Positions 1-64,000 of a stretch of 64,000 nucleotides of DNA are shown here, one piece after another (positions within the stretch are counted from its first letter, which is position 1; the number at the start of each line of letters is the position of its first letter). The stretch spans positions 1,736,001 to 1,800,000 of the forward strand of contig NZ_LT629759.1 in the NCBI RefSeq assembly GCF_900105025.1, in the 5' to 3' direction. The DNA is from Parafannyhessea umbonata. GTDB lineage: Bacteria > Actinomycetota > Coriobacteriia > Coriobacteriales > Atopobiaceae. The notes beneath the pieces were generated by a model. That model made no database searches. It was given only the letters and a program-made list of their open reading frames with translations, and was not told the origin of the DNA. The translations under genes and the position numbers were made by a program.

Positions 1-29
1 GGTGTGCGGCATGCTATAGTTCAACAATA

Positions 30-41
30 GAACGTTTGTTC
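30..41. promoter_or_regulatory. LexA-like SOS box upstream of the Rpn nuclease
   Basis: The sequence GAACGTTTGTTC is a perfect GAAC-N4-GTTC palindrome, the core of LexA boxes in Gram-positive bacteria, with GA after the right arm extending the match. It lies 24 bp before the ATG at 65 and just after a possible -10 (TATAGT, 15-20). That placement suits a repressor operator. LexA itself is not in the window, so binding is inferred. Confidence 0.5.
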
Positions 42-153
42 GATTCATGGAGAGGAGCGCACACATGGAGCAGGACATCAGAAATCTGGTGCAGGAGTCG
101 AGGCTCGTTGGAAGTCACTCACCATTGCGAACGATTTCGTCTTCGGAAAGGTC

Positions 154-1038
154 ATGCTCGACGAGGACCTCTGCAAGGAGGTGCTCGAGGCAATTCTCGC
201 CACTGACATCGAGAAGATCGAGTACGTTGGGCGTCAGGATGCCATCGATGTGACCGAAGACGGACACGGCGTACGTCTTGACGTCTACGTCCGTGATGAC
301 AGGGGAACGGTCTACAGCGTCGAGATGCAGGCAACTGATACGCATGAGCTTCCGCAACGCTCACGCTACTATCACGCGATGCTTGCCCTCTCCCAGATTG
401 GCAAGGGTGCCCCTTACCGCTCTCTTAGGGATTCCTACGTCATATTCATCTGCGGGTTCGATTTATTTGGGTTGGGACGCAGGGTATACTCATTCCAAAG
501 CCGTTGCGAGGACGATTCAGACCTCTGTCTGAACGACGGAGTGCATACCATCTTTCTCGCAGCCACTTCGCCCACGGAACCGCAGGAGGGCCCACGGGTA
601 AACGAGCTCCTTGACTACATTTCCTCTCGAAAGGTCACGGGAGAGCTCTCCTCAAGGCTCAACGAGGCCGTGGAGCACGTCCTCGACAACCGCAAATGGA
701 GGCTTGAGTTCATGATGCAGGCAATCAAGGATCAGCTCAATGTCGACAAGGGTCGCGAGCTCGGTCTCGAGGAAGGCCGCAAGCTTGGTCTTGAGGAAGG
801 TCGTCGGCTGGGGCTCGACGAGGGACGAAAGCTTGGCCTAGACGAGGGGCACAAGCTCGGGTTAGATGAGGGACACAAGCTCGGGCTCGAAGAAGGCCAG
901 ACCATCGGCGAGGAACGGCTTGCGGAGCTTGTTGCACGACTTCACGAAGACGGGCGACAAGATGACATCGTTCGCGCAGCTGCGGACCCCGCGTTTAGGG
1001 CGAACCTATTCAGCGAATACTCCATCGGCTTGGAATAA
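154..1038 (+). CDS. Rpn-family (PD-(D/E)XK) recombination-promoting nuclease, N-terminus frameshifted
   Basis: Resembles the Rpn/T_den_put_tspse family: DNA endonucleases of the PD-(D/E)XK fold, often called transposases although they are not insertion sequences. In the core, the stretch around RLDVYVRDD followed by YSVEMQ matches the family's D-x(n)-ExQ active site. The family's N-terminal block (WKSLTIANDFVFGKVM) is readable from about 109 in this frame but has no start codon before it. A good start and leader (ATG 65, MEQDIRNLVQES) lies in another frame. One base appears to be missing near 95-108. The gene is either broken, translated from ATG 154 without the conserved block, or affected by a sequence error. 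The C-terminus carries tandem ELGLEEGR-type octapeptides. A LexA-like box precedes it. Confidence 0.7.
   Translation: MLDEDLCKEVLEAILATDIEKIEYVGRQDAIDVTEDGHGVRLDVYVRDDRGTVYSVEMQATDTHELPQRSRYYHAMLALSQIGKGAPYRSLRDSYVIFICGFDLFGLGRRVYSFQSRCEDDSDLCLNDGVHTIFLAATSPTEPQEGPRVNELLDYISSRKVTGELSSRLNEAVEHVLDNRKWRLEFMMQAIKDQLNVDKGRELGLEEGRKLGLEEGRRLGLDEGRKLGLDEGHKLGLDEGHKLGLEEGQTIGEERLAELVARLHEDGRQDDIVRAAADPAFRANLFSEYSIGLE
752..900 (+). repeat. In-frame 24-bp tandem repeats in the Rpn gene
   Basis: About six consecutive copies of a 24-bp unit encode variants of LGLEEGRK (LGLEEGRR, LGLDEGRK, LGLDEGHK). Copies differ by several silent and conservative changes, so the array is old or kept under protein-level selection. 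Similar charged Gly/Glu repeats are common at Rpn C-termini and vary in number between strains. Confidence 0.8.
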
Positions 1039-1100
1039 CGCATAGCGTCTATAGACCGCTGTACCAAGTCCACGTATAGGCACGCACATAGCAACTAGCC

Positions 1101-1120
1101 GGGGGCGGCACGCCGCCCCC
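1101..1120. terminator. Hairpin between convergent genes
   Basis: A perfect inverted repeat GGGGGCGGC-AC-GCCGCCCCC lies between the ends of the Rpn gene (1038) and the leftward phosphatase (1128). No run of T follows on either side, so it is a hairpin that may serve both genes, not a classic intrinsic terminator. Confidence 0.5.
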
Positions 1121-1127
1121 CACCGCG

Positions 1128-1754
1128 CTAATTGACTGGCCTGAACTTCTCCGCCTTTACCGGCATACACACGAGCTCGAATTCGCCATCCGTCGCCACG
1201 ATGGTTGCAATACCCGCATTTGGCACGCGCATGGTGGTGCTTACCAACCTCCGGGAGAAACCGGACATCTTTGCGAACTCTAGCACCACATACCGCAGGT
1301 AGGCGCCATGCCCAACCACCAAAATGTTGTCGCCATCGGCACTCTCTTTGTACATCTTCTTGAAGGCGCGCCTCACGCGTTCGCGCACCTCTTTCCCGCT
1401 CTCGCCACCCACGGACGAGAAGTCCTGACGAAGGAAGCAGCGAGTAAACGTACCCCTGTTGTCCTTATAGGGCTTGCCGTCGATGTCACCAAAGTCGAAC
1501 TCACGGAGATTCGCATTCACCCTTGTCTCGACGTTCCTCCCCGCGAGCAGCACCTCTGCCGTCTGATGGGTGCGGTTTAGGGGTGAGACGTAGCACCTCG
1601 CAAACTCTATCTGCGAAAGGGCTTTTGCACTCCTCTCGATCGCGGGAACGCTCTCGGACACAAGGGGCGAGTCGACCCTACCCCCCTGGATTATCTTGTC
1701 GCGGTTGAACTCGGTTCTTCCGTGGCGAACATAGTAGAAAGTGACCTTTTTCAT
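1128..1754 (-). CDS. Histidine phosphatase (phosphoglycerate-mutase-like)
   Basis: A 208-aa member of the histidine phosphatase superfamily, cytoplasmic, hydrolysing a small phosphate ester that cannot be told from sequence. The RHG motif with the catalytic His is at residues 10-12 (YYVRHGRTEFN). The second conserved His is in VVGHGAYLR near residue 147, and GESGKEVRERV matches the family's proton-donor Glu region. Start ATG 1754 follows AAGGATG. It stands alone: the LCP gene upstream on the same strand ends 40 bp before it and the gene on the other side converges. CobC/GpmB-type or general phosphatase are both possible. Confidence 0.82.
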   Translation of the reverse strand: MKKVTFYYVRHGRTEFNRDKIIQGGRVDSPLVSESVPAIERSAKALSQIEFARCYVSPLNRTHQTAEVLLAGRNVETRVNANLREFDFGDIDGKPYKDNRGTFTRCFLRQDFSSVGGESGKEVRERVRRAFKKMYKESADGDNILVVGHGAYLRYVVLEFAKMSGFSRRLVSTTMRVPNAGIATIVATDGEFELVCMPVKAEKFRPVN

Positions 1755-1793
1755 GCATGCACATCCTTATTGAAATCATCGGGTCGACAGTGG

Positions 1794-3020
1794 CTACTGA
1801 ACGCCATTCGCGACCGTCGAGGGGTCCCCTCCCTGGTTGACAACCTGCATCATGGTCGCCGTGGCCTGCTCGTCCGCCACGACGTAGGAAACGCCGCCTA
1901 TCGTCTGTGGACTCGAGGGAATGGAGGCACTGTATATCGTGGGCCCACCAATCGCAAAGCGGGTGAGGAGCGGAATGATGTTGTAGCAGCGCATCGTTGT
2001 GGACAGGAGTCCGCCCATGGCCTTCCCGACGGAGGGTAGCGACAACGGGTTTGACAGGGCCTTCTTCATGATTGCCGAAATCAGTATCCGCTGGTCCTCC
2101 TGCCGCTGGTAGTCACCATTCGCAAACCCATGCCGCACGCGCGAGAAGAGCATCGCCGTATGCCCATCCATCTCGTGCGTGCCAGCAGGGAGCACAAGAC
2201 CTGTGTAGCCCGGGTCGTTCACGTCCACGGGTACGTCGACCGTGACGCCCCCGAGCGCGTTCACGAGCGCCTCGATACCGTCGAAGTGGACGAGGGCCAC
2301 ATGGCTGACGCCTACCCCCGTGAGGCTCTTCACCGCCTTGACGGCGGCCGCTGCGCCACCAAACGCGTATGCCGCGTTAATCTTCTGCGTACCATGGCCG
2401 TCTATCTGCACCATCGTGTCTCGCGGTATGGATACCATGGTCACCTTGGCAGCTAGCGGGTCTATACGACACAGAATCATCGTGTCCGTCCTGCTTACCG
2501 TGTCGCCCTCCCGCGCGTCCGAGCCAAGGGCGAGCACGTAGTAGGGCGTGAGCGGAACGTGCATGGACAGCTCACTCGAAAGGCTCGTCGCAACGTCATC
2601 GGAAAACGCAATGCTCCGGTCTATGGGAACGCATATCAAGAGGTAGAGTCCAACGATAACGGCGAGGACGGTGAGAAGGACGTTTCGGGCGCGGTGCGGG
2701 CGCCTCCTAGGCTCCCCCTGATAGGCCGGCTGCTCGGGATAGCCGTACTGCTGCGGATACCCCTGCTGGCCAAAGGACTGCTGCTGCGGATAGTACGGCC
2801 TCTGCGATGCCGCCTGACCCTGGGAGCGACGCCCTTCTCCCCGGCCGATGTCGCGGAGGGCGTCTCCCAGACGAGAGCGACGGCTCACCACGGCGCCGCC
2901 GTTCCTGCTTTCAGGCCGTCCCTGTCGTCCCCGCTGACGTGAGGTATAGCGACGCGGGTCATCGTAGTCGTAGGCGTCCGCACCGTCATCGCGGCTGCCG
3001 CCCGGCCTATACTGCACCAT
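1794..3020 (-). CDS. LytR-CpsA-Psr (LCP) family cell-wall glycopolymer ligase
   Basis: A 408-aa membrane-anchored enzyme of the family that transfers undecaprenyl-linked glycopolymers (teichoic-acid-like or capsular) to peptidoglycan. Residues 1-110 are a charged, then Gln/Tyr/Pro-rich cytoplasmic tail; one membrane helix spans about 113-133 (LLTVLAVIVGLYLLI); the LCP domain follows outside. LCP hallmarks are LGSDAREG, RTDTMILCRID, VSIPRDTMV, KINAAYAFGG and LFSRVRHGFANGDYQRQEDQ. Its start overlaps the end of nudC by 14 bp, so the two are probably co-transcribed. The 110-residue tail is longer than in most LCP proteins and may be a regulatory or interaction region. Confidence 0.93.
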   Translation of the reverse strand: MVQYRPGGSRDDGADAYDYDDPRRYTSRQRGRQGRPESRNGGAVVSRRSRLGDALRDIGRGEGRRSQGQAASQRPYYPQQQSFGQQGYPQQYGYPEQPAYQGEPRRRPHRARNVLLTVLAVIVGLYLLICVPIDRSIAFSDDVATSLSSELSMHVPLTPYYVLALGSDAREGDTVSRTDTMILCRIDPLAAKVTMVSIPRDTMVQIDGHGTQKINAAYAFGGAAAAVKAVKSLTGVGVSHVALVHFDGIEALVNALGGVTVDVPVDVNDPGYTGLVLPAGTHEMDGHTAMLFSRVRHGFANGDYQRQEDQRILISAIMKKALSNPLSLPSVGKAMGGLLSTTMRCYNIIPLLTRFAIGGPTIYSASIPSSPQTIGGVSYVVADEQATATMMQVVNQGGDPSTVANGVQ

Positions 3021-3915
3021 CGCGTCCTCCCCGCTGGTTGGGCATCGGCTCGTCGCCGCGGGCGAAGAGCTCGATCATCTCGTTCGTGAGGCTCGACGTG
3101 TCCTCGTGTTCGCGCGGGAGGTCGCGTCTTGCCACCCATCGCGCGACGGAGAGCTCGACGTGGTCGGGCCGCGCCGTCGGGTCGCCGTCCACGTCCGCGA
3201 AGAACCCCATGAGCAGCGAGTCGGAAAACGACCACGGCTGGCTCTTGTAGTAGCGGATGTTGCGGACGCGCAGGCCCACCTCCTCCATTACCTCGCGCTC
3301 GATGGTCTGCTCCAGCGTCTCGCCCACCTCGCAGAAGCCCGACACGAGGGCGTAGTGCTTGTACCGCCCCTGGGCGAACTTGGTGAGCAGGAGGCTGTCG
3401 CCCCGCGTGATACCCACGATGATGCAAGGATTGATGCGCGGGTACACGACGTTTCCGCACGAGGGGCACGCGAGCTCGCGGCTGGTGGCAACGTGTCCCA
3501 GCTCGCAGCCGCAGCGGCCGCAGTAGCGGTTGTTGAGGTACCACCTCGAAAGCTGCAGCCCGGTGACGGCCGCGAACGCGAGCCATCGCGGCTGGTAGAA
3601 GCGCATGGTCTGCACGGACGCGAACACGAAGCCGCGCGGCATGCCCACGACGCCCGTCTGGATCGCAGCCTCGTCCACCAGGAAGAAGTCGTTCCCGTCG
3701 ACGCGGAAGAGGTAGCGTGGCGCCAGCGCGCCCACCCCACGGGCTTCCGGGCCAAGCACGGCCTGCCAGTCGCGAACGCGCGGCAGCACGAGGTTGCCGT
3801 CCTTCTCGGCCAGAAGTACGTTGTCGCCCTGGTATGCGAGGGCGTACGCCTCGGGCGTAGGCTCCTTGGGAGCGTACGCGTTGTCGAAGCCATGGTCGCC
3901 GATGTCCTGAATCAC
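3007..3915 (-). CDS. nudC: NAD(+) diphosphatase NudC (Nudix hydrolase)
   Basis: A 302-aa enzyme that hydrolyses NADH/NAD+ to NMN(H) and AMP and can decap NAD-capped RNA. A four-Cys zinc ribbon (CGRCGCELG ... CPSCG) is followed by the Nudix box GFCEVGETLEQTIEREVMEE and the NADH-pyrophosphatase signature SQPWSFSDS. The start is placed at GTG 3915 because GGGAGGA sits 9 bases upstream and the protein then begins VIQDIGDHGF. A longer reading from GTG 4074 would add 53 residues with no family similarity. It precedes the LCP gene and overlaps it. Confidence 0.92.
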   Translation of the reverse strand: MIQDIGDHGFDNAYAPKEPTPEAYALAYQGDNVLLAEKDGNLVLPRVRDWQAVLGPEARGVGALAPRYLFRVDGNDFFLVDEAAIQTGVVGMPRGFVFASVQTMRFYQPRWLAFAAVTGLQLSRWYLNNRYCGRCGCELGHVATSRELACPSCGNVVYPRINPCIIVGITRGDSLLLTKFAQGRYKHYALVSGFCEVGETLEQTIEREVMEEVGLRVRNIRYYKSQPWSFSDSLLMGFFADVDGDPTARPDHVELSVARWVARRDLPREHEDTSSLTNEMIELFARGDEPMPNQRGGRDGAV

Positions 3916-4081
3916 GTTATGGGTCCTCCCAGGGCGCGTCGGCCGCCCGGCGGGCGGCACAGGTGAGAAGAGCATATACCCTGGCCGCAACCCCCGCGGC
4001 AAATACGCCGTACCCACAAGGAACGCGTGGAGTCCTCGCGCGGAGGGAGCGGGAGCACAAGGGCGGGCGCGCACGAAAGAA

Positions 4082-4109
4082 GGGCCCCGGCCGGAGCCGG
4101 AGCCCTTTT
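4082..4109. terminator. Bidirectional hairpin terminator after xfp
   Basis: GGGCCCCGGC-cgga-GCCGGAGCCC is followed by TTTT on the plus strand and preceded by GAAAGAA, which gives a T-rich tail on the minus strand. It ends the leftward phosphoketolase transcript about 75 bp past the stop codon. Confidence 0.75.
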
Positions 4110-4181
4110 GGCCTTACGGCCTAGGAAGCAGGTGGACGCACGGTGCGACGGTCCGCGGTCCAAGGAGAAAGCTTGGTGCGA

Positions 4182-6683
4182 CTACTCGTCGTTGTCGCCG
4201 CCGGTGGAGGACATGGCGGCTGCGGAGTTGTCCTGGCCCACCACGTCACGCCAGCTCCACTCGGTGAAGCGCGGGTGATCGTAGCCGTTGTCCACGGCGA
4301 ACTGGAAGGCCTCCTCACGGAAGTCGCGGTACTCCTTGATCTTCTCGGCGTACTTGTCCGCGTCGAGGATCTCGAGGGCGTGGGCGGCGAGGGCGAAGCG
4401 ATCCATCTCGTTCAGGCGCAGCATGTCGAACGGGGTGGTGGTGGAACCCTCCTCCATGTAGCCGTGCACGTGGAAGTTGTCGTGGTTCGGACGGCCGTGG
4501 ATGAGGCCGTAGATGGTGTGCGCATAGGCGTGGAACGCGAAGAGCACGGGCACGTCCTCGCCGAAGAGCTTGGTGAACTCCTCATCGGTGAGGGAGGCGT
4601 CGTTCTCCTCGTGGTCCTGGATGGCAAGGAGCTTGACGACGTTCACGAAGCGCACCTTGATGCCGAGGTCCTGCAGGGCGTCGGACGCCGCGAGCATCTC
4701 GAGCGTCGGGACGTCGCCGCAGCAGGCCAAAACGATGTCCGGCTGCTCGCCGTCCTTGACGTTGCCGGCCCAATCCCAGGTCGCAGCACCCTTCTGGAGC
4801 TCGAGCTGAGCCTCGTCGATGCTCTGGAACGTAGGCGCGGGCTGCTTGCCGGCGAAGATCGCGTTGATCTTGTTGGTGGACTTGTAGGCCTCCTCGCCCA
4901 CGCACAAGAGCATGTTCGCGTCTGCCGGGTAGTAGATCTGGACGACGTGGTCGTTGTGGAAGTTCTTGTTGAGCAGCAGGTCGACGAAGCCGGGGTCCTG
5001 GTGGCTGAAGCCGTTGTGGTCCTGACGCCAGACGTGGCTGGACAGCAGGATGTTGAGGCTCGCGATGGGCTTGCGCCAGGGGATGTGGCGCACGGTGGCC
5101 TCGAGCCACTTCGCGTGCTGGTTGATCATGGAGTCGACCACGTGGATGAACGACTCGTACGAGCTCCAGACGCCGTGGCGGCCGGTGAGCAGGAAGCCCT
5201 CGAGCAGGCCCTCGCACTGGTGCTCGGACAGCTGCTCTATCACGCCGCCCGTGGTGCTGAGGTAGGAGTCGTTCTCGGGGTCGGCGTTGAAGCCGGCGTC
5301 CCACTGCTTGTCAGTGAGCTTGTAGGCTGCCTGCAGGCGGTTGGACGCGGTCTCGTCCGGGCCGAAGACGCGGAACTTCGTGAGGTTCAGCTTCAGCACG
5401 TCAGCCGTGTAGTTGCCGAACACGCGGGACGCCTCGGTCGTGCCGTAGCCATGGCCCTTCTCGGCCACCGGAATCTCGTAGTCGTGGATGTCGGGGAGCT
5501 CGAGGTCCTCGCGGATCAGGCCGCCGTTGGCGTTGGGGTTGGCGCCCAGGCGCAGGTCGCCCTGGGGCATGAACTCCGTGACCTCGGGCTTGAGGGAGCC
5601 GTCCTCGTTCCAGAGCTCGGCGGGCTTGTAGGAGCGCAGCCAGCCGCGCAGCACGCGGAAGTGCTCGTGGGTGTCCTTGGCGGAGGTCAGTGGCACCTGG
5701 TGGGCACGCCAGCTGCCCTCGGTCTTCTTGCCGTCGATGTACTTGGGGCAGGTCCAGCCCTTGGGGGTCCTGAAGACGATCATGGGGTACGCGGGGCGGG
5801 CGGTCTCGCCGGCGAGCGCGCGCCACTTGATGTCGCAGATCTCGTTGAAGACCTGCTCGAGAAGGGCAGCGAAGCGACGGTGGATCGAGATGTGGGACTC
5901 GTCGTCGAAGCCGGCCTCGAACGTGTAGGGGTGGTAGCCCATGCCGCGGAAGAACTCGTTGCGCTCTTCGTCGGAGATGCGGGCGAGGATCGTGGGGTTG
6001 GCGATCTTGTAGCCGTTGAGGTGCAGGATCGGCAGGACTATGCCGTCCGTGAGCGGGTTCACGAGCTTGTTGGTCTGCCAGGACGTGGCGAGCGGGCCGG
6101 TCTCGGCCTCGCCGTCACCCACGACGGCGAACGCGAGCAGGCTGGGGTTGTTGAGCACGGCGCCGTAGGCGTGTGACAGCGTGTAGCCAAGCTCGCCGCC
6201 CTCGTGGATGGAGCCAGGCGTCTCGGGCGCGAAGTGGCTGGGGATGCCGCCGGGATAGCTGAACTGGCGGAAGAACTTCTGGAGTCCGGCCTCGTCATCG
6301 GTGATATCCGGACGAATCTCGCGGTAGGTGCCGTCGAGCAGGGACTGCGAGGTGCCGGCGGGTCCGCCGTGGCCCGGCCCCATGAAGAACACGACGCTCT
6401 GGCCGTGGTCGTGGATGAGGCGGTTGGCGTGGCCCATGAGGAAGTTGATGCCGGGGGTCGTTCCCCAGTGGCCGACAAGGCGGTGCTTCACGTCCGCACG
6501 ACCGAAGTCGCGGGTCTCACCGGTCTTCTCGTCCACCCAATCCGAGCGCATGAGGGGGTTGCTGCGCAGGTAGATCTGGCCGACGGACATGTAGTTCGCG
6601 GCGCGCCAGTACTTGTCGACCCACGCGAGCTCTTCCTCGGCGACGGGTGCGTCGAGCTTCTTCCAGGGGGTTCCAAGGTCCAT
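4182..6683 (-). CDS. xfp: Xylulose-5-phosphate/fructose-6-phosphate phosphoketolase
   Basis: An 833-aa thiamine-diphosphate enzyme that splits xylulose-5-P (and usually fructose-6-P) with phosphate to acetyl-phosphate plus glyceraldehyde-3-P or erythrose-4-P, the key step of heterolactic and bifid-type fermentation. Full length for the family. Seen are the N-terminal [34 protein letters not shown], the ThDP/Mg motif [15 protein letters not shown] with [11 protein letters not shown], and the C-terminal [24 protein letters not shown] 6683 is chosen because AGGAAG lies 6 bases upstream; an in-frame ATG at 6707 lacks a good site. Its leader carries a copy of the GGCGAGAAG motif. A PTS IIB gene precedes it on the same strand. 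Confidence 0.96.
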
Positions 6684-6710
6684 AAGGACTTCCTTTCGGT
6701 CTGTCACGTT

Positions 6711-6719
6711 CTTCTCGCC
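6711..6719 (-). repeat. Dispersed GGCGAGAAG motif copy in the xfp leader
   Basis: Minus-strand copy reading GGGCGAGAAGAACGTG in the 114-bp gap between the PTS IIB gene and xfp. It is one of the intergenic members of the window-wide repeat described in the findings. Confidence 0.6.
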
Positions 6720-6797
6720 CTGTTGCGGGCGCTACTTGCGTTTGCCTTGCGGCAGGCGGCGCCGCACCGCGTTGCGGCTGGTGCCATGGTGCGAGCC

Positions 6798-7100
6798 CTA
6801 GAGCGCGCCCTTCTCCTTGAGGAAGCCCTCGAGGCCGGCCTTGATCTCTGCGGCGTCGACGATGTTGCGGACGCTCACGACATAGGGAAGGTCCTTCTTG
6901 CCCTCGTCCTCGAGGATGAGGCCAAGGTCGGACATGGTGATGATGAGGTCGCCGTCGAAGCCGGCGATCTGGTCGACGGAGCCGTGCGTGGTCTCGATGG
7001 GCCACCCCTCGTCCGCTACGACCTGCTTGACCCTGGTCTCGAGGATGACGCTCGAGCCAACTCCGGCACGGCAGCACACGAGTGCCTTGTAGGTTGCCAT
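6798..7100 (-). CDS. PTS sugar transporter subunit IIB (ascorbate/galactitol type)
   Basis: A 100-aa stand-alone cytoplasmic phosphocarrier. The phosphorylated Cys lies in the N-terminal loop CCRAGVGSS directly after the first strand (KALV), the pattern of SgaB/GatB-type IIB proteins. Start ATG 7098-7100 follows GGGAGAAGG. No IIA or IIC partner is adjacent. The next gene in the same direction is phosphoketolase, so the protein may serve a pentose or ascorbate-like PTS encoded elsewhere or act in regulation. The DeoR regulator gene is divergent across a 520-bp AT-rich gap. Confidence 0.85.
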   Translation of the reverse strand: MATYKALVCCRAGVGSSVILETRVKQVVADEGWPIETTHGSVDQIAGFDGDLIITMSDLGLILEDEGKKDLPYVVSVRNIVDAAEIKAGLEGFLKEKGAL

Positions 7101-7621
7101 TGCCTTCTCCCTTCCGGCGCGGCTGTCCGCGCCGCCCTCGGGATGCCCGAAGCGCCGGTTCGCGCGCAAAGGGACGCATGCGCGCGGTTGCCTGCCCGCC
7201 CGGCATCCCGTCTGCCTGACGTGCTTCACAGCTGCAATGTGGCATACGACGGAAACAAAGTCAATCCAAACTCATACTTTTTGTCATTTACTCTTAGAAA
7301 TTCGATACGACACGCAAGAGGCACCCGTGCGACAGACGCGCGTCAGCATTTGTGAGAAGAGCCAGTACATGGTGTTTCAACTGGTATTATATCAACATGA
7401 TTCACTTTTATGAACGTTGTGAACGCCTAGTTGAACACAATGGCCCTATAAATTATCAAATGCATATTACGCAATATTGATACATCACGAAAATACGTTG
7501 TGCGAGAAAAGCCAAGCATCCAAACGTTCAATCTGTTCCTAAAATAGCATCAATACAAATGCAAGGCACGCACAGGCGCGAAGCGATGCGGCACCGGCGG
7601 CACGCGGGGAGAAGGGCTCAC
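7101..7621. promoter_or_regulatory. AT-rich divergent promoter region with inverted repeats
   Basis: A 521-bp gap between divergent PTS IIB and DeoR genes, markedly AT-rich from 7240 to 7560. It holds TTGTG (7417-7421) facing CACAA (7436-7440) inside a GAAC-rich stretch, and TATCAA (7454-7459) facing TTGATA (7477-7482) around the symmetric core ATATT-ACGC-AATAT. These are candidate binding sites for the DeoR protein. No confident -35/-10 pair was chosen. Confidence 0.45.
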
Positions 7622-8404
7622 ATGAGGCGCAGCGAGACGTTCGTCACCAGAAGGCGCGAGGCCATCATGAGGCTCCTGGAGGGTCGCGAGAGCGCCGGCG
7701 TGGGCGAGCTCGCGGAGCGCTTCGACGTGTCGCCGCTCACGATCCGCCGCGACCTGGACTACCTGGAGGGGCGCGGCATGGTGACGCGCCAGTACGGCCG
7801 CGTCACCATAGCGGACGCACTGGGGCGGCCCTCTGGCTCGCGCCGCGTGCTCGCGAAGAAGGCCATCGCCGCAGAGGCCGCGCGCCACGTGGAGGACGGC
7901 GACGCGATCTTCGTGAACGCAAGCTCGACCGCGCTCGAGATGATCGAGCTGATAGAGGCGGACGACGTATCCGTTATCACCAACAACAGCAAGATCATGC
8001 TCCTGAAGGGGCCGCTGCGCCAGACCATACTGCTCACGGGCGGCACCGCCGTGCCGCCGCGCGCCTCGCTCACCGGCGAGCTCGCCATGGACGTGATCCG
8101 CCGCTACCAGGCCGCGAAGTGCTTCATAGGCTGCAGCGGCATCAGCGCGGAGCACGGCCTCACGTCGAACACCGTGCCGGAGACCGCGGTGGACTCGCTC
8201 ATGCTGGAGCAGTCGCGCGAGCACTACCTGCTGCTGGACTCGTTCAAGATCGGCAAGAGCTACACCTACCCCATCGCGCCGGCGCACATGGCGGACACGG
8301 TCATAACGGATGACGGCGCCACGGACGAGCAGGTTGACCACCTCTACATGGCAGGCGTGAAGAACGTGATCGTGGCCACGACCTCGATTCCCGAGGGAGC
8401 CTAG
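7622..8404 (+). CDS. DeoR/GlpR-family transcriptional regulator
   Basis: A 260-aa sugar-phosphate-responsive repressor. The N-terminal winged helix-turn-helix (RREAIMRLLEG ... VGELAERFDVSPLTIRRDLDYLE) matches the DeoR signature. The C-terminal DeoRC sensor domain shows IFVNASSTALEMIELI and CFIGCSGISAEHGLT. ATG 7622 is preferred over the upstream ATG 7559 because GGAGAAGG lies 8 bases before it and the protein then starts in the family's usual place. It is divergent from the PTS IIB/phosphoketolase genes, which are its most likely targets, and sits 111 bp upstream of the epimerase. Confidence 0.9.
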   Translation: MRRSETFVTRRREAIMRLLEGRESAGVGELAERFDVSPLTIRRDLDYLEGRGMVTRQYGRVTIADALGRPSGSRRVLAKKAIAAEAARHVEDGDAIFVNASSTALEMIELIEADDVSVITNNSKIMLLKGPLRQTILLTGGTAVPPRASLTGELAMDVIRRYQAAKCFIGCSGISAEHGLTSNTVPETAVDSLMLEQSREHYLLLDSFKIGKSYTYPIAPAHMADTVITDDGATDEQVDHLYMAGVKNVIVATTSIPEGA

Positions 8405-8515
8405 CCACTCGTCCACTCACCACGAGGGGGCGCGTCCCTCTCGCCTACCATGGTTCTTGCCACGAGGAATGCCGCCGCGGCGCGACGGCCCGGCGCAACC
8501 GCCAGAGGAGGAGCC

Positions 8516-9538
8516 ATGAGCCTGGAGTCATATGCGTTTGGAAGCATGCCGGATGGGCGAGAAGTGCGCCTGCACACGCTGAGGAACTCCCGTGGGATGA
8601 AGGTCTCCGTGACCGACCTCGGGGCGTGCCTGGTGAGCGTTCGCGTGCCGGACGGCCGCGGCGGCAGGCCGGACGTCTGCCTTGGCTTTGACGGCGCGAC
8701 CGGCTACCTGGGCAACACGTTCTGCATGGGCGCCATCGTGGGCAGGAACGCCAACCGCATCGCGGGTGCGCGCTTCGACCTCATGGGCACGACGCACCAC
8801 CTGGCCGCGAACATGGGGCCGGACAACATCCACTCCGGACCGCACTTCTACTTCGAGCGGCTGTGGACGCTCGCGAGGGCGCGCGAGGACTCCATCACGC
8901 TCAACCTGCGCAGCCGCCGCGGCGACCAGGGGTTCCCCGGCGCCGTGGACGTGAACGTGACGTACACGCTCACGGACGAGAACGAGCTGCGGATAGACTA
9001 TGACGCCATGCCGGACGACGCCACCGTCATCAACCTGACGTGCCACGCCATGTGGAACCTGAACGGGCACGCGGCCGGAAGCGTGCTTGGCCACACGCTG
9101 CAGCTGGAGGCGGACGCGTACACGCCCGTGGACGAGCGCATGCTTCCCACCGGCGAGATCGCGCCCGTGGACGGCACGCCGTACGACCTGCGCACGCCAA
9201 AGACCCTGGCGGCCGGCGCCGCAAAGCTGGGCGGGTATGACATAAACTACGTGCTTCATAACGACGAACACCTGGAGCGCGCATGCACGCTCACGGGCGA
9301 CCGCACGGGAATCTCGATGGACGTGTACACGGACTCGCCGGGGCTTCAGCTCTACACCGCGCCGACGCTGGACCAGGACGGAAAGGACGGCGTCCACTAC
9401 GGGCCGTCCGCGGGCGTCGCGCTCGAGACGCAGTTCTACCCCGACTTCGTCCACCACAAGAACTTCCCGCAGGGCGTGTACGCCGCCGGCCACGCGTTTC
9501 GCTTCACCACGGCGTTCGCCTTCCACGCGGGGGCGTAG
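8516..9538 (+). CDS. Aldose 1-epimerase (GalM-like mutarotase)
   Basis: A 340-aa cytoplasmic enzyme that interconverts alpha and beta anomers of aldoses. Conserved features are GAIVGRNANRIAGARFDL, NIHSGPHFYFERLW, LTCHAMWNLNGH (family His near NLT-H-WNL) and the catalytic-Glu region VALETQFYPDFVHH near the C-terminus. Start ATG 8516 follows AGAGGAGGAG. Downstream of the DeoR regulator with its own gap, it probably feeds sugar to the same catabolic route. The motif GGCGAGAAG occurs near its N-terminus (8556-8564) in the G-R-E reading frame. Confidence 0.93.
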   Translation: MSLESYAFGSMPDGREVRLHTLRNSRGMKVSVTDLGACLVSVRVPDGRGGRPDVCLGFDGATGYLGNTFCMGAIVGRNANRIAGARFDLMGTTHHLAANMGPDNIHSGPHFYFERLWTLARAREDSITLNLRSRRGDQGFPGAVDVNVTYTLTDENELRIDYDAMPDDATVINLTCHAMWNLNGHAAGSVLGHTLQLEADAYTPVDERMLPTGEIAPVDGTPYDLRTPKTLAAGAAKLGGYDINYVLHNDEHLERACTLTGDRTGISMDVYTDSPGLQLYTAPTLDQDGKDGVHYGPSAGVALETQFYPDFVHHKNFPQGVYAAGHAFRFTTAFAFHAGA

Positions 9539-9701
9539 GGCGCGCGCCGTGCGGCGCGCCATGCCAGCCGCGAAGCATTGGTAAACATTCTGCAGCGCGC
9601 TGTCCGCACACGTGGCCAGCGCGCTAAGCTTGCATAATGACAGCAGCACACGACGGTGCCGCGCCCACCCGGGACGCGGCCGGCACAGGCAAGGAGCAGC
9701 A

Positions 9702-11066
9702 ATGGCAATCACCCCAGAAGAGGTCGCCGAGACCCTGAGCATGGTCTCCCAGCAGAACCTCGACCTGCGTACCATCACCATGGGCGTCTCGCTCTTCGGC
9801 TGCGCCGACGAGGACATGGGTCGCATGTGCACGAAGGTGTACGACCGCATCACGAAGACGGCGGAGCGCCTGGTCCCCACGGCCGAGCAGCTCGAGCGCG
9901 AGTACGGCATCCCCATCGCAAACAAGCGCGTGTCCGTCACGCCCATAGCGCAGATCGCCGCCGCGTGCGACGACGAGGACCTCACCCCCATCGCGCAGGC
10001 CATGAACCGCGCCGCGGAGACGCTGGGGATCGACTTCATGGGCGGCTTCTCCGCGCTGGTGCAGAAGGGCATGGGGTCCGCCGACCGCCGGCTCATCGCA
10101 TCGATCCCCTCCGCCGTCGCGAGCACGGAGCGCATCTGCTCCTCCCTCAACATCGCCTCGACCCGAGCGGGCATCAACATGGACGCCGCGCTCCTCTCGG
10201 CGCAGACCATGATCGACTGCGCGAAGGCGACCACGGACATCGACTGCTACGGCGCCGCGAAGTTCGTGGTGTTCGCGAACATGGTGGAGGACTCGCCGTT
10301 CATGGCGGGCGCCACGCACGGCTCCGGCGAGGCCGACGCCGTCATCAACGTGGGCGTGTCCGGCCCCGGTGTCATGGCGGCCGCGCTGGAGCAGCTGCCA
10401 GAGGACGCGAGCCTCATGGAGGTGGCCGAGAAGATCAAGCAGACGGCGTTCAAGATCACCCGTGCCGGCGAGCTCATGAGCCGCGAGGCCTCGAGGCGCC
10501 TGGGCGTGGAGAAGGGCATCGTGGACCTGTCGCTGGCGCCCACGCCCGCGGCGGGCGACTCCGTCGCGAAAATCCTGGAGATCATCGGAGTCGGCGAGTG
10601 CGGCGGCCCCGGCACGACGGCGGCGCTCGCGCTTCTGAACGATTGCGTGAAGAAGGGCGGCGTCATGGCGAGCTCAAGCGTGGGCGGCCTCTCCGGCGCG
10701 TTCATCCCCGTGTCCGAGGACGCGGGCATGATTCGCGCGGCAACGGACGGCGCGCTCTCCATCGAGAAGCTCGAGGCGATGACCTGCGTCTGCTCCGTCG
10801 GCCTCGACATGATAGCCATCCCGGGCGACACCCCGGTCGAGGCGATCGCCGGCATCATCGCGGACGAGATGGCCATTGGCGTCATCAACACCAAGACGAC
10901 GGCCGTCCGCCTGATCCCGGCCATCGGCCACAAGGAGGGCGACGTGCTGGAGTTTGGCGGCCTGTTTGGCACCGCCCCCGTGCAGCACGTGAACCCGTTT
11001 GCAGGCCATGTTTTCGCGCACCGCGGCGGCCGCTTCCCCGCGCCGATCAACTCGCTCAAGAACTAG
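9702..11066 (+). CDS. UPF0210 / DUF711 (PFL-like) family protein
   Basis: A 454-aa conserved cytoplasmic protein of the UPF0210 family, which is structurally related to glycyl-radical-like folds but has no established reaction. The N-terminus ([26 protein letters not shown]) and the core [32 protein letters not shown] and [18 protein letters not shown] match the family at full length. In many bacteria a small ACT-domain protein is encoded just before it; none is seen here. Start ATG 9702 follows AAGGAG. It is followed after 19 bp by the serine hydrolase. Confidence 0.9.
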
Positions 11067-11085
11067 GAAACCAGGTGCCGGCAGC

Positions 11086-12144
11086 GTGATCAAAAGGCAG
11101 GTGCCAGACGCAGACAGCCGAAGGCGCCACGGACTGCCCTACGGCTTTGCCGAGGTGGCCGTGGCGTCGCTTCTTGTGGCCGCGGCGTACTGCGGCGCGT
11201 GGACGTGCTCCATCGAGCCCGCGCTGCACGCACCCGCCGCGCAAGATGCCCGCGGCTCCGCATCCGCCCGGCAGGTGGAAACCCCGCAGGGCCAGGGGCA
11301 AGGCGCGCCCGCGCCCAAAGGAAAGCTCGCGATCGACGGTGACGCGTCCCTCTCGGCCGCGCCGTCCGTGGCGTCGCTTCGCCAGGCGATCTTCGACTTC
11401 GAGGCGCGGGGCTACGTCGTGGGGATCTGCGCGCGCGACCTGCGCACGGGCGTGACCATAACCTACGACGCGGACGCGGACTTCTATACCGCGAGCGCCA
11501 TCAAGGGGCCGTACGTCATATCCGTCTTTCAGGAGCTGGTAGATGCGGGCTCTCTTGACGCCGCGGACGCGTACCACTACGCGCAGCCGATCATCCTGAA
11601 CTCGGACAACGGCGCCTACGTGGCGCTTTCCGACCGGCTGGGCCGCTCGTGCTTTTCCGCGTGGCTGCGCCAGGGCCACGTGGAGGCCGGCGCCTACCCC
11701 AGCGTGGACGCGTACGCCGCGCCGCACTACCCGCACAGCACGGCGCGACAGCTTGCGCAGGAGTGGGCGCACGCCTATGCCTACCTGGCCTCCGGCAGGG
11801 GCCACAGCGCCACGCTGCTCGCCCTTCTCGCAAACCGCACCGTTTCGCCCATAAGAGACGCGCTGGGCGAGAAGTGCCAGACGCTCTCCAAGGCGGGATG
11901 GTACCCGGTGGACGAGGGCATCGCGGACCCCGCCACAAACGACGCCGGCATCGTGATGGGACCTCGCGGCCCGTACGTGGTCGCGATACTCTCGAACGCA
12001 CCGGAGGACTTCGACGCGGTCGAGGGCATCGCAGCGGCCGTCGACCAAGCGCTGCCCCAGGCCGTGGACGCGGCCTCCTGCTATCCCAGGAAGCGCACCT
12101 CGGGCTCGAGCCGCACGCCAAACTGCCTGTCGACCTCGTCCTGA
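11086..12144 (+). CDS. Membrane-anchored serine hydrolase of the class A beta-lactamase fold
   Basis: A 352-aa protein with one N-terminal hydrophobic segment (VAVASLLVAAAYCGAW) and a beta-lactamase-like domain. The catalytic tetrad S-x-x-K is SAIK at residue 137, the SDN triad is in NSDNGAYVAL, and the KTG-equivalent reads KAGW. This set fits a class A fold or D,D-peptidase relative acting outside the membrane on peptidoglycan. There is no evidence it confers drug resistance. GTG 11086 is the likely start, just past the preceding gene. Its last 64 bp overlap the convergent murB gene. A paralogue lies at 46906-48141. Confidence 0.75.
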   Translation: MIKRQVPDADSRRRHGLPYGFAEVAVASLLVAAAYCGAWTCSIEPALHAPAAQDARGSASARQVETPQGQGQGAPAPKGKLAIDGDASLSAAPSVASLRQAIFDFEARGYVVGICARDLRTGVTITYDADADFYTASAIKGPYVISVFQELVDAGSLDAADAYHYAQPIILNSDNGAYVALSDRLGRSCFSAWLRQGHVEAGAYPSVDAYAAPHYPHSTARQLAQEWAHAYAYLASGRGHSATLLALLANRTVSPIRDALGEKCQTLSKAGWYPVDEGIADPATNDAGIVMGPRGPYVVAILSNAPEDFDAVEGIAAAVDQALPQAVDAASCYPRKRTSGSSRTPNCLSTSS

Positions 12145-13004
12145 ACGTGCTCGATCACGGCGTGGACGTCCGCCGCGGAGGCATTGCCCAGGTTCACCAC
12201 GAAGCCGGCATGCTTCTTCGACACGGCGGCGTCCCCCACCTGGTAGCCCTTCAGCCCGGCGTCGGTTATGAGCTTTCCCGCGAAGAAGCCCTCCGGCCTC
12301 TTGAACGTCGAGCCGGCGCTCGCAAGTTCCAGCGGCTGCTTATCCTCGCGGCGCTGCGTGAAGTCGTCCATGCGCGCGCGGATGTCCTCCGGGTCGTCCT
12401 CGCGCAGGGAGAACGTGGCGGAAAGCACCACCAGCCCGTCGTCCTTCACGCGGCTCTGGCGGTAGCCCAGGTTCAGCTCGTCCGCGGGGATGGTCTGCAC
12501 GGAGCCGTCCGGCATGAGGGCGCGCACGCTCTGGAGCACGTCCGCCGTGCAGCCGCCGTACGCGCCGGCGTTCATGAAGCAGGCGCCGCCAACGGAGCCC
12601 GGGATGCCGCAGGCAAACTCCAGTCCAGAAAGCCCCAGCTCGCAGGCCATCTCGGACGCCTCCTTGAGCGTGACGCCCGCCTGGCACGTCATCTCCTCGC
12701 CGTCGACGCTCACGTTGGTGAGGCCGTCGGCCAGGGCGACGATCACGCCGCGGTAGCCGTCGTCGCTCACCAGAAGGTCGCTGCCGCACCCCAGCACAAA
12801 GTAGGGAACGTGCTCCTCCCTGCACGCCGCGATGACGTCCGCCACCTCCTCAACGTCGTCCGGAACCACGTAGAGGTCCGCCGGACCCCCAATGCGGAAG
12901 GTCGTGTGCTCGCTCATGGGCTCCATCTGGCTCACGTTCTCCTCGCCCACGATGGCGCGAAGTCGCCAGTTCAGCGTATCCAAGTGGTAGTCACCGTCGG
13001 ACAT
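12081..13004 (-). CDS. murB: UDP-N-acetylenolpyruvoylglucosamine reductase MurB
   Basis: A 307-aa FAD enzyme that reduces UDP-GlcNAc-enolpyruvate to UDP-MurNAc, the second committed step of peptidoglycan synthesis. The FAD-binding part contains TFRIGGPADL, VLGCGSDLLVSDDGYRGVIV and GIPGSVGGACFMNAGAYGG; the C-terminal domain has SAGSTFKRP and ITDAGLKGYQVGDAAVSKKHAGFVVN with the catalytic Ser and Lys regions. Start ATG 13004 is preceded by GAGGAGAG. It is transcribed towards the serine hydrolase and overlaps its end by 64 bp. Confidence 0.96.
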   Translation of the reverse strand: MSDGDYHLDTLNWRLRAIVGEENVSQMEPMSEHTTFRIGGPADLYVVPDDVEEVADVIAACREEHVPYFVLGCGSDLLVSDDGYRGVIVALADGLTNVSVDGEEMTCQAGVTLKEASEMACELGLSGLEFACGIPGSVGGACFMNAGAYGGCTADVLQSVRALMPDGSVQTIPADELNLGYRQSRVKDDGLVVLSATFSLREDDPEDIRARMDDFTQRREDKQPLELASAGSTFKRPEGFFAGKLITDAGLKGYQVGDAAVSKKHAGFVVNLGNASAADVHAVIEHVQDEVDRQFGVRLEPEVRFLG

Positions 13005-13108
13005 GCCGCAATCACTCTCCTCAAAAGTCGCCGCACGCGTAAGGTCGCCGCACGTGCGGCGTCGCATGTCAAAGCGCTGCTCTTCTCTGCTGTGTAAGCA
13101 TCCTTAAG

Positions 13109-13136
13109 AGTATAGCAGCCTGTCAGATGCCCACAA
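13109..13136 (-). promoter_or_regulatory. Probable murB promoter
   Basis: On the minus strand TTGTGG and TATACT are separated by 16 bp, about 105 bp upstream of the murB start. It resembles a housekeeping sigma promoter with a good -10 and a weaker -35. Confidence 0.45.
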
Positions 13137-13225
13137 ATCGCCCGCTTTTCACCGAGCACACGCCACGCACACGTAAAAGATTTCTCGCCACGCGCCGGCG
13201 TCACGTGCTATGGTCAACGTGTCAG

Positions 13226-13346
13226 TTTCAGGGCGGGGTGAGATTCCCCACTGGCGGTAGGGGCAAGGCCCAAGTCCGCGCGCCGCAACAAAAAGAGCGG
13301 CTGACCTGGTCAAAGTCCAGGACCAACGGTTATAGTCCGGATGAAA
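13226..13346 (+). ncRNA. FMN riboswitch (RFN element) controlling ribU
   Basis: The leader carries the hallmark blocks of the FMN riboswitch in order: AGGGCGGGGTGAGATTCCCC, ACTGGCGGTAG, AAGTCCGCG, GGCTGACCTGG with its complement CCAGGACCAACGG, and TTATAGTCCGGATGAAAG. It binds flavin mononucleotide and shuts down the gene below when flavin is plentiful. The ribU ribosome-binding site follows within 15 bases and no terminator was seen between, so control of translation is the more likely mode. Confidence 0.95.
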
Positions 13347-13361
13347 GAAACGGAGGCCACC

Positions 13362-13945
13362 ATGGCACAGAGTTCTTCCGTCGCGCGTCACGACTCTCAC
13401 TCCACCACCGAGCAGGGCTCGGGCTGGAGCACCAAGCGCATCGCCGTAACGGCGCTGTTCTGCGCGCTTGCGGCAATCTGCACGCTGTTTGTGGAGTTCC
13501 CGATCCTGCCGGCCGTCCCTGGCTCAAGTACGACCCGTCCGCCATCGTCTGCCTCATCGCGGGCCTCGCGTTTGGCCCGGCCACGGGCGCCGTCGTGAGC
13601 GTCATCAGCTACCTGCCCCACATCGCCACCGCGTCTGGCTTCTGGGGCATGGTCATGGCGATCGTCGCCACCATCTCCATGGTGCTGCCCGCCTCCCTCG
13701 TCTACAAGCGCGACACCACCCTGCGCGGCGCCATCGTCGGCATGGTGCTGGGCGCCGTCGCGAGCGTCTGCGCGTGCATCCTGGCTAACATCGTGGTGAC
13801 GCCGCTGTACGCGCACATGGCCACCGCAGACGTCATCGCGCTCATCGTGCCGGCACTCCTGCCGTTCAACGTGCTGAAGGTCGCCATCAACGCCGTCGTG
13901 ACCGCCCTCATCTACAAGCCGGTCACCAAGGCGCTGGGAAACTAG
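13362..13945 (+). pseudogene. ribU: Riboflavin ECF transporter S component RibU, apparent one-base frameshift
   Basis: RibU is the membrane protein that binds riboflavin for the energy-coupling-factor transporter. The first part (SSVARHD ... KRIAVTALFCALAAICTLFVEFPILPAV) reads from ATG 13362, after GGAGG. The rest (PWLKYDPSAIVCLIAGLAF ... IVVTPLYAHMATADVI ... LLPFNVLKVAINAVV) reads in another frame to the stop at 13945. The join is at 13525-13530, where GTCCCTGG would read through as V-P-W with one more C. It is either a real inactivating deletion in a short C run or a sequence error. Position below an FMN riboswitch and above the ECF module confirms identity. Confidence 0.88.
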
Positions 13946-13948
13946 CAG

Positions 13949-15904
13949 TTGTCTGCCACGCAGGACACCACCACGCCCACGGGGCGTAGCGTCGCGGACG
14001 AGAAGGGCGTTCGGCCTCAGGCCGCCGCGTCCCTCTCGCCCGCGCGGCCCTTCTCGCCCGCGCTCTCGCTCTCTCACGTGAGCCTGCACTTTGACGGCGG
14101 CGTGCAGGCGCTGCGCGACGTGAGCCTTTCCGTCGCCCCAGGCGAGCGCGTGTGCGTGCTCGGGCCAAACGGCTCGGGCAAGTCCACGCTCGCGTCCGTG
14201 CTGTGCGGGCTGCTCGCGCCGGACGAGGGCACCGTCGACCTTGTGGGCGAACGCGTCATGACAGACGGCCAGCCGGACTTCGCGGCATACCGCCGCGCGC
14301 GGCGCAGCCTGGGGCTGGTGTTCCAGAACCCGGACGACCAGATCGTGACGACCGTCGTGGAGGAGGACGTCGCCTTTGGCCCAGAGAACCTGGGCGTCCC
14401 GGCTGACCAGATCGGCGAGCGCGTGCGGCGCGAGCTTTCGCGCGTCGCGATGCAGGACTTTGCGAAGGCGGACCCCACCAGGCTCTCCGGCGGGCAGAAG
14501 CAGCGCGTCGCGCTGGCGGGCGCGCTCGCGATGGAGCCGGCGGTGCTGGTGCTGGACGAGCCCGGCGCCCTTCTGGACGTGCGCGGGCGGCGCGGCGTCA
14601 TGCACGTCATGGCGCGGCTGCAGAAGGCCGGCTGCACGCAGGTCCACGTCACGCACTTCATGGAGGAGGCCCTCGCCGCGGACCGCGTCATCGTGATGCT
14701 CAAGGGAAAAGTCGCGCTTTCCGGCACGCCGGAGGAGGTCTTCTCGCACGCAGAGGAGCTGCGCCGCATGGGGCTGGAGGCGCCGTTTGCCGCGCGCCTG
14801 GCAGAGCGCCTGCGCACTCGCGGCGTGAGCGTCCCCTGGACGTGCGACGCACACGTGCTCAGGGGCGCCATCCTGCGCACGTGCGCACCGGCCACCCCAG
14901 GCGCCGCGGACGCCGCGGGCGAGAAGAGCGCGACCCCCGCGGCGGCACGGACGTCCGCGGCGCCCGAAGGCGCCGTCATCGTCGCAGACGTCAGCTACAG
15001 CTACGCTGGCGACGTCACGGCGCAGGGCGTGCGCCGCCAGGCGCTCGACGGCGTCAGCCTCGCCGTCCCACGCGGACTCCGCACGGCCATCGTGGGCCAG
15101 ACGGGCTCCGGCAAGTCCACGCTCGTCAGGCTCATGTGCGCACTCGAGGTGCCGGACGCCGGGCACATCGTGGTCGACGGCGTCGACACCGCCCGCAAGC
15201 GCGACCGCCGCCTCGTGCACCAGAGGATCGGCTACGTCATGCAGCACCCAGAGCGGCAGCTCTTCGCCCAAACCGTCGCGCAGGACGTCGCGTACGGCCC
15301 GCGCAACATGGGCCTGTCCTCCCCCGATGTCGACCGCCGCGTCGCACGCGCGCTCGAGCTCGTGGGCCTGTCAGACCTGGAAGAGGCCTCCCCGTTCGAC
15401 CTCTCCGGCGGCCAGCAGCGCCTGTGCGCCATCGCCGGCATTCTTGCCATGCGCCCGCAGACCCTCGTGCTGGACGAGCCCACCGCCGGCCTCGATCCCC
15501 GCGGACGAGAAGAGCTCCGCGCCATACTCGACGCGCTCTCGGCGCACGGCGTCACCATCGTCCAGGTCACCCACTCCATGGACGACGCCGCCCGCTGCGA
15601 CCATGTGATCGTGCTCGACAACGCGCGCGTGCTCGCCCAGGGCGCGCCCCAAGACGTCTTCGCCGTCGCGAACGAGCGGGTGCTTTGCGCGTGCGGCCTG
15701 GGGCTGCCGCGCCCGCTCTCGTGGGCGCGCGACCTTGCGGGGGCGGGCCTTGCCCTCGATCTTGCGCCCCACGCAGCGCCACTCACCACGGACGCGCTGG
15801 CAGACGCCCTCGCGGCACTCGCCGCACCCGCGTCCGCCACGGCACCCGCCTCGGACCCGGCACCCGCGCCGGCCAACCCAAGCGATCACCGGGAGGCGCG
15901 CTGA
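13949..15904 (+). CDS. Fused ECF transporter ATPase (EcfA1-EcfA2 in one chain)
   Basis: A 651-aa cytoplasmic protein with two ABC ATPase domains, powering the ECF transporter. Domain 1 (about residues 30-280) has GPNGSGKST, LSGGQKQR and VLVLDEPGALLDVRG; domain 2 (about 350-600) has GQTGSGKST, LSGGQQRL and LVLDEPTAGLDPRG. These proteins are usually two subunits, and the fusion fixes a 1:1 ratio. The N-terminal 30 residues and the inter-domain linker are Ala/Pro-rich and carry GGCGAGAAG-type motif copies (14031-14060, 14918-14926). The start appears to be TTG 13949, right after the ribU stop, with no strong ribosome site, suggesting coupling to ribU. Confidence 0.92.
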   Translation: MSATQDTTTPTGRSVADEKGVRPQAAASLSPARPFSPALSLSHVSLHFDGGVQALRDVSLSVAPGERVCVLGPNGSGKSTLASVLCGLLAPDEGTVDLVGERVMTDGQPDFAAYRRARRSLGLVFQNPDDQIVTTVVEEDVAFGPENLGVPADQIGERVRRELSRVAMQDFAKADPTRLSGGQKQRVALAGALAMEPAVLVLDEPGALLDVRGRRGVMHVMARLQKAGCTQVHVTHFMEEALAADRVIVMLKGKVALSGTPEEVFSHAEELRRMGLEAPFAARLAERLRTRGVSVPWTCDAHVLRGAILRTCAPATPGAADAAGEKSATPAAARTSAAPEGAVIVADVSYSYAGDVTAQGVRRQALDGVSLAVPRGLRTAIVGQTGSGKSTLVRLMCALEVPDAGHIVVDGVDTARKRDRRLVHQRIGYVMQHPERQLFAQTVAQDVAYGPRNMGLSSPDVDRRVARALELVGLSDLEEASPFDLSGGQQRLCAIAGILAMRPQTLVLDEPTAGLDPRGREELRAILDALSAHGVTIVQVTHSMDDAARCDHVIVLDNARVLAQGAPQDVFAVANERVLCACGLGLPRPLSWARDLAGAGLALDLAPHAAPLTTDALADALAALAAPASATAPASDPAPAPANPSDHREAR

Positions 15905-16704
15905 TGGCACTTCGCATACGCATGGGACAGTACCTGCCCCGCGACTCCCGCATCCACCGCCTCGACCCGCGCGCGAAGCTGGCCTGCGCCCTCGCGGTCA
16001 TGGTGACGGTCTTCTTCATCCAGACGCCCCTTCAGCTGGCACTCGGCCTCGCGTTTGCGCTCGTGGTCGTCTCGCTCTCGAAGGTGCCGCTTCGCCAGGT
16101 GGCGCAGTCCATCCGCCCGCTCGTTGTGCTGCTGTGCGTGCTCGGCCTCTTCAACCTCTTCTACGTGGACGAAGGCGCCACGCTCTTCTCGCTTGGCCTC
16201 GTGCGCGTCACCACCATGGGACTGTGGTGGGCCGTGTGCTACCCGCTGCGCTTCACCATCGCCATCCTCATGGGCGCGCTCATCCTGCTCACCACCACCC
16301 CCACCCAGCTCACCGACGCGTTCGAGTCGTGCCTGTCGCCGCTTTCGCGCGTGGGCCTGCCCGGGCACGAGCTCGCGATGGTCTTCTCGCTCATGCTGCG
16401 CTTCATCCCCACCATAGCCGACGAGGCCTCCGCGATCCTGGACGCCCAGACCGCGCGCGGCGGCGCCGTCACGGAAGGTTCGTTCGCGCACCGCGTGCGC
16501 GCAATCGGCCCCGTGCTCGTGGCTCTGCTCGCAAGCTCCGCCCACCACGCGGAGGGTCTCTCGCGCGCGCTCGACGCCCGCGGCTACGAGGGCGGCTCCG
16601 GCCGCACGCACTGGCACCCGCTGCGCATGCGCCGTGCGGACTGGCTGGCCTGCGCCGTCTGCTGCGCCTACGTCGCGGCACTGCTCGCGCTCGTCGCCGC
16701 ATAG
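15904..16704 (+). CDS. ecfT: ECF transporter transmembrane component EcfT
   Basis: A 266-aa membrane protein that couples the ATPases to substrate-binding S components. It has about five to six hydrophobic segments, including LACALAVMVTVFFIQTPLQLALGLAFALVVV, and the two Ala-Arg-Gly coupling motifs, AQTARGG and ALDARGY, that contact the ATPases. The start ATG overlaps the stop of the ATPase gene (TGATG), so the two are translationally coupled. Because it follows ribU it serves riboflavin uptake, and as a general ECF module it may also energise S components encoded elsewhere. Confidence 0.93.
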   Translation: MALRIRMGQYLPRDSRIHRLDPRAKLACALAVMVTVFFIQTPLQLALGLAFALVVVSLSKVPLRQVAQSIRPLVVLLCVLGLFNLFYVDEGATLFSLGLVRVTTMGLWWAVCYPLRFTIAILMGALILLTTTPTQLTDAFESCLSPLSRVGLPGHELAMVFSLMLRFIPTIADEASAILDAQTARGGAVTEGSFAHRVRAIGPVLVALLASSAHHAEGLSRALDARGYEGGSGRTHWHPLRMRRADWLACAVCCAYVAALLALVAA

Positions 16705-16735
16705 GACAACGCCGTCAGGCAGGACAGCGCCGCCA

Positions 16736-16744
16736 GGCGAGAAG
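16736..16744 (+). repeat. Dispersed GGCGAGAAG motif copy between convergent genes
   Basis: Intergenic copy (AGGCGAGAAGCGC) in the 42-bp gap between ecfT and the convergent ABC exporter gene, ending two bases before the exporter's stop codon. Confidence 0.55.
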
Positions 16745-16746
16745 CG

Positions 16747-18543
16747 CTAGGCAAACTGGCTGCGATAGAGGTCCGCGTACACCCCGCCTTGCTCCAGCAG
16801 CTCGCGATGCGTGCCCTTCTCGACGATGTCGCCGTGGTCCATCACCAGGATGAGGTCCGCGTCCACGATGGTCGAGAGCCGGTGCGCGATCACGAAGCTC
16901 GTGCGGTCCGCCATGATCGCCTCCATCGCGCGGGTGATGTACTGCTCCGTGCGCGTGTCCACGCTCGAGGTGGCCTCGTCCAGGATGAGGATCGCCGGGT
17001 CCGTCAGCATCGCGCGCGCGATGGTGAGTAGCTGGCGCTGTCCCTGGCTCACGTTCTCCGCGTCGTTCGCGAGCATGGTGTCGTAGCCCTCCGGCAGCGT
17101 GCGCACGAAGTAGTCCACGTGCGCGGCACGGGCGGCGGTCTCCACCTCCTCGCGCGTGGCGCCGGGATGGCCGTACGCGATGTTCTGGGCAACGGTGCCC
17201 TCGAACAGCCACGAGTCCTGCAGCACCATGCCAAACTGGCGGCGCAGGTCTGCGCGGGCAAGGCTCCTTGTGTCTGTGCCGTCCAGCGTAATGCGACCTC
17301 CGTCCACCTCGTAGAAGCGCATGAGCAGGTTGATGAGGGTCGTCTTGCCGGCACCGGTCTGACCCACGATGGCCACCTTCTGGCCGGGTCGCGCCACGAA
17401 GCTCACGTCGCGCATGAGCGGCTTGTCCGGCGCGTAGCCAAAGCGCACGTGCTCGAACGCCACGCGTCCGCGTACGGGCTCCGCAAGGGTCGCCGGCGTC
17501 TTGGGATCCGGCACGACCTCCTCCTCGTCCAGCAGGACGAACACGCGCTCTGCCGCCGCGAGAGCACCCTGCAGCATGTTCAGGGTGAGCGACAGCTGCG
17601 TCAGCGGCTCGGACGCCTTGAGGACGTACTGGAAGAACGCCTGGAACGAGCCGACGGTGAGCCGGCCTGCCACGAGCATGCCGCCCGCGAGCACGCCGCA
17701 GATGACCTGCGCCAGCCTCATGAGGAAGCGGATGGCCGGCGAGATGGCATTCGTGAGGAAGTCTGCGTGGGCGCTCACCTGCGCAAGCTCCTCCGCGTCC
17801 CCGCGCACTCGCGCGAGGGACTCCTCCTCGCGACCGAACGCCTTGATGACGGCGCGGCCGCTGTACGCCTCCTCCACCCGGCCCGTGAGGCGGCCGAGCA
17901 CGTCCTGACGCCTTGCCGCCACGGCGAGCGTCCGCGCGGCCACGACCTTCGTGAGGACGGCCGACAGTGCCGCGAACACCAGGAACACGCCGGTGAGAAG
18001 GAGGCTCATGCGCGCCATGAGGATGAGGGCGCCCACGAGGGTGATTGCGGAAATGATGATCTGCAGCAGGCCGCGCTGCAGGACCTCGGACACCTTGTCC
18101 AGGTCGTTCGTGGCGCGGCTGATGGTGTCGCCCGGCTTGTGCGAGTCGAAGTAGCGAAGCGGCAGGCGCTCGACCTTGCGCGATATCTCCTCGCGCAGCT
18201 TCAGGTTCAGCCGCTCCGCGAAGCTCGCCATGACCAGGGACTGCACGCTGTAGAACGCCCACGCAAGCATCCAGATGCCCAGGTAGACCAGAATGTCCAC
18301 GCCGCCGTTCTCCATGGTGACGCGAAACGTCTTCCCGTTTGCGAACGCCTGCTGGACGCCCGCCCACAGGTGGTCGATAAGGCTTGCTGCGTACACGGGC
18401 GTCATGAGGTCGGTCGCGACGTACAGCACCGCCGCGACAGCTGCGACCACAAGGCGCCAGCGAATGCCGGCCGCGGACCTCCAGAGCCTCAGCGCGGTGG
18501 CCCGACCATTGGTCGGCACGTCCTTCTCCTCTTCCTCACTCAT
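16747..18543 (-). CDS. ABC exporter, permease-ATPase fusion, subunit B (canonical site)
   Basis: A 598-aa half-transporter: six membrane helices (about residues 20-310) then the ATPase. Walker A is GQTGAGKTT, the signature is VSQGQRQLL, Walker B is ILILDEATSSVDTRTE with the catalytic Glu, and FVIAHRLST is the switch His. The partner gene upstream has a degenerate Walker B, so the two form a heterodimeric exporter of the BmrCD/LmrCD/TM287-288 type. These export drugs, lipids or peptides; the substrate here is unknown. Start ATG 18543 follows GGGGAGGTG and overlaps the partner gene by 8 bp. It is part of the MarR operon. Confidence 0.92.
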   Translation of the reverse strand: MSEEEEKDVPTNGRATALRLWRSAAGIRWRLVVAAVAAVLYVATDLMTPVYAASLIDHLWAGVQQAFANGKTFRVTMENGGVDILVYLGIWMLAWAFYSVQSLVMASFAERLNLKLREEISRKVERLPLRYFDSHKPGDTISRATNDLDKVSEVLQRGLLQIIISAITLVGALILMARMSLLLTGVFLVFAALSAVLTKVVAARTLAVAARRQDVLGRLTGRVEEAYSGRAVIKAFGREEESLARVRGDAEELAQVSAHADFLTNAISPAIRFLMRLAQVICGVLAGGMLVAGRLTVGSFQAFFQYVLKASEPLTQLSLTLNMLQGALAAAERVFVLLDEEEVVPDPKTPATLAEPVRGRVAFEHVRFGYAPDKPLMRDVSFVARPGQKVAIVGQTGAGKTTLINLLMRFYEVDGGRITLDGTDTRSLARADLRRQFGMVLQDSWLFEGTVAQNIAYGHPGATREEVETAARAAHVDYFVRTLPEGYDTMLANDAENVSQGQRQLLTIARAMLTDPAILILDEATSSVDTRTEQYITRAMEAIMADRTSFVIAHRLSTIVDADLILVMDHGDIVEKGTHRELLEQGGVYADLYRSQFA

Positions 18544-20332
18544 CCTCTTCACCTCCCCTTTCCTGTGACTTCGCGATTGCCAGGTATGTGGGGCACGTGG
18601 CGAGCAGCTCGTCGTGCGTGCCAAGGCCCACGACCTCGCCGTCGCGCAGCACCACGATCTGCGCCGCGTCGCGGATGGTGCTCACGCGCTGCGCGATGAT
18701 GAGCACCGCCGCGTCCGCAAGCTCCGCGCGGATGGCGTGGCGCAGCCTGGCGTCCGTCTTGTAGTCGAGCGCGCTGAACGAGTCGTCGAACACGTACAGG
18801 TCCGCCTTGCGCGCGAGCGCGCGGGCTATGGCCAGGCGCTGCCGCTGGCCGCCGCTGAAGTTCGAGCCGCCCTGGGACACGCGCGCGTCCAGGCCGTCCG
18901 CGAGCTCGTGCACAAACGCGCCCTGCGCCACGTCGACGGCATGCCACAGCTCCTCGTCCGTCGCGTCGGTGTTGCCGTCCCTCAGGTTCTGGGCGATGGT
19001 GCCCGAGAAGAGCCACGCCTTCTGGGGGACGTACGCGATGTGGTCCCGAAGCTCGTGCTGGCCCACGTTCCTCACGTCTTGTCCGAGGAACTCGATGCGA
19101 CCGGCCGTCACGTCGTGGAAGCGCAGGAGCATCTTCGCGATGGTCGACTTGCCGGAGCCCGTGGACCCTATGACGGCCGTGACCTCGCCGCGGCGCAGGC
19201 TGAAGCTGAGATCGCGCAGGGTGTCCTCGTCCGCGTCCGCAAAGCGGAAGCTCACGTGGTCGAAGCGTGCGACGGGGACGGACGGCTCTGCCGCGGCAAG
19301 CTCCGCCGGCGCCTTCTGGTCCCTCACGCGGGGCTCGACGGCAAGCACCTCGGAGGCACGGGTGAGGCACGCCATGGCGCGGGGCAGCTGCAGGATGGCG
19401 AACTGGCCCATCATCATGAAGAACATGATGAGCATGGCGTACTCTACCAGCGCGGATATCGACCCTATCTGCATGGCGTGCACGCCGACGCGGTCGGCGC
19501 CGAGCCACACCACCAGGACTTCCACCACGTTCATGAGGAAGAACGTCATGCAGTCGGCCGTGGCGAACACGAGGTTCACGTGGATGGCGTTTCTCGCGTA
19601 GTCCTCGAACGTGGCGTCGAGGTTCCTGCGCTCCGCGTCCTCGCGTCCAAACGCGCGGATGACGCGGATGCCGGTGATCGTCTCGCGCAGGCGCGTGTTC
19701 ATGTTGTCGATGAACCCCTGGAGCACCAGGAAGATCGGGGCGCTCACCTTGACCGCGATGACCATGACCACGCCCATGACCAAAGTGATGGCCAGAAGGA
19801 GCCAGCCCATGACGTAGTCGATCCCGAACGCGAGCACGATCGCCACCACGCAGATGACGGGAACGGGCGCGAGCATGATGAACGTCATGAGGAACGTCTG
19901 CTGCACGACGTTCGCGTCCGACAGTGTGCGGGTGATCATGGAGCCCGTCCCGAGCTGGTCGAAGTCGTACCCGCCGAGCTCGAGGGACTTCTCGTACACC
20001 GCGACGCGCATGTCCCTGCCCACGCGCGCGGCCAGGCGGCTCGCCAGCCAGTACGACACGATGCAGCCGCCCGAGCCAACGATGGCCGCGACGAGCATCG
20101 AGATGCCGTGGGCGAGCATGCCGCTCGCATCCGTGGAGGACACGGCGGTGTTGATGAGGGCAGAGAGCTCCGTCGGGATGTATAGCATGCCCGTTATGTC
20201 GCAGAGAAGTGCGAGGACCGTAAAGACGGCGAGCGCCCTGTACGGGGTCACGAGCCTGAGCAGCAGCCTAAACGAGGCTGACCTGCTGTAGTCTTTCTCC
20301 ACGCTCTTCTCGCCCGATGCGTCCTTGCTCAT
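18536..20332 (-). CDS. ABC exporter, permease-ATPase fusion, subunit A (degenerate site)
   Basis: A 598-aa half-transporter with six membrane helices and an ATPase domain: Walker A GSTGSGKST, signature FSGGQRQR, Walker B LYVFDDSFSALD and AQRVST in place of the H-loop AHRLST. The Asp for Glu after Walker B and the Gln for His are the marks of the non-hydrolysing site in heterodimeric exporters. The N-terminus (MSKDASGEKSVEKDY) contains the dispersed motif at 20306-20314. It starts 4 bp before the end of the MarR gene and overlaps the second exporter gene by 8 bp, giving a tightly coupled three-gene operon. Confidence 0.92.
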   Translation of the reverse strand: MSKDASGEKSVEKDYSRSASFRLLLRLVTPYRALAVFTVLALLCDITGMLYIPTELSALINTAVSSTDASGMLAHGISMLVAAIVGSGGCIVSYWLASRLAARVGRDMRVAVYEKSLELGGYDFDQLGTGSMITRTLSDANVVQQTFLMTFIMLAPVPVICVVAIVLAFGIDYVMGWLLLAITLVMGVVMVIAVKVSAPIFLVLQGFIDNMNTRLRETITGIRVIRAFGREDAERRNLDATFEDYARNAIHVNLVFATADCMTFFLMNVVEVLVVWLGADRVGVHAMQIGSISALVEYAMLIMFFMMMGQFAILQLPRAMACLTRASEVLAVEPRVRDQKAPAELAAAEPSVPVARFDHVSFRFADADEDTLRDLSFSLRRGEVTAVIGSTGSGKSTIAKMLLRFHDVTAGRIEFLGQDVRNVGQHELRDHIAYVPQKAWLFSGTIAQNLRDGNTDATDEELWHAVDVAQGAFVHELADGLDARVSQGGSNFSGGQRQRLAIARALARKADLYVFDDSFSALDYKTDARLRHAIRAELADAAVLIIAQRVSTIRDAAQIVVLRDGEVVGLGTHDELLATCPTYLAIAKSQERGGEEDE

Positions 20333-20832
20333 CTGCCACCCCCTTCCTTTTGCTTGGACCTTGATTCCATGACGCGGCCGAGCTCGACGTCGATCGCGTC
20401 CACGTAGATGCGGACGAGGTGGGCGAACTCCCTGCGGTCGCGAAGCGACAGCGAGGCGAACGCGCGCTCCTCCGCATCCATGGCGGGGCGTACGTTGCGC
20501 GCGCAGAACGCCTTGCCCTCCACCGTGAGGGACACCGTCTTGTTGCGGCGGCTTCCCTCCTCGAAGCCGATGGCGACGAGGCCGCGCGACTCGAGCGACT
20601 TGACGGCCGAGTTCACCGTCTGGCGCGAGTACGCCGTGTCCTCCGCGATCTGGCCCTGGGTGGCCCCGCCGCGGATGACGATGGAGACGAGCGACCAGAA
20701 CGCGGCATTGGAGAGGCCGCAGCCACGCGCCACCTCGTAGTACAGGCGGTCTGACTCGCGAAAGATGGAGTCGATCGTCCTGACGCTGGGGACGTCACCC
20801 TGGGGCGACCCCCCTTCCTGTTGTGATGACAC
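20329..20832 (-). CDS. MarR-family transcriptional regulator of the ABC exporter operon
   Basis: A 167-aa winged-helix protein: FWSLVSIVIRGGATQGQIAEDTAYSRQTVNSAVKSLESRGLV is the DNA-binding helix-turn-helix and wing region, followed by RRNKTVSLTVEGKAF. The GTG start at 20832 is supported by GGAGGG 5 bases upstream. Its stop overlaps the start of the exporter gene. Two near-identical palindromes lie just upstream, so autoregulation of the whole operon, relieved by a ligand that the pump exports, is the likely logic. Confidence 0.9.
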   Translation of the reverse strand: MSSQQEGGSPQGDVPSVRTIDSIFRESDRLYYEVARGCGLSNAAFWSLVSIVIRGGATQGQIAEDTAYSRQTVNSAVKSLESRGLVAIGFEEGSRRNKTVSLTVEGKAFCARNVRPAMDAEERAFASLSLRDRREFAHLVRIYVDAIDVELGRVMESRSKQKEGGGR

Positions 20833-20854
20833 CTTTCCCTCCGTGCGACGTATA

Positions 20855-20896
20855 TCCGAATTCGGACAGCTCAGGACATGCTAATCCGAAATCGGA
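20855..20896. promoter_or_regulatory. Paired palindromic operators for the MarR regulator
   Basis: TCCGAATTCGGA (20855-20866, perfect) and TCCGAAATCGGA (20885-20896, one asymmetry) are 30 bp apart centre to centre, close to three helical turns, so two dimers would bind one face. The first lies next to a GATATA that may be the -10 element, 23 bp from the GTG start. Confidence 0.7.
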
Positions 20897-20957
20897 CAAA
20901 GTGCAAGCAGAAGATCACCCTCGGATGACGTGGGTCCTCAGGCGCCTGGCGCAGGCG

Positions 20958-21848
20958 CTACGCCCATACGGCCATCGCGACGGTCGCCGTCGCGATGAGC
21001 GCGAGGCCCGTGAGCGAGCGCGCCGTGTAGCGCTCGTGGAACACCACGGCCGCAAATGCCATGGACACGAGGATGGACAGCTTGTCCACGGGCACGACGA
21101 CGCTCACGGGACCGTTCTGGATGGCGAAGTAGTAGCACAGCCAGCTTGCGCCCGTGGCGATGCCGGACAGGCAGATGAAGGCGAACTCGCGGGCGTTGAG
21201 CGCGTCCAGGCGCGCCTGCGGAAGCTTGCCGCGCATGCCGACCACGATCCACGCCATCGCAAGGACAAAGCAGGTGCGCACCGCCGTTGCCAGGTTCGAC
21301 GGCACCCCCTCTATGCCGACCTTCGCCAGGATCGACGTGAGCGCCGCGAAGACGGCGGATGCCACGGCATAGGCGAGGTACGCGTTGTGGGGACGCCCCG
21401 CATTGGAGGCGTCCGCGCTCTTCTCGCCCGTGCGCTGGACCATGAGGAGCGTGCCCGCGAGGATGGCCACGGAGCCCAGCAGCTTGACCGCGAGGTTGTT
21501 CACCTCGCCAAACAGGACGATTGCCAAAAGTATCGTGAGGACGGAGGACGTCTTGTCGATGGGGACGACCTTGTTGACGTCGCCCATGGAGAGCGCCTTG
21601 AAGTAGCAGATCCAGCTCGCGCCCGTCGCGACGCCCGACAGGGCGAGAAACGCCCACGCTTTTGCCGTGAGCGTGCCGATGGCGCCGACCTGCCCCGTCA
21701 CGAGGGCCATGAGCCACGAGAACGCGAGCACGACGATGGTCCTGATGGCCGTGGCCACGTCGGAGTCCGTCTTCCTGATGCCGAGCTTTGCGAGTATGGA
21801 CGTCACGCCCGCAAAGAGCGCGGAGCCGACTGCCGCCATGAGCCACAT
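20958..21848 (-). CDS. EamA/DMT-family transporter
   Basis: A 296-aa membrane protein of the drug/metabolite transporter superfamily with ten predicted helices in two homologous halves. The halves share ATGASW(I/L)CY and VVP(I/V)DK motifs (LSGVATGASWICYFKALSMG and LSGIATGASWLCYYFAIQNG). The linker between halves (RTGEKSADASNAGRP) carries the dispersed motif at 21420-21428. ATG 21848 is preferred: an ATG 9 bases upstream overlaps the ribosome site AAGGATGG. The substrate is not predictable. The preceding gene on the same strand, a phosphoesterase, is 33 bp away, so co-transcription is likely. Confidence 0.88.
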   Translation of the reverse strand: MWLMAAVGSALFAGVTSILAKLGIRKTDSDVATAIRTIVVLAFSWLMALVTGQVGAIGTLTAKAWAFLALSGVATGASWICYFKALSMGDVNKVVPIDKTSSVLTILLAIVLFGEVNNLAVKLLGSVAILAGTLLMVQRTGEKSADASNAGRPHNAYLAYAVASAVFAALTSILAKVGIEGVPSNLATAVRTCFVLAMAWIVVGMRGKLPQARLDALNAREFAFICLSGIATGASWLCYYFAIQNGPVSVVVPVDKLSILVSMAFAAVVFHERYTARSLTGLALIATATVAMAVWA

Positions 21849-21881
21849 GTGAACCATCCTTCCCTGGCACGTCTGGCGCCA

Positions 21882-22613
21882 TCAGAGGTCGTACGACCAC
21901 CCGGCGCCCAGGACGCCCTCCTCCTGGACGGTGAGCTCGTCGCTCACCTTGAGCGTGTGTCTGTTAATGACCGACTGCTTCCAACCATACGACAGCTGTG
22001 GCACGCGGACCTCGAACGTGACGTGCCCGAACGCGTTGAGCGAGCGCGTGCCGCCCGCCAGCGCGTGCTCGCGCACGAACTCCGCGGAGTAGCCCTTGTG
22101 GACGTGCCCGTGCACCAGGTACTGCGGGTGCCAGCGACCGCACATCTCGCCGAGAGACTCGAAGCCGCGATGCGGGATGTCGTCCATGTCGCCGACGCCG
22201 AGCACCGGCGCGTGCGCGAGCAGGAGGTCGAAGCCACCAAGCATCCGGACCTGGCGGGACACCCTGCGGACGCGCCGGCGCATCTGGCGCTCCGTGTACA
22301 TGTACGTCCCCTCGCGGTAGCGCCTGGAGCCGCCAAGCCCCACCACCCGAAGGCCGCGGTACACGTAAGCGGCATCGTCCACGCAGATGCAGCCGCGGGG
22401 CGCCTTGTGCACGTAGCTCTCGTCGTGGTTGCCGTGCACATACAGCAGCGGCTTGTTGATGACGGTGACCAGGTACTCCAGGTAGTCCGCGTCGAGGTCT
22501 CCGGCCGCGAGCATGAGGTCGACGTCCTTGAATCGCTGGTCGACGCCCGTGCTCCACAGCGAGCGCTCCTCCACGTCCGCGATTGCGAGTATCTTGAGCG
22601 TTGCCTCAGACAT
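21882..22613 (-). CDS. Calcineurin-like metallophosphoesterase
   Basis: A 243-aa metal-dependent phosphoesterase. Metal-ligand motifs are LAAGDLDADYLEYL, YVHGNHDESYV, LLLAHAPVLGVGDMDD and YLVHGHVHKGY. The usual first D-x-H motif reads ADVEE, so one ligand differs from the textbook pattern. ATG 22613 overlaps the end of the upstream BMP gene by 8 bp (an alternative ATG is at 22619), so the two are translationally coupled. The substrate is unknown; cyclic nucleotides or RNA are possible by family only. Confidence 0.88.
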   Translation of the reverse strand: MSEATLKILAIADVEERSLWSTGVDQRFKDVDLMLAAGDLDADYLEYLVTVINKPLLYVHGNHDESYVHKAPRGCICVDDAAYVYRGLRVVGLGGSRRYREGTYMYTERQMRRRVRRVSRQVRMLGGFDLLLAHAPVLGVGDMDDIPHRGFESLGEMCGRWHPQYLVHGHVHKGYSAEFVREHALAGGTRSLNAFGHVTFEVRVPQLSYGWKQSVINRHTLKVSDELTVQEEGVLGAGWSYDL

Positions 22614-24603
22614 CGGCATCGACCCCCAGCCCGGCCGTCGCGACGCGCGCAGGACGCAGGTCTTGGGGGAAGTCCCCCTCGATGTTCTGTGCAAGCCAGT
22701 CCATTCCCACGATCTGGTTGCTCGTAAGCCGGTCCGCCTCCCCCGACCTCACGATGCCGTCGCGGTCGAGGAGCTCGCCGTCGAACGGTGTGACGGCACC
22801 GGAGGAGATGGCGCGCCGAAGGACGCCCGCAAGCTTGCGGGAGCCGTATGGCAGCTCCGGCGAGAGCATGAGGTCGATCACGCCCGACGACATGCCGTAC
22901 CAGTACGTCACCGCGCGAGGACCCGCAGGAAGACCGTCCCCGTCCTGGGTGAGTATGCCGGGTAGCTCCCCCTTGAGGAGGCTGTCCACGATGATCTGGT
23001 AGTAGCGCCCCCAGTTCCACGTGGGAACGGCGATGTTTCTGACCTTGCCGTCGACCACCTTGAAGAGGCCGTGGGCAAGAGGGTCGTCAAACGGTGCGGT
23101 GACATCCGCGCCGGAGATCATGGTGATGCCCTTCTCCACCAGATCCTCTATGCCACTGACGCCGTGGTCGGTCCATTCCAGCACCACTTTTGCCTTGGGG
23201 TCGACCATGGCGACCCCCTCGGCGAAGGCGTTCGCCTCCGCGACGGCTCCGCACGGGGGCAGGCTCACCCGATAGGCGATGACATGGTTGTCCGCCAGGC
23301 TCGCCGCAAGGGCACCGGCAATGAACTTCGCCTCGTACATGCGGCCGTAATAGGAGCGGACCAGGCCATGCGAGAGGTTGACCGAGCAGTTGAGGAAGCT
23401 TGTGTGGGGAAACTCTGCCGCGGCTCGCACCGTCACGTCCATGAGCTCTGGCGAGCACGAGAAGAACACCTCCGCACCCTGGGAGGCGGCGTCGCTCACG
23501 GCAGCCGCGAACGCAGCCTCGCTCTCGCAGCCCCCGTACGAGAGCGTGCGCACGATGCCGCCGTAGTGTCTCTCGAGTTCCTGCCGGCCCCTGTCATGCG
23601 CACGCGCCCAGAAGTCGTCCTCGAGCGAGCCGGCATAGGCAAAGGCCGCGACGAGGGGTCGCTGACTGGTGTAGCCGCTCCCTCCCGAGAGGAAGGACAT
23701 GGCACCGCCGGACTCCTTTACGGGCTCGCCCACAAGGACGGGGGCGCTTGACGGCCCACTGGACGCGAACTCCGCCCAGATGCGGGCGAGCCTCGTCCTG
23801 AGCAGGGGCGACGGGGTCTCGAGCATGCGGCTCGACCCGTACACGTCCATATAGGTGAGCATCGCGTCCGCAGGCGTGATGTCGAGGTGCGCGCCGCCGG
23901 CCTTCAGGTACACGGACCTGAAGAAGAGGTAGGTGGAGCGGAGCTGCCTGACGGCGTCTTCCGGCCAAGGCGAGTCGAGGTCGCGACCGAGGTGGGACGC
24001 GAGCCTACGGTAGGAGCCAGGCTTCGTGAACTCGATGTCGTAGGTCGGGACCGCATTCCAGAACTCGAGGAACTCGCGGTAGAGGTCCACGCCAGGCGCG
24101 ACGTCCTCGCCCTCGTCCGCTAGGGCCGCGCCCTTCTCGCCCGGGGCGTCGCCAGACGCGCGCTCGGGCGTGGGGCGCACCTCGGGCAGGATCCTGATCA
24201 CGTCCGCCTCGATGGAGGGGGACTCGAGGTACTTGAGGACGGACGTCCTCTTGTTGCCTTCCTCCACGTAGAAGCGATGCAGGTACTCGTACACCTTCAC
24301 GGGATCGCGGAAGCCTTCGCCCATCTGTGCGTCATAGAGGTGCGACCACTTCGTCGCGAACTCCGTGCGCACACCGAGCATGGGCATGAACGTGCGCGAG
24401 AACGCGTCCTGCCGGCCCGCGGTGCGCGTGCCCACCACCATGGCCAAAGGAATCTGCATGATGCCGAGGCTTTTCTGGCCAAAAGAGCGATTGCTGGGCA
24501 CGAGTTCGTCGAGCACGGGCGGATGCGGGTAGCGACCGGCGGCAACGTCCGCCTTGCTGTCGCGCTCGCCTTGGCGCAGGGCCTTCTTGTAGTCCTCGAT
24601 CAT
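22606..24603 (-). CDS. ParB-like/BMP-family fusion protein, cytoplasmic
   Basis: A 665-aa protein. The N-terminal 300 residues include FMPMLGVRTEFATKW and YLHRFYVEEGNKRTSVLKYL, a ParB-like segment found in front of BMP domains in clostridia and related bacteria. From about residue 320 a periplasmic-binding fold of the BMP/Med family begins (VAAFAYAGSLEDDFWARAHDRG ... IISGADVTAPF). BMP proteins normally are lipoproteins that bind nucleosides; here no signal peptide or lipobox is visible, so it probably senses its ligand inside the cell. The inter-domain linker (DAPGEKGAALADEGED) holds the dispersed motif at 24133-24141. ATG 24603 follows GAGGGGTGG. Its end overlaps the phosphoesterase gene. 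Function unknown. Confidence 0.75.
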   Translation of the reverse strand: MIEDYKKALRQGERDSKADVAAGRYPHPPVLDELVPSNRSFGQKSLGIMQIPLAMVVGTRTAGRQDAFSRTFMPMLGVRTEFATKWSHLYDAQMGEGFRDPVKVYEYLHRFYVEEGNKRTSVLKYLESPSIEADVIRILPEVRPTPERASGDAPGEKGAALADEGEDVAPGVDLYREFLEFWNAVPTYDIEFTKPGSYRRLASHLGRDLDSPWPEDAVRQLRSTYLFFRSVYLKAGGAHLDITPADAMLTYMDVYGSSRMLETPSPLLRTRLARIWAEFASSGPSSAPVLVGEPVKESGGAMSFLSGGSGYTSQRPLVAAFAYAGSLEDDFWARAHDRGRQELERHYGGIVRTLSYGGCESEAAFAAAVSDAASQGAEVFFSCSPELMDVTVRAAAEFPHTSFLNCSVNLSHGLVRSYYGRMYEAKFIAGALAASLADNHVIAYRVSLPPCGAVAEANAFAEGVAMVDPKAKVVLEWTDHGVSGIEDLVEKGITMISGADVTAPFDDPLAHGLFKVVDGKVRNIAVPTWNWGRYYQIIVDSLLKGELPGILTQDGDGLPAGPRAVTYWYGMSSGVIDLMLSPELPYGSRKLAGVLRRAISSGAVTPFDGELLDRDGIVRSGEADRLTSNQIVGMDWLAQNIEGDFPQDLRPARVATAGLGVDADV

Positions 24604-24729
24604 GCTGGTACCACCCCTCGTCTTGTGGACGCGTCGCGCCACTGGGTAAGGTGAGCTGGGCCCGCCCCGTAGTGAGGTGGGCGCATGGACAAACGATAGC
24701 GCAAGAGAGGGACACGGGGTTGCGGCGTC

Positions 24730-27700
24730 CTACTCCAGCTCCACGCGCACGCTCGACCCGTCGCGCCCCGCCTCGACCACGATCTTGCGACCGATGGACT
24801 CCTGCAGCTCCTCGACGTGGCTGATGATGCCGACGAGCTTGTTCGACCCGGTGAGGTCCGAGAGCGTTCTGACCGCAAGCTCGAGCGACTCCTGGTCAAG
24901 CGTGCCGAAGCCCTCGTCCACGAACATCGCATCCAGCTGGACCCCGCCGGCGCTGGCCTGCACCACGTCCGAGAGGCCAAGCGCGAGCGAGAGCGACGCC
25001 TTGAACGACTCGCCGCCCGAGAGCGTCGAGGCCGGCCGCGGCTTGCCCGTGAACGTGTCACGCACGTCTAGCTCGAGCCCGGACTGCGAGCCACCCGTGC
25101 CCGTCTGCTGGCCGCGGTGACGCTCGAGCTCGAACCTGCCGTTCGTCATGACGGAGAGCCTGCGGTTCGCGGCATGGATCACGCGGTCGAACCACCGTGC
25201 CTGCAGGTAGGTCTCGAAGCTCAGGCGCTCCTTTCCCGAAAGCTGTCCCGACGCGGTCTGGGCGAGCGACCTCACCTCCCCGTAGCTCTCCGCCACCTCG
25301 AGGGCTTGCTTGCCCAGGCGCCGGAGCCTCTTTCTCATCCCCGCGTTCGAGCTCCTACGCGACGCCAGGACGGTCTGCCTCCCCAAGAGCCGGTCGAGCT
25401 CCTCGCGGACCCGGGCAAGGGCCGCCTCGGCGCCTTCCCCGTCCACCTGGCCTCGCGACCGCAGCGCATCCAATCGCTCCTGCGCGGATTTCCGGCTCGC
25501 CTCCGCGGCGGCCTCGCTGCGACGGGCCTCTTCGTAGGCGTCACGAGCGGAGGTCGAGCCCTCCTCCAAGGCGCGGCGTGCGGCCTCCGTCTGGTCGAGC
25601 CGCCGCTTGGCCTCCGCCCCGCTTCCAAAGCTCAGGCCTGCCGCGATCTGGCGTACGCGCGCGGTTGCGGACGCGACGTCACGCCCAAGGCCGTCAACCG
25701 ACTCGCGTCGCGCGTCGCGCCTCACCCGAAGATCCTCCACCTCACCCGCGAGTCGCTCTGCTTCCGCCGATGCAGCGGCACCCGCGTCCACGCGGGCGCG
25801 GGCGTCGCGCTCTGCCTTGAGCGCCGCGTCCAGCGCGCCGTCGCACACGCGCTTCCGTGCGCGCGCCGCCTCGACGTCCGTCTCCCCCAGTGCAGAGGAG
25901 AACTCCTCGAGCCCAGACTTCGCGGCGGCAAGCTCCTTGTCCGCAGCGACCCCGCAAGACCTCGCCTCCTCCACGCGCCGGTCGGCGTCCTCAAGCCTCT
26001 TGCGAGCGGCGTCGCGCCTCTTCCGCACATCCTCCAGTGCGGCGACCTCCACCTTCGCGGCGGACTCCTCGTTCCGGGCCGCCTCTCGTTCCTCCGTCAG
26101 CGCGGCGCGCCCCTTCGCAAGCGCATCCTCGCCCCCAGTCTCCGCAATGAGCCGCGACAGCTCCGCCTGCGACGCGTCGAGCCGCGCACGGGCATCGGCC
26201 GCCTTCGCGGCGGCGTCCTGGAACTTCTCCCTTGCGGCATCGGCCGCCTGCTTGGCGGCCTTGACCTGTCCCTCCGTGGGCACCTCCGCCGACACCGCCG
26301 CAAGGTGCGGATGCTCCGTCGAGCCGCAGACCGGGCACGCCATCCCCGGCGCAAGGGTGCTTGCCATGATGCCGGCCTGACCGTCGAGAAACGCACGCTC
26401 CGCCGCCGCATAGCGTGCCTGTGCCTCGTCGAACGCCTTCCTCGCGTCCAGGTGGAGCGACTTCTTTTTCTCCCACGTCGAGCGGGCCTCGTCGGCCTCC
26501 CGCCCACGCCTCTGCAAGTCCTGGCATGAGCGCTCGAGCTCCGCGAGGCGCCGCTCCACGTCCTCGCACGCCGCGGTTGCGTGCGCGAGGCGCTCTGGCG
26601 CACCCGCGCGCCGCGCCTCCGCCGCCTCCAAGCCAGCAACCTCTTCGCGAACCGCCGCCCGCGCCGATTCCTCCCGCTTAAGCGCAGCCGAGGCGTATGT
26701 CGCCTTCGCGGCAAGGCCCGCCACCGTCGCCGTGCGGCGCTCAAGCTCCTCGCAGTCCTGCACGGCTTGCGCGGCTGTCCCCTGCGCATGTTCCGCCTCG
26801 GTGCGAGACGCCTTCGCGCGCTCCAACTCCGCCGGCGCGCTGGCAAGCTCGCGCACCATGTCGCGCGCCCGGGCAAGGGAGTCGTCTTTCTCGCCCAGGG
26901 CGGCCTCGGTCTTCCCAAGCTCCGCCCGTGCCTCGCGAACCTTGCGCTCCGCCTCAGCCAGGGCCGTATTTGCGCGCCCGAGCTCTTCGTAGGCGGGAAG
27001 CTCCGCAGCAAGCGCCGCAGCCTTCCGCGCAAGCTCTGGGGCGCCCTTCGCGGCATCCTCCGCGCTCGCGAGCTCCAACTTGCGCGTTGCGGTCGTACCC
27101 GCGGCCGCGGCGGCCTTCGCCGTGGCTGCCGCGAGCGCCGCTTGTGCCTCGACCGTCTGGGTCGCAAGGTCGAGCTGGGCCTTCAGCGAGTCCTCGCGCT
27201 CGCGAAGGCGCGCGGCATCTGCGTCCAGAACTCCAGCCTCCGCCGCGTCGTCCTTCTCCTGGGCGTCCAGCAGGGCCACGAGGGCGTCCGCATCTGGTGC
27301 CGCAAGCGACTGCAGGCGCTCGAGCTCCGCCGCACGGGTCTCGCCCTCCACGCTGGCAAGCGACATGATGCCGCGGAGCTGGTCCGTGACGGACTGGCTG
27401 CTCTTCTCGAGCTCGCGCTGGCGCCTTGCGAGGGCGCGCTCGAAGGCGAGGTACGGCTCCGTGCCAAACAGTTTGCGCAGGATGGAGGATCGCTCCTTGG
27501 TGTCCGCGGAAAGCAGCCTGCGGAAGTCGCCCTGCGCGATCATCACGATCTGAGAGAACTGGTCGCGGTCGATGCCCAAAAGCTCCAGAACCCGCGCGTT
27601 CACCGCGGCGGTTCGCGTGACGGGCGGCTTCTCGGGGCTGTCGAGCTCCCACAGCGTCGCGTCCGCGCCCTCCGTCGTGGTGCCCTCGCCGCGGAGCTTC

Positions 27701-28002
27701 GGCCGCTCGTACGCGGGGTTGCGCAGCACGCGGTACCGACGCCCGCGGTGCTCGAACTCCAGCTCCACGTACGTCTTCACGTCCGGCGCCGCGAAGTCGC
27801 TCCTGAGCGTGCGCGCCTTGCGGAAGCTGCCGCTGGGCTCGCCGTACAGGGCAAACGATATCGCGTCGAATATGGTGGTCTTGCCGGCACCGGTGTCTCC
27901 GCAGATCAGGTAGATGCCCGACGTCCCCAGAAGCGAGAAGTCAATGCTTGCCTGGCCCGCGTACGGGCCGAAGGCGCTCATGGTGAGCCTTGTCGGCCTC
28001 AT
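24730..28002 (-). CDS. sbcC: SbcC, ATPase subunit of the SbcCD DNA nuclease
   Basis: A 1090-aa SMC/Rad50-like protein that with SbcD cleaves hairpins and protein-blocked DNA ends. Walker A GDTGAGKTTIFDAISFALYG is near residue 35, two long coiled coils flank the zinc hook CPVCG near residue 555, and the C-terminal lobe has LSGGESFKASLSLALGLSD and the Walker B region DAMFVDEGFGTLDQ. The length is normal. It begins immediately after the sbcD stop codon with no gap, so the two are coupled. The coiled coil is very Ala/Glu/Arg-rich, which makes long meaningless open frames on the opposite strand. Confidence 0.95.
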   Translation of the reverse strand: MRPTRLTMSAFGPYAGQASIDFSLLGTSGIYLICGDTGAGKTTIFDAISFALYGEPSGSFRKARTLRSDFAAPDVKTYVELEFEHRGRRYRVLRNPAYERPKLRGEGTTTEGADATLWELDSPEKPPVTRTAAVNARVLELLGIDRDQFSQIVMIAQGDFRRLLSADTKERSSILRKLFGTEPYLAFERALARRQRELEKSSQSVTDQLRGIMSLASVEGETRAAELERLQSLAAPDADALVALLDAQEKDDAAEAGVLDADAARLREREDSLKAQLDLATQTVEAQAALAAATAKAAAAAGTTATRKLELASAEDAAKGAPELARKAAALAAELPAYEELGRANTALAEAERKVREARAELGKTEAALGEKDDSLARARDMVRELASAPAELERAKASRTEAEHAQGTAAQAVQDCEELERRTATVAGLAAKATYASAALKREESARAAVREEVAGLEAAEARRAGAPERLAHATAACEDVERRLAELERSCQDLQRRGREADEARSTWEKKKSLHLDARKAFDEAQARYAAAERAFLDGQAGIMASTLAPGMACPVCGSTEHPHLAAVSAEVPTEGQVKAAKQAADAAREKFQDAAAKAADARARLDASQAELSRLIAETGGEDALAKGRAALTEEREAARNEESAAKVEVAALEDVRKRRDAARKRLEDADRRVEEARSCGVAADKELAAAKSGLEEFSSALGETDVEAARARKRVCDGALDAALKAERDARARVDAGAAASAEAERLAGEVEDLRVRRDARRESVDGLGRDVASATARVRQIAAGLSFGSGAEAKRRLDQTEAARRALEEGSTSARDAYEEARRSEAAAEASRKSAQERLDALRSRGQVDGEGAEAALARVREELDRLLGRQTVLASRRSSNAGMRKRLRRLGKQALEVAESYGEVRSLAQTASGQLSGKERLSFETYLQARWFDRVIHAANRRLSVMTNGRFELERHRGQQTGTGGSQSGLELDVRDTFTGKPRPASTLSGGESFKASLSLALGLSDVVQASAGGVQLDAMFVDEGFGTLDQESLELAVRTLSDLTGSNKLVGIISHVEELQESIGRKIVVEAGRDGSSVRVELE

Positions 28003-29154
28003 CTACATCACCCCTATCCCCTCGAGCTCCTCCTCCACGATGGCAAGCTGCCGCTCCGTGGGCGCGGTGCCGTTTTGGGCCTCGTAAAACTGCGAGAAGA
28101 GCTGAAGCGGGTCTTCCCGCGGCTCGTCCGCGGGAGCGTCCGCCTGCGCGCCGGCGGCACGCGTCCGCGCGTTGTCGTACTCGATGCTCATGACGTTTGG
28201 GTAGGCGTCGCGCAGACGCGCCATGGCGTTGACCTGCGGGTCCTGGTCCGTCAGGATCACGTGCAGGTAGTCCTGAGCATCCGCCGCGGAAACGACGTCC
28301 GCGCTCACGAGCTTGGCAAGCGGACCGCGAATGCGCCTGAGGTCGTGCGGCGGCGTGAGGGGCACGAGCTCGATGCCTGGCTCTTCTCCCTTGGCACCCA
28401 GCGTCACGAGGGGCGCGGACTTGTCGTAGTCCGCCTCTGACAGCGAGTACTTCAGGAGCGATCCCGCATAGCGCACGCAGTCGCGCCCGACGCGCTGCGC
28501 GCGATGGATGTGGCCGAGCGCAACGTAGTCGAACGGGTCGAACACGCTGGCGTCAACGTTGTCGAGACCACCGACCGAGACCTCGGAGTCGCTGCGCTCC
28601 ACCGTCACGCCCGCCGCCGTCACAAACTGGTGCACCACCGCGACGTTCCGTACGGACGCGTCGAGCGGAAGCGACGCCACGAGCGCGCGGAACGCGTCCG
28701 TATACGTGTCCGCCTTCGCGTCTGGCAGGAAGTGGCGGATCTGCGCGGGATGCAGAAACGGGATGGGCCACACCGCGACGGGGCCGTGCTCGTCGGCGAG
28801 CATGACGGGCTCGATGCGGCCGTCGAACGCCGGCGCCATGTGGATGCCCTGCCGCGACAGCAGCCCTCCCGCATAGGCAACGCGCTCCGCGGAGTCGTGG
28901 TTGCCGGGAATCACGATCGCCGGAACGCCGGTATCCGCCACGCCCTGGAGGAACCAGTCCACAAGCGCCACAGCCTCCGAGCTGGGCTGTGACTTGTCGT
29001 ACACGTCGCCCGCAACCAGAAGCGCGTCCGCCGTTCCCGCACGGAGCAGGCCCAGCACCTGCCCAAGGACGTGGCGCTGGTCGCCGATCATGGGAAAGTC
29101 GCACACGCGCTTGCCTATGTGAAGGTCCGCCAGGTGAAGTAGCCTCAATCGCAC
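28003..29154 (-). CDS. sbcD: SbcD, nuclease subunit of SbcCD
   Basis: A 383-aa Mre11-like phosphoesterase, the nuclease half of SbcCD. Motifs are LLHLADLHIGKRV, VAGDVYDKSQPS, VIPGNHDSAERV, VVHQFV and VALGHIHRAQ, in the expected order, followed by the C-terminal capping region. The GTG start at 29154 is set so the protein begins VRLRLLHLADLH, as in homologues; upstream in-frame sequence is not conserved. It is transcribed with sbcC and lies divergent from purL across a 256-bp gap. Confidence 0.94.
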   Translation of the reverse strand: MRLRLLHLADLHIGKRVCDFPMIGDQRHVLGQVLGLLRAGTADALLVAGDVYDKSQPSSEAVALVDWFLQGVADTGVPAIVIPGNHDSAERVAYAGGLLSRQGIHMAPAFDGRIEPVMLADEHGPVAVWPIPFLHPAQIRHFLPDAKADTYTDAFRALVASLPLDASVRNVAVVHQFVTAAGVTVERSDSEVSVGGLDNVDASVFDPFDYVALGHIHRAQRVGRDCVRYAGSLLKYSLSEADYDKSAPLVTLGAKGEEPGIELVPLTPPHDLRRIRGPLAKLVSADVVSAADAQDYLHVILTDQDPQVNAMARLRDAYPNVMSIEYDNARTRAAGAQADAPADEPREDPLQLFSQFYEAQNGTAPTERQLAIVEEELEGIGVM

Positions 29155-29410
29155 CGCCCCCAAAGCTCCCGGGCCCGCGCGGCCGCGCGGGCGAGTGTGA
29201 AAACCGATTCTAGCAATGCGAGTGGACATTAATTCGCCCGGAGTTCCCCCGGAGTTGGCACGCTTCTCAGGGCGCCAAGCCCGCCACGTGGCGGCACGCC
29301 GGCGCACTTTGCGCGTAACGAGGGATTTACGGGGGCCGCGACGCATCGCGCACGGCTGCGGGCTATGATTGAGGGGCCAACCCCACACGTCCCCGAGGAA
29401 AGGGCAGCAA
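29155..29410. promoter_or_regulatory. Divergent gap between sbcD and purL
   Basis: 256 bp between divergent genes. A CTATGAT element at about 29360-29367, some 45 bp before purL, could be its -10; no convincing -35 or purine riboswitch was recognised. The sbcD side has nothing distinctive. Confidence 0.3.
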
Positions 29411-32400
29411 ATGGTCTCACGTGTGTACGTAGAGAAGAAGCCGGGATTCGACGTAGAGGCGAAGCAGCTTGGGCACGAGCTGCGCCACACCCTGGGCGTG
29501 GGCGCCCTTACGGGCCTACGCATCGTCAACCGCTACGACGTGGAGGGGATCTCGAAGTCACTGTTCGAGAAGTGCATCCTCACGGTCTTCAGCGAGCCGC
29601 AGTCCGACGTCGCCACCACGCGCCGCCCCGCGGCAAAGGGTGCGAAGGTGTTCGCCGTCGAGTTCCTGCCCGGCCAGTTTGACCAGCGCGCGAACTCCGC
29701 AAGCGAGTGCATCCAGCTCATCAGCCAGGGTGAGCGCCCCACGGTTGCCTCCGCGAAGCTGTACTACCTTGAGGGCAAGCTGACCGAGGCGGACGTGGAG
29801 GCCATCAAGCACTACGTGATCAACCCCGTCGAGGCGCGCGAGGCCTCGCTCTCCACCCGCAAGACCCTGAAGGTCGACTACCCCAAGCCGCCGATGGTCG
29901 AGACCCTGACCGGCTTTGGGAAGCTCACGAAGAGGCAGCTGCAGGACTTCATCGACGAGCGCGGACTTGCCATGGACCTCGCGGACATCCAGTTCTGCCA
30001 GAAGTACTTCAAGGGCGAGAAGCGCGACCCCACGATCACCGAGATCAAGATGATCGACACGTACTGGTCCGACCACTGCCGCCACACCACGTTTGGCACG
30101 CAGCTTGAGAACGTCGCTATCGACGACGCCGTGGTGAAGGCCGCATTCGAGCGCTACCTGGAGGTCCGCCACGAGCTGGGCCGCGACGAGAAGCCCGTCT
30201 GCCTGATGGACATGGGCACCATTGGCGCGAAGTACCTGAAGAGCAAGGGCGTCCTCAAGAACCTGGACGAGTCCGAGGAGATAAACGCCTGCACCGTGAA
30301 GGTGAAGGTGGACGTCAACGGCAAGGACGAGGACTGGCTGTTCCTGTTCAAGAACGAGACTCACAACCACCCGACCGAGATCGAGCCGTTTGGCGGCGCG
30401 GCGACCTGCATCGGCGGCGCCATCCGCGACCCGCTGTCCGGCCGCAGCTACGTGTACCAGGCCATGCGCGTGACCGGCGCCGGCGACCCCACCGTCCCGG
30501 TGAGCGAGACGCTTACGGGCAAGCTGCCGCAGCGCAAGATCGTGCGCACGGCCGCGGCGGGCTACAGCTCCTACGGCAACCAGATCGGCCTCGCGACCGG
30601 CCAGGTGGACGAGCTGTACCACCCTGGCTACGTCGCGAAGCGCATGGAGATCGGCGCCGTGGTGGGCGCGACGCCCGCAAGCCACGTGCGCCGCGAGTGC
30701 CCCGCACCCGGCGACAAGATCGTGCTTCTGGGCGGCCGCACCGGCCGCGACGGCATCGGCGGCGCAACCGGCAGCTCCAAGGCGCACAACGTCGAGTCCC
30801 TCGAGAAGGACGGCGCAGAGGTGCAGAAGGGCAACGCCCCCACCGAGCGCAAGCTCCAGCGCCTGTTCCGCCGCGAGGACGCGTGCCGCCTCATCAAGCG
30901 CTGTAACGACTTTGGCGCAGGTGGCGTCTCCGTCGCGATCGGCGAGCTGGCGGACGGCCTGTACATCGACCTGAACAAGGTTCCGAAGAAGTACGAGGGC
31001 CTCGACGGCACGGAGCTCGCCATCAGCGAGTCCCAGGAGCGCATGGCCGTGGCGCTCGCCCCCGAGGACGTGGACGAGTTCATGCGCTACGCCCACGAGG
31101 AGAACCTCGAGGCGACCGTCGTGGCAAGGGTGACCAAGGAGCCACGACTGCGCATGGTGTGGGACGGCGAGACGATCTGCGACGTGAGCCGCGAGTTCCT
31201 CTCGTCCAACGGCGCCCCGAAGCACCAGGACGTGCACGTTGAGGGGCAGGGCTCCTACCAGCCGGACTTTGCAGGCGACACCCTCGAGGCACGCATGCGC
31301 TCCGTCGTGAGCGACCTGAACGTCGCGTCGAACAAGGGCCTTTCCGAGCGCTTCGACTCCACCATCGGCGCGGCGACCGTGCTCATGCCGTTTGGCGGCA
31401 GGTACCAGCTGACGCCGGCGATGGCCATGGTGGCGAAGCTGCCGGTGTTTGGCGAGACCACGACGGTCAGCGGCATGGCATGGGGCTTCAACCCCTACCT
31501 CATGAGCGAGAACCAGTTTACGGGCGCGTACCTCTCGGTCGTGGAGTCCGTGGCGAAGCTCGCCGCGGCCGGCATCGACCGCAAGGCCATGTACCTGACG
31601 TTCCAGGAGTACTTCGAGAAGCTGCGCGACGTGCCGGAGCGCTGGGGCAAGCCGACGGCCGCCGTGCTGGGCGCGCTCATGGCCCAGCTCGACCTTGGCA
31701 TAGGCTCCATCGGCGGCAAGGACTCCATGTCCGGCTCGTTCGAGGACCTGGACGTGCCGCCGACGCTCGTCTCGTTCGCGACCGGACTCGGCAGCGTGGA
31801 CGACATCGTGTCGCCGGAGTTCAAGCGCCCGGACAGCCAGCTATGGCTCGTGAGCCCCACGTACAAGGCCGACGGTGTGACTCCGGACGCCCAGAGCTTC
31901 CTGAAGGTGCTCGACTTCGTGCACGAGCACATTGGCTACGGCGTGGTGCTCTCCGCGTCGACCCCCGGCTATGGCTGCCTGGCCGAGCAGCTGTTCAAGA
32001 GCGCGGTGGGCAACCACATCGGCTTTGGTCTCGTAAACGAGTTCTTGGCCGACAGGCTGTTCAGGCTCGCGTACGGCAGCTTCGTGATCGAGGTGGCCGA
32101 CGGCACGTTCATCCCGACGGACCGCGAGGGCTTCCACGTGGAGTACCTGGGTGGCACGTCCGCGGAGTACAAGATGTGGGTCGAGGGCCAGGAGCTCGAC
32201 CTTGCCGGGCTGCAGGAGGCCTGGGAGGAGGGCATCGAGTCCGTCTTCCCGTACCGCCAGAAGGGAGAGCCCGTCAAGACCGTGACGTTTGACGCGGCGG
32301 AGCGTGGCGTTTCTCGCCCGGCGCCCCTGGTGAAGGTCCCCCGGCCGCGCGTGGTGATCCCCGTGTTCCCGGGCAACAACTGCGAGTACGACTCCGCCGC

Positions 32401-33139
32401 AGCGTTCGAGCGCGTCGGCGCCGAGGCGAAGACGTTCATCATCAACAACCTCTCGCCCGAGGCGGTCGCCGAAAGCACGGACGCCTTTGTGGAGGAGGTG
32501 CGCAAGAGCCAGATCATCATGATCCCCGGCGGCTTCAGCGGTGGCGACGAGCCAGACGGCTCCGCGAAGTTCATCACGGCGTTCTTCCGCGCGCCGCAGG
32601 TGACGGAGGCCGTGCGCGACCTTCTGCAGGCCCGCGACGGCCTGATGCTGGGCATCTGCAACGGCTTCCAGGCGCTGGTGAAGCTGGGCCTGGTGCCGTT
32701 TGGCGACATCCGCCCCATGGACGAGAAGTGCCCCACCCTCACCTTCAACACCATCGGCCGGCACCAGAGCAGGCTCGTTCGCACCCGCGTGGCCTCGAAC
32801 CTCTCCCCATGGCTGTCACAGGTGCCCGTGGGCGAGGTGGACACCATCGCCATCAGCCACGGCGAGGGCCGCTTCGTGGCGTCTGACGAGCTGCTTGCCC
32901 AGATGGAGGCCGCAGGCCAGATTGCCACGCAGTACGTGGACGAGGACGGCGTGCCCTCCATGGACCTGGACGTGAACCCCAACGGATCGGTGCTTTCCAT
33001 CGAGGGCATCACGAGCCCGGACGGCCGCGTGCTTGGCAAGATGGGCCACACGGAGCGCTCCGGCAACGGCCTGTACAAGAACGTGCCGGGCAACAAGTAC
33101 CAGAAGCTCTTCGAGGGCGGCGTCGCGTACTTCAAGTAG
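29411..33139 (+). CDS. purL: Phosphoribosylformylglycinamidine synthase, single-chain
   Basis: A 1242-aa ATP-dependent enzyme that converts FGAR plus glutamine to FGAM in purine synthesis. It is the long form with the glutaminase fused at the C-terminus, so no separate purQ or purS is needed. Seen are the AIRS-like core motifs YWSDHCRHTTF, NETHNHPTEIEPFGGAATCIGG and GIGSIGGKDSMSGS, and the class I glutaminase from about residue 980 with the nucleophile Cys in LGICNGFQALV and the His of AISHGEGRF. ATG 29411 follows GAGGAAAGGG. It is a single-gene unit closed by a strong terminator. Confidence 0.97.
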   Translation: MVSRVYVEKKPGFDVEAKQLGHELRHTLGVGALTGLRIVNRYDVEGISKSLFEKCILTVFSEPQSDVATTRRPAAKGAKVFAVEFLPGQFDQRANSASECIQLISQGERPTVASAKLYYLEGKLTEADVEAIKHYVINPVEAREASLSTRKTLKVDYPKPPMVETLTGFGKLTKRQLQDFIDERGLAMDLADIQFCQKYFKGEKRDPTITEIKMIDTYWSDHCRHTTFGTQLENVAIDDAVVKAAFERYLEVRHELGRDEKPVCLMDMGTIGAKYLKSKGVLKNLDESEEINACTVKVKVDVNGKDEDWLFLFKNETHNHPTEIEPFGGAATCIGGAIRDPLSGRSYVYQAMRVTGAGDPTVPVSETLTGKLPQRKIVRTAAAGYSSYGNQIGLATGQVDELYHPGYVAKRMEIGAVVGATPASHVRRECPAPGDKIVLLGGRTGRDGIGGATGSSKAHNVESLEKDGAEVQKGNAPTERKLQRLFRREDACRLIKRCNDFGAGGVSVAIGELADGLYIDLNKVPKKYEGLDGTELAISESQERMAVALAPEDVDEFMRYAHEENLEATVVARVTKEPRLRMVWDGETICDVSREFLSSNGAPKHQDVHVEGQGSYQPDFAGDTLEARMRSVVSDLNVASNKGLSERFDSTIGAATVLMPFGGRYQLTPAMAMVAKLPVFGETTTVSGMAWGFNPYLMSENQFTGAYLSVVESVAKLAAAGIDRKAMYLTFQEYFEKLRDVPERWGKPTAAVLGALMAQLDLGIGSIGGKDSMSGSFEDLDVPPTLVSFATGLGSVDDIVSPEFKRPDSQLWLVSPTYKADGVTPDAQSFLKVLDFVHEHIGYGVVLSASTPGYGCLAEQLFKSAVGNHIGFGLVNEFLADRLFRLAYGSFVIEVADGTFIPTDREGFHVEYLGGTSAEYKMWVEGQELDLAGLQEAWEEGIESVFPYRQKGEPVKTVTFDAAERGVSRPAPLVKVPRPRVVIPVFPGNNCEYDSAAAFERVGAEAKTFIINNLSPEAVAESTDAFVEEVRKSQIIMIPGGFSGGDEPDGSAKFITAFFRAPQVTEAVRDLLQARDGLMLGICNGFQALVKLGLVPFGDIRPMDEKCPTLTFNTIGRHQSRLVRTRVASNLSPWLSQVPVGEVDTIAISHGEGRFVASDELLAQMEAAGQIATQYVDEDGVPSMDLDVNPNGSVLSIEGITSPDGRVLGKMGHTERSGNGLYKNVPGNKYQKLFEGGVAYFK

Positions 33140-33175
33140 CGGCGGGCGGCGCAAGGTAGCCGCAAGGAAGATACA

Positions 33176-33213
33176 GGCGGGGTCGGATGCACGCGGCGTC
33201 CGGCCCCGCCTTT
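33176..33213 (+). terminator. Intrinsic terminator of purL
   Basis: A 12-bp stem GGCGGGGTCGGA / TCCGGCCCCGCC (one G-T pair) with an 11-base loop is followed by TTT, 37 bp past the purL stop. Confidence 0.8.
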
Positions 33214-33262
33214 GCGTCAAGGGCACGTTGCCACAAAGGGCACGCCGCCACAGGCACGCCGC

Positions 33263-34468
33263 CTAACGCACGAACATCCTGCGCATGGCCGGGCGCGACG
33301 TCATCTGCTCCAGCACGTCAAGCAGCTCGTCCGCCTGGTAGAACACCCCGCGACGGCGGTTTCCCATGGGCGTGAGCATGCCATACTCGCACGCCCGCGC
33401 GATAACGTCACGGGCAGCCCTGGGAGTGATCTGCAGATGGTCCGCCACATGGGCGACGCTCACGACGGGCTGCGCCACTAGCACGGCCGGAAGCATCCGT
33501 ATGGCAGAGCCCCTGCGCTCGCCCATCTGCTCCTGCCAGCGCTCGATTATGTCATCTATCTGCCGCGTCGCGGATTGCGCCAACGCAAGCGCAACCTCAA
33601 GGGCATTCACAAGCTCGCCCACGATGGGCCGCACATCGCCGTCGTGATAGCTCTGGAGCGCGCCCATGTACGAATCCACATCGTGCAGCAAGCCGGAAGA
33701 TATGGGCAGGGTCGCGTGCCTCAGCACGTCGTGGTAGCAAAGCCAGCGGTGTAGCAGCGCACGTCCCGTTCGCCCGTTGCCATCCACAAACGGATGGATG
33801 GTCTCGAACTGCGCGTGTGCCACGGCCGCCTGGACCACGGGATTGAGGTCGTCGCGCCGGACGAACGCCATGAGGTCGTCGAGAAGGGCGGGCACCCGCT
33901 CCTGTGATGGCGGCACGTACGCAGCCCCCTGCGGCCCGAAGGCGCTGCCCCCTATCCACACCTGCTCGTCCCTCAGCTCGCCGCCAAAGGACTCGCCCGT
34001 CACGCTCATGAGACTCGCATGCACGCGGAGCACGTCCCCCACACTCGGCTCCCCCTTAAGCTCGATAGCCTCGCGCATGGCACGGACGTTGCCCGCAATC
34101 TCGCGCGAGTTTCTGGGCGTCGTTGCGTCGAGCTCCGCCAGGGCGACGTTTCGCACGCTTGCAGTCAGGTTCTCGATGCGCGAGCTCGCGGAGGACTCGC
34201 TCCTGAGCAGCAGGGCTGGCAGGTCGTAGCCGCGCACCGAAAGCAGCGCGTCAAAGCGGATGAGCTCCGATTCCACCTCCATCGCATGGCGAAGCAGGTC
34301 GGCAGGAACCTCGGGCGTAAGCTGCGCAATCATGGGTGGCACCGCGGCGTAGTAGGTCTCACCCATTTTCCTACGCGCACTTTTGGACATGAGCGCGCGG
34401 TCATCATCGTCCACATGCCATCCAAGCTCCTCGTACCCAACGCGAGGCCAAGTGCTCTTCTCGTCCAT
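33263..34468 (-). CDS. Fic/DOC-family AMP-transferase-like protein with C-terminal winged helix
   Basis: A 401-aa Fic protein; such enzymes transfer AMP or other nucleotide moieties from NTPs to target proteins. The catalytic motif HPFVDGNGRTGR is at about residues 221-232. The inhibitory helix motif SSRIEN near residue 96 (class II, N-terminal) would keep it auto-inhibited. The C-terminal 70 residues (VSVAHVADHLQITPRAARDVIARACEYGML) form a predicted winged helix-turn-helix, so it may bind DNA and control its own promoter, which carries several copies of a repeat. ATG 34468 follows a G run; GTG 34474 is an alternative. It stands alone between purL and the MetE-like gene. Confidence 0.9.
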   Translation of the reverse strand: MDEKSTWPRVGYEELGWHVDDDDRALMSKSARRKMGETYYAAVPPMIAQLTPEVPADLLRHAMEVESELIRFDALLSVRGYDLPALLLRSESSASSRIENLTASVRNVALAELDATTPRNSREIAGNVRAMREAIELKGEPSVGDVLRVHASLMSVTGESFGGELRDEQVWIGGSAFGPQGAAYVPPSQERVPALLDDLMAFVRRDDLNPVVQAAVAHAQFETIHPFVDGNGRTGRALLHRWLCYHDVLRHATLPISSGLLHDVDSYMGALQSYHDGDVRPIVGELVNALEVALALAQSATRQIDDIIERWQEQMGERRGSAIRMLPAVLVAQPVVSVAHVADHLQITPRAARDVIARACEYGMLTPMGNRRRGVFYQADELLDVLEQMTSRPAMRRMFVR

Positions 34469-34502
34469 CCACACCCCCCATTCGCTTCCTCTAGAAACTC
34501 TC

Positions 34503-34597
34503 TATCGGAAGTTAATGATACTTCACTTCCGTTAGAAGCACCTTAACGGAAGTGAATCACAGTTCACTTCCGTTAGCGCACGCAAAAGGGAAGTGAA
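34503..34597. repeat. Operator-like array of TTCACTTCCGTTA repeats upstream of fic
   Basis: The 13-mer TTCACTTCCGTTA occurs at 34522-34534, inverted at 34544-34556 and again direct at 34563-34575. Partial copies lie at 34503-34512 (CGGAAGTTAA region) and 34588-34597 (GGGAAGTGAA). Copies alternate in orientation about every 20 bp, two helical turns, within 130 bp of the fic start. This is a typical cooperative repressor array; the Fic winged-helix domain is a candidate binder. Confidence 0.75.
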
Positions 34598-34808
34598 GCT
34601 CCGCACAAAGCTAGTCGATGGCGTCGCCAATGACGAAGCGTCATTCACCCACGAGCGCGTTCCAACCCATTTCCATAGCTTTTCTCTATAGATATTGGTA
34701 GATAACCGATAGTTTTCTATTACCTCATGAAGCCCGATACTCTAGAGCGCCGGGCGAGAAGAGCCGCCCGCGTGCCAGAAAACGGAAACCCAGACGAAAG
34801 GTCTTGAC
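34598..34808. promoter_or_regulatory. AT-rich promoter region of the MetE-like gene
   Basis: About 210 bp. The stretch 34676-34724 is AT-rich and repeats ATAG/CTAT elements with imperfect inverted symmetry (GGTAGATAACC near CTATTACC), a possible operator and promoter. A copy of the dispersed motif (34753-34761) and a ribosome site GAAAGG precede ATG 34809. No SAM or B12 riboswitch was recognised. Confidence 0.4.
34753..34761 (+). repeat. Dispersed GGCGAGAAG motif copy upstream of the MetE-like gene
   Basis: Intergenic copy in the form CGGGCGAGAAGAGC, 48 bp before the start codon, lying between the AT-rich promoter and the gene. Confidence 0.6.
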
Positions 34809-35945
34809 ATGTCCTACAAGCACAACTCCCCCTTCCGCTTCGACGTGGTCGGCAGCTTCCTCAGGCCGGACGTCCTCAAGCAGGCCCGCGCGGACCACGC
34901 GGCCGGCCTCATCACGGACGAGCAGCTCGCAACCGTCGAGGACGTCGCCATCCGCGACCTCGTGGCAAAGCAGAAGGCGGCCGGCCTGCACGTAATCACG
35001 GACGGCGAGTTCCGCCGCAGCTACTGGCACCTTGACTTTATGTGGGGGCTTGGCGGGATCGAGCGCCGTACCGCCCGCGAGGGCTACCAGTTCCACGACG
35101 AGGAGACCACCGCGGACACGGCTGTGGTAGTGGGGAGGATCAATGGCGAGAACCACCCCTTTGTGCAGCACTACAAGTTTGTGAAGGCGCTCGAGAGCGA
35201 GGGCAACGTGGCCAAGCAGACCATCCCCGCGCCGATCCAGACGTACAGCGAGGTCATCCTGGACCGCGCAGATGGCCAGGTACAGAGCCTGCGCGGCGTC
35301 TATGCCACCAACGAGGAGCTCGCGGCAGACATCGCGGCCGCGTACCGCACCGTGATAGCGGACCTGTATGCCGCAGGCTGCCGCAACATCCAGTTTGACG
35401 ACTGCACGTGGGGCATCTACTGCGACCAGGACTTCGTCGCGAAGACCGGCCTTGCGCCCGTCGACATCCAGAAGGTGTGCGAGCTGGGCGTAGAGCTCAA
35501 CAACGCAGCGCTCGAGGGCAAGCCGAACGACCTCACCGTCACCACGCACGTGTGCCGCGGCAACTACCACTCCACTTACGCGTTCGAGGGCGGCTACGAC
35601 CCCGTGGCGCCGTACCTGTTTGCGAAGGAGGACGTGGACGCGTTCTACCTGGAGTTCGACACGCCGCGCGCCGGCGGCTTCGAGCCCCTGGCCCACGTGG
35701 CACCCGGCAAGAAGGTCGTGCTGGGGCTCGTCACGTCCAAGCAGCCGGGACTGGAGGACGAGGAACTGCTGGAGCGCCGCATCCGCGAGGCCGCGCAGTA
35801 CGTGCCGCTGCAGAACCTCTACCTGTCCCCGCAGTGCGGCTTCGCCTCGTGCGAGATCGGCAACAAGCTGACGGAGGACGAGCAGTGGGCAAAGGTCGCA
35901 CTTATCAAGCGCGTCGCGCGCAGGGTCTGGGGCGACGAGGACTAG
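34809..35945 (+). CDS. Cobalamin-independent methionine synthase II family protein (YxjG/YxjH-like)
   Basis: A 378-aa single-domain relative of the C-terminal, zinc-binding half of MetE. Such proteins transfer methyl groups to homocysteine or related thiols. Signs are FDVVGSFLRPDVLKQAR at the N-terminus, VITDGEFRRSYWHLDF, NIQFDDCTWGIYC, the zinc-ligand region THVCRGNY and LSPQCGFAS, the family's last Cys. The methyl donor is not known for this subgroup, which lacks the folate-binding N-terminal half. It is a single-gene unit followed by a GC-rich hairpin. Confidence 0.9.
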   Translation: MSYKHNSPFRFDVVGSFLRPDVLKQARADHAAGLITDEQLATVEDVAIRDLVAKQKAAGLHVITDGEFRRSYWHLDFMWGLGGIERRTAREGYQFHDEETTADTAVVVGRINGENHPFVQHYKFVKALESEGNVAKQTIPAPIQTYSEVILDRADGQVQSLRGVYATNEELAADIAAAYRTVIADLYAAGCRNIQFDDCTWGIYCDQDFVAKTGLAPVDIQKVCELGVELNNAALEGKPNDLTVTTHVCRGNYHSTYAFEGGYDPVAPYLFAKEDVDAFYLEFDTPRAGGFEPLAHVAPGKKVVLGLVTSKQPGLEDEELLERRIREAAQYVPLQNLYLSPQCGFASCEIGNKLTEDEQWAKVALIKRVARRVWGDED

Positions 35946-36008
35946 ACTCGGCCCCGCCGTCCGCCCGCGCCTTGCATTGCGGTTAGAATCTACGGTATCG
36001 ATAGCATC

Positions 36009-36034
36009 GGGCCGCGCCCCTGGGGTGCGGCCCC
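36009..36034 (+). terminator. GC-rich hairpin after the MetE-like gene
   Basis: GGGCCGCGCCCC-T-GGGGTGCGGCCC pairs almost perfectly and is followed by CTT. It lies 64 bp past the stop and 37 bp before the TerB-protein start, so it could end the first transcript or sit in the leader of the second. Confidence 0.55.
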
Positions 36035-36070
36035 TTGCTCACTACCGGGACAGCGCGGGAGGGAGGCGCC

Positions 36071-38209
36071 GTGGACCAGGACTACAAGCAGGGCGAACGC
36101 GCGCGGGGCACGTCCGCGCAGGATGGCCGCGGCGACTCCCCCGCCGCCATCGGCAGCCGTGCGCGCCAGGTGATAGACCGCATTCTGCAGGGCGCCTCGG
36201 AACGGGAGCGCGCGATCTTCTCGCAAAGGACCTTTGGCGACGAGCCGATCCTGCGCACCGGCGCAGACCTGCGTCGCGAGCGCGAGGCCACGGCGTCCGC
36301 AGCCGCACCGTCCGCAGCCCCCGCGGACGCCGGCGCCACAGGTATGCGCCCCACCCCATTGCCCGGCGCCTCCGGGCGAGAAGAGCGCGCCGCCCTTCGC
36401 CGCGCGGCGCGTGCGGAGCTTCCGCCCCGGCCGCGCCCCACGCACGACGACGCCCTCCGCCAGCGCAGCTGGCTGGACGAGCTCGACGCGCCGCTCGACG
36501 CGGACGGCCCCTCCTCCGGCTGGCCGTACGACGGCTGGTCGTGGCCGCACCCGGACGTCGCGCCGGCCCACCCGCGGCAAGGTTCCCGCAAGGCGTCCGC
36601 GCGCGCCGGCAGCAACCTGCCCCAGACCCTGCGCGAGCTGCGACAACTCGAGACCGAGCCGCAGCCCAACGGCACCAGGCTCACCGGCGTGAGCCTGTTT
36701 GTGGCGCAGGCGCGCCTTGCCGCCAGCTACGAGGACGATTCCGCCCCGTCGCCGTTTGGCGTCAGGTACCGCTACAGCGTGTCGTACCGCGACCTCTCCG
36801 ACGAGGAGCTCCGCGGCTACTTCGCATGGCGCACCGCATGGCGCGCGCACCGCGAGGACCGCATTCCCTACACGTACGGCCACATCCTCGCAGCGGAGCT
36901 CGTGAACGGCATCGGCGCGGAGCCCGGCATGCCCTGTCTGCAAGAGCTCGTCCGCCTGCGCGACCGCGCGACGGAGCTCGACGCGGACGGCATGTCCTCC
37001 GGCCTCGCGTTCGACGCGCGGCGCTGGATCCGCGACTACGCCGTGCTCCACAACCTCCCGGCAGAGCTTGCCACCTCGGCGGACGAGCGCGCCTTCGCCC
37101 AGGCGGTCGCCACGCTGCGCACGGCAGAGCGGGCGGTCCTGTGCGAGACGGGCGCCCGCGGCCTCACGCCCAAGGACATGCCGGCACACGTTCCAACCGA
37201 TGCAGACGTCTGGAAGGCAATGGCCGCGCTGTCCTCGTACAACGTGGAGCGCTCCCCGTTCCTGCGAAACAACCCCCAGTCAGCGGCCGCGGTCGGCGCG
37301 GCCGTGTTCCGCGCGCTTGCCAAGCACTGCGGCAAGCGCCGCAAGACCAACCTGGTGGACGGCCTCGTGGGCTGGGAGTCCAGCGTCGGCTGGTTCCCGT
37401 TTCCGGACCTCCCGTGCACGCTGCCCAAGGAGCTGCCCTCCCCCACGTACCGCATCGACGCGTGCACGCGCGTGACCACGCTCGCCGGACGCTGGTTTAT
37501 CTACCGCGGCTACGAGCGCGTGGGCAAGAGCCGCGACCTCGGCCGCATCCTGCGCGCCATGGACCGCCAGATGCGCGAGGACTGGGACGACCCGCGCGCC
37601 CTCAAGCCGCGCCCCCTCGCAAAGTACCTCGAGAAGATCGTCGTCCAGGCGTCCGCTGAAGAGCGCCAGCGCGAACTCGAGGCAGAGAGCCGCAAGATAG
37701 TGATCGATCTCTCCAAGCTCGGCGGCATTCGTGCCGCAGCGGCCACAACCCGCGAGGCGCTCCTTGTGGACGAGGAGATCGAGGACGAGCCCACCGCAAC
37801 GACCGCGCCCACTCCGTCCTCACCCGCGCCGACTGCGTCCGCCCCCATGGCCCATCCGGCGCACGCGGTCGAGAAGAACGCCGCGCCCTCGGTCGCAAAC
37901 CCCACCGCCACCGATGGCACGACCGCGGCAGCAACGTCACCCGCGAGCCCGAACCCCGTCGCCGCCGAGGATGGCCAGACGCCATGCGGCCTGGACTTCC
38001 TCGAGCTCAAGGTCATCGCACGCGTGTCCGAGGGCAAGCCTTTCTCGGATCTGCTCGGCCCGGGCAAGCCCATGGCATCCGTGTTGGTAGACTCCATAAA
38101 CGAGAAGCTGTTCGACGAGCTTGGCGACACGGCGATCGAGTACGTCGACGGAGAGCCGCGGCTCGTTCCGGACTACGTCGAGGATGTTCGCGACATCTGC
38201 GGCCTCTAA
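36071..38209 (+). CDS. TerB-N/TerB-C domain protein
   Basis: A 712-aa protein that appears soluble. Residues about 1-200 are a disordered Ala/Pro/Arg-rich region (SGREERAALRR carries the dispersed motif at 36375-36383). A TerB-N-type domain follows (SYRDLSDEELRGYFAWRTAWRAHREDRIPYTYGHILAAELVNGIG). After another Ala/Pro/Thr linker, the last 75 residues match TerB-C (LDFLELKVIARVSEGKPFSDLL ... DSINEKLFDELGDTAIEYVDG). Such proteins are encoded next to DUF2791 ATPases and Lhr-like helicases in phage-defence and stress loci, as here. GTG 36071 follows GGGAGG. Exact role unknown; it may be a scaffold or sensor for the two enzymes downstream. Confidence 0.75.
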   Translation: MDQDYKQGERARGTSAQDGRGDSPAAIGSRARQVIDRILQGASERERAIFSQRTFGDEPILRTGADLRREREATASAAAPSAAPADAGATGMRPTPLPGASGREERAALRRAARAELPPRPRPTHDDALRQRSWLDELDAPLDADGPSSGWPYDGWSWPHPDVAPAHPRQGSRKASARAGSNLPQTLRELRQLETEPQPNGTRLTGVSLFVAQARLAASYEDDSAPSPFGVRYRYSVSYRDLSDEELRGYFAWRTAWRAHREDRIPYTYGHILAAELVNGIGAEPGMPCLQELVRLRDRATELDADGMSSGLAFDARRWIRDYAVLHNLPAELATSADERAFAQAVATLRTAERAVLCETGARGLTPKDMPAHVPTDADVWKAMAALSSYNVERSPFLRNNPQSAAAVGAAVFRALAKHCGKRRKTNLVDGLVGWESSVGWFPFPDLPCTLPKELPSPTYRIDACTRVTTLAGRWFIYRGYERVGKSRDLGRILRAMDRQMREDWDDPRALKPRPLAKYLEKIVVQASAEERQRELEAESRKIVIDLSKLGGIRAAAATTREALLVDEEIEDEPTATTAPTPSSPAPTASAPMAHPAHAVEKNAAPSVANPTATDGTTAAATSPASPNPVAAEDGQTPCGLDFLELKVIARVSEGKPFSDLLGPGKPMASVLVDSINEKLFDELGDTAIEYVDGEPRLVPDYVEDVRDICGL

Positions 38210-38220
38210 AATTGCCAAAA

Positions 38221-38256
38221 GAACATCTGTTCTATTTCTCCTCCATGGTCTACAAT
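38221..38256 (+). promoter_or_regulatory. LexA-like SOS box overlapping the promoter of the ATPase-helicase pair
   Basis: GAACATCTGTTC (38221-38232) is a perfect GAAC-N4-GTTC. It overlaps a possible -35 (TGTTCT, 38228-38233), which is 17 bp from TACAAT (38251-38256), a good -10. The start codon is 30 bp further on. A LexA dimer here would block the promoter until DNA damage. Confidence 0.6.
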
Positions 38257-38285
38257 GGTTGGTCACACCATAAGGAGGGGGTCCA

Positions 38286-39674
38286 ATGGCAGCTCAACAG
38301 CAGAGGCGCGTGCCCAAGCGCATCGCGGCGGTGATAGTCAACTCACTCAAGGGCGGCGTCGTCCCACGCATCGGCCTTCCTTACATCACGGTCGGGCGCG
38401 AGCGAGAGATCGCGGCCCTGCTGCATGACCTTGACCTTGTGTCCGAAGGCGGCGCGAGCTTCCGCTTCGTCGTGGGCCGCTACGGTGCCGGCAAGAGCTT
38501 CCTGCTGCAGACCATCCGCAACCACGCCATGGGCAAGGGCTTCGTCGTGTGCGACGCGGACCTCTCGCCGGAGCGTCGCCTGCAGGGCGGCAACGGCCAG
38601 GGCCTTGCCACGTATCGCGAGCTCATACGCAACCTCTCCACCAAGACGCAGCCGGAGGGCGGCGCCCTTAACCTCATACTCGACCGGTGGGTATCCAACG
38701 TGGAGTCCCAGGTCACGCTCGAAGACGGCATCGGCCCGGACAGCCCGGGGTTCGCGGATGCCGTCGAGCGTCGCATCCTCACCACCATCCACGACCTGCA
38801 GGAGCTTGTGCACGGCTACGACTTCGCACGTCTGCTCACCATGTACTGGCGCGCCCACCTCGAGGGGGACGACGACACGAAGGCAAGCGTCACGAAGTGG
38901 TTCCGCGGCGAGTTCCGCAACAAGACGGAGGCGCGCCAGGAGCTCGGCGTCAACATCGCCATCGGGGACGACGACTGGTACGACTACCTCAAGCTGTTCG
39001 CCACCTTCCTGCGCGGCGCCGGCTACCAAGGCCTCATCGTCCTGGTAGACGAGCTCGTGAACCTCTACAAGATCCCGAATGCAATCAGTCGTCAGTACAA
39101 CTACGAGAAGATCCTCACCATGTACAACGACACCCTCCAGGGTAAGGCGCACTACCTCGGCATCATCATGAGTGGTACGCCCCAGTCCATAGAGGACCGC
39201 CGTCGCGGCATCTACTCGTACGAGGCCCTGCGCAGCCGTCTCACACAGGGGCGCTTTGCCCAGGGCGGCCTCGTGGACATGCTCGCGCCCGTCATCAGGC
39301 TGCAGCCACTCACGCACGAGGAGCTCCTCGTTCTCATCGAGAAGCTCGCAGACATCCACGCCGGGCTCTTTGGCTACGAGCGCAGCGTCACGCAGGAGGA
39401 CCTTGTACGCTTCCTGCAGGTGGAGTACGGACGCGTCGGCGCGGACACCCACCTGACGCCCCGCGAGGTCATTCGCGACTTCGTGGAGATGCTCGACATC
39501 CTGAGCCAGAACCCCACGCTCACCATCGACGCAATGATCCAGAGCGAGGAGCTGAACGCCCCCGTACAGACTCCCGTGGAGCAGCGCGAGGAGGCGGCCG
39601 CCTCGCCACGTGCGAAGAGCGTTCCCGCAACCAAGACGGAACGTGGCGATGACTTTGCGGAGTTCAGCATCTAG
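38286..39674 (+). CDS. BrxC/BrxD-type P-loop ATPase (DUF2791), BrxD-like
   Basis: A 462-aa AAA-like ATPase. Walker A FVVGRYGAGKSFLLQ is near residue 65, Walker B GLIVLVDELVNLYKI near 250-262, and IIMSGTPQSIED is a sensor-like segment. The sequence PRIGLPYITVGREREI at the start and the C-terminal LTPREVIRDFVEML resemble BrxD, the ATP-binding protein of type 2 BREX loci and of TerB-associated islands. ATG 38286 follows a strong AGGAGGGGG. The helicase gene starts 15 bp after its stop. It probably loads or regulates the helicase on DNA; that is inference from the conserved pairing. Confidence 0.82.
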   Translation: MAAQQQRRVPKRIAAVIVNSLKGGVVPRIGLPYITVGREREIAALLHDLDLVSEGGASFRFVVGRYGAGKSFLLQTIRNHAMGKGFVVCDADLSPERRLQGGNGQGLATYRELIRNLSTKTQPEGGALNLILDRWVSNVESQVTLEDGIGPDSPGFADAVERRILTTIHDLQELVHGYDFARLLTMYWRAHLEGDDDTKASVTKWFRGEFRNKTEARQELGVNIAIGDDDWYDYLKLFATFLRGAGYQGLIVLVDELVNLYKIPNAISRQYNYEKILTMYNDTLQGKAHYLGIIMSGTPQSIEDRRRGIYSYEALRSRLTQGRFAQGGLVDMLAPVIRLQPLTHEELLVLIEKLADIHAGLFGYERSVTQEDLVRFLQVEYGRVGADTHLTPREVIRDFVEMLDILSQNPTLTIDAMIQSEELNAPVQTPVEQREEAAASPRAKSVPATKTERGDDFAEFSI

Positions 39675-39689
39675 CAGACGGGGAAGACC

Positions 39690-42107
39690 ATGTCCACCTT
39701 CGATCGCTATGCCCCCTTCATACAGGACTTCATCTACGAGCACGACTGGCAGAGCCTGAGGTCGGTGCAGGTTGCGGCGGCCGAGGCGATATTCGACACG
39801 GACGAGAACGTCCTTCTCACCGCATCAACGGCATCCGGCAAGACGGAGGCCGCGTTCTTTCCCATACTGACCGAGTTCTGGGAAGACCCGCCCGCGTCCG
39901 TCGGTGCCATCTACATTGGCCCCCTGAAGGCGCTCATCAACGACCAGTTCATCCGTCTCGAGGACCTGTGCGCCGAGGCAGACATCCCGGTCTGGCACTG
40001 GCACGGCGACGTGTCGCAGTCTCACAAGCGCAAGATGATGAAGCACCCCTCTGGCATACTCCAGATAACGCCGGAGTCCCTGGAGGCAATGCTCCTGCAC
40101 CGCCACTCAGCCATAGGGCGCATCTTCGGCGACCTTCGATACGTCGTGATAGACGAGGTCCACTCGCTGCTGCGCGGGGACCGCGGAGACCAGTGCCTCT
40201 GCTGCATCGAGCGGCTGAGCAGGCTCGCCGGCGTGAATCCCAGGCGCATAGGGCTCTCCGCCACCATCGGCGACCCCGTTGCGACCGGACAGTACCTGAG
40301 CGCCGGCACCGGACGCGGCTGCGTCATCCCAAAGCTCGAGGGCCCGAAGGAGCGCTGGCGCATATCCATGGAGCACTTCTACACGTCGGGTCCCCAAGCG
40401 CCCGAACGCGGGGCCGACGTCCTCGGGCACGACGCCACCAAGGACGCGGAGACGCCCAGATACGAGATCCCGGTGGGGCTTGCCAGGGAGGAGCACATTC
40501 CCTCCCCAGAGGAGCGCGTGGAGGACGTCGCAGCGGAACGGCCGCTCCCCGACCCAGAGCAGCCTGCGGAGGAGGCCCCCACCGATGCCGCTCCCGTATA
40601 CGCTGACCCGGGGCTCGCATACGTCTTCGAGCACACGCGCGGCCACAAGTGTCTTGTGTTCGCAAACTCCAGGGAGGAGGCGGAATCGGTCTGCACCACG
40701 CTCAGGCAGTACTGCGAGGCGACGGGCGAGCCGGACCGCTTCCTGATCCACCACGGCAACCTCTCCGCCAGCCTGCGCGAGTCGACCGAGGAGATCATGC
40801 GCGAGGAGGACGCGAACCTCACGACGGTAACGACGGCCACCCTCGAGCTCGGCATCGACATAGGCCGGCTCGAGAGGGCGTTCCAGATCGACGCGCCGTT
40901 CACGGTGAGCTCGTACCTGCAGCGCATGGGCAGGACGGGCAGGCGTGGACAGCCGAGCGAGATGTGGTTCCTCATGCGCGAGGACGAGCCAGAGTCCCGA
41001 GCCCTCCTGCCGGAGACGATCCCGTGGAAGCTCCTCCAGGGAATCGCCCTCGTCCAACTCTACGTCGAGGATCGCTGGGTCGAGCCGCCACGGCTGGACG
41101 GACTCCCCTACAGCCTGCTGTACCACCAGACGATGGCCACGCTCGCAAGCTCCGGCGAGCTCTCCCCCGCCGAGCTCGCGCGCCGCGTGCTCACGCTGAC
41201 GCCGTTTCACAGGATTTCGGCGGACGACTACCGTATCCTCCTGCGTCACCTCATATCAATCGACCACATCCAACAGACCGAAGAGGGCGGCCTCATCGTC
41301 GGCATCGCCGGCGAGCGCGTGACGAACAACTTCAAGTTTTATGCCGTGTTCAGCGAGGACGAGGAATTCACCGTAAGGAGCGAGTCGCAGGAGCTAGGCA
41401 CCATCGTCCAGCCGCCTCCCGTCGGCGAGCGCATCGCAATCGCCGGGGCGACGTGGGTGATCGAGGAGATCGACTACAAGCGCCACCTCATCGAGTGCTC
41501 ACCCGTCAAGGGCAAAGTCCCCGCATACTTCGGCATGGTCGCCGGCGACGTCAACACCCGCATCCTCGAGCGCATGCGCCTCGTGCTGCGGGAGGACAGG
41601 CTGTACCCGTACCTCCGCCGTAACGCCCGCGCACGTCTGGAGCAGGCACGCCACGTCGCAAGGAACGCCCACGTCACGACAGAACCGCTCATCTGCGTGG
41701 GCGGCACCGCGTGGTGTCTCTTTCCCTGGCTCGGGAGCTATGCGTTTCTCGCCCTCGAGCGCCTGATAAAAATCAAGTGCGCGGCAGAGCTCGGCCTGAA
41801 GGGGCTCGACTCCTCACGCCCGTACTTCATGCAGTTCACCATGCGGGCAGATGCGGAGACGTTCTATCGTGTCGTGAAGGAAGCGGCGGCATCGATCTCG
41901 GACCCGCTCGAGCTCGTATATCCCGGGGAGGTCCCCTACTTCGACAAGTACGATGAGTTCGTCCCGGAGGAGCTCATCCGCAAGGGCTTCGCATACGGGG
42001 TACTCGACGTCGAGGGAATGGTCGATCGAGTGCTGGGGTGGCCGGATGCACCCAAGAGCGACCAGGGAGGCTTCCTTCCCGGCACAGACCACCGACTCTC
42101 GAGCTAG
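39690..42107 (+). CDS. Lhr-like DEAD/DEAH-box helicase (BrxHI-type)
   Basis: An 805-aa superfamily 2 helicase. Motif I TASTASGKTEAAFFPIL is near residue 48, the DEVH box (YVVIDEVHSLLRGDRG) near 154, motif III GLSATIGDP near 190, and motif VI QRMGRTGRRGQ near 411; a WYL-less C-terminal extension of about 350 residues follows. It lacks the long tail of full Lhr (about 1500 aa) and matches the size of BrxHI of type 2 BREX. It is directly downstream of the BrxD-like ATPase in one operon. None of the BREX core genes (brxC/pglY, pglX methylase, pglZ) is in the window. Confidence 0.88.
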   Translation: MSTFDRYAPFIQDFIYEHDWQSLRSVQVAAAEAIFDTDENVLLTASTASGKTEAAFFPILTEFWEDPPASVGAIYIGPLKALINDQFIRLEDLCAEADIPVWHWHGDVSQSHKRKMMKHPSGILQITPESLEAMLLHRHSAIGRIFGDLRYVVIDEVHSLLRGDRGDQCLCCIERLSRLAGVNPRRIGLSATIGDPVATGQYLSAGTGRGCVIPKLEGPKERWRISMEHFYTSGPQAPERGADVLGHDATKDAETPRYEIPVGLAREEHIPSPEERVEDVAAERPLPDPEQPAEEAPTDAAPVYADPGLAYVFEHTRGHKCLVFANSREEAESVCTTLRQYCEATGEPDRFLIHHGNLSASLRESTEEIMREEDANLTTVTTATLELGIDIGRLERAFQIDAPFTVSSYLQRMGRTGRRGQPSEMWFLMREDEPESRALLPETIPWKLLQGIALVQLYVEDRWVEPPRLDGLPYSLLYHQTMATLASSGELSPAELARRVLTLTPFHRISADDYRILLRHLISIDHIQQTEEGGLIVGIAGERVTNNFKFYAVFSEDEEFTVRSESQELGTIVQPPPVGERIAIAGATWVIEEIDYKRHLIECSPVKGKVPAYFGMVAGDVNTRILERMRLVLREDRLYPYLRRNARARLEQARHVARNAHVTTEPLICVGGTAWCLFPWLGSYAFLALERLIKIKCAAELGLKGLDSSRPYFMQFTMRADAETFYRVVKEAAASISDPLELVYPGEVPYFDKYDEFVPEELIRKGFAYGVLDVEGMVDRVLGWPDAPKSDQGGFLPGTDHRLSS

Positions 42108-42202
42108 CCGTGTGCCACACGGCGCCCTGCATGATGGCGAGGGTGCGCCACTGACGTGAAACGGCTAAGGTAGTTCAGGCAGGAATCAGATGGGAGGTTC
42201 TG

Positions 42203-42766
42203 ATGGCACAGGACGAGAAGAGCAAGACAAGTAGCAAGGGCAGCAGCCCCAGGGGCACCCAGATGGCGGCTTCGAGCCAGAGGGGAATTGTGATCGCTGC
42301 CCTCGTCGCGACGCTCGTAGTCGTCTACCTCCTTCAGAACGTCGCAAAGCTCGACGCCACGTCCACATTCCTCATCGGCCTCGCAATCCTCGTGGTCATC
42401 GTCCTCGTGGGACTCTTCGTGACGACGACGGTGCGCAAGACGCGCATGAAGCTCGACGTAAAGGACACGTGCAACCCCATCCTCGAGCGGTACAACCGCA
42501 CGGGAGACGTGGCGAGGCTGCTTTCGGACTACGAGTCCTGGACGAAAGGCGATCACGACCCCAGCCTCGTGGCACAGTTTACGCAGGCGACGGTCGACGC
42601 CCTCATCAACACCGGTCACGAGAAGCAGGCAAGGCGGCAGCTCAAGGTGCTCGGCGAGGTGGTGGGAAAGGACCAGCGCTCTCAGCAGGAGTATGCGAAG
42701 TACCAGAAGCAATGCGAGTCCAGGCTCAAGAACGTGAAGAAGGAGATGCGCAAGGCGCGCAGGTAG
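42203..42766 (+). CDS. Small two-helix membrane protein of unknown function
   Basis: A 187-aa protein not recognised as a known family. The N-terminal 25 residues are Ser/Lys-rich and hydrophilic. Two membrane helices follow (GIVIAALVATLVVVYLLQNV and TFLIGLAILVVIVLVGLFV), and the remaining 110 residues are charged and helical, ending in a basic coiled-coil-like tail (CESRLKNVKKEMRKARR). ATG 42203 has GGGAGG upstream. It lies 95 bp after the helicase on the same strand and could be the last gene of that operon, perhaps as a membrane effector, or start a unit with the next permease. Confidence 0.75.
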   Translation: MAQDEKSKTSSKGSSPRGTQMAASSQRGIVIAALVATLVVVYLLQNVAKLDATSTFLIGLAILVVIVLVGLFVTTTVRKTRMKLDVKDTCNPILERYNRTGDVARLLSDYESWTKGDHDPSLVAQFTQATVDALINTGHEKQARRQLKVLGEVVGKDQRSQQEYAKYQKQCESRLKNVKKEMRKARR

Positions 42767-42773
42767 GGGTTTG

Positions 42774-43781
42774 GTGTCACCAGTGTCAGACAGTGCTTCG
42801 GGAGCGACCATAGGATCGCGAGAATCGCGCAGAAACGAGTTTCTTTCCAGCACGGGAGGCCTGCTGGCGCTCGCAACGGCGAGCTGCCTTCTGTGGGGCT
42901 CTGCCTTTCCGTGCACGAAAATCGGTAACGTCTTGTTTGGCATCGCGCCCACTTCGACGTCCTCGCAGCTTTTGTTTGCGGGCGTCCGATTCTTCATTGC
43001 CGGATGCATGGTGGTCGTCGCCATGAGCATCATGAGGGGGCGCCCACTTCTTCCGAAGGCGACGGACTGGAAGGCCATTGCCTGCCTTTCGCTCTTCCAG
43101 ACGGTGCTCCAATACGGCCTGTTCTATCCCGGCCTTTCCCGTGCATCTGGCGTCGCGAGCTCCATCATCGAGGCAAGCGCCTCCTTTATCGTCATCCTGC
43201 TCGCCGCGCTCGCCTTCAGGCAAGAGCGACTCGACGCACGCAAAGTCGCAGGCTGCATTGTCGGCTTTGCCGGCGTCCTCCTCGTGAACCTAAGGTCGGG
43301 AGGGGCACTCCGGTTCAGCCTCGCGGGAGAGGGGCTCGTGTTTCTCTCCACCATCGCTGCCGCGATGTCGAGCTGCCTCATCAGGGAGTTCTCGAAACGC
43401 CACGACCCTGTGCTATTGAGTGGATGGCAGTTCGTCGTGGGTGGCATCGTATTGACAGCAATGGGCTTGGCAACGGGCGGCAAGCTTCAACCGTCGCGTC
43501 CTGCCGCGCTCGTGCTCCTCGCGTACATGGGCTTCATCTCCGCGGCGGCCTACACGATGTGGTCCATGCTGCTTTCGGCAAACCCCGTGTCGCGCGTCGC
43601 CGTATTCGGCTTCATGAACCCCGTGTTCGGCGTGGTGCTCTCCGCGCTCCTTCTGGGAGAGGCGTCCGCGATCGACCCGCTTCGCGCCACCCTTGCGCTC
43701 GTGCTCGTCTCCGTGGGCATCGTGATCGTGAACCGCGACCCAAAGGCGCGGGAGTCGGCGCGGTCGGACGAATGCGCCTAG
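42774..43781 (+). CDS. EamA/DMT-family transporter
   Basis: A 335-aa permease with ten predicted helices: LLALATASCLLWGSAFPCTKIG opens the first EamA repeat, and VLLAYMGFISAAAYTMWSMLL with GFMNPVFGVVLSALLLGE is typical of the second. The substrate is unknown (amino acids, nucleosides or drugs in characterised relatives). GTG 42774 lies 7 bp after the stop of the membrane-protein gene; TTG 42771 is an alternative start. It shares the family, but little sequence, with the permease at 20958-21848. Confidence 0.88.
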   Translation: MSPVSDSASGATIGSRESRRNEFLSSTGGLLALATASCLLWGSAFPCTKIGNVLFGIAPTSTSSQLLFAGVRFFIAGCMVVVAMSIMRGRPLLPKATDWKAIACLSLFQTVLQYGLFYPGLSRASGVASSIIEASASFIVILLAALAFRQERLDARKVAGCIVGFAGVLLVNLRSGGALRFSLAGEGLVFLSTIAAAMSSCLIREFSKRHDPVLLSGWQFVVGGIVLTAMGLATGGKLQPSRPAALVLLAYMGFISAAAYTMWSMLLSANPVSRVAVFGFMNPVFGVVLSALLLGEASAIDPLRATLALVLVSVGIVIVNRDPKARESARSDECA

Positions 43782-43797
43782 AGCCGGGCGGCATCGC

Positions 43798-44985
43798 CTA
43801 GCCGAGGGCGAACTTCCTGGCGACGACGCCGGCGATGCGGTAGTGCAGAGGCCTGAGGTCGCGGTCCGCCTGAGGGAGGGCGTCGCGGATGGGCAGGTGC
43901 TGCGGGCAGTGCGCCTCGCACTTGCCGCAGCGCACGCATTGCGTGGCGAACGCGGGCTCCTTGCGCAGGCTCACGACCTGCCAGTACTCCTTGCGACCGG
44001 CAGACTTGCCCTCCGTGTACATCTGGTTCCAGCAGCGGAAGGCGGAGGGGATGTCCACGCCCTTCGGGCAGGGCATACAGTAGCCGCAGCCCGTGCACCC
44101 GATGCGCATGCTCTTCCCCACGATGTCCTTCACGCGAGCGATGAGATCCTGGTCCGCCTGCGTGAGGCAGCCGACGCCGGCCTCGCTCGCAACGCGGCAG
44201 TTCTCCTCCACCATGGGCACGCTGTTCATGCCAGAGAGCACGCACGTGACCTGCGGCTGGTCGTAGAGCCAGCGCAGCGCCAGCTCCGCGGGGCTCCACC
44301 CGTGCGCCTCGCTCGCGATGAGCGACTTCGCCTCCTGAGGAAGAAGGTCGACGAGCTTTCCGCCCCGGAGCGGCTCCATGATGATGACCGGGATGCGCCG
44401 CTCGGCCGCGGCGAGAAGCCCTTCTCGCCCAGCCTGGGCGTGCTCGTCCATGTAGTTGTACTGGATCTGGCAGAAGTCCCAGTCGTAGGCGGCGAGCACC
44501 TTGAGGAACATGTCCGTGTTGCCGTGGAAGCTGAAGCCGATGTTGCGGATCTGGCCGGCGGCCTTCTTGCGCGCGATCCAGTCGCGGATGCCGAGCTCCT
44601 CGAGCTTGTGCCACGCGACGACGTCCGTGAGCATGTGCATGAGGTAGTAGTCCACGTGGTCCGTCCTCAGGCGGCGGAGCTCCTCGTCGAAGTAGCGGTC
44701 GATGGCCGACGCGCTGCGGATGAGGTACTGCGGAAGCTTCGTGGCGATGTTCACGCGGTCGCGGACGCCGTTCTCTTGGAGGACGCGGCCAAGCAGCTCC
44801 TCGCTTCCCGGGTAGATGTAGGCGGTGTCGAAGTAGTTGACACCCAGCTCGATGGCGCGCATGATCTGGTGCTCCGCCGCGGGGTAGTCGATGGCGGCGC
44901 CGGGGCCGGCCGCGCGCTTGAAGCGCATGCACCCAAAGCCAAGGAGCGAGAGCGGCTCGCCGTGTCTGTCGTTGCGATACTGCAT
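43798..44985 (-). CDS. Aldo/keto reductase with C-terminal ferredoxin domain
   Basis: A 395-aa oxidoreductase. The aldo/keto reductase barrel has LLGFGCMRFKR, NYFDTAYIYPGSE (Asp and Tyr), IATKLP (Lys) and YYLMHML (His), the catalytic tetrad. The C-terminal 110 residues hold two Cys clusters (CTGCGYCMPCPKGVDIP and CVRCGKCEAHCPQHLPIR) for 4Fe-4S centres, so electrons may come from or go to ferredoxin. Start ATG 44985. An inverted pair of the dispersed motif sits inside the gene at 44410-44429 (AGREGLLAAAERR). It converges with the permease and diverges from a small Cys-rich protein gene. Confidence 0.92.
   Translation of the reverse strand: MQYRNDRHGEPLSLLGFGCMRFKRAAGPGAAIDYPAAEHQIMRAIELGVNYFDTAYIYPGSEELLGRVLQENGVRDRVNIATKLPQYLIRSASAIDRYFDEELRRLRTDHVDYYLMHMLTDVVAWHKLEELGIRDWIARKKAAGQIRNIGFSFHGNTDMFLKVLAAYDWDFCQIQYNYMDEHAQAGREGLLAAAERRIPVIIMEPLRGGKLVDLLPQEAKSLIASEAHGWSPAELALRWLYDQPQVTCVLSGMNSVPMVEENCRVASEAGVGCLTQADQDLIARVKDIVGKSMRIGCTGCGYCMPCPKGVDIPSAFRCWNQMYTEGKSAGRKEYWQVVSLRKEPAFATQCVRCGKCEAHCPQHLPIRDALPQADRDLRPLHYRIAGVVARKFALG
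44410..44429. repeat. Inverted pair of the dispersed motif
   Basis: GGCGAGAAG-CC-CTTCTCGCC: two copies head to head with a 2-bp spacer, giving a 20-bp near-perfect hairpin inside a coding region. Uptake-type sequences in other bacteria are often found in exactly such inverted pairs, though usually at gene ends. Confidence 0.7.
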
Positions 44986-45138
44986 GCGAACCCCCGTCGA
45001 CGTTACGTGCGCGGGCCGCGGACGGCGGCTCGCTATGGGAAGTATAGCGGGCGATGTGAGGAGTGCGCGCGGAGCCGGCCGCGGCGCACGCGGAGGGGTA
45101 CACTCCTCCACATGAGACCAACGAACGGGAGGCACGCC

Positions 45139-45360
45139 ATGCCGAAGAGCATTCTGATCAAGGACACCACGCGCGAGGAGCGCATCGAGATCGTGAGGCG
45201 GGGGCTGGACTGGTGCGGCGACGGCTCGTGCGAGCAGTGCTCCGGCTGCAGCATGGGCGTGGGGTCGATCGACGCCATGTACCTGCCCTACATCGAGGGC
45301 GAGCTCGAGCTGGCAGAGGTGAACATGCGCCACGCCGCCGACCACTACACGCTGGCGTAG
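45139..45360 (+). CDS. Conserved small Cys-rich protein
   Basis: A 73-aa protein read from ATG 45139 after CGGGAGG. It has a central cluster C-x4-C-x2-C-x2-C (DWCGDGSCEQCSGCSMG), suggesting an iron-sulphur or zinc site, an N-terminal strand and helix (SILIKDTTREERIEIVRRGL) and an acidic C-terminal helix. It resembles short conserved proteins of anaerobic Firmicutes and Coriobacteria of unknown function. It is divergent from the ferredoxin-type reductase, separated by 153 bp, and convergent with the U32 gene. A redox or metal role is only a guess from the Cys pattern. Confidence 0.7.
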   Translation: MPKSILIKDTTREERIEIVRRGLDWCGDGSCEQCSGCSMGVGSIDAMYLPYIEGELELAEVNMRHAADHYTLA

Positions 45361-45432
45361 CGCGCGGTTTGGCGAGCGTGCGGGCACGGCAATCGCGCGG
45401 TCGCATCGATCGTGCAGCCGGCCGGCACACAG

Positions 45433-46731
45433 CTACTGCTTGAGGCAGAGGATGTCGAGCGGCTCGAGGGCGAACGGCAGCGCCGTGCGGTAGCGCTCCA
45501 TCGCGCGCGAGAGGTCTGCCGCGGGCACCCAGGTCTGGAGCTCGGCGTCGAAGCGCTCGAGCGCGCCCAGGCGGCACTCGCGAATGGGCTCGCGCGGAGA
45601 GAGCACCTGCAGGACGGAGCCAGCCGCGGCCTTGTTGCGGCAGAGCACCTCCGTCATGTAGCGCGACCCCGAGCCAGCGTCGGCCGAAAGCGCCACGCTC
45701 TTCTCGACCGTGGCCACCATCAGGCGGTCGCGCTGGTACTCCACGCGGCCGGGGTTCTGCGTGGGGTTGCCATAGAAGAAGCCCGTGGAGTACGGGCGGT
45801 GGCTCACGGCGTCCAGCTCGCCCACCCAGGCGGAGGCGGGCTCGCCATCGAGCACGTGGCGGTAGGCGTTCGTGACGCACGCCGTGTAGTAGGCGCCCTT
45901 CGCGCGGCCCTCGATCTTGACGGCGGCGACGCCCGCGGCCGCAAGATCGTCCAGGTGGTCGAGCATTGCGAGGTCGTTGGAGCTCAGGATGTAGCTCCAG
46001 GAGTCGTCCTGCTCCACGGGCATGCGGCGCACGTCCGGGCGCGACTCCTCCACCAGGGTCCAGCCCCAGCGGCACGGCTGGGTGCACGCGCCAAAGCTCG
46101 CGCCGCGCTCGCGGCCGACGAGCTCGCTCGACAGCAGGCAGCGGCCGCTTACGGCCATGCACATGGAGCCGTGGGCGAAGACCTCCAGCTCCAGCGACGA
46201 GAACCCGTCCGCGTCCAGGCGTCGGCGCAGGTCCGCGACCTCGCGCACGCTCATCTCGCGCGCAAGGACGACGCGGCGTGCGCCCAGGCGGGCGTACTCC
46301 TCTGCCGCGAGCGCGTTCATGACGGAGGCCTGCGTGGACACGTGCAGCTCCACGTGCGGCGCGTACCTGCGCACAAGCGCCATGGCACCCAGGTCCGCCA
46401 CGATGGCGGCGTCCACCCCGATCTGATCCACGAAGCGCAGGTAGTCTGGCAGGGCGTCAATGTCGCAATCGCGCATGAGCGTGTTCAGCGTGAGGTGGAC
46501 GGCAACGCCGGACGCGTGTGCCAGGCGGACGGCCTGCTCAAGCTGGTCGCGATCGAAGTTCTTGCTGCGGGCGCGCATGCCCCAGCTGCGGCCGGCCAGG
46601 TAGACCTCGTCCGCGCCAAAGTGCATGGCCTGGCGCAGCTGCTCTGGGCCGCCGGCCGGCGCGAGCAGGCGCATGGGGCGACGTCTTGCCGGCGCGGCGG
46701 CGGATGCGGATATGTTGTTGGCGCTGGTCAT
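45433..46731 (-). CDS. U32-family peptidase-like protein
   Basis: A 432-aa protein of the U32 family, whose studied members (RlhA, TrhP/TrhO-associated) act in hydroxylation of tRNA or rRNA, while others are called collagenases. The family signature is clear: LEVFAHGSMCMAVSGRCLLS, with FGACTQPCRWGW and the N-terminal LLAPAGGPEQLRQAMHFGADEVYLAG. The Cys residues of the signature fit an iron-sulphur site. ATG 46731 starts the frame; upstream in-frame sequence has no similarity. It is divergent from the serine hydrolase at 46906. Confidence 0.9.
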   Translation of the reverse strand: MTSANNISASAAAPARRRPMRLLAPAGGPEQLRQAMHFGADEVYLAGRSWGMRARSKNFDRDQLEQAVRLAHASGVAVHLTLNTLMRDCDIDALPDYLRFVDQIGVDAAIVADLGAMALVRRYAPHVELHVSTQASVMNALAAEEYARLGARRVVLAREMSVREVADLRRRLDADGFSSLELEVFAHGSMCMAVSGRCLLSSELVGRERGASFGACTQPCRWGWTLVEESRPDVRRMPVEQDDSWSYILSSNDLAMLDHLDDLAAAGVAAVKIEGRAKGAYYTACVTNAYRHVLDGEPASAWVGELDAVSHRPYSTGFFYGNPTQNPGRVEYQRDRLMVATVEKSVALSADAGSGSRYMTEVLCRNKAAAGSVLQVLSPREPIRECRLGALERFDAELQTWVPAADLSRAMERYRTALPFALEPLDILCLKQ

Positions 46732-46905
46732 GATGGGTGTGCTCCCGAGTGTGCGATGGGTTGCGTGCGTTGGGTGCGGCCTGCACAGTCTAGCGCATGG
46801 CGAGCGCGGACGGCGCGGGGCCTGACGCGGCCACACGGACTATACTCGTGCCCGTGGACACGCGCGCCCCGCACGCGGCGCGCAGACAGGTGCAAGGGAG
46901 CAAAG

Positions 46906-48141
46906 GTGACGGCACGGCACGCGGCAAAGGGCCGCAGCAACGCAAAGGCAGACGCACGCAAGGATCACGCCCGTCACGCGGGGCACCTGGCGCAGGACGC
47001 GCTGGGCGAGAAGGACAGCCGCCGTGGCCGTCGCGCCTACCGCGGGCGCGCGGTTGCCGTGGCCGTAGCGATCTCCGCAGTCGTGGCTGCGGGTGCCGTG
47101 ATGGCATCGCCGCAGTTGAGGGGGCAGATCTTCTCGCCCACGGGCGACGGCGGCGCCGACGCGAGCACCTCTGCCACAGGCTCGCGGCGCGGCGATGCGA
47201 GCGCCTCCGGCGAGGAGGCCGGCACCACGAAGGTCGGTGGCTCGGACGCAAGCGCACCTGACGGCGGCGCATCTGACACGAGCGCGTCCGGCGAGGCGAA
47301 GGCCGCGCCAAAGGAGGACGCGACGGCGCTCGACACCGGCGCGGACGCGAAGGTGACCACGTTCGCCACGAGGAGCGGCATCAGCGTGACGGCGCCGGCG
47401 GGCTTTGAGTCCACGCCCACGTGCGAGCATCTGGAAGACGCGGTGGCCGCGTTCACCGCGAGGGGCTACCACCTGGGCTTTGCCATGGTGGACCTGAAGA
47501 CGGGGCGCGGCGCGTCGTACAACGCCAGCCAGAAGTTCTATCCCGCGAGCAGCATAAAGGCCGTGTACGTAACCGCAATCCTGGAGTCCACGCACGGCGG
47601 CGCCGCATCGAGCTCGGACGCCATCACCAAGTGCCTGGTCGACTCTGACAACGACGCGTTCCGCACGCTGCTGAAGACGTACGGATACCGCGTGTATGGC
47701 TCCTGGCTGCAGAGTCGCGCGCCCGAGGCGGCGCAGGAGGCGTACGGCTACAACTACCCGCACATATCTGCCGCGGGCATGCTGAACTGCTGGCGCGAGG
47801 TGTATCGCTTTGGCACGTCCGGCGAGCCCGGCGCGAGCCTCCTGTCCGGCTGCCTTGCGCGCACGAACCACTCCGCGTGGGGCGCGCTCTTGCGCGACCG
47901 CTTTACGGTGTGGTCCAAGCCAGGCTGGTACCCCGCAAACGAGGGCCTGGCCTCCACGGCGACGGCCGACAACGGCATCGTGTTTTCAGACTGCGGCGAC
48001 TACGCGGTCGCTGTGCTTTCCGACGCGCCCTCGGACTTCGACTCGCTGCTGCCGGTGCTGGACGCGCTGAACGCCGCACACGGCAAGATGTGCGGCGGCA
48101 GCTCCGCCCTGCGGCAGACATCCGCAACCACCGTGGGCTAG
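46906..48141 (+). CDS. Membrane-anchored serine hydrolase of the class A beta-lactamase fold (paralogue)
   Basis: A 411-aa paralogue of the protein at 11086-12144. The cytoplasmic N-terminus is Arg/Lys-rich (LGEKDSRRGRRAYRGR), one membrane helix follows (AVAVAVAISAVVAAGAV), then a 70-residue Ala/Ser/Thr/Gly-rich linker, then the catalytic domain: SSIK (Ser 215), SDN in LVDSDNDAFRTLL, and KPGW replacing KTG. GTG 46906 is supported by AAGGGAG. Two dispersed-motif copies lie in the N-terminal part (47005-47013, 47130-47138), flanking the membrane helix. Probably acts on cell-wall peptides; the substrate is unproven. Confidence 0.75.
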   Translation: MTARHAAKGRSNAKADARKDHARHAGHLAQDALGEKDSRRGRRAYRGRAVAVAVAISAVVAAGAVMASPQLRGQIFSPTGDGGADASTSATGSRRGDASASGEEAGTTKVGGSDASAPDGGASDTSASGEAKAAPKEDATALDTGADAKVTTFATRSGISVTAPAGFESTPTCEHLEDAVAAFTARGYHLGFAMVDLKTGRGASYNASQKFYPASSIKAVYVTAILESTHGGAASSSDAITKCLVDSDNDAFRTLLKTYGYRVYGSWLQSRAPEAAQEAYGYNYPHISAAGMLNCWREVYRFGTSGEPGASLLSGCLARTNHSAWGALLRDRFTVWSKPGWYPANEGLASTATADNGIVFSDCGDYAVAVLSDAPSDFDSLLPVLDALNAAHGKMCGGSSALRQTSATTVG

Positions 48142-48176
48142 CGTCGCGGGCCGACGCCGTGGGCCCACGCCGTGGG

Positions 48177-48752
48177 CTAGCCGTCCAGCGCCTCGCCGCG
48201 CAGGATGCCCAGCCCGTGCGCGATGGGCCCGATCACGGCGGAGACGTTCTCTACCGCGGCCTTGGGGCTGCCGGGCAGGTTCACCACCAGCGTGCGTCCC
48301 ACGATGCCCGCGACCTCGCGCGAGAGGCACGCCTTGGGCGTGATCGCAAGCGACGCCGCCCGCATGGCCTCCGGGATGCCCGGCGCCATGCGCTCGCACA
48401 CGGCGGCCGTGGCCTCCGGCGTCACGTCGCGCGGCGAGAACCCCGTGCCCCCGGTGGTCAGCACCAGCGCCACCCCGCGCGCGGCCGCGTCGCGCAGCTC
48501 CGCCTCTATCCGCTCGCGCTCGTCCGGCACCAGGCGCGTCGCCACCACGCGATACCCGTGGCGCTCCGCAAGCTCCACGAGCGCAGGCCCGCTCGCATCC
48601 GGCCGCTCGCCCCTAAACGAGCGGTCGCTCACGGTAATGACCTCTACCGAGAAGGACTCGCCGCCATGGCCGTCGTCCCCTCGGGACGCGGCGTCCAGTC
48701 CCCGCAGCGGCTCCAGGTCCCCCGCAGTCGCCTTCCTGACCTCAAGTGCCAT
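48177..48752 (-). CDS. mog: MogA/MoaB-family molybdopterin adenylyltransferase
   Basis: A 191-aa protein that activates molybdopterin with AMP before molybdenum insertion. The MoCF signature LVLTTGGTGFSPRDVTPEAT is clear, with VITVSDRSFRGERPDASGP at the domain start and VVNLPGSPKAAVENV near the end. The first 33 residues are an extension not typical of MogA. ATG 48752 follows AAAGGGGG. It is the last gene of the leftward molybdenum block, 77 bp after the MoeA-like gene. Confidence 0.9.
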   Translation of the reverse strand: MALEVRKATAGDLEPLRGLDAASRGDDGHGGESFSVEVITVSDRSFRGERPDASGPALVELAERHGYRVVATRLVPDERERIEAELRDAAARGVALVLTTGGTGFSPRDVTPEATAAVCERMAPGIPEAMRAASLAITPKACLSREVAGIVGRTLVVNLPGSPKAAVENVSAVIGPIAHGLGILRGEALDG

Positions 48753-48829
48753 CCCGGCCCCCTTTCGCTCGCGGGCCGCACGGCGGCGGCCAGCGTCATA
48801 TTTTTGCTGGCAGATACGCAAACTGACCG

Positions 48830-49930
48830 CTACGCAAACGGGCAGTGCGGGAACGTGCACGGGTCGCAGCCCAGGCAGAGCCCGCCCTCGCCCATGGCCA
48901 CGAAGTCGCGCTTTTCGAGCGGCACGCCCGCAACCAGGCGCGGCAGCGCGAGGTCGAACACGGTCGCCTTGCTGTACATGACGCACCCCGGCAGCCCCAC
49001 CACGGGCACGGGGCGTGCGTCCTTCTCGCCCGCGGCATCCGGGTCGAAGTAGCCCACCAGCAGCATGGCGCCCGGCAGCACCGGCGCGCCGTACGTGACG
49101 ACGCGCGCGCCGGCACGCCTGATGGCACCGGGCGTGTTGTCATCCGGGTCAACGCTCATGCCGCCCGTGCACAGCACCATGTCGACGCCGGCGGCGCGGG
49201 CCTCGCCAATGGCGGCCACCACGTCTTCCATGTTGTCCCCCGGCGTGGCGTGCCACGTCACCCTAACGCCAAAGCGCGCGAGCTTGCGCTCCACCACGGG
49301 GGTGAAGCGGTCCTCGATGAGCCCGCTCTTGACCTCGGAGCCCGTGGTGATCACGGCGGCGGTGCGCATGACGTACGGCGCCACGCGCATGAGCGGCCCG
49401 CGCGCGGCGACGTCCGCCGCGGCCTCCGCCTGTGCCACGACCGCCCCGTCGATCACAAGGGGGATCACGCGGGTGCCGGCAAGGGCGTCGCCCGCGCGCA
49501 CGCCAAAGTTGCCGCGGCGCGTGGCCACCATCACCTGGTCCACGGAGTTCACGGCCGCAAGGCGCTCGGAATCCACCAGGAACACGCCGTCGTGCGCGGC
49601 GTTTATGGCGATCTTGCCCTCGCGCGGCTCGCCCGCGGCCACACAGCCCTCGCCCAGGCAGAGCGCCGCCATGCGGCGCGCGGCCTCGTCCTCGTGCAGC
49701 CAGCCCGGGCGCTTCTGCCACACGTACAGGTGAGCCTTGCCCATGCTCAAGAGCACCGGCACGTCCTCGGCCGTCACCACGTGGCCCTTGCGGAAGCGCG
49801 CGCCCTTGTAGCGCGGCAGCTCGTTTCCGTCTGCATCCGTGCCGCCAGGCAGGATCTGTGTCATGTCGTGGCACAGTACGTGTCCCACGGCGTCCCTGGT
49901 TGCCACCAGCTTCATTCCGGACTCGCTCAT
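48830..49930 (-). CDS. MoeA-like molybdopterin-binding protein with C-terminal Cys cluster
   Basis: A 366-aa protein with a MoCF (molybdopterin-binding) domain: TTGSEVKSGLIEDRF, TWHATPGDNMEDVV and MVLCTGGMSVDPDDNTPGAI. The C-terminus CLGCDPCTFPHCPF is a four-Cys cluster typical of the MoeA-like proteins found with selenium-dependent molybdenum hydroxylase genes, and probably binds a metal or iron-sulphur centre. An inserted linker DAAGEKDARP holds the dispersed motif (49022-49030). It overlaps the MOSC gene by 4 bp. Not the standard two-domain MoeA, so the exact step is inferred. Confidence 0.85.
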   Translation of the reverse strand: MSESGMKLVATRDAVGHVLCHDMTQILPGGTDADGNELPRYKGARFRKGHVVTAEDVPVLLSMGKAHLYVWQKRPGWLHEDEAARRMAALCLGEGCVAAGEPREGKIAINAAHDGVFLVDSERLAAVNSVDQVMVATRRGNFGVRAGDALAGTRVIPLVIDGAVVAQAEAAADVAARGPLMRVAPYVMRTAAVITTGSEVKSGLIEDRFTPVVERKLARFGVRVTWHATPGDNMEDVVAAIGEARAAGVDMVLCTGGMSVDPDDNTPGAIRRAGARVVTYGAPVLPGAMLLVGYFDPDAAGEKDARPVPVVGLPGCVMYSKATVFDLALPRLVAGVPLEKRDFVAMGEGGLCLGCDPCTFPHCPFA

Positions 49931-50430
49931 GCAAGCTCACCTTCCCCCATCACGCGCACCACGTCGCCGGCGCGAACGCTGCCCCCGCGCGCCACCACAC
50001 AGAATATGCCGTCCGTCGGCATGACGCACATGCCCGTGATGCGGCGTATCTCGCAGTCGTTGTGGCACGTCTTGCCAATCTGCGTCACCACCAGGCGGCA
50101 CTCCCCCACCGCGAGCACGCTCCCCACGGGAAGCTCGCGCAGGACGAGGCCCTCCGTCAGGATGTTCTCCGCAAAGTCGCCGGCCGCAAGCTCGAGCCCG
50201 CGCTCGCGCATGCGGTCCACGCTCTCGTTGGGAAGCAGGCTCACCTGCCGGTGCCACGCGCCGGCGTGGGCGTCGCCCACGATGCCCACGCCCACGCGCA
50301 GCTCCAGCGCGTCCACCGTGTGCTTGCGCGTGCCCTTGTGCTCGCTCACGCTCGTGGCAAGCACGCGCCCCACGAGCCCCTCGCCGCCCTGCGGCCCAAC
50401 GCCGCCGTGCAGACCCTCGCTACCCTGCAT
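49927..50430 (-). CDS. MOSC-domain protein
   Basis: A 167-aa protein of the MOSC fold, which carries sulphur for molybdenum-cofactor sulphuration. Typical features are GIVGDAHAGAWHRQVSLL, the conserved Cys region QIGKTCHNDCEI and GDVVRVM. In other bacteria short MOSC proteins lie beside moaC/mogA as here. Its ATG overlaps the moaC stop (TAATG) and its end overlaps the MoeA-like gene by 4 bp, so translation is coupled along the block. Confidence 0.9.
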   Translation of the reverse strand: MQGSEGLHGGVGPQGGEGLVGRVLATSVSEHKGTRKHTVDALELRVGVGIVGDAHAGAWHRQVSLLPNESVDRMRERGLELAAGDFAENILTEGLVLRELPVGSVLAVGECRLVVTQIGKTCHNDCEIRRITGMCVMPTDGIFCVVARGGSVRAGDVVRVMGEGELA

Positions 50431-50903
50431 TAGCATTCCTCCCGAACGAAGTGCCCCGACTTGCCGCCGTCCTTCTCCATAAGGCGCACGCGGTCTATCA
50501 CCATGTCGCGCTGGTGCGCCTTGCACATGTCGTAAATGGTGAGGCCCGCGACGGACGCCGCCGTGAGCGCCTCCATCTCTACCCCGGTCTCGCCGCAGCA
50601 GCGGCACGTTGCCGTGATCGCGATGCCGTCCTCCTCAAGCGAGAAGGACACGTCCACGCCCGTAAGCTGCACGGGGTGGCACATGGGCACCAGCTCCCAC
50701 GTGCGCTTGGCCGCCATGATGCCGGCGACCTGCGCCACGGCGAGCACGTCGCCCTTCCTCACCCCGCCCGTGCGCACGAGCTCCAGGGTGTCCGGCCTCA
50801 TGAGGACCTTGCCGGCCGCCGTCGCGGTGCGCTGGGTCTTGGGCTTTTGGGACACGTCCACCATGCGGGCGCGACCCTGCTCGTTGAAGTGCGTGAACGC
50901 CAT
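50430..50903 (-). CDS. moaC: Cyclic pyranopterin monophosphate synthase MoaC
   Basis: A 157-aa enzyme that with MoaA turns GTP into cyclic pyranopterin monophosphate, the first molybdopterin intermediate. Signature elements are [32 protein letters not shown] and [25 protein letters not shown] with the catalytic Lys region [18 protein letters not shown]. Start ATG 50903 is 2 bp from the moaA stop. Confidence 0.96.
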
Positions 50904-50905
50904 GC

Positions 50906-51859
50906 TCAGCCTCCTATCTGGCTCATGGCACGCGGCGTCTGGCTCGCGTGCCCCATGTCCATGTGGTGCCTGCCGGGCTTTGCCGCGATGCCGCGCGCGA
51001 TGGCCTGCACCAGGTCCTTTCCGGAAAGCCCGCGGAGGTCCACCTCTGCCGCAGAGTGCAGGCACGGCTTGAGCCTGCCGTCCGCCGTGACGCGTATGCG
51101 GTTGCACTGCCCGCAGAACCGGTGCGTCATGGGCCGGATCAGGCCCACGGTGCCACGCCAGCCCGGCGCGCGATAGAGCTCTGCCACGCCCGGGGCCGCA
51201 CTGGCCACGGGCGCAAGCTCCGGCACGGCCGCAAGCACGGCGTCCGCCGGAAGAAAGCGCTCGCGCGGCCACGCGGCGCACTCGCCCATGGGCATGAGCT
51301 CGATAAACCGCACGGAGAGGTCGCGCGTGCGCGCGAGCTCCGCAAGCGGGCGCAGCTCGTCCTGGTTGATGCCGCCCAGCAGCACGCAGTTGATCTTCGT
51401 GCCGACAAAGCCCGCCTCGCGCGCGGCCGCAAGGCCGGCGAGCGCGTCTTCCAGCGTGCCCACGCGCGTGATCTTGCGGTAGCGCTCGGCATCCAGCGTG
51501 TCCAGGCTCACGTTCAGCCGCGTGAGGCCGGCCGCGCGCAGCTCTGCCGCCACGGGTGCAAGCAGCGTCGCGTTGGTGGTCATGTCGACCTCGTCCACGC
51601 CGGGGACGGACGCCACCATGCGCACCAGGTCCACGATGTTGCGGCGCACCAGGGGCTCGCCGCCCGTCAGGCGCACCTTGCGAACACCCAGGCTCGCGGC
51701 CGCAGCCACGATCTGGCGCATCTGCTCGAACGAGAGTATGTCCTCGTGGCGCAGGCGCGGCACGCCGCACGCCGGCATGCAGTACACGCAGCGGCAGTTG
51801 CAGAGGTCCGTCACGCTCAGCCGCAGGTAGGTGACGTCGCGTCCAAAAGCGTCATACAT
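50906..51859 (-). CDS. moaA: GTP 3',8-cyclase MoaA (radical SAM)
   Basis: A 317-aa radical-SAM enzyme. The SAM iron-sulphur site C-x3-C-x2-C is at Cys 20, 24 and 27; the second cluster C-x2-C ... C lies in [31 protein letters not shown] binds SAM. The chain ends in Gly-Gly, as needed for activity in this family. It is encoded between moaC and modC and overlaps modC by 8 bp, so molybdate import and cofactor synthesis are made together. Confidence 0.97.
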
Positions 51860-52967
51860 GGGCGCACTCTCCTTCCGAAATTCCCTCGCACAGCGGCATC
51901 ACGCAGTCCGGCGCGATGCCAAGCGTCACGTGGGTGGCGCCGCCAAGCGCGGCCCACGCGTCCTTCTCGCACTCGTAGCGCAGCGGCGCACCACCGGGCG
52001 TCCGCGCCATCACGATGGTGCTGAACGTGCCGTCTATCACGCGCTCCACCACGCACGGGATGCGGTTGGCGCCGGGCGCCAGGCTTGGGGGCGCGCCCCT
52101 CTCGCCCGCGGGCGCAGCAGCCGCCGTCAGGTAGTGCGCGCGGATGCCGGCATGCGTCACGCGCGGGCCCGGCGCGTCTGCGCACGCGAGCGTCACGCCC
52201 CAGTCGTCGCAGGCCAGCAGGTGGTCGCCGGCCACGCGGGCGCGGCTCACGTTCTTGCAGCCGCTTATGAGCGCCGCGGCCACGGTGCGCGGGCGCGCAA
52301 ACAGCTCGTGCACGCTCATGAGCGGCTCGCCCTTGCCGCGGTCGATCACGCACACGTCCTGCGCCAGGCGGTGCACCTCGTCGCGGTCGTGCGTCACCAG
52401 CACGGCCCCGCCCGGGAAGGCGCGGAGGCCGTCCGCAAGGTCCAGCTCCAGCTGCCAGCGCAGGTAGCCGTCGAGCGCACTGAACGGCTCGTCCAGAAGG
52501 ATGAGCTCCGGGTCGCTCGCCAGGATGCGCGCCATCGCGACGCGCTGCCGCTGCCCGCCAGAGAGCTGCGCCGGCCGCAGGCGCTCCGCCCCGTCCAGCC
52601 GCATGGCGCGAAGCTCGCGCCGCGCACGCTCGCGCCGCCCTGCGCGGCTGCCCTCGCGCACGCCGGCCATCACGTTGTGCAGCACGTCCATGGTGGGAAA
52701 CAGCGCGCTGTCCTGAAACAGATAGCCCACGCGGCGGCTCTGCGGCGGCAGGTCAACGCCGGCCTCGCTGTCAAACAGCGTGCGGCCGTTCAGCACAATG
52801 CGCCCCTCGTCCGGCCGCATGACGCCGGCGATGCACTTGAGCGTGACGGACTTGCCGCAGCCGGACGGCCCCAGAAGCGCCATCACCCTGTCCGCGCGCT
52901 CCACGTCAAAGCTCACGTCCAGCGTGAACGCGGCCAGGCGCTTGCGTATGCGCACGCCAAGGCTCAT
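51852..52967 (-). CDS. modC: Molybdate ABC transporter ATPase ModC
   Basis: A 371-aa ATPase: Walker A LLGPSGCGKSVTLK, LSGGQRQRVAMARIL, Walker B LILLDEPFSALDGYLR and H-loop LVTHDRDE. The C-terminal regulatory part (from about 240) is a TOBE/MOP-like molybdate-binding region (SGCKNVSRARV). A short Ala/Gly/Pro loop APAGERGAPPSL is encoded by a variant of the dispersed motif (near 52098-52107). It overlaps modB by 4 bp and moaA by 8 bp. Confidence 0.94.
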   Translation of the reverse strand: MSLGVRIRKRLAAFTLDVSFDVERADRVMALLGPSGCGKSVTLKCIAGVMRPDEGRIVLNGRTLFDSEAGVDLPPQSRRVGYLFQDSALFPTMDVLHNVMAGVREGSRAGRRERARRELRAMRLDGAERLRPAQLSGGQRQRVAMARILASDPELILLDEPFSALDGYLRWQLELDLADGLRAFPGGAVLVTHDRDEVHRLAQDVCVIDRGKGEPLMSVHELFARPRTVAAALISGCKNVSRARVAGDHLLACDDWGVTLACADAPGPRVTHAGIRAHYLTAAAAPAGERGAPPSLAPGANRIPCVVERVIDGTFSTIVMARTPGGAPLRYECEKDAWAALGGATHVTLGIAPDCVMPLCEGISEGECAHV

Positions 52968-53680
52968 CGCGCGCCTTCTTCCGCCGCGCCGCGCGCGGGC
53001 GAGAAGGACGCGGCCCCGCGCCCGCCGGCCGTGCGTCCCTGCACCACGTTAAGCGCCACCAGCACGACGCAGCTGATCGCGAGGTTCACGATCACCCACG
53101 CGAGCGCGCCGGCGTTGTCGCCCGTGCGCCACAGCTGGTACACCGTGGTGGATACCGTCGCCGTTGAGCCGGGCATGTAGCCGCACACCATGGACGTGGC
53201 GCCGTATTCGCCCAGCGCCCGCGCGAACGCGAGCACCGCGCCCGCCACGATGCCCTGCCGGCAGCACGGCATCTTGACGCGCCAGAACACCCACGCGTTC
53301 GAGCGGCCGAGCGTGCGGGCCGCGTCTGCCAGCGTCTGGTCGAACGACTCGAACGCTCCGCGCGCGGTGCGGTACATCAGCGGGAAGCTCACCACCACGG
53401 TCGCGAACACGGCCGCGTACCACACCATGGTCAGGCGCACGCCCAGCGCGGAAAGCGCCCACGCACCCAAGGGCCGGCGCGGGCCCAGAAGCATCAGCAG
53501 CAGGAAGCCCACCACGGTGGGCGGCAGCACCAGCGGAAGCGTCAGCACCACGTCTGCAAGCCCGCGCACCACGCGCGGCGCGCGCGACACCACGTTCGCG
53601 AGGGCGATGCCCAGGAGGAACACCACCACGGTCGAGGCGGCGGCCACCCTGAGCGAGTTTGCCAGGGGGAAGAGGTCCAT
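52964..53680 (-). CDS. modB: Molybdate ABC transporter permease ModB
   Basis: A 238-aa membrane protein with about five helices and the permease coupling loop (LADAARTLGRSNAWVFWRVKMP, with the EAA-type motif). ATG 53680 follows AGAAGGA and gives the usual N-terminus MDLFPLANSLRVA; a longer upstream frame has no similarity. The C-terminal tail ASFSPARGAAEEGAR is poorly conserved and contains the dispersed motif on the opposite strand (52998-53006), as if the repeat had been tolerated at the gene end. Confidence 0.95.
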   Translation of the reverse strand: MDLFPLANSLRVAAASTVVVFLLGIALANVVSRAPRVVRGLADVVLTLPLVLPPTVVGFLLLMLLGPRRPLGAWALSALGVRLTMVWYAAVFATVVVSFPLMYRTARGAFESFDQTLADAARTLGRSNAWVFWRVKMPCCRQGIVAGAVLAFARALGEYGATSMVCGYMPGSTATVSTTVYQLWRTGDNAGALAWVIVNLAISCVVLVALNVVQGRTAGGRGAASFSPARGAAEEGAR

Positions 53681-53691
53681 GTCCTTCTCAC

Positions 53692-54582
53692 CTAGGCCTT
53701 GGCAAGCACGGTGAAGCCGGAGTCCGCAAAGCGCGCGGACGCGGCCTTCGTGTGCAAAAAGTCCAGAAACGCGGACGCGAGCTTGGGCTCCGGTGCCGCC
53801 TTCAGCGCGGCCACCGGGTACGTCACGCTGCCGCACATGGCCTCCGTCGCGGCGTCCACCTGCGAAAGAGACTCCGCCTTCGCGTCCGTCGCGTACACCA
53901 CGCCGCAGTCCACGCTCGCCTCGCGCACCTGGGCCGCGACCTCCTTCACGTTGCTGCCGTAGCTTATGCAGCCCGCCTGCGCAAGCGCAGACTCGTCCAG
54001 GCCAAAGTGTGCCAGGATCTTCTGCGTGTACTGGCCCACCGGCACGTCCGCGTTGCCCATGGCCATGAGCACCTGATGCGCGGCGAGCGCCTTCGCCAGG
54101 CCGTCGAAGCTCTGCACGTGCTTGGGGTTGCCGTCCGGCACGCAGAGCACCACCTTGTTCTGCAGCAGGTCAACGCGGGTGGCATGATCGACCATGCCGG
54201 CGCCCTCCTGGCCGTCGAGCCCGCCGTCCAGCTGGTCCATCTGCTTTTCCGCAGCGGAGAAGAACACGTCCGCCTTTGCCCCCTCCGCGATCTGGGTGCA
54301 GAGGGTGCCGGACGAGTCGAAGTTGAACTTTACCGTCACGCCCGTGTGCCTGCGTTCGAACTGGCGCCCGATCTGCTGCAGCGCCTCCGTAAGCGACGCC
54401 GCGGCAAACACGGTGAGCGTGCGCTTCTTTGTGCCCGCGGGCGCCGTGCCGGGTTCGCTCGCGGACGAGTCCGCCCCGTCGCCTCCGCACGCGGCAAGCG
54501 CCGCCGTCGCCACCAGGGCGGCCGCGCCGCCCACAAACTGGCGGCGGGTAAGGCCGCCGCCCTTCTCGCTTACGTAGTGCAT
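53692..54582 (-). CDS. modA: Molybdate-binding lipoprotein ModA
   Basis: A 296-aa substrate-binding protein anchored outside the membrane. The signal combines a twin-arginine-like TRRQFVG and a lipobox LAAC at about residue 32. The binding domain shows LTVFAAASLTEALQQIG, FNFDSSGTL and ADVFFSAAEKQMDQL, the oxyanion-contact regions. ATG 54582 follows AAGGAGG. It is the first transporter gene and probably has its own promoter in the 120-bp gap below xdhC. Confidence 0.95.
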   Translation of the reverse strand: MHYVSEKGGGLTRRQFVGGAAALVATAALAACGGDGADSSASEPGTAPAGTKKRTLTVFAAASLTEALQQIGRQFERRHTGVTVKFNFDSSGTLCTQIAEGAKADVFFSAAEKQMDQLDGGLDGQEGAGMVDHATRVDLLQNKVVLCVPDGNPKHVQSFDGLAKALAAHQVLMAMGNADVPVGQYTQKILAHFGLDESALAQAGCISYGSNVKEVAAQVREASVDCGVVYATDAKAESLSQVDAATEAMCGSVTYPVAALKAAPEPKLASAFLDFLHTKAASARFADSGFTVLAKA

Positions 54583-54702
54583 GTGTCCTCCTTGGTGTGG
54601 TGCCTGCCAATGCGCCGTGGCGCAAAAGGTACCCATGTGGTGCCTGTGGGTAATCGCCCGGCCGGTGGTCGGGCTGGTATAACAAATTATATAGTTGTCT
54701 AA
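54583..54702 (-). promoter_or_regulatory. modA promoter region with AT-rich inverted repeat and direct repeats
   Basis: The gap contains TATAA-CAAA-TTATA (54678-54691), an inverted repeat next to a possible minus-strand -10 (TATAAT). It also holds a direct repeat of 11 bp (TGTGGTGCCTG at 54596-54606 and 54636-54646) 40 bp apart, flanking a small GCGCC/GGCGC hairpin. A regulator such as ModE or a cofactor-sensing RNA could act here; neither was proven. Confidence 0.35.
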
Positions 54703-55761
54703 CTAATTTTTTGTATTGGTGCGAGACGAATCGGCGTGCGGTCGCTGCTCCGGCGGACGCAGCTCCGCGCGACAGCGGATCATCTGTGCCGCGATCGATA
54801 TGGCGATTTCCGCCGGCGTCACGGCCAGGATGTCCTCCCCAATGGGCAGGTGCACGGAATCGAGCCACGCCGCGTCCACGCCGCGCTCGCGCAGGGTCTT
54901 GCGCGCAAACGCCGCCTTGCCGCGGCTGCCGATGCAGCCCACGTACGCGGGGCGCGCAGACGCCACCTGCTGCAGCACGTCGATGTCCCACGCGTGGCCG
55001 TGCGTCGTCACCACCACGTAGTCCGCGCCGCCTACGCGTATGCCCATGCCCTCAAGGTTGCGAAGGTCGCCGCAGACCACGCGCTCCGCCGCGGGAAAGT
55101 CCGCCGGCACGGCCACGCCGGGGCGGTCGTCCGCCACCACCACGCGAAACCCCACGTGCGCGAGGACCCCCGTCAGCGCGCGGCCCACGTGCCCGCCACC
55201 AAACACGTAGCACACCGGGTCCGGTCCGGCGGGCTCCACGTACGTGCGGGACGCCTCGTCCCACGCGGCCGCCTGGCCGGCAAGGGCGCGCGCCTCCGCA
55301 GAGCCCGCCGCAAGGGCCGACGCGTCCAGGAGGTCCACAACCACGTCCGCGGGGTCGCCCCAGTCCTCGCGCAGCACAAAGCGCTCGCCGGCCCCGAGCC
55401 TGCCCAGCAGGTCTCGCAGGAGCTCGGCCCGCTCCGGCCGCCACGCGGCCACGCCCACCAGGGCGTCGCCTCCGCACGCCATGCCGGTCTTCTCGTGCGT
55501 CATCCACTCCAGCACCGCCGGCTGCGCGCCGGCAAGCACGCCGCGGCAGCGCTCCTGCATCTGCTGCTCTAGACGGCCGCCGCCCACGGTGCCCAGCCAC
55601 GTGCCGTCCTGCAGAAGTGCCATGCGCGCCGTCGCGTGGCGCGGCATGGAGCCGCGGGTGGCAAGCACCGTTGCCAGGGCAAACGGGCGGCCGGCGGAAA
55701 GCTCGGCCAGAAGCCGGCGCACCAGCGCCTGGTCGCGCAGGGTGTCGTGCGAGTCTTGCAT
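54703..55761 (-). CDS. XdhC-family maturation factor
   Basis: A 352-aa protein of the XdhC/CoxI family, which prepares sulphurated molybdenum cofactor for insertion into hydroxylases. The N-terminal XdhC domain has LATVLATRGSMPRHATARMAL and GTVGGGRLEQQ; the C-terminal Rossmann part has VCYVFGGGHVGRALTGVL, VVTTHGHAWDIDVLQ and AYVGCIGSRGK. ATG 55761 follows AAAGGAGA. It lies between yqeB and modA on the same strand. The target enzyme is not encoded in the window. Confidence 0.94.
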   Translation of the reverse strand: MQDSHDTLRDQALVRRLLAELSAGRPFALATVLATRGSMPRHATARMALLQDGTWLGTVGGGRLEQQMQERCRGVLAGAQPAVLEWMTHEKTGMACGGDALVGVAAWRPERAELLRDLLGRLGAGERFVLREDWGDPADVVVDLLDASALAAGSAEARALAGQAAAWDEASRTYVEPAGPDPVCYVFGGGHVGRALTGVLAHVGFRVVVADDRPGVAVPADFPAAERVVCGDLRNLEGMGIRVGGADYVVVTTHGHAWDIDVLQQVASARPAYVGCIGSRGKAAFARKTLRERGVDAAWLDSVHLPIGEDILAVTPAEIAISIAAQMIRCRAELRPPEQRPHADSSRTNTKN

Positions 55762-55827
55762 GTACTTCTCCTTTGGGGCGCCCGCGCGCAGGCGGGGCGC
55801 CTTCGTTGGGTTCGACGTCCGGGGCCG

Positions 55828-56634
55828 CTAGCCCTCAAGCCTGTGCGAGAAGTGCAGCAGCGCCTCCAGCACGCCGCCGCCAATCGCGCGCGCCTTGTCT
55901 GAGCACGTGTTGCAGTGGCCCGGCGCACAGCGCGGGTCGATGTCGCCGGACTTCATGCCGCGCGTCACGGGGCAGCCCTCCTGCAGAAGCCCGCGGAGCA
56001 CGCCCGGAATCGTGGCCAGAAGTGGCTCGCCCGCGACGGTTGCCACCAGGTCGCCCTTCTTCACCACGTCGCCGATCTTCAGCACCGGCTCGAACGCGCC
56101 GTCCGCCGGCGCGTGCAGCACGCGCTCGCGCGCGTAGCCGCCAATGTTTCCCGGCACGCCGGTGTTGGGGATGGGAGACCCGTCGTATATCACGCGCCCC
56201 AGGTAGTGGCCGCGCTTCGTCTCTATCGCGGCGTGGCAGTCGCAGCCGGCCGCCATCCCGGCCCTAAATCCCGGCCCCACGCCAATCACCACGGGCGCCA
56301 TGTCGCGCGTGGTGCCAAGGTTGCGCTTCGCGATGATCGCGTCCACCACGCACTCGGGGCGCAGGCACGCGATCGAGGCGCCGTCCGGATCCACGAGCAC
56401 GGCAATCGTTCCCGAGGCGGCCACGCGAGCCGCCTCGTCCGCGTCCGCGCACAGCACGCCGTGCACGTCCTCCACCGTGGCCTCGCCCAGGCGGATGGCC
56501 TCGCTAAAGCTCACGGTGCGCCGCACGGCCGTGGGCACGGCCACGTCCAGCATCACCACGTCCGCGCCGCTGCGGTGCAGCCTCACGGCAATGCCAGAGG
56601 CAAGGTCTCCCGCGCCGCGTATCACTACCAGCAT
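55828..56634 (-). CDS. yqeB: YqeB, selenium-dependent molybdenum hydroxylase accessory protein
   Basis: A 268-aa protein of the YqeB (EF2563) family, which marks genomes with selenium-dependent molybdenum hydroxylases and is thought to help place the labile selenium. The N-terminal Rossmann-like start VVIRGAGDLASGIAVRLHRSG and the body VIGVGPGFRAG, DCHAAIETKRGHYLG and NTGVPGNIGGYARERVLHAP match the family, and the C-terminal Cys motif RCAPGHCNTCSDKARAIGGGVLEAL is typical. ATG 56634 follows TGGAGGA. First gene of the leftward block. Confidence 0.93.
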   Translation of the reverse strand: MLVVIRGAGDLASGIAVRLHRSGADVVMLDVAVPTAVRRTVSFSEAIRLGEATVEDVHGVLCADADEAARVAASGTIAVLVDPDGASIACLRPECVVDAIIAKRNLGTTRDMAPVVIGVGPGFRAGMAAGCDCHAAIETKRGHYLGRVIYDGSPIPNTGVPGNIGGYARERVLHAPADGAFEPVLKIGDVVKKGDLVATVAGEPLLATIPGVLRGLLQEGCPVTRGMKSGDIDPRCAPGHCNTCSDKARAIGGGVLEALLHFSHRLEG

Positions 56635-56901
56635 CGATCCTCCAAGCAAAAGGCGCGCCGGAGGCCCGGCCCGCCACCGTTTCCCGACAGCCCACACGCG
56701 GACTGCCCACAACAGGGCCGTGACTTTTTGGGCGGCGACGCCGCCGGGGTGCCGTGCCAGTCACCCAACGTTCCGCCCAGTATAGCGGAGCACCATTTGG
56801 AGAATAACTATTTGTTTGGATTGCAGAACTTAATTTTTGTGAGCGGTATCCCGGCGCCGCAGACGGCATGCCGCCACAGGCGAGAAGGGCGCGCCGCTGG
56901 G
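56635..56901 (-). promoter_or_regulatory. yqeB promoter region
   Basis: A 267-bp gap. On the minus strand TTATTC (56802-56807) and TATACT (56779-56784) are 17 bp apart, a plausible promoter 145 bp upstream of yqeB. An AT-rich segment lies just upstream (56800-56843). The rest of the leader is GC-rich with short hairpins. A dispersed-motif copy is at 56879-56887. Confidence 0.5.
56879..56887 (+). repeat. Dispersed GGCGAGAAG motif copy at the end of the GntR gene
   Basis: Intergenic copy AGGCGAGAAGGGCGCGCC, 15 bp past the stop of the leftward GntR gene, carrying the full extended consensus. Confidence 0.6.
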
Positions 56902-57621
56902 CTAGAGGTCTATCTCGTACCTTCCACCCACAAAGTAGTCGCGGCCTATGCACACGGGCTTCTCGTCCGCGCCCACGTAGTCCGCCACGCTGTAGATGAG
57001 CGGGTCTCCCGCGCTCACTTCCAGCAGCTGCGCCTGCTCCGTCGTGGCCTTCACGGCGTTGATGGTCCATGCAGTATGGTGGTCCGGTCGGCGCTCCAGC
57101 ATGCGCTCGATCGCGTCGAACATGGACGCGTCCTCCAGCGGCTCCGTCAGCAGGTCCGGCGCCCATTCGTACGGCAGGATCACGCGCTCGTCGCACACTG
57201 GCAGGCCGTCCGCAGACCTCACGCGGCGCACCAAAAGCATGAGCGCGCCTTCCGCCAGCCCAAAGAACTCCAGCTCGTCAGGCCTGCCGGGCGTTATCTG
57301 GCGGTCTATCACGCGCGCGCCCGGACGCGCGCCTATCTCCTGGCACATGCGCGTAAAGGTACTGATGTCCCGCGTGCGAGACAGCTGCCGGCTAATGTGG
57401 CGCGTGCCCACGAACGTGCCACGCCCCTGCATCTTCACCAGGAAGCCGTCCGAGCACAGGTCCTCTATCGCGCGGCGCACGGTGATGCGACTCACCCCGT
57501 AGCTCTGGCTCAGTTCCGCCTCGGAGGGGATCCTGTCGCCGTTCTTGTACGTGCCACCTTTGATGGCTGCTTTTAGGTCGTCGTATATCTGCTGGTAGAG
57601 CGGCGTCGCCGTAGTGCCCAT
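56902..57621 (-). CDS. GntR-family (HutC/UTRA) transcriptional regulator
   Basis: A 239-aa regulator. The N-terminal wHTH is LYQQIYDDLKAAIKGGTY ... IPSEAELSQSYGVSRITVRRAIEDL followed by GFLVKMQGRGTFVG, the GntR signature. The C-terminal UTRA domain (LEFFGLAEGALMLLVRRVRSADGLPV ... VCIGRDYFVGGRYEIDL) binds a small ligand, usually a sugar phosphate. ATG 57621 follows AGGCGGG. It lies downstream of the HAD gene on the same strand, and a perfect palindrome (57674-57685) sits between them. Likely regulator of the adjacent PTS/deglycase genes. Confidence 0.93.
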   Translation of the reverse strand: MGTTATPLYQQIYDDLKAAIKGGTYKNGDRIPSEAELSQSYGVSRITVRRAIEDLCSDGFLVKMQGRGTFVGTRHISRQLSRTRDISTFTRMCQEIGARPGARVIDRQITPGRPDELEFFGLAEGALMLLVRRVRSADGLPVCDERVILPYEWAPDLLTEPLEDASMFDAIERMLERRPDHHTAWTINAVKATTEQAQLLEVSAGDPLIYSVADYVGADEKPVCIGRDYFVGGRYEIDL

Positions 57622-57673
57622 GTCCCGCCTTTCGCACGGCGCCCTTGGTGCGCCACGTGTCGTTCCTTTCGTG

Positions 57674-57685
57674 TCATACGTATGA
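57674..57685. promoter_or_regulatory. Candidate GntR operator, palindrome TCATACGTATGA
   Basis: A perfect 12-bp palindrome 53 bp upstream of the gntR start. It also encodes the last residues and stop codon of the HAD gene. The related sequence ATCATATACGT lies upstream of the PTS IIAB gene (62216-62226) and of the second deglycase-like gene (63577-63587). Confidence 0.65.
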
Positions 57686-58336
57686 TACCTCTTTGCCACC
57701 CACGGACCCCAGCGCCAGCGGCACCACCTCGCGCAGCGAGCCCACCACCACGTCCGCCTCGCCCTGGTCCAGGCTCACGCCCGGCCGCGGCGCAAGCGCG
57801 CACACCAGCGCGCCGGACGCCTTCCCCGCTCGGATGCCTATGGGAGAGTCCTCCACCACCACGCAGTCCTCCGCGCAAACGCCCAGGCGCCCCATCGCGG
57901 TGAGGTAGATCTCCGGGTCCGGCTTGAACGCGCTGCACTCCTGCCCGCTTATGGCAAGGCTCACGTACGGCCCCGTCCCCGTCGCCGCCATGAACTCGCG
58001 TATGAGCTCCGGGTACGAGGAAGAGCAGATCGCGCACCTCACGCCACCCTCTCGCAGGTCGCGCATCACGCCCACCGCATCGGGGTTCGCCACCTTGCGC
58101 CACGGAGTCGGGTGCGCGTCGGAGTATGCGCGGTACCCGTCGTGCAACACGCGGCGCAGACCCGCGTCGCCTGGCACCAGCGTCTCCCAGATCGCCCGGT
58201 CGTTGCTCCCACTGAAGTCCGGCACCGCGTCAAAGTGAAAGCCCTTCCCCACAAGGTAGTCCACGCGGCGCTGGTTGTAGAACTGCTCCGTGAACGCCAG
58301 CACCCCGTCCATGTCAAACAGCACGGCCCTCGCCAT
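57674..58336 (-). CDS. HAD-superfamily hydrolase (beta-phosphoglucomutase-like subfamily)
   Basis: A 220-aa phosphatase or phosphomutase. Motif I LFDMDGVLAFTE holds the nucleophile Asp, motif II is CAICSSS, motif III includes AFKPDPEIYL, and motif IV VVVEDSPIGIRAG. This fits small sugar phosphatases. ATG 58336 follows GGGGGTGG; a longer frame from 58387 has no similarity. It is the gene between the first deglycase-like protein and GntR and is probably part of the sugar-amine locus, removing phosphate from an intermediate. The substrate is inferred only. Confidence 0.9.
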   Translation of the reverse strand: MARAVLFDMDGVLAFTEQFYNQRRVDYLVGKGFHFDAVPDFSGSNDRAIWETLVPGDAGLRRVLHDGYRAYSDAHPTPWRKVANPDAVGVMRDLREGGVRCAICSSSYPELIREFMAATGTGPYVSLAISGQECSAFKPDPEIYLTAMGRLGVCAEDCVVVEDSPIGIRAGKASGALVCALAPRPGVSLDQGEADVVVGSLREVVPLALGSVGGKEVSYV

Positions 58337-58363
58337 GCCACCACCCCCATGACCCGCCACGCG

Positions 58364-58372
58364 GGCGAGAAG
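58364..58372 (+). repeat. Dispersed GGCGAGAAG motif copy before the HAD gene
   Basis: Copy GGGCGAGAAGAACGTG in the 114-bp gap between the first SIS-domain gene and the HAD gene. It has the same AACGTG flank as the copy in the xfp leader (6711). Confidence 0.6.
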
Positions 58373-58401
58373 AACGTGCGCACGCACCCGTGCGCGCCTA
58401 C

Positions 58402-58434
58402 AAAAAAGCGGGCCGCCCGCGATGGACGGCCCGC
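58402..58434 (-). terminator. Intrinsic terminator of the first SIS-domain gene
   Basis: On the minus strand an 8-bp GC stem (GCGGGCCG / CGGCCCGC) is followed by TTTTTT. It lies 17 bp past the SIS stop codon and separates the PTS operon from the HAD-GntR pair. Confidence 0.88.
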
Positions 58435-58450
58435 GACGTGCGCCTAGAGA

Positions 58451-59434
58451 CTAGTACTGCAGCTTCCACATGTAGCGGCGCATGGTGAGCGGGTGCTGCC
58501 TTGCCTCGGAGATCTTCTCTGCGTACACGCGCATGACGGCGGTGTGCACGAAGGGGTTGAAGTACGTGGCGACCTTCGAGCCCACCACGCCGGACAGGCC
58601 GTAGTCCTTCGCGTCGATGACGGCGACTTTCGCGTCGAAGCGCTGCAGGAACGTGAGGGCGCGGGCGTCCATCGGGCGGGTAGCGCCGTCGTTCATGAAC
58701 AGCAGGTACGGCTTGTCCTTCTCGGTCAGCTCGAACGGGCCGTGGAAGTACTCGCCGGTGTGGTAGGCGGCGGAGTCGATCCACTGCATCTCGGAGAACA
58801 GGAACATGGAGGTGGAGTACGCTACCTTCGCGCTCGCGCCGGAGCCCATGAGGTAGATGAGCTGGTCATCCTTGAAGTCGGCCGCAAACTGCGCCGCAAG
58901 CTTGCCGGCATGCTCCGCCGCGTCCTCGGCGAGGTCGTACACCTTGCTCAGGCCGGCGACCATATCGTCGTACAGGTCCGTACCCTCGACCTGCTGCAGC
59001 AGCTCGACCGCGAGAGCCAGGGCATAGCCCATCTTCTCGACCTTCGCGGCGTAGTTCTTCTCGAAGCCGTGGACGATCACGTGGTCGACGCCCTCGGTCA
59101 GCGGGGAGGTGCCGTTGTGCGTGATGGCGGTCACGGGAGCGCCAAGCGCCTTCGCGGTGCCGTTGGCCTTCACGGTCTCGGGCGTGGTGCCGCCCAGGGA
59201 GCACGTCACGACGAAGGTGTTGGGGCCAACCCAAGCCGGCGTGTCGTAGTTGAACTCGTTTGCCGTGAAGATCTGCACGTTGAGCGTACGGGTGTTGTTT
59301 GCCAGGAAGTACTTCGCGGGATAGAGCTCGCTCATAGAGGCGCCGCATCCCACGAACGCGACGGAGTCGATCTGGTGGTCCTTCAGGACGTCCGCCACGA
59401 TCTGCTTGGGCTTGCTGAGGTCGATCTCGTACAT
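58451..59434 (-). CDS. SIS-domain protein, fructosamine-6-phosphate deglycase-like (FrlB/GfrF type)
   Basis: A 327-aa cytoplasmic protein with two sugar-isomerase (SIS) domains. FVGCGASMSELYPAKYFLA opens the first; VVTCSLGGTTPETVKA is its phosphate loop; IYLMGSGASAKVAYSTSMFL opens the second and GEYFHGPFEL holds catalytic residues. The chain ends LTMRRYMWKLQY, the FrlB-like tail. Such enzymes hydrolyse fructoselysine-6-P or glucoselysine-6-P to glucose-6-P and lysine. ATG 59434 follows AAAAGGAGA. It is the last gene of the PTS operon. Other sugar-amine isomerase roles remain possible. Confidence 0.88.
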   Translation of the reverse strand: MYEIDLSKPKQIVADVLKDHQIDSVAFVGCGASMSELYPAKYFLANNTRTLNVQIFTANEFNYDTPAWVGPNTFVVTCSLGGTTPETVKANGTAKALGAPVTAITHNGTSPLTEGVDHVIVHGFEKNYAAKVEKMGYALALAVELLQQVEGTDLYDDMVAGLSKVYDLAEDAAEHAGKLAAQFAADFKDDQLIYLMGSGASAKVAYSTSMFLFSEMQWIDSAAYHTGEYFHGPFELTEKDKPYLLFMNDGATRPMDARALTFLQRFDAKVAVIDAKDYGLSGVVGSKVATYFNPFVHTAVMRVYAEKISEARQHPLTMRRYMWKLQY

Positions 59435-59562
59435 GTTATGTCTCCTTTTCTGTCGAGAAGCGCCACGCTGGCGCATTGTCTGCTTTTCTCGTCCGCATGC
59501 CTTGAGCGGACCTAAATCTTGTGCGGGCCCGGACCTTTCGCGAATCCGGGATTTGCGCGGCC

Positions 59563-60393
59563 TTAGGCCAGGATTCCAAGCACGGAGAGCAGGATGCCGC
59601 CGAAGATGCAGATGGCGAGGATCCAGCCGGACTTGACGTTCTTCTTGATGAGCCAGTACATCGCGCCCGTGAGCGCAAGCGGAATCATCTGCGGCATGAT
59701 GGAGTCCAGGAGCTTCTGGATCTTGACCGCACCGCCCGCGAACGTCGCCGGAGCCGTCGCACCAATGAGCGTGGCGACCATGCCGCCTATTGCCATGAGG
59801 CCCACGATGCCGCACACGTACATGACGCGGTCCATGAGGTCGCCGCTCTGCATCTTCTGCAGGAAGCCGCGACCGCCCTCGTAGCCGAGCTTCGCCGCGA
59901 ACCACGTGACGAGGACCGACGGGATGATCGAGATGACCATCGCGAGGATGGGACCGAGGAACGACCCCTGCTTTGCGAGGCTCACGCCCAGACCGAAGGC
60001 GATGACGCGGATGGTGCCCTGGAAGAACGAGTCGCCGATGCCGGAGAGCGGGCCCATGAGCGACGTCTTCACGGCGTTGACGGTGTCGGGGTCGAAGGCG
60101 TTCGGGTCCTCGGCGAGCTCCTCCTCCATCGAGGCGGACAGCCCCAGCACGAAGGCGCTCGTCTGCGGCGTGCAGTTGTAGAACGCCATGTGGCGACGGT
60201 ACGCTTCCTTCTTGCGCTCCAACTGCTTGGGGTCGGTGTCCGCGTTGGGGTAGCAGCGATCGAGGGTCGGCGCGATGCCGTACATGAAGCCCATGTTCAT
60301 CTGGCGCTCGTAGTTCCAGGAGTCCTGGATGGCCCAGCTGCGCCAGAAGAACTGGCCGATCTTCTTGCGAGTAGAGACTTCCTTGGTAGCCAT
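59563..60393 (-). CDS. PTS mannose/fructose/sorbose-family IID subunit
   Basis: A 276-aa membrane subunit. The N-terminus (FFWRSWAIQDSWNYERQMNMGFMYGIAPTLDR) and LMGPLSGIGDSFFQGTIRVIAFGLGVSLA are the IID signatures; the C-terminal third carries the membrane helices (IMPQMIPLALTGAMYWLIKKN). With IIC it forms the sugar channel. ATG 60393 follows GGAGAAGGA, 10 bp after the IIC stop. Confidence 0.95.
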   Translation of the reverse strand: MATKEVSTRKKIGQFFWRSWAIQDSWNYERQMNMGFMYGIAPTLDRCYPNADTDPKQLERKKEAYRRHMAFYNCTPQTSAFVLGLSASMEEELAEDPNAFDPDTVNAVKTSLMGPLSGIGDSFFQGTIRVIAFGLGVSLAKQGSFLGPILAMVISIIPSVLVTWFAAKLGYEGGRGFLQKMQSGDLMDRVMYVCGIVGLMAIGGMVATLIGATAPATFAGGAVKIQKLLDSIMPQMIPLALTGAMYWLIKKNVKSGWILAICIFGGILLSVLGILA

Positions 60394-60403
60394 GTCCTTC
60401 TCC

Positions 60404-61219
60404 TTACTCGTCGTCGTCTTCGAGGGGGTCATAGTCTTCGGATGCGGCAAGCGCCGCGGTACCGCCACCGTTGCCGTTGGCGTGGCGGCCGAACTTGAGG
60501 TCCATCAGCACGATTGCGGCGGCGACGCCGATGGCGGACACGGCGATGACGGAGAGCTTGAGGTAGGCGGCCAGCAGGAAGCCGATGAAGAGGAAGGCGC
60601 CCATGCCCTTCTTGAGCGAGAGCGAGAGGAGCAGCGCGAGGCCGTAGGCGGTGAGGAGCTTGGTGGAGACGTTCAGTCCGGTGGTGAGCCAGCCGGGGAT
60701 GAGGCTGACGACGCCCTTGACGAGGTCGGTGCCAAGCAGAATCGCGAAGAACGTGGGGATGAAGTACATGAGGGAGTACAGGATGGTGCCCACGACGATG
60801 TGCATGTGCTGGGCCTTGACGAACTTGCCCTCCTCGATCGCAGTGTCCGCGACGTGGGTGAGCACGGCGATGACGGAGCGGAACACGATGCCGAGGAGCT
60901 GCCCCAGGACCGCGACGGGGACCGCGATGGTCATGGCGGTCTCGGCGCTGGCGCCGGTGAGGCACGCGAACGCGGACGCGATGATGCTGCCAAGCACCAT
61001 GTCGGCCGGCACCGCGGCGCCGACGCTCACGAGGCCCATGCTCACGAGCTCCGCGGCAGCGCCGACGGCGAGACCCGTCATCGGGTCGCCCAGGACGACG
61101 CCCACGAGCGTGGCACCCACGAGCGGCTGCTCGAAGTTCAGGCGGCCGAGCAGGCGCGAGTCGAGCATGCAGAACACGCTGACGAGGCCCACGAGCAGGG
61201 CGCTAACGAATGTGTTCAT
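60404..61219 (-). CDS. PTS mannose/fructose/sorbose-family IIC subunit
   Basis: A 271-aa polytopic membrane protein that carries the sugar. Conserved are LGRLNFEQPLVGATLVGVVLGD, GAAAELVSMGLVSVGAAVPAD and IPAV-like helices. The C-terminal cytoplasmic tail is acidic (EDYDPLEDDDE) and longer than usual. It begins 30 bp after the IIAB stop with a ribosome site AAAGGAGAAAG. Partner of the IID gene downstream. Confidence 0.95.
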   Translation of the reverse strand: MNTFVSALLVGLVSVFCMLDSRLLGRLNFEQPLVGATLVGVVLGDPMTGLAVGAAAELVSMGLVSVGAAVPADMVLGSIIASAFACLTGASAETAMTIAVPVAVLGQLLGIVFRSVIAVLTHVADTAIEEGKFVKAQHMHIVVGTILYSLMYFIPTFFAILLGTDLVKGVVSLIPGWLTTGLNVSTKLLTAYGLALLLSLSLKKGMGAFLFIGFLLAAYLKLSVIAVSAIGVAAAIVLMDLKFGRHANGNGGGTAALAASEDYDPLEDDDE

Positions 61220-61249
61220 GTCTTTCTCCTTTCGGGGACTGCGCCGGGG

Positions 61250-62176
61250 CTACAGCCTCTTCGTGACGTCGGTGCGCGGAAGCGTGGGGGTCTGCTGCAC
61301 ATAGACCTTCACGCCCATGTCGAGAAGGGCGTTGACATCGGCCTTCTGGGCGACATCCAGGAAGACGGATGACCCCTTGCCGCCGATCATCTCTGCGCCG
61401 TCGTGGTTGGCGGTCGCACCGAGGTCCACATCGCCCAGCTTGTAGGACTCGTAGAAGCGGCGCAGCTCCGAGGTGGTGCCGAACACGAACATGACCTTCT
61501 CGCCCAGCGTATTGAGCTTTGCCATCTTCTTGAGCGCGCGGTCGACGGTGAAGATGTTCAGGCGGACGCCCGCGGGCTTCGCCAGGCGCAGGGCGCCCTT
61601 CTTCACGTCGTCGGTAGCGGCATCGTCGTCCACGACGATGATGCGCTCGGCTCCCACCTTCGTGACCCACGAGAAGACGACCTGTCCGTGGAGCAGGCGG
61701 TAGTCGAGCCTGGTAAGGACGATCTTCGCGGGACCGAGGTTTGCGTGCGGGCGCTTGGCCGCGGCGGTCGGGGCGGCGCTTTCCGGGGCGTCAGGGTGCG
61801 CGCAGTCCACGATGCCGCGCCGGCCCTCCGACACGAGGTCGCGCACGGCCGCGGCGTCCAGCGGGCCGTCCGAAAGCGCCAGCGTGAGGACCATCGGCAT
61901 GTTCATACCGGCGATCACGGTGACGTCCGGGTGCGCCGCCCGGTACTCGACCATGGAGTTGTTGACGCTGGAGCCCAGCATGTCCGTGAGGACATACACG
62001 GCATCGTCCGGCGAGAAGCCCTTGGCGAGCGCCTCGACCTTTGCGGTGATGGGCTCCTTGTCGTCGCGCTCGAGCGTGACCGCGTGCACGTTTGGCGCCT
62101 CGCCCACGATCATGTGGACGGTGTCAAGCGCGCCGGTCGCGAGTCCGCCGTGAGACGCAAGGATGACTTGGTTCAT
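61250..62176 (-). CDS. PTS mannose-family IIAB fusion subunit
   Basis: A 308-aa cytoplasmic phosphocarrier of the ManX type. The IIA domain (1-130) has the phosphorylated His in VILASHGGLATG (His 9). A linker of Ala/Pro follows, then the IIB domain from about 150, with the phosphorylated His in RLDYRLLHGQVVFSWV. ATG 62176 opens the operon; the GntR-operator-like ATCATATACGT lies 40 bp upstream. Two dispersed-motif copies are within the gene (61496-61504 and 62010-62018). Confidence 0.95.
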   Translation of the reverse strand: MNQVILASHGGLATGALDTVHMIVGEAPNVHAVTLERDDKEPITAKVEALAKGFSPDDAVYVLTDMLGSSVNNSMVEYRAAHPDVTVIAGMNMPMVLTLALSDGPLDAAAVRDLVSEGRRGIVDCAHPDAPESAAPTAAAKRPHANLGPAKIVLTRLDYRLLHGQVVFSWVTKVGAERIIVVDDDAATDDVKKGALRLAKPAGVRLNIFTVDRALKKMAKLNTLGEKVMFVFGTTSELRRFYESYKLGDVDLGATANHDGAEMIGGKGSSVFLDVAQKADVNALLDMGVKVYVQQTPTLPRTDVTKRL

Positions 62177-62450
62177 GTGGTCCCGACCTCTCCTTGTTGA
62201 CCTGATGTTGCAGACATCATATACGTCTTATTATTGTTGTGATAGTGGTCTATAACAACTAGAAACAAATGGTTCATTTTCGCCGGCGAGCGGTACATGC
62301 GATGGCAACCACGTGGCAACAAAACGGCCAGCCGCTGGAGGAAGCGACTGGCCTTTCCTCGGAGGCCAAGGGGAGTACCTCCGTAGGAACCGCATGTTAT
62401 GACCGGCAGCGCGCAACCCTGCCAGAAGGAGCGCTGCCGCAGGCGCGCCC
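62177..62450. promoter_or_regulatory. Promoter region of the PTS operon with GntR-type site
   Basis: A 274-bp gap. The half nearest the IIAB gene is AT-rich and contains ATCATATACGT (62216-62226), related to the palindrome upstream of gntR; promoter elements TATAAC/TTATTATTG lie beside it. The other half contains the terminator of the upstream SIS gene. Confidence 0.55.
62326..62353 (-). terminator. Intrinsic terminator of the second SIS-domain gene
   Basis: Stem GGCCAGCCGCT / AGCGACTGGCC, 11 bp with one mismatch, around a 6-base loop. On the minus strand it is followed by GTTTTGTT; on the plus strand by TTT. It lies about 98 bp past the SIS stop. Confidence 0.7.
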
Positions 62451-63494
62451 CTAGTACTCCACCTTCCACATGTAGCGGCGCGTCATGTAGTCCTTGCCGG
62501 TCGCGGCAGACAGCGCACGCATGTACACGTTGTTCAGGATGGGCGAGAACAGGATGTGGTTGAAGTACTCGCGCACGGCCTGGGGCAGCTCGCCCAGACC
62601 CAGGTCCATACCGTCCAGCACGAAGACGTTCGCGCCGCCATAGCGCCTGAGGAAGCGCAGGGCGCGCTCGTCCGCCGGGCGGCAGCGTCCCACGGAAAGC
62701 AGCAGGAACACGGGCTTCGTAGCGTCCAGCACCTCGAACGGGCCATGGAAGAACTCGCAACTGTTGATGGTGGGCGAGTCTATCTGCAGCATCTCCTCGA
62801 TGTTGCAGATAGAGAATATGTACGCGGAGCCATACGCGGGTCCGGAGCCCATCACGTATATGGTGCGCTCGCCGGCCATGCGGGCCGCCCATTCGCGCGC
62901 GGGCTCCTGCATGCGCGCAAACGCCTTGCGATAGACACCGTCCACCACGTCGAACGCGTGCATGGCCTCGTCGTAGCGGTCGTAGCCCTCAACCTGGTTC
63001 GCAAGGTTCATGGCGATCATGAGCGCAATGCTGGAGTTGACGCGCTCCGTGCGACTCTCGTCCAGCGCGATGGACTCGTACGCGATCTTCTGGTCGCAGG
63101 TCCTCGTGAGGTCGGACTCGTTCACGTACAGCGCCACCGTCGCGGCGCCCAGCTCCTTCGCAACGCGCGCGGCCTCGCACGTCTCCTTCGTGCCGCGCAT
63201 GGAGCAGATAACGCAAAGCGTGTGCTCGTCCACATACGCCGGCGGTGCCAGCACAAACTCGTTGCTGGTATACATGTGCGAGGCAACGGTCGCGCACTCG
63301 CGCTCCATGAAGTAGTGCGCCGCATAGAACCCGCCGTTCGAACCGCCGGCGGCCACCCACGCCACGTGCGTCACGTCGTGCCCACGAAGCGCGTTGGCCA
63401 CGACCTCCGCAACCTCGTCCTGAACCCGAACCTCCGCACCCGCCCCGACGGCCTGGCCCTTCTCGACCCGACCCTTCTCGTCCTTCTCGCCCAT
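62451..63494 (-). CDS. SIS-domain protein, deglycase/isomerase-like (paralogue of the first)
   Basis: A 347-aa paralogue of 58451-59434: WVAAGGSNGGFYAAHYFMERE opens the first SIS domain, VICSMRGTKETCEAARV replaces the GGTT phosphate loop, IYVMGSGPAYGSAYIFSICN opens the second, and it ends MTRRYMWKVEY. Two different SIS enzymes beside one mannose-type PTS is the layout of the gfr locus, where one acts on glucoselysine-6-P and one on fructoselysine-6-P. The N-terminus MGEKDEKGRVEKG comes from three degenerate motif copies in tandem (63457-63491). ATG 63494 follows AAGGGGAG. Confidence 0.87.
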   Translation of the reverse strand: MGEKDEKGRVEKGQAVGAGAEVRVQDEVAEVVANALRGHDVTHVAWVAAGGSNGGFYAAHYFMERECATVASHMYTSNEFVLAPPAYVDEHTLCVICSMRGTKETCEAARVAKELGAATVALYVNESDLTRTCDQKIAYESIALDESRTERVNSSIALMIAMNLANQVEGYDRYDEAMHAFDVVDGVYRKAFARMQEPAREWAARMAGERTIYVMGSGPAYGSAYIFSICNIEEMLQIDSPTINSCEFFHGPFEVLDATKPVFLLLSVGRCRPADERALRFLRRYGGANVFVLDGMDLGLGELPQAVREYFNHILFSPILNNVYMRALSAATGKDYMTRRYMWKVEY

Positions 63495-63576
63495 GCGCTC
63501 CCCTTCCCTCGTGTGCAATCATCACGCGCTCGCGGCGCCGGTACGTCCCGCACGACGCCTCCTTTGAGCACACTTT

Positions 63577-63596
63577 ATCATATACGTTATATACGT
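63577..63596. promoter_or_regulatory. GntR-type operator repeats upstream of the second SIS gene
   Basis: ATCATATACGT (63577-63587) is followed directly by a second TATACGT (63590-63596), 83 bp upstream of the SIS start. It shares its 11-mer with the site before the PTS IIAB gene, so both units are probably controlled by the same GntR protein. Confidence 0.6.
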
Positions 63597-63737
63597 TTGC
63601 AATCTTTTGAGAAGAACTTCGCGTCACGTTTGCTACCGCAGACGAGAGGGACGCGCCGCCGGCCCCTCCGCCCCGGAGCGCTAGAATTCTGCCACGGGCG
63701 GCCGCGGGGGCCGCGCGGCACCACGGAGGGAGTGCGC

Positions 63738-64000
63738 ATGGGACTTGCGGAAGAGCTGGGAATCGGGCGCGGGATCACCGCGGTCATCGGGAGCGGCGGC
63801 AAGACGAGCCTGCTCGACGCGCTCGCGCGCGAGCTTGACGGCACCGTCGTCCTCACCACGACCACGCACGTGCTTCCGTTTGGCTGCCCCGTGCTGACGG
63901 ATGCGGACGAGCGCGCCGTGGAGCAGGCGCTGTGGTACAGCCGCGTGGTGTGCGTGGGCACGCCCACCGGCGACGGCACAGGCAAGCTCGCGGCGCCGCA
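63738..64000 (+). CDS. yqeC: YqeC, selenium-cofactor accessory protein (N-terminal part)
   Basis: The first 87 residues of a protein that runs off the window. AVIGSGGKTSLLDALARELDG is a P-loop-like start, VVLTTTTHVLPFGCPVL is the family's TTTT motif, and VVCVGTPTGDGTGKLAAP follows. This fits YqeC, found with YqeB in genomes with selenium-dependent molybdenum hydroxylases. ATG 63738 follows CGGAGGGAG. It is on the opposite strand to yqeB and 7 kb from it, with the sugar-amine locus in between. The hydroxylase genes may lie to the right. Confidence 0.88.
   Translation, partial: MGLAEELGIGRGITAVIGSGGKTSLLDALARELDGTVVLTTTTHVLPFGCPVLTDADERAVEQALWYSRVVCVGTPTGDGTGKLAAP

Follow-up and report, generated by a model that had tools for sequence, protein, structure and literature searches.

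Related systems

Shango is a three-gene anti-phage system of Pseudomonas aeruginosa. Both the P. aeruginosa and the E. coli Shango block phages in the laboratory, and the study that describes them mentions neither the SOS response nor LexA (PMC10250203). No published mechanism of Shango was found, and a literature search, mostly of freely accessible papers, returned nothing relevant that links Shango or TerB with LexA; the novelty of the link described below is thus provisional.

Other defence systems are tied to host DNA damage, as Shango would be here. AbpAB is triggered by DNA damage, and its activation is independent of RecA and LexA (PMC10732053). Hachiman (PMC12278908) is also tied to damage of the host DNA. 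In both systems it is the activity of the proteins that responds to damage, whereas the link predicted for Shango in the present locus is transcriptional.

BREX type 2 systems include a BrxD/BrxHI dyad (PMC12839542), which resembles the locus examined here in that a homologous ATPase and helicase are encoded side by side. The locus also resembles the LexA/SOS regulons of the Bacillota/Actinomycetota type, which use GAAC-N4-GTTC: the type of box and its location in a promoter are shared with lexA, recA, ruvC and dinB of this genome. The difference is that the genes predicted to be controlled here encode a defence system instead of classical repair proteins.

The gene set of Parafannyhessea umbonata

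The window (the whole stretch of DNA that was analysed) covers 64 kb of a single-contig 2.35-Mb genome. It encodes a TerB protein, a BrxC/D-type ATPase and a DEAD/DEAH helicase, whose genes are consecutive on the + strand (Table 1). These are the three proteins of the P. aeruginosa and E. coli Shango systems, in the same order (PMC10250203), and each of the three PADLOC models is matched, with scores of 632 bits for the ATPase (SngB model) and 914 bits for the helicase (SngC model). Judged by these models, the gene set at 36035–42107 is a Shango system.

The sequence-only reading had taken the ATPase and the helicase for a BrxD/BrxHI pair. This assignment, and with it membership of BREX, has to be abandoned: the ATPase scores 186 bits with the NCBIfam BrxD equivalog (NF033438), for which the cut-off is 350 bits, and, unlike in BREX type 2, a TerB gene stands in front of the pair. 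Among the 15 window proteins that were scanned (a subset of the frames between 24.7 and 49.7 kb), no PglX methyltransferase, PglZ or BrxC was found.

The helicase is Lhr-like, and the solved structure that is closest to it by sequence is 5v9x. The helicase is also related to TIGR04121, a family of ligase-associated DNA-damage-response helicases, with a score below the cut-off. A sequence comparison found no solved-structure relative of the ATPase.

The Shango genes adjoin a gene on the − strand (33263–34474) whose product is a Fic-family protein matching the SoFic model (PADLOC, 3.2e-68); a Fic gene likewise lies upstream of Shango on a Phaeobacter plasmid. An sbcD–sbcC pair, which encodes a DNA-end-processing nuclease, is located about 6.5 kb upstream of Shango on the opposite strand (24730–29529, −).

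Table 1. Features of the Shango locus (positions in the 64-kb window)
Feature	Position	Strand	Evidence or remark
sngA, TerB-domain protein	36035..38209	+	PDLC03958 SngA 9.3e-64; TerB_N and TerB_C; longest frame, putative TTG start
Alternative −35-like hexamer TTGCCA (candidate)	38212..38217	+	TTGACA in the sister species
LexA box (putative SOS operator) GAACATCTGTTC	38221..38232	.	matrix score, identity with the dinB box, conservation
−10-like hexamer TACAAT	38251..38256	+	unchanged in the sister species
Ribosome-binding-site-like AAGGAGGG	38272..38279	+	upstream of sngB, by sequence reading
sngB, ATPase	38286..39674	+	PDLC03959 SngB 1.6e-190; BrxC_BrxD Pfam 2e-168
sngC, Lhr-like DEAD/DEAH helicase	39690..42107	+	PDLC03960 SngC 1.9e-275

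The LexA box upstream of sngB

The sngA stop codon, which ends at 38209, and the sngB ATG at 38286 are separated by 76 bp. This gap contains GAACATCTGTTC, 18 bp upstream of TACAAT and 53 bp upstream of the sngB start, so that the LexA-like box that had been noticed over the promoter of the ATPase–helicase pair is indeed present, intergenic and in the promoter region. The eight-letter pattern GAAC-N4-GTTC is by itself not significant in the window: it occurs twice, the mean in shuffled windows is 0.73, and 21 of 100 shuffles reach two. The significance of the window box comes from its LexA matrix score, its identity with the dinB box of the same genome and its conservation.

The scoring against a LexA motif, which the sequence-only reading had suggested, was carried out with a matrix trained only on the lexA promoters of the family (204 boxes from 71 promoters). 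With this matrix GAACATCTGTTC scores 19.7 bits and is the top position of the whole 64-kb window. It is conserved in the sister species.

The genome contains one strong LexA gene, and the promoter of this gene carries two boxes, GAACATATGTTT and GAACATCTGTTT. The boxes of recA (GAACGGTTGTTC) and ruvC (GAACGAACGTTC) both lie just upstream of the gene, and a 12-mer identical to the window box is found 4 bp upstream of the longest frame of a dinB-type polymerase gene. The lexA, recA and dinB boxes agree with the window box and with GAAC-N4-GTTC, the consensus on which the case for a LexA site had been made to depend beforehand. Outside the box, the alignment of the window promoter with the dinB promoter is uninformative. 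As far as can be judged from sequence, the window box is almost certainly a LexA operator.

The genome as a whole was read from the full list of exact GAAC-N4-GTTC sites, of which there are 25, and from chosen stretches. Further exact sites are found close upstream of dnaE, of the gene of a radical-SAM/HhH protein and of the gene of a protein that combines HhH-GPD and methylguanine-methyltransferase domains; no exact box was found in the examined flanks of two further Y-family polymerase genes. Another exact site (G000:C1:680139) lies about 167 bp upstream of an mraZ-like start, at the head of the division cluster. The window itself has a second strong LexA-type box, GAACGTTTGTTC (30–41, 18.2 bits), upstream of the frame of a PD-(D/E)XK nuclease-family transposase (PF12784, 154–1038); upstream of it lies a short frame in another phase, as if the gene had a frameshift or a different start.

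The relation between the box and the core promoter is less clear-cut than had been proposed. TGTTCT (38228–38233), a −35-like element 17 bp upstream of TACAAT, does overlap the box, but its assignment as the −35 is weak: it matches TTGACA at two of six positions, and a promoter scan found no sigma-70 pair in the sngB promoter region. TTGCCA, on the upstream side of the box and separated from it by 3 bp, is no less likely than TGTTCT to be the −35. The box thus lies within the core promoter region, where both hexamers are candidates for the −35. Between sngA and sngB a scan found no terminator; transcription that runs on from sngA could therefore contribute expression independent of LexA.

Conservation of the box and of SngB in the Atopobiaceae

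A box of at least 8 bits is present in 69 of the 79 Atopobiaceae sng promoters, and each of these 69 boxes is matched by at most one in 20 shuffles of its own promoter. In the same loci, the density of boxes of at least 12 bits is 1.47 per kb in the sng promoters versus 0.034 per kb elsewhere (about 43 times less), and several of these other boxes sit at sngC. A promoter was readable in 18 genera, and by manual count 17 of them carry the box. The remaining 10 family loci have no box at the first place looked, and several of them have one at the other gene. In the relatives, the box is thus kept at the same gene, as expected of a member of the SOS regulon.

Several loci of one genus (L068, L069, L071, L074, L075, L077, L085 and L089) share a further strong LexA-type box, GAACAAATGTTC or GAACAAGTGTTC, which lies beyond sngC, at about +3.8 kb from sngB.

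SngB is encoded by 106 of the 140 genomes of the family (80 of the 101 good genomes, 19 of 35 genera), nearly always in a single copy. In an order-wide sample it occurs in 159 of 301 genomes and is rare in one other family. The distances between SngB proteins correlate with those between LexA proteins in 22 genomes (Mantel r 0.63, p 0.0005; means of 0.27 and 0.24, respectively). SngB is thus near-core in the family and appears to be largely inherited by vertical descent. The E. coli Shango, on the contrary, is a patchy island system (the ATPase gene is found in 480 of 5,426 genomes), without a LexA box in the copy read.

Position of the box and organization of the operon

The position of the box was surveyed in 93 distinct Coriobacteriales loci, which are related and do not represent independent events. 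Of the 49 loci in which sngA and sngB overlap or are almost contiguous, 47 have the box upstream of sngA and none upstream of sngB. A gap of more than 300 bp separates the two genes in five loci; all five have the box upstream of sngB and none upstream of sngA. For intermediate gaps (25–300 bp), the box is at sngB in 19 loci, at sngA in six and absent from one. None of the 93 loci has a box at both genes. Similarly, where other genes lie between sngB and sngC, 15 of 27 loci carry a separate box for sngC, versus one of the 45 loci in which the two genes are neighbours (Fisher p 2e-7). The box goes with the first gene of the transcription unit.

In the genus of the window, the box precedes sngB. 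A promoter separate from that of the TerB gene, as the sequence-only reading proposed, is therefore found in this genus and in some others; in most relatives the box precedes sngA, and TerB (sngA) is predicted to be within the LexA regulon.

In some relatives (loci L316, L308, L140, L115 and L110), other genes are inserted between sngA, sngB and sngC. Read by eye, these have the look of common genes for metabolism, transport or signalling and not of defence genes, and the separated sng genes often retain a LexA box.

Occurrence of the box outside the family

The box is found in all 13 loci read in a second family, apparently the Coriobacteriaceae (the family of Collinsella and Enorma), and in all four loci read in a third family, probably the Eggerthellaceae, where one of the four is weak (11.8 bits). 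In the Bacillota, the promoter was complete in 43 loci, and a box reaches 12 bits or more in 17 of them; shuffled promoters give 0.8 on average and three at most. About 60% of the Bacillota loci, including most of those from Lactobacillaceae, have no box.

The Shango copies of Klebsiella, Salmonella, Methylibium, Burkholderia, Phaeobacter and E. coli were examined for the LexA box type of their own lineage, and none that convinces was found; the Burkholderia copy has a weak match with one mismatch at −274. Given the box-less Bacillota and proteobacterial loci, SOS control cannot hold for Shango in general; it is predicted for certain lineages, in which a known system is wired in this particular way. 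With the lexA-promoter matrix, no box was found at the distant BrxD-like matches (1e-60 to 1e-30) from other Actinomycetota, which are probably not Shango.

Proposed regulation and function

LexA regulation of Shango is strongly supported by the comparisons above. From the same data we infer the binding of LexA, the induction and the roles of the proteins, be it in repair, in phage defence or in both. The LexA operator very probably represses a unit that includes sngB and sngC, which would encode an SOS-induced DNA surveillance or processing activity.

In an undamaged cell, LexA bound to the box at 38221–38232 would occlude the promoter and block RNA polymerase. When single-stranded DNA accumulates, as a consequence of host damage, stalled forks or the replication of a phage or prophage, RecA filaments would form and induce the self-cleavage of LexA, just as in the control of recA, dinB and lexA; SngB and SngC would then be made. 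Their most likely role would be that of an SOS-induced complex which surveys or processes abnormal replicating DNA, phage DNA included. Here, and in the majority of the relatives, Shango is probably part of the DNA-damage response and not an always-on defence.

LexA control is predicted across a bacterial order and for some loci of a second phylum, which suggests that Shango is wanted when single-stranded or broken DNA accumulates; its timing would point to the substrate of the system. The signal that induces prophages would also raise the Shango defence. These observations bear on the extent to which anti-phage systems are damage-response machinery.

A broader proposal, which we put forward tentatively, counts Shango among the conserved SOS genes of the Coriobacteriales and of some Bacillota. 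The complex of TerB protein, ATPase and helicase would there serve primarily in damage-induced surveillance or repair of DNA and would travel elsewhere as a mobile anti-phage system, and selection would have kept or re-created the LexA operator wherever a rearrangement split the operon. With the same operator, it is also conceivable, at somewhat less than even chances, that in Coriobacteriales the three genes mainly do housekeeping DNA repair as part of the SOS regulon, for example at stalled forks through the Lhr-like helicase, the anti-phage use elsewhere being secondary. The helicase type, the near-core and usually single-copy SngB, the parallel divergence of SngB and LexA and the metabolic or transport appearance (by eye) of the genes found between sng genes are consistent with a housekeeping function. 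However, the system is absent from about one fifth of the good family genomes and rare in another family, the P. aeruginosa and E. coli versions block phages (PMC10250203), and no damage phenotype is known for Shango. The sequence is compatible with a role in repair as well as with a phage defence that is gated by damage.

It is very unlikely that the box is bound by another repressor sharing the motif, of phage type or a second LexA-like protein, instead of the host LexA. Two more proteins do have weak LexA-type DNA-binding domains (21.6 and 20.6 bits, below the cut-off), but the same motif stands in the promoter of lexA itself and at recA, ruvC and dinB, and the matrix is derived from lexA promoters of the whole family. 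Finally, a chance match without regulatory role, which the frequency of the bare pattern in the genome and in shuffled windows might suggest, is ruled out by the matrix, by the position-specific conservation, by the 43-fold enrichment relative to control DNA of the same loci and by the fact that the box moves with the structure of the operon.

Copies on mobile elements

No SngB relative was found in phage records. Of two Paenibacillus plasmid copies of Shango, one has a box (13.4 bits, at −160). The Klebsiella copy on pCAV1392-131 has an IS26 on its upstream side, and no TerB gene is listed for it; it carries little weight for the question of the box. Relatives of SngB occur in 691 plasmid records, 449 of which are from Klebsiella, and 542 of the 691 are predicted to be conjugative.
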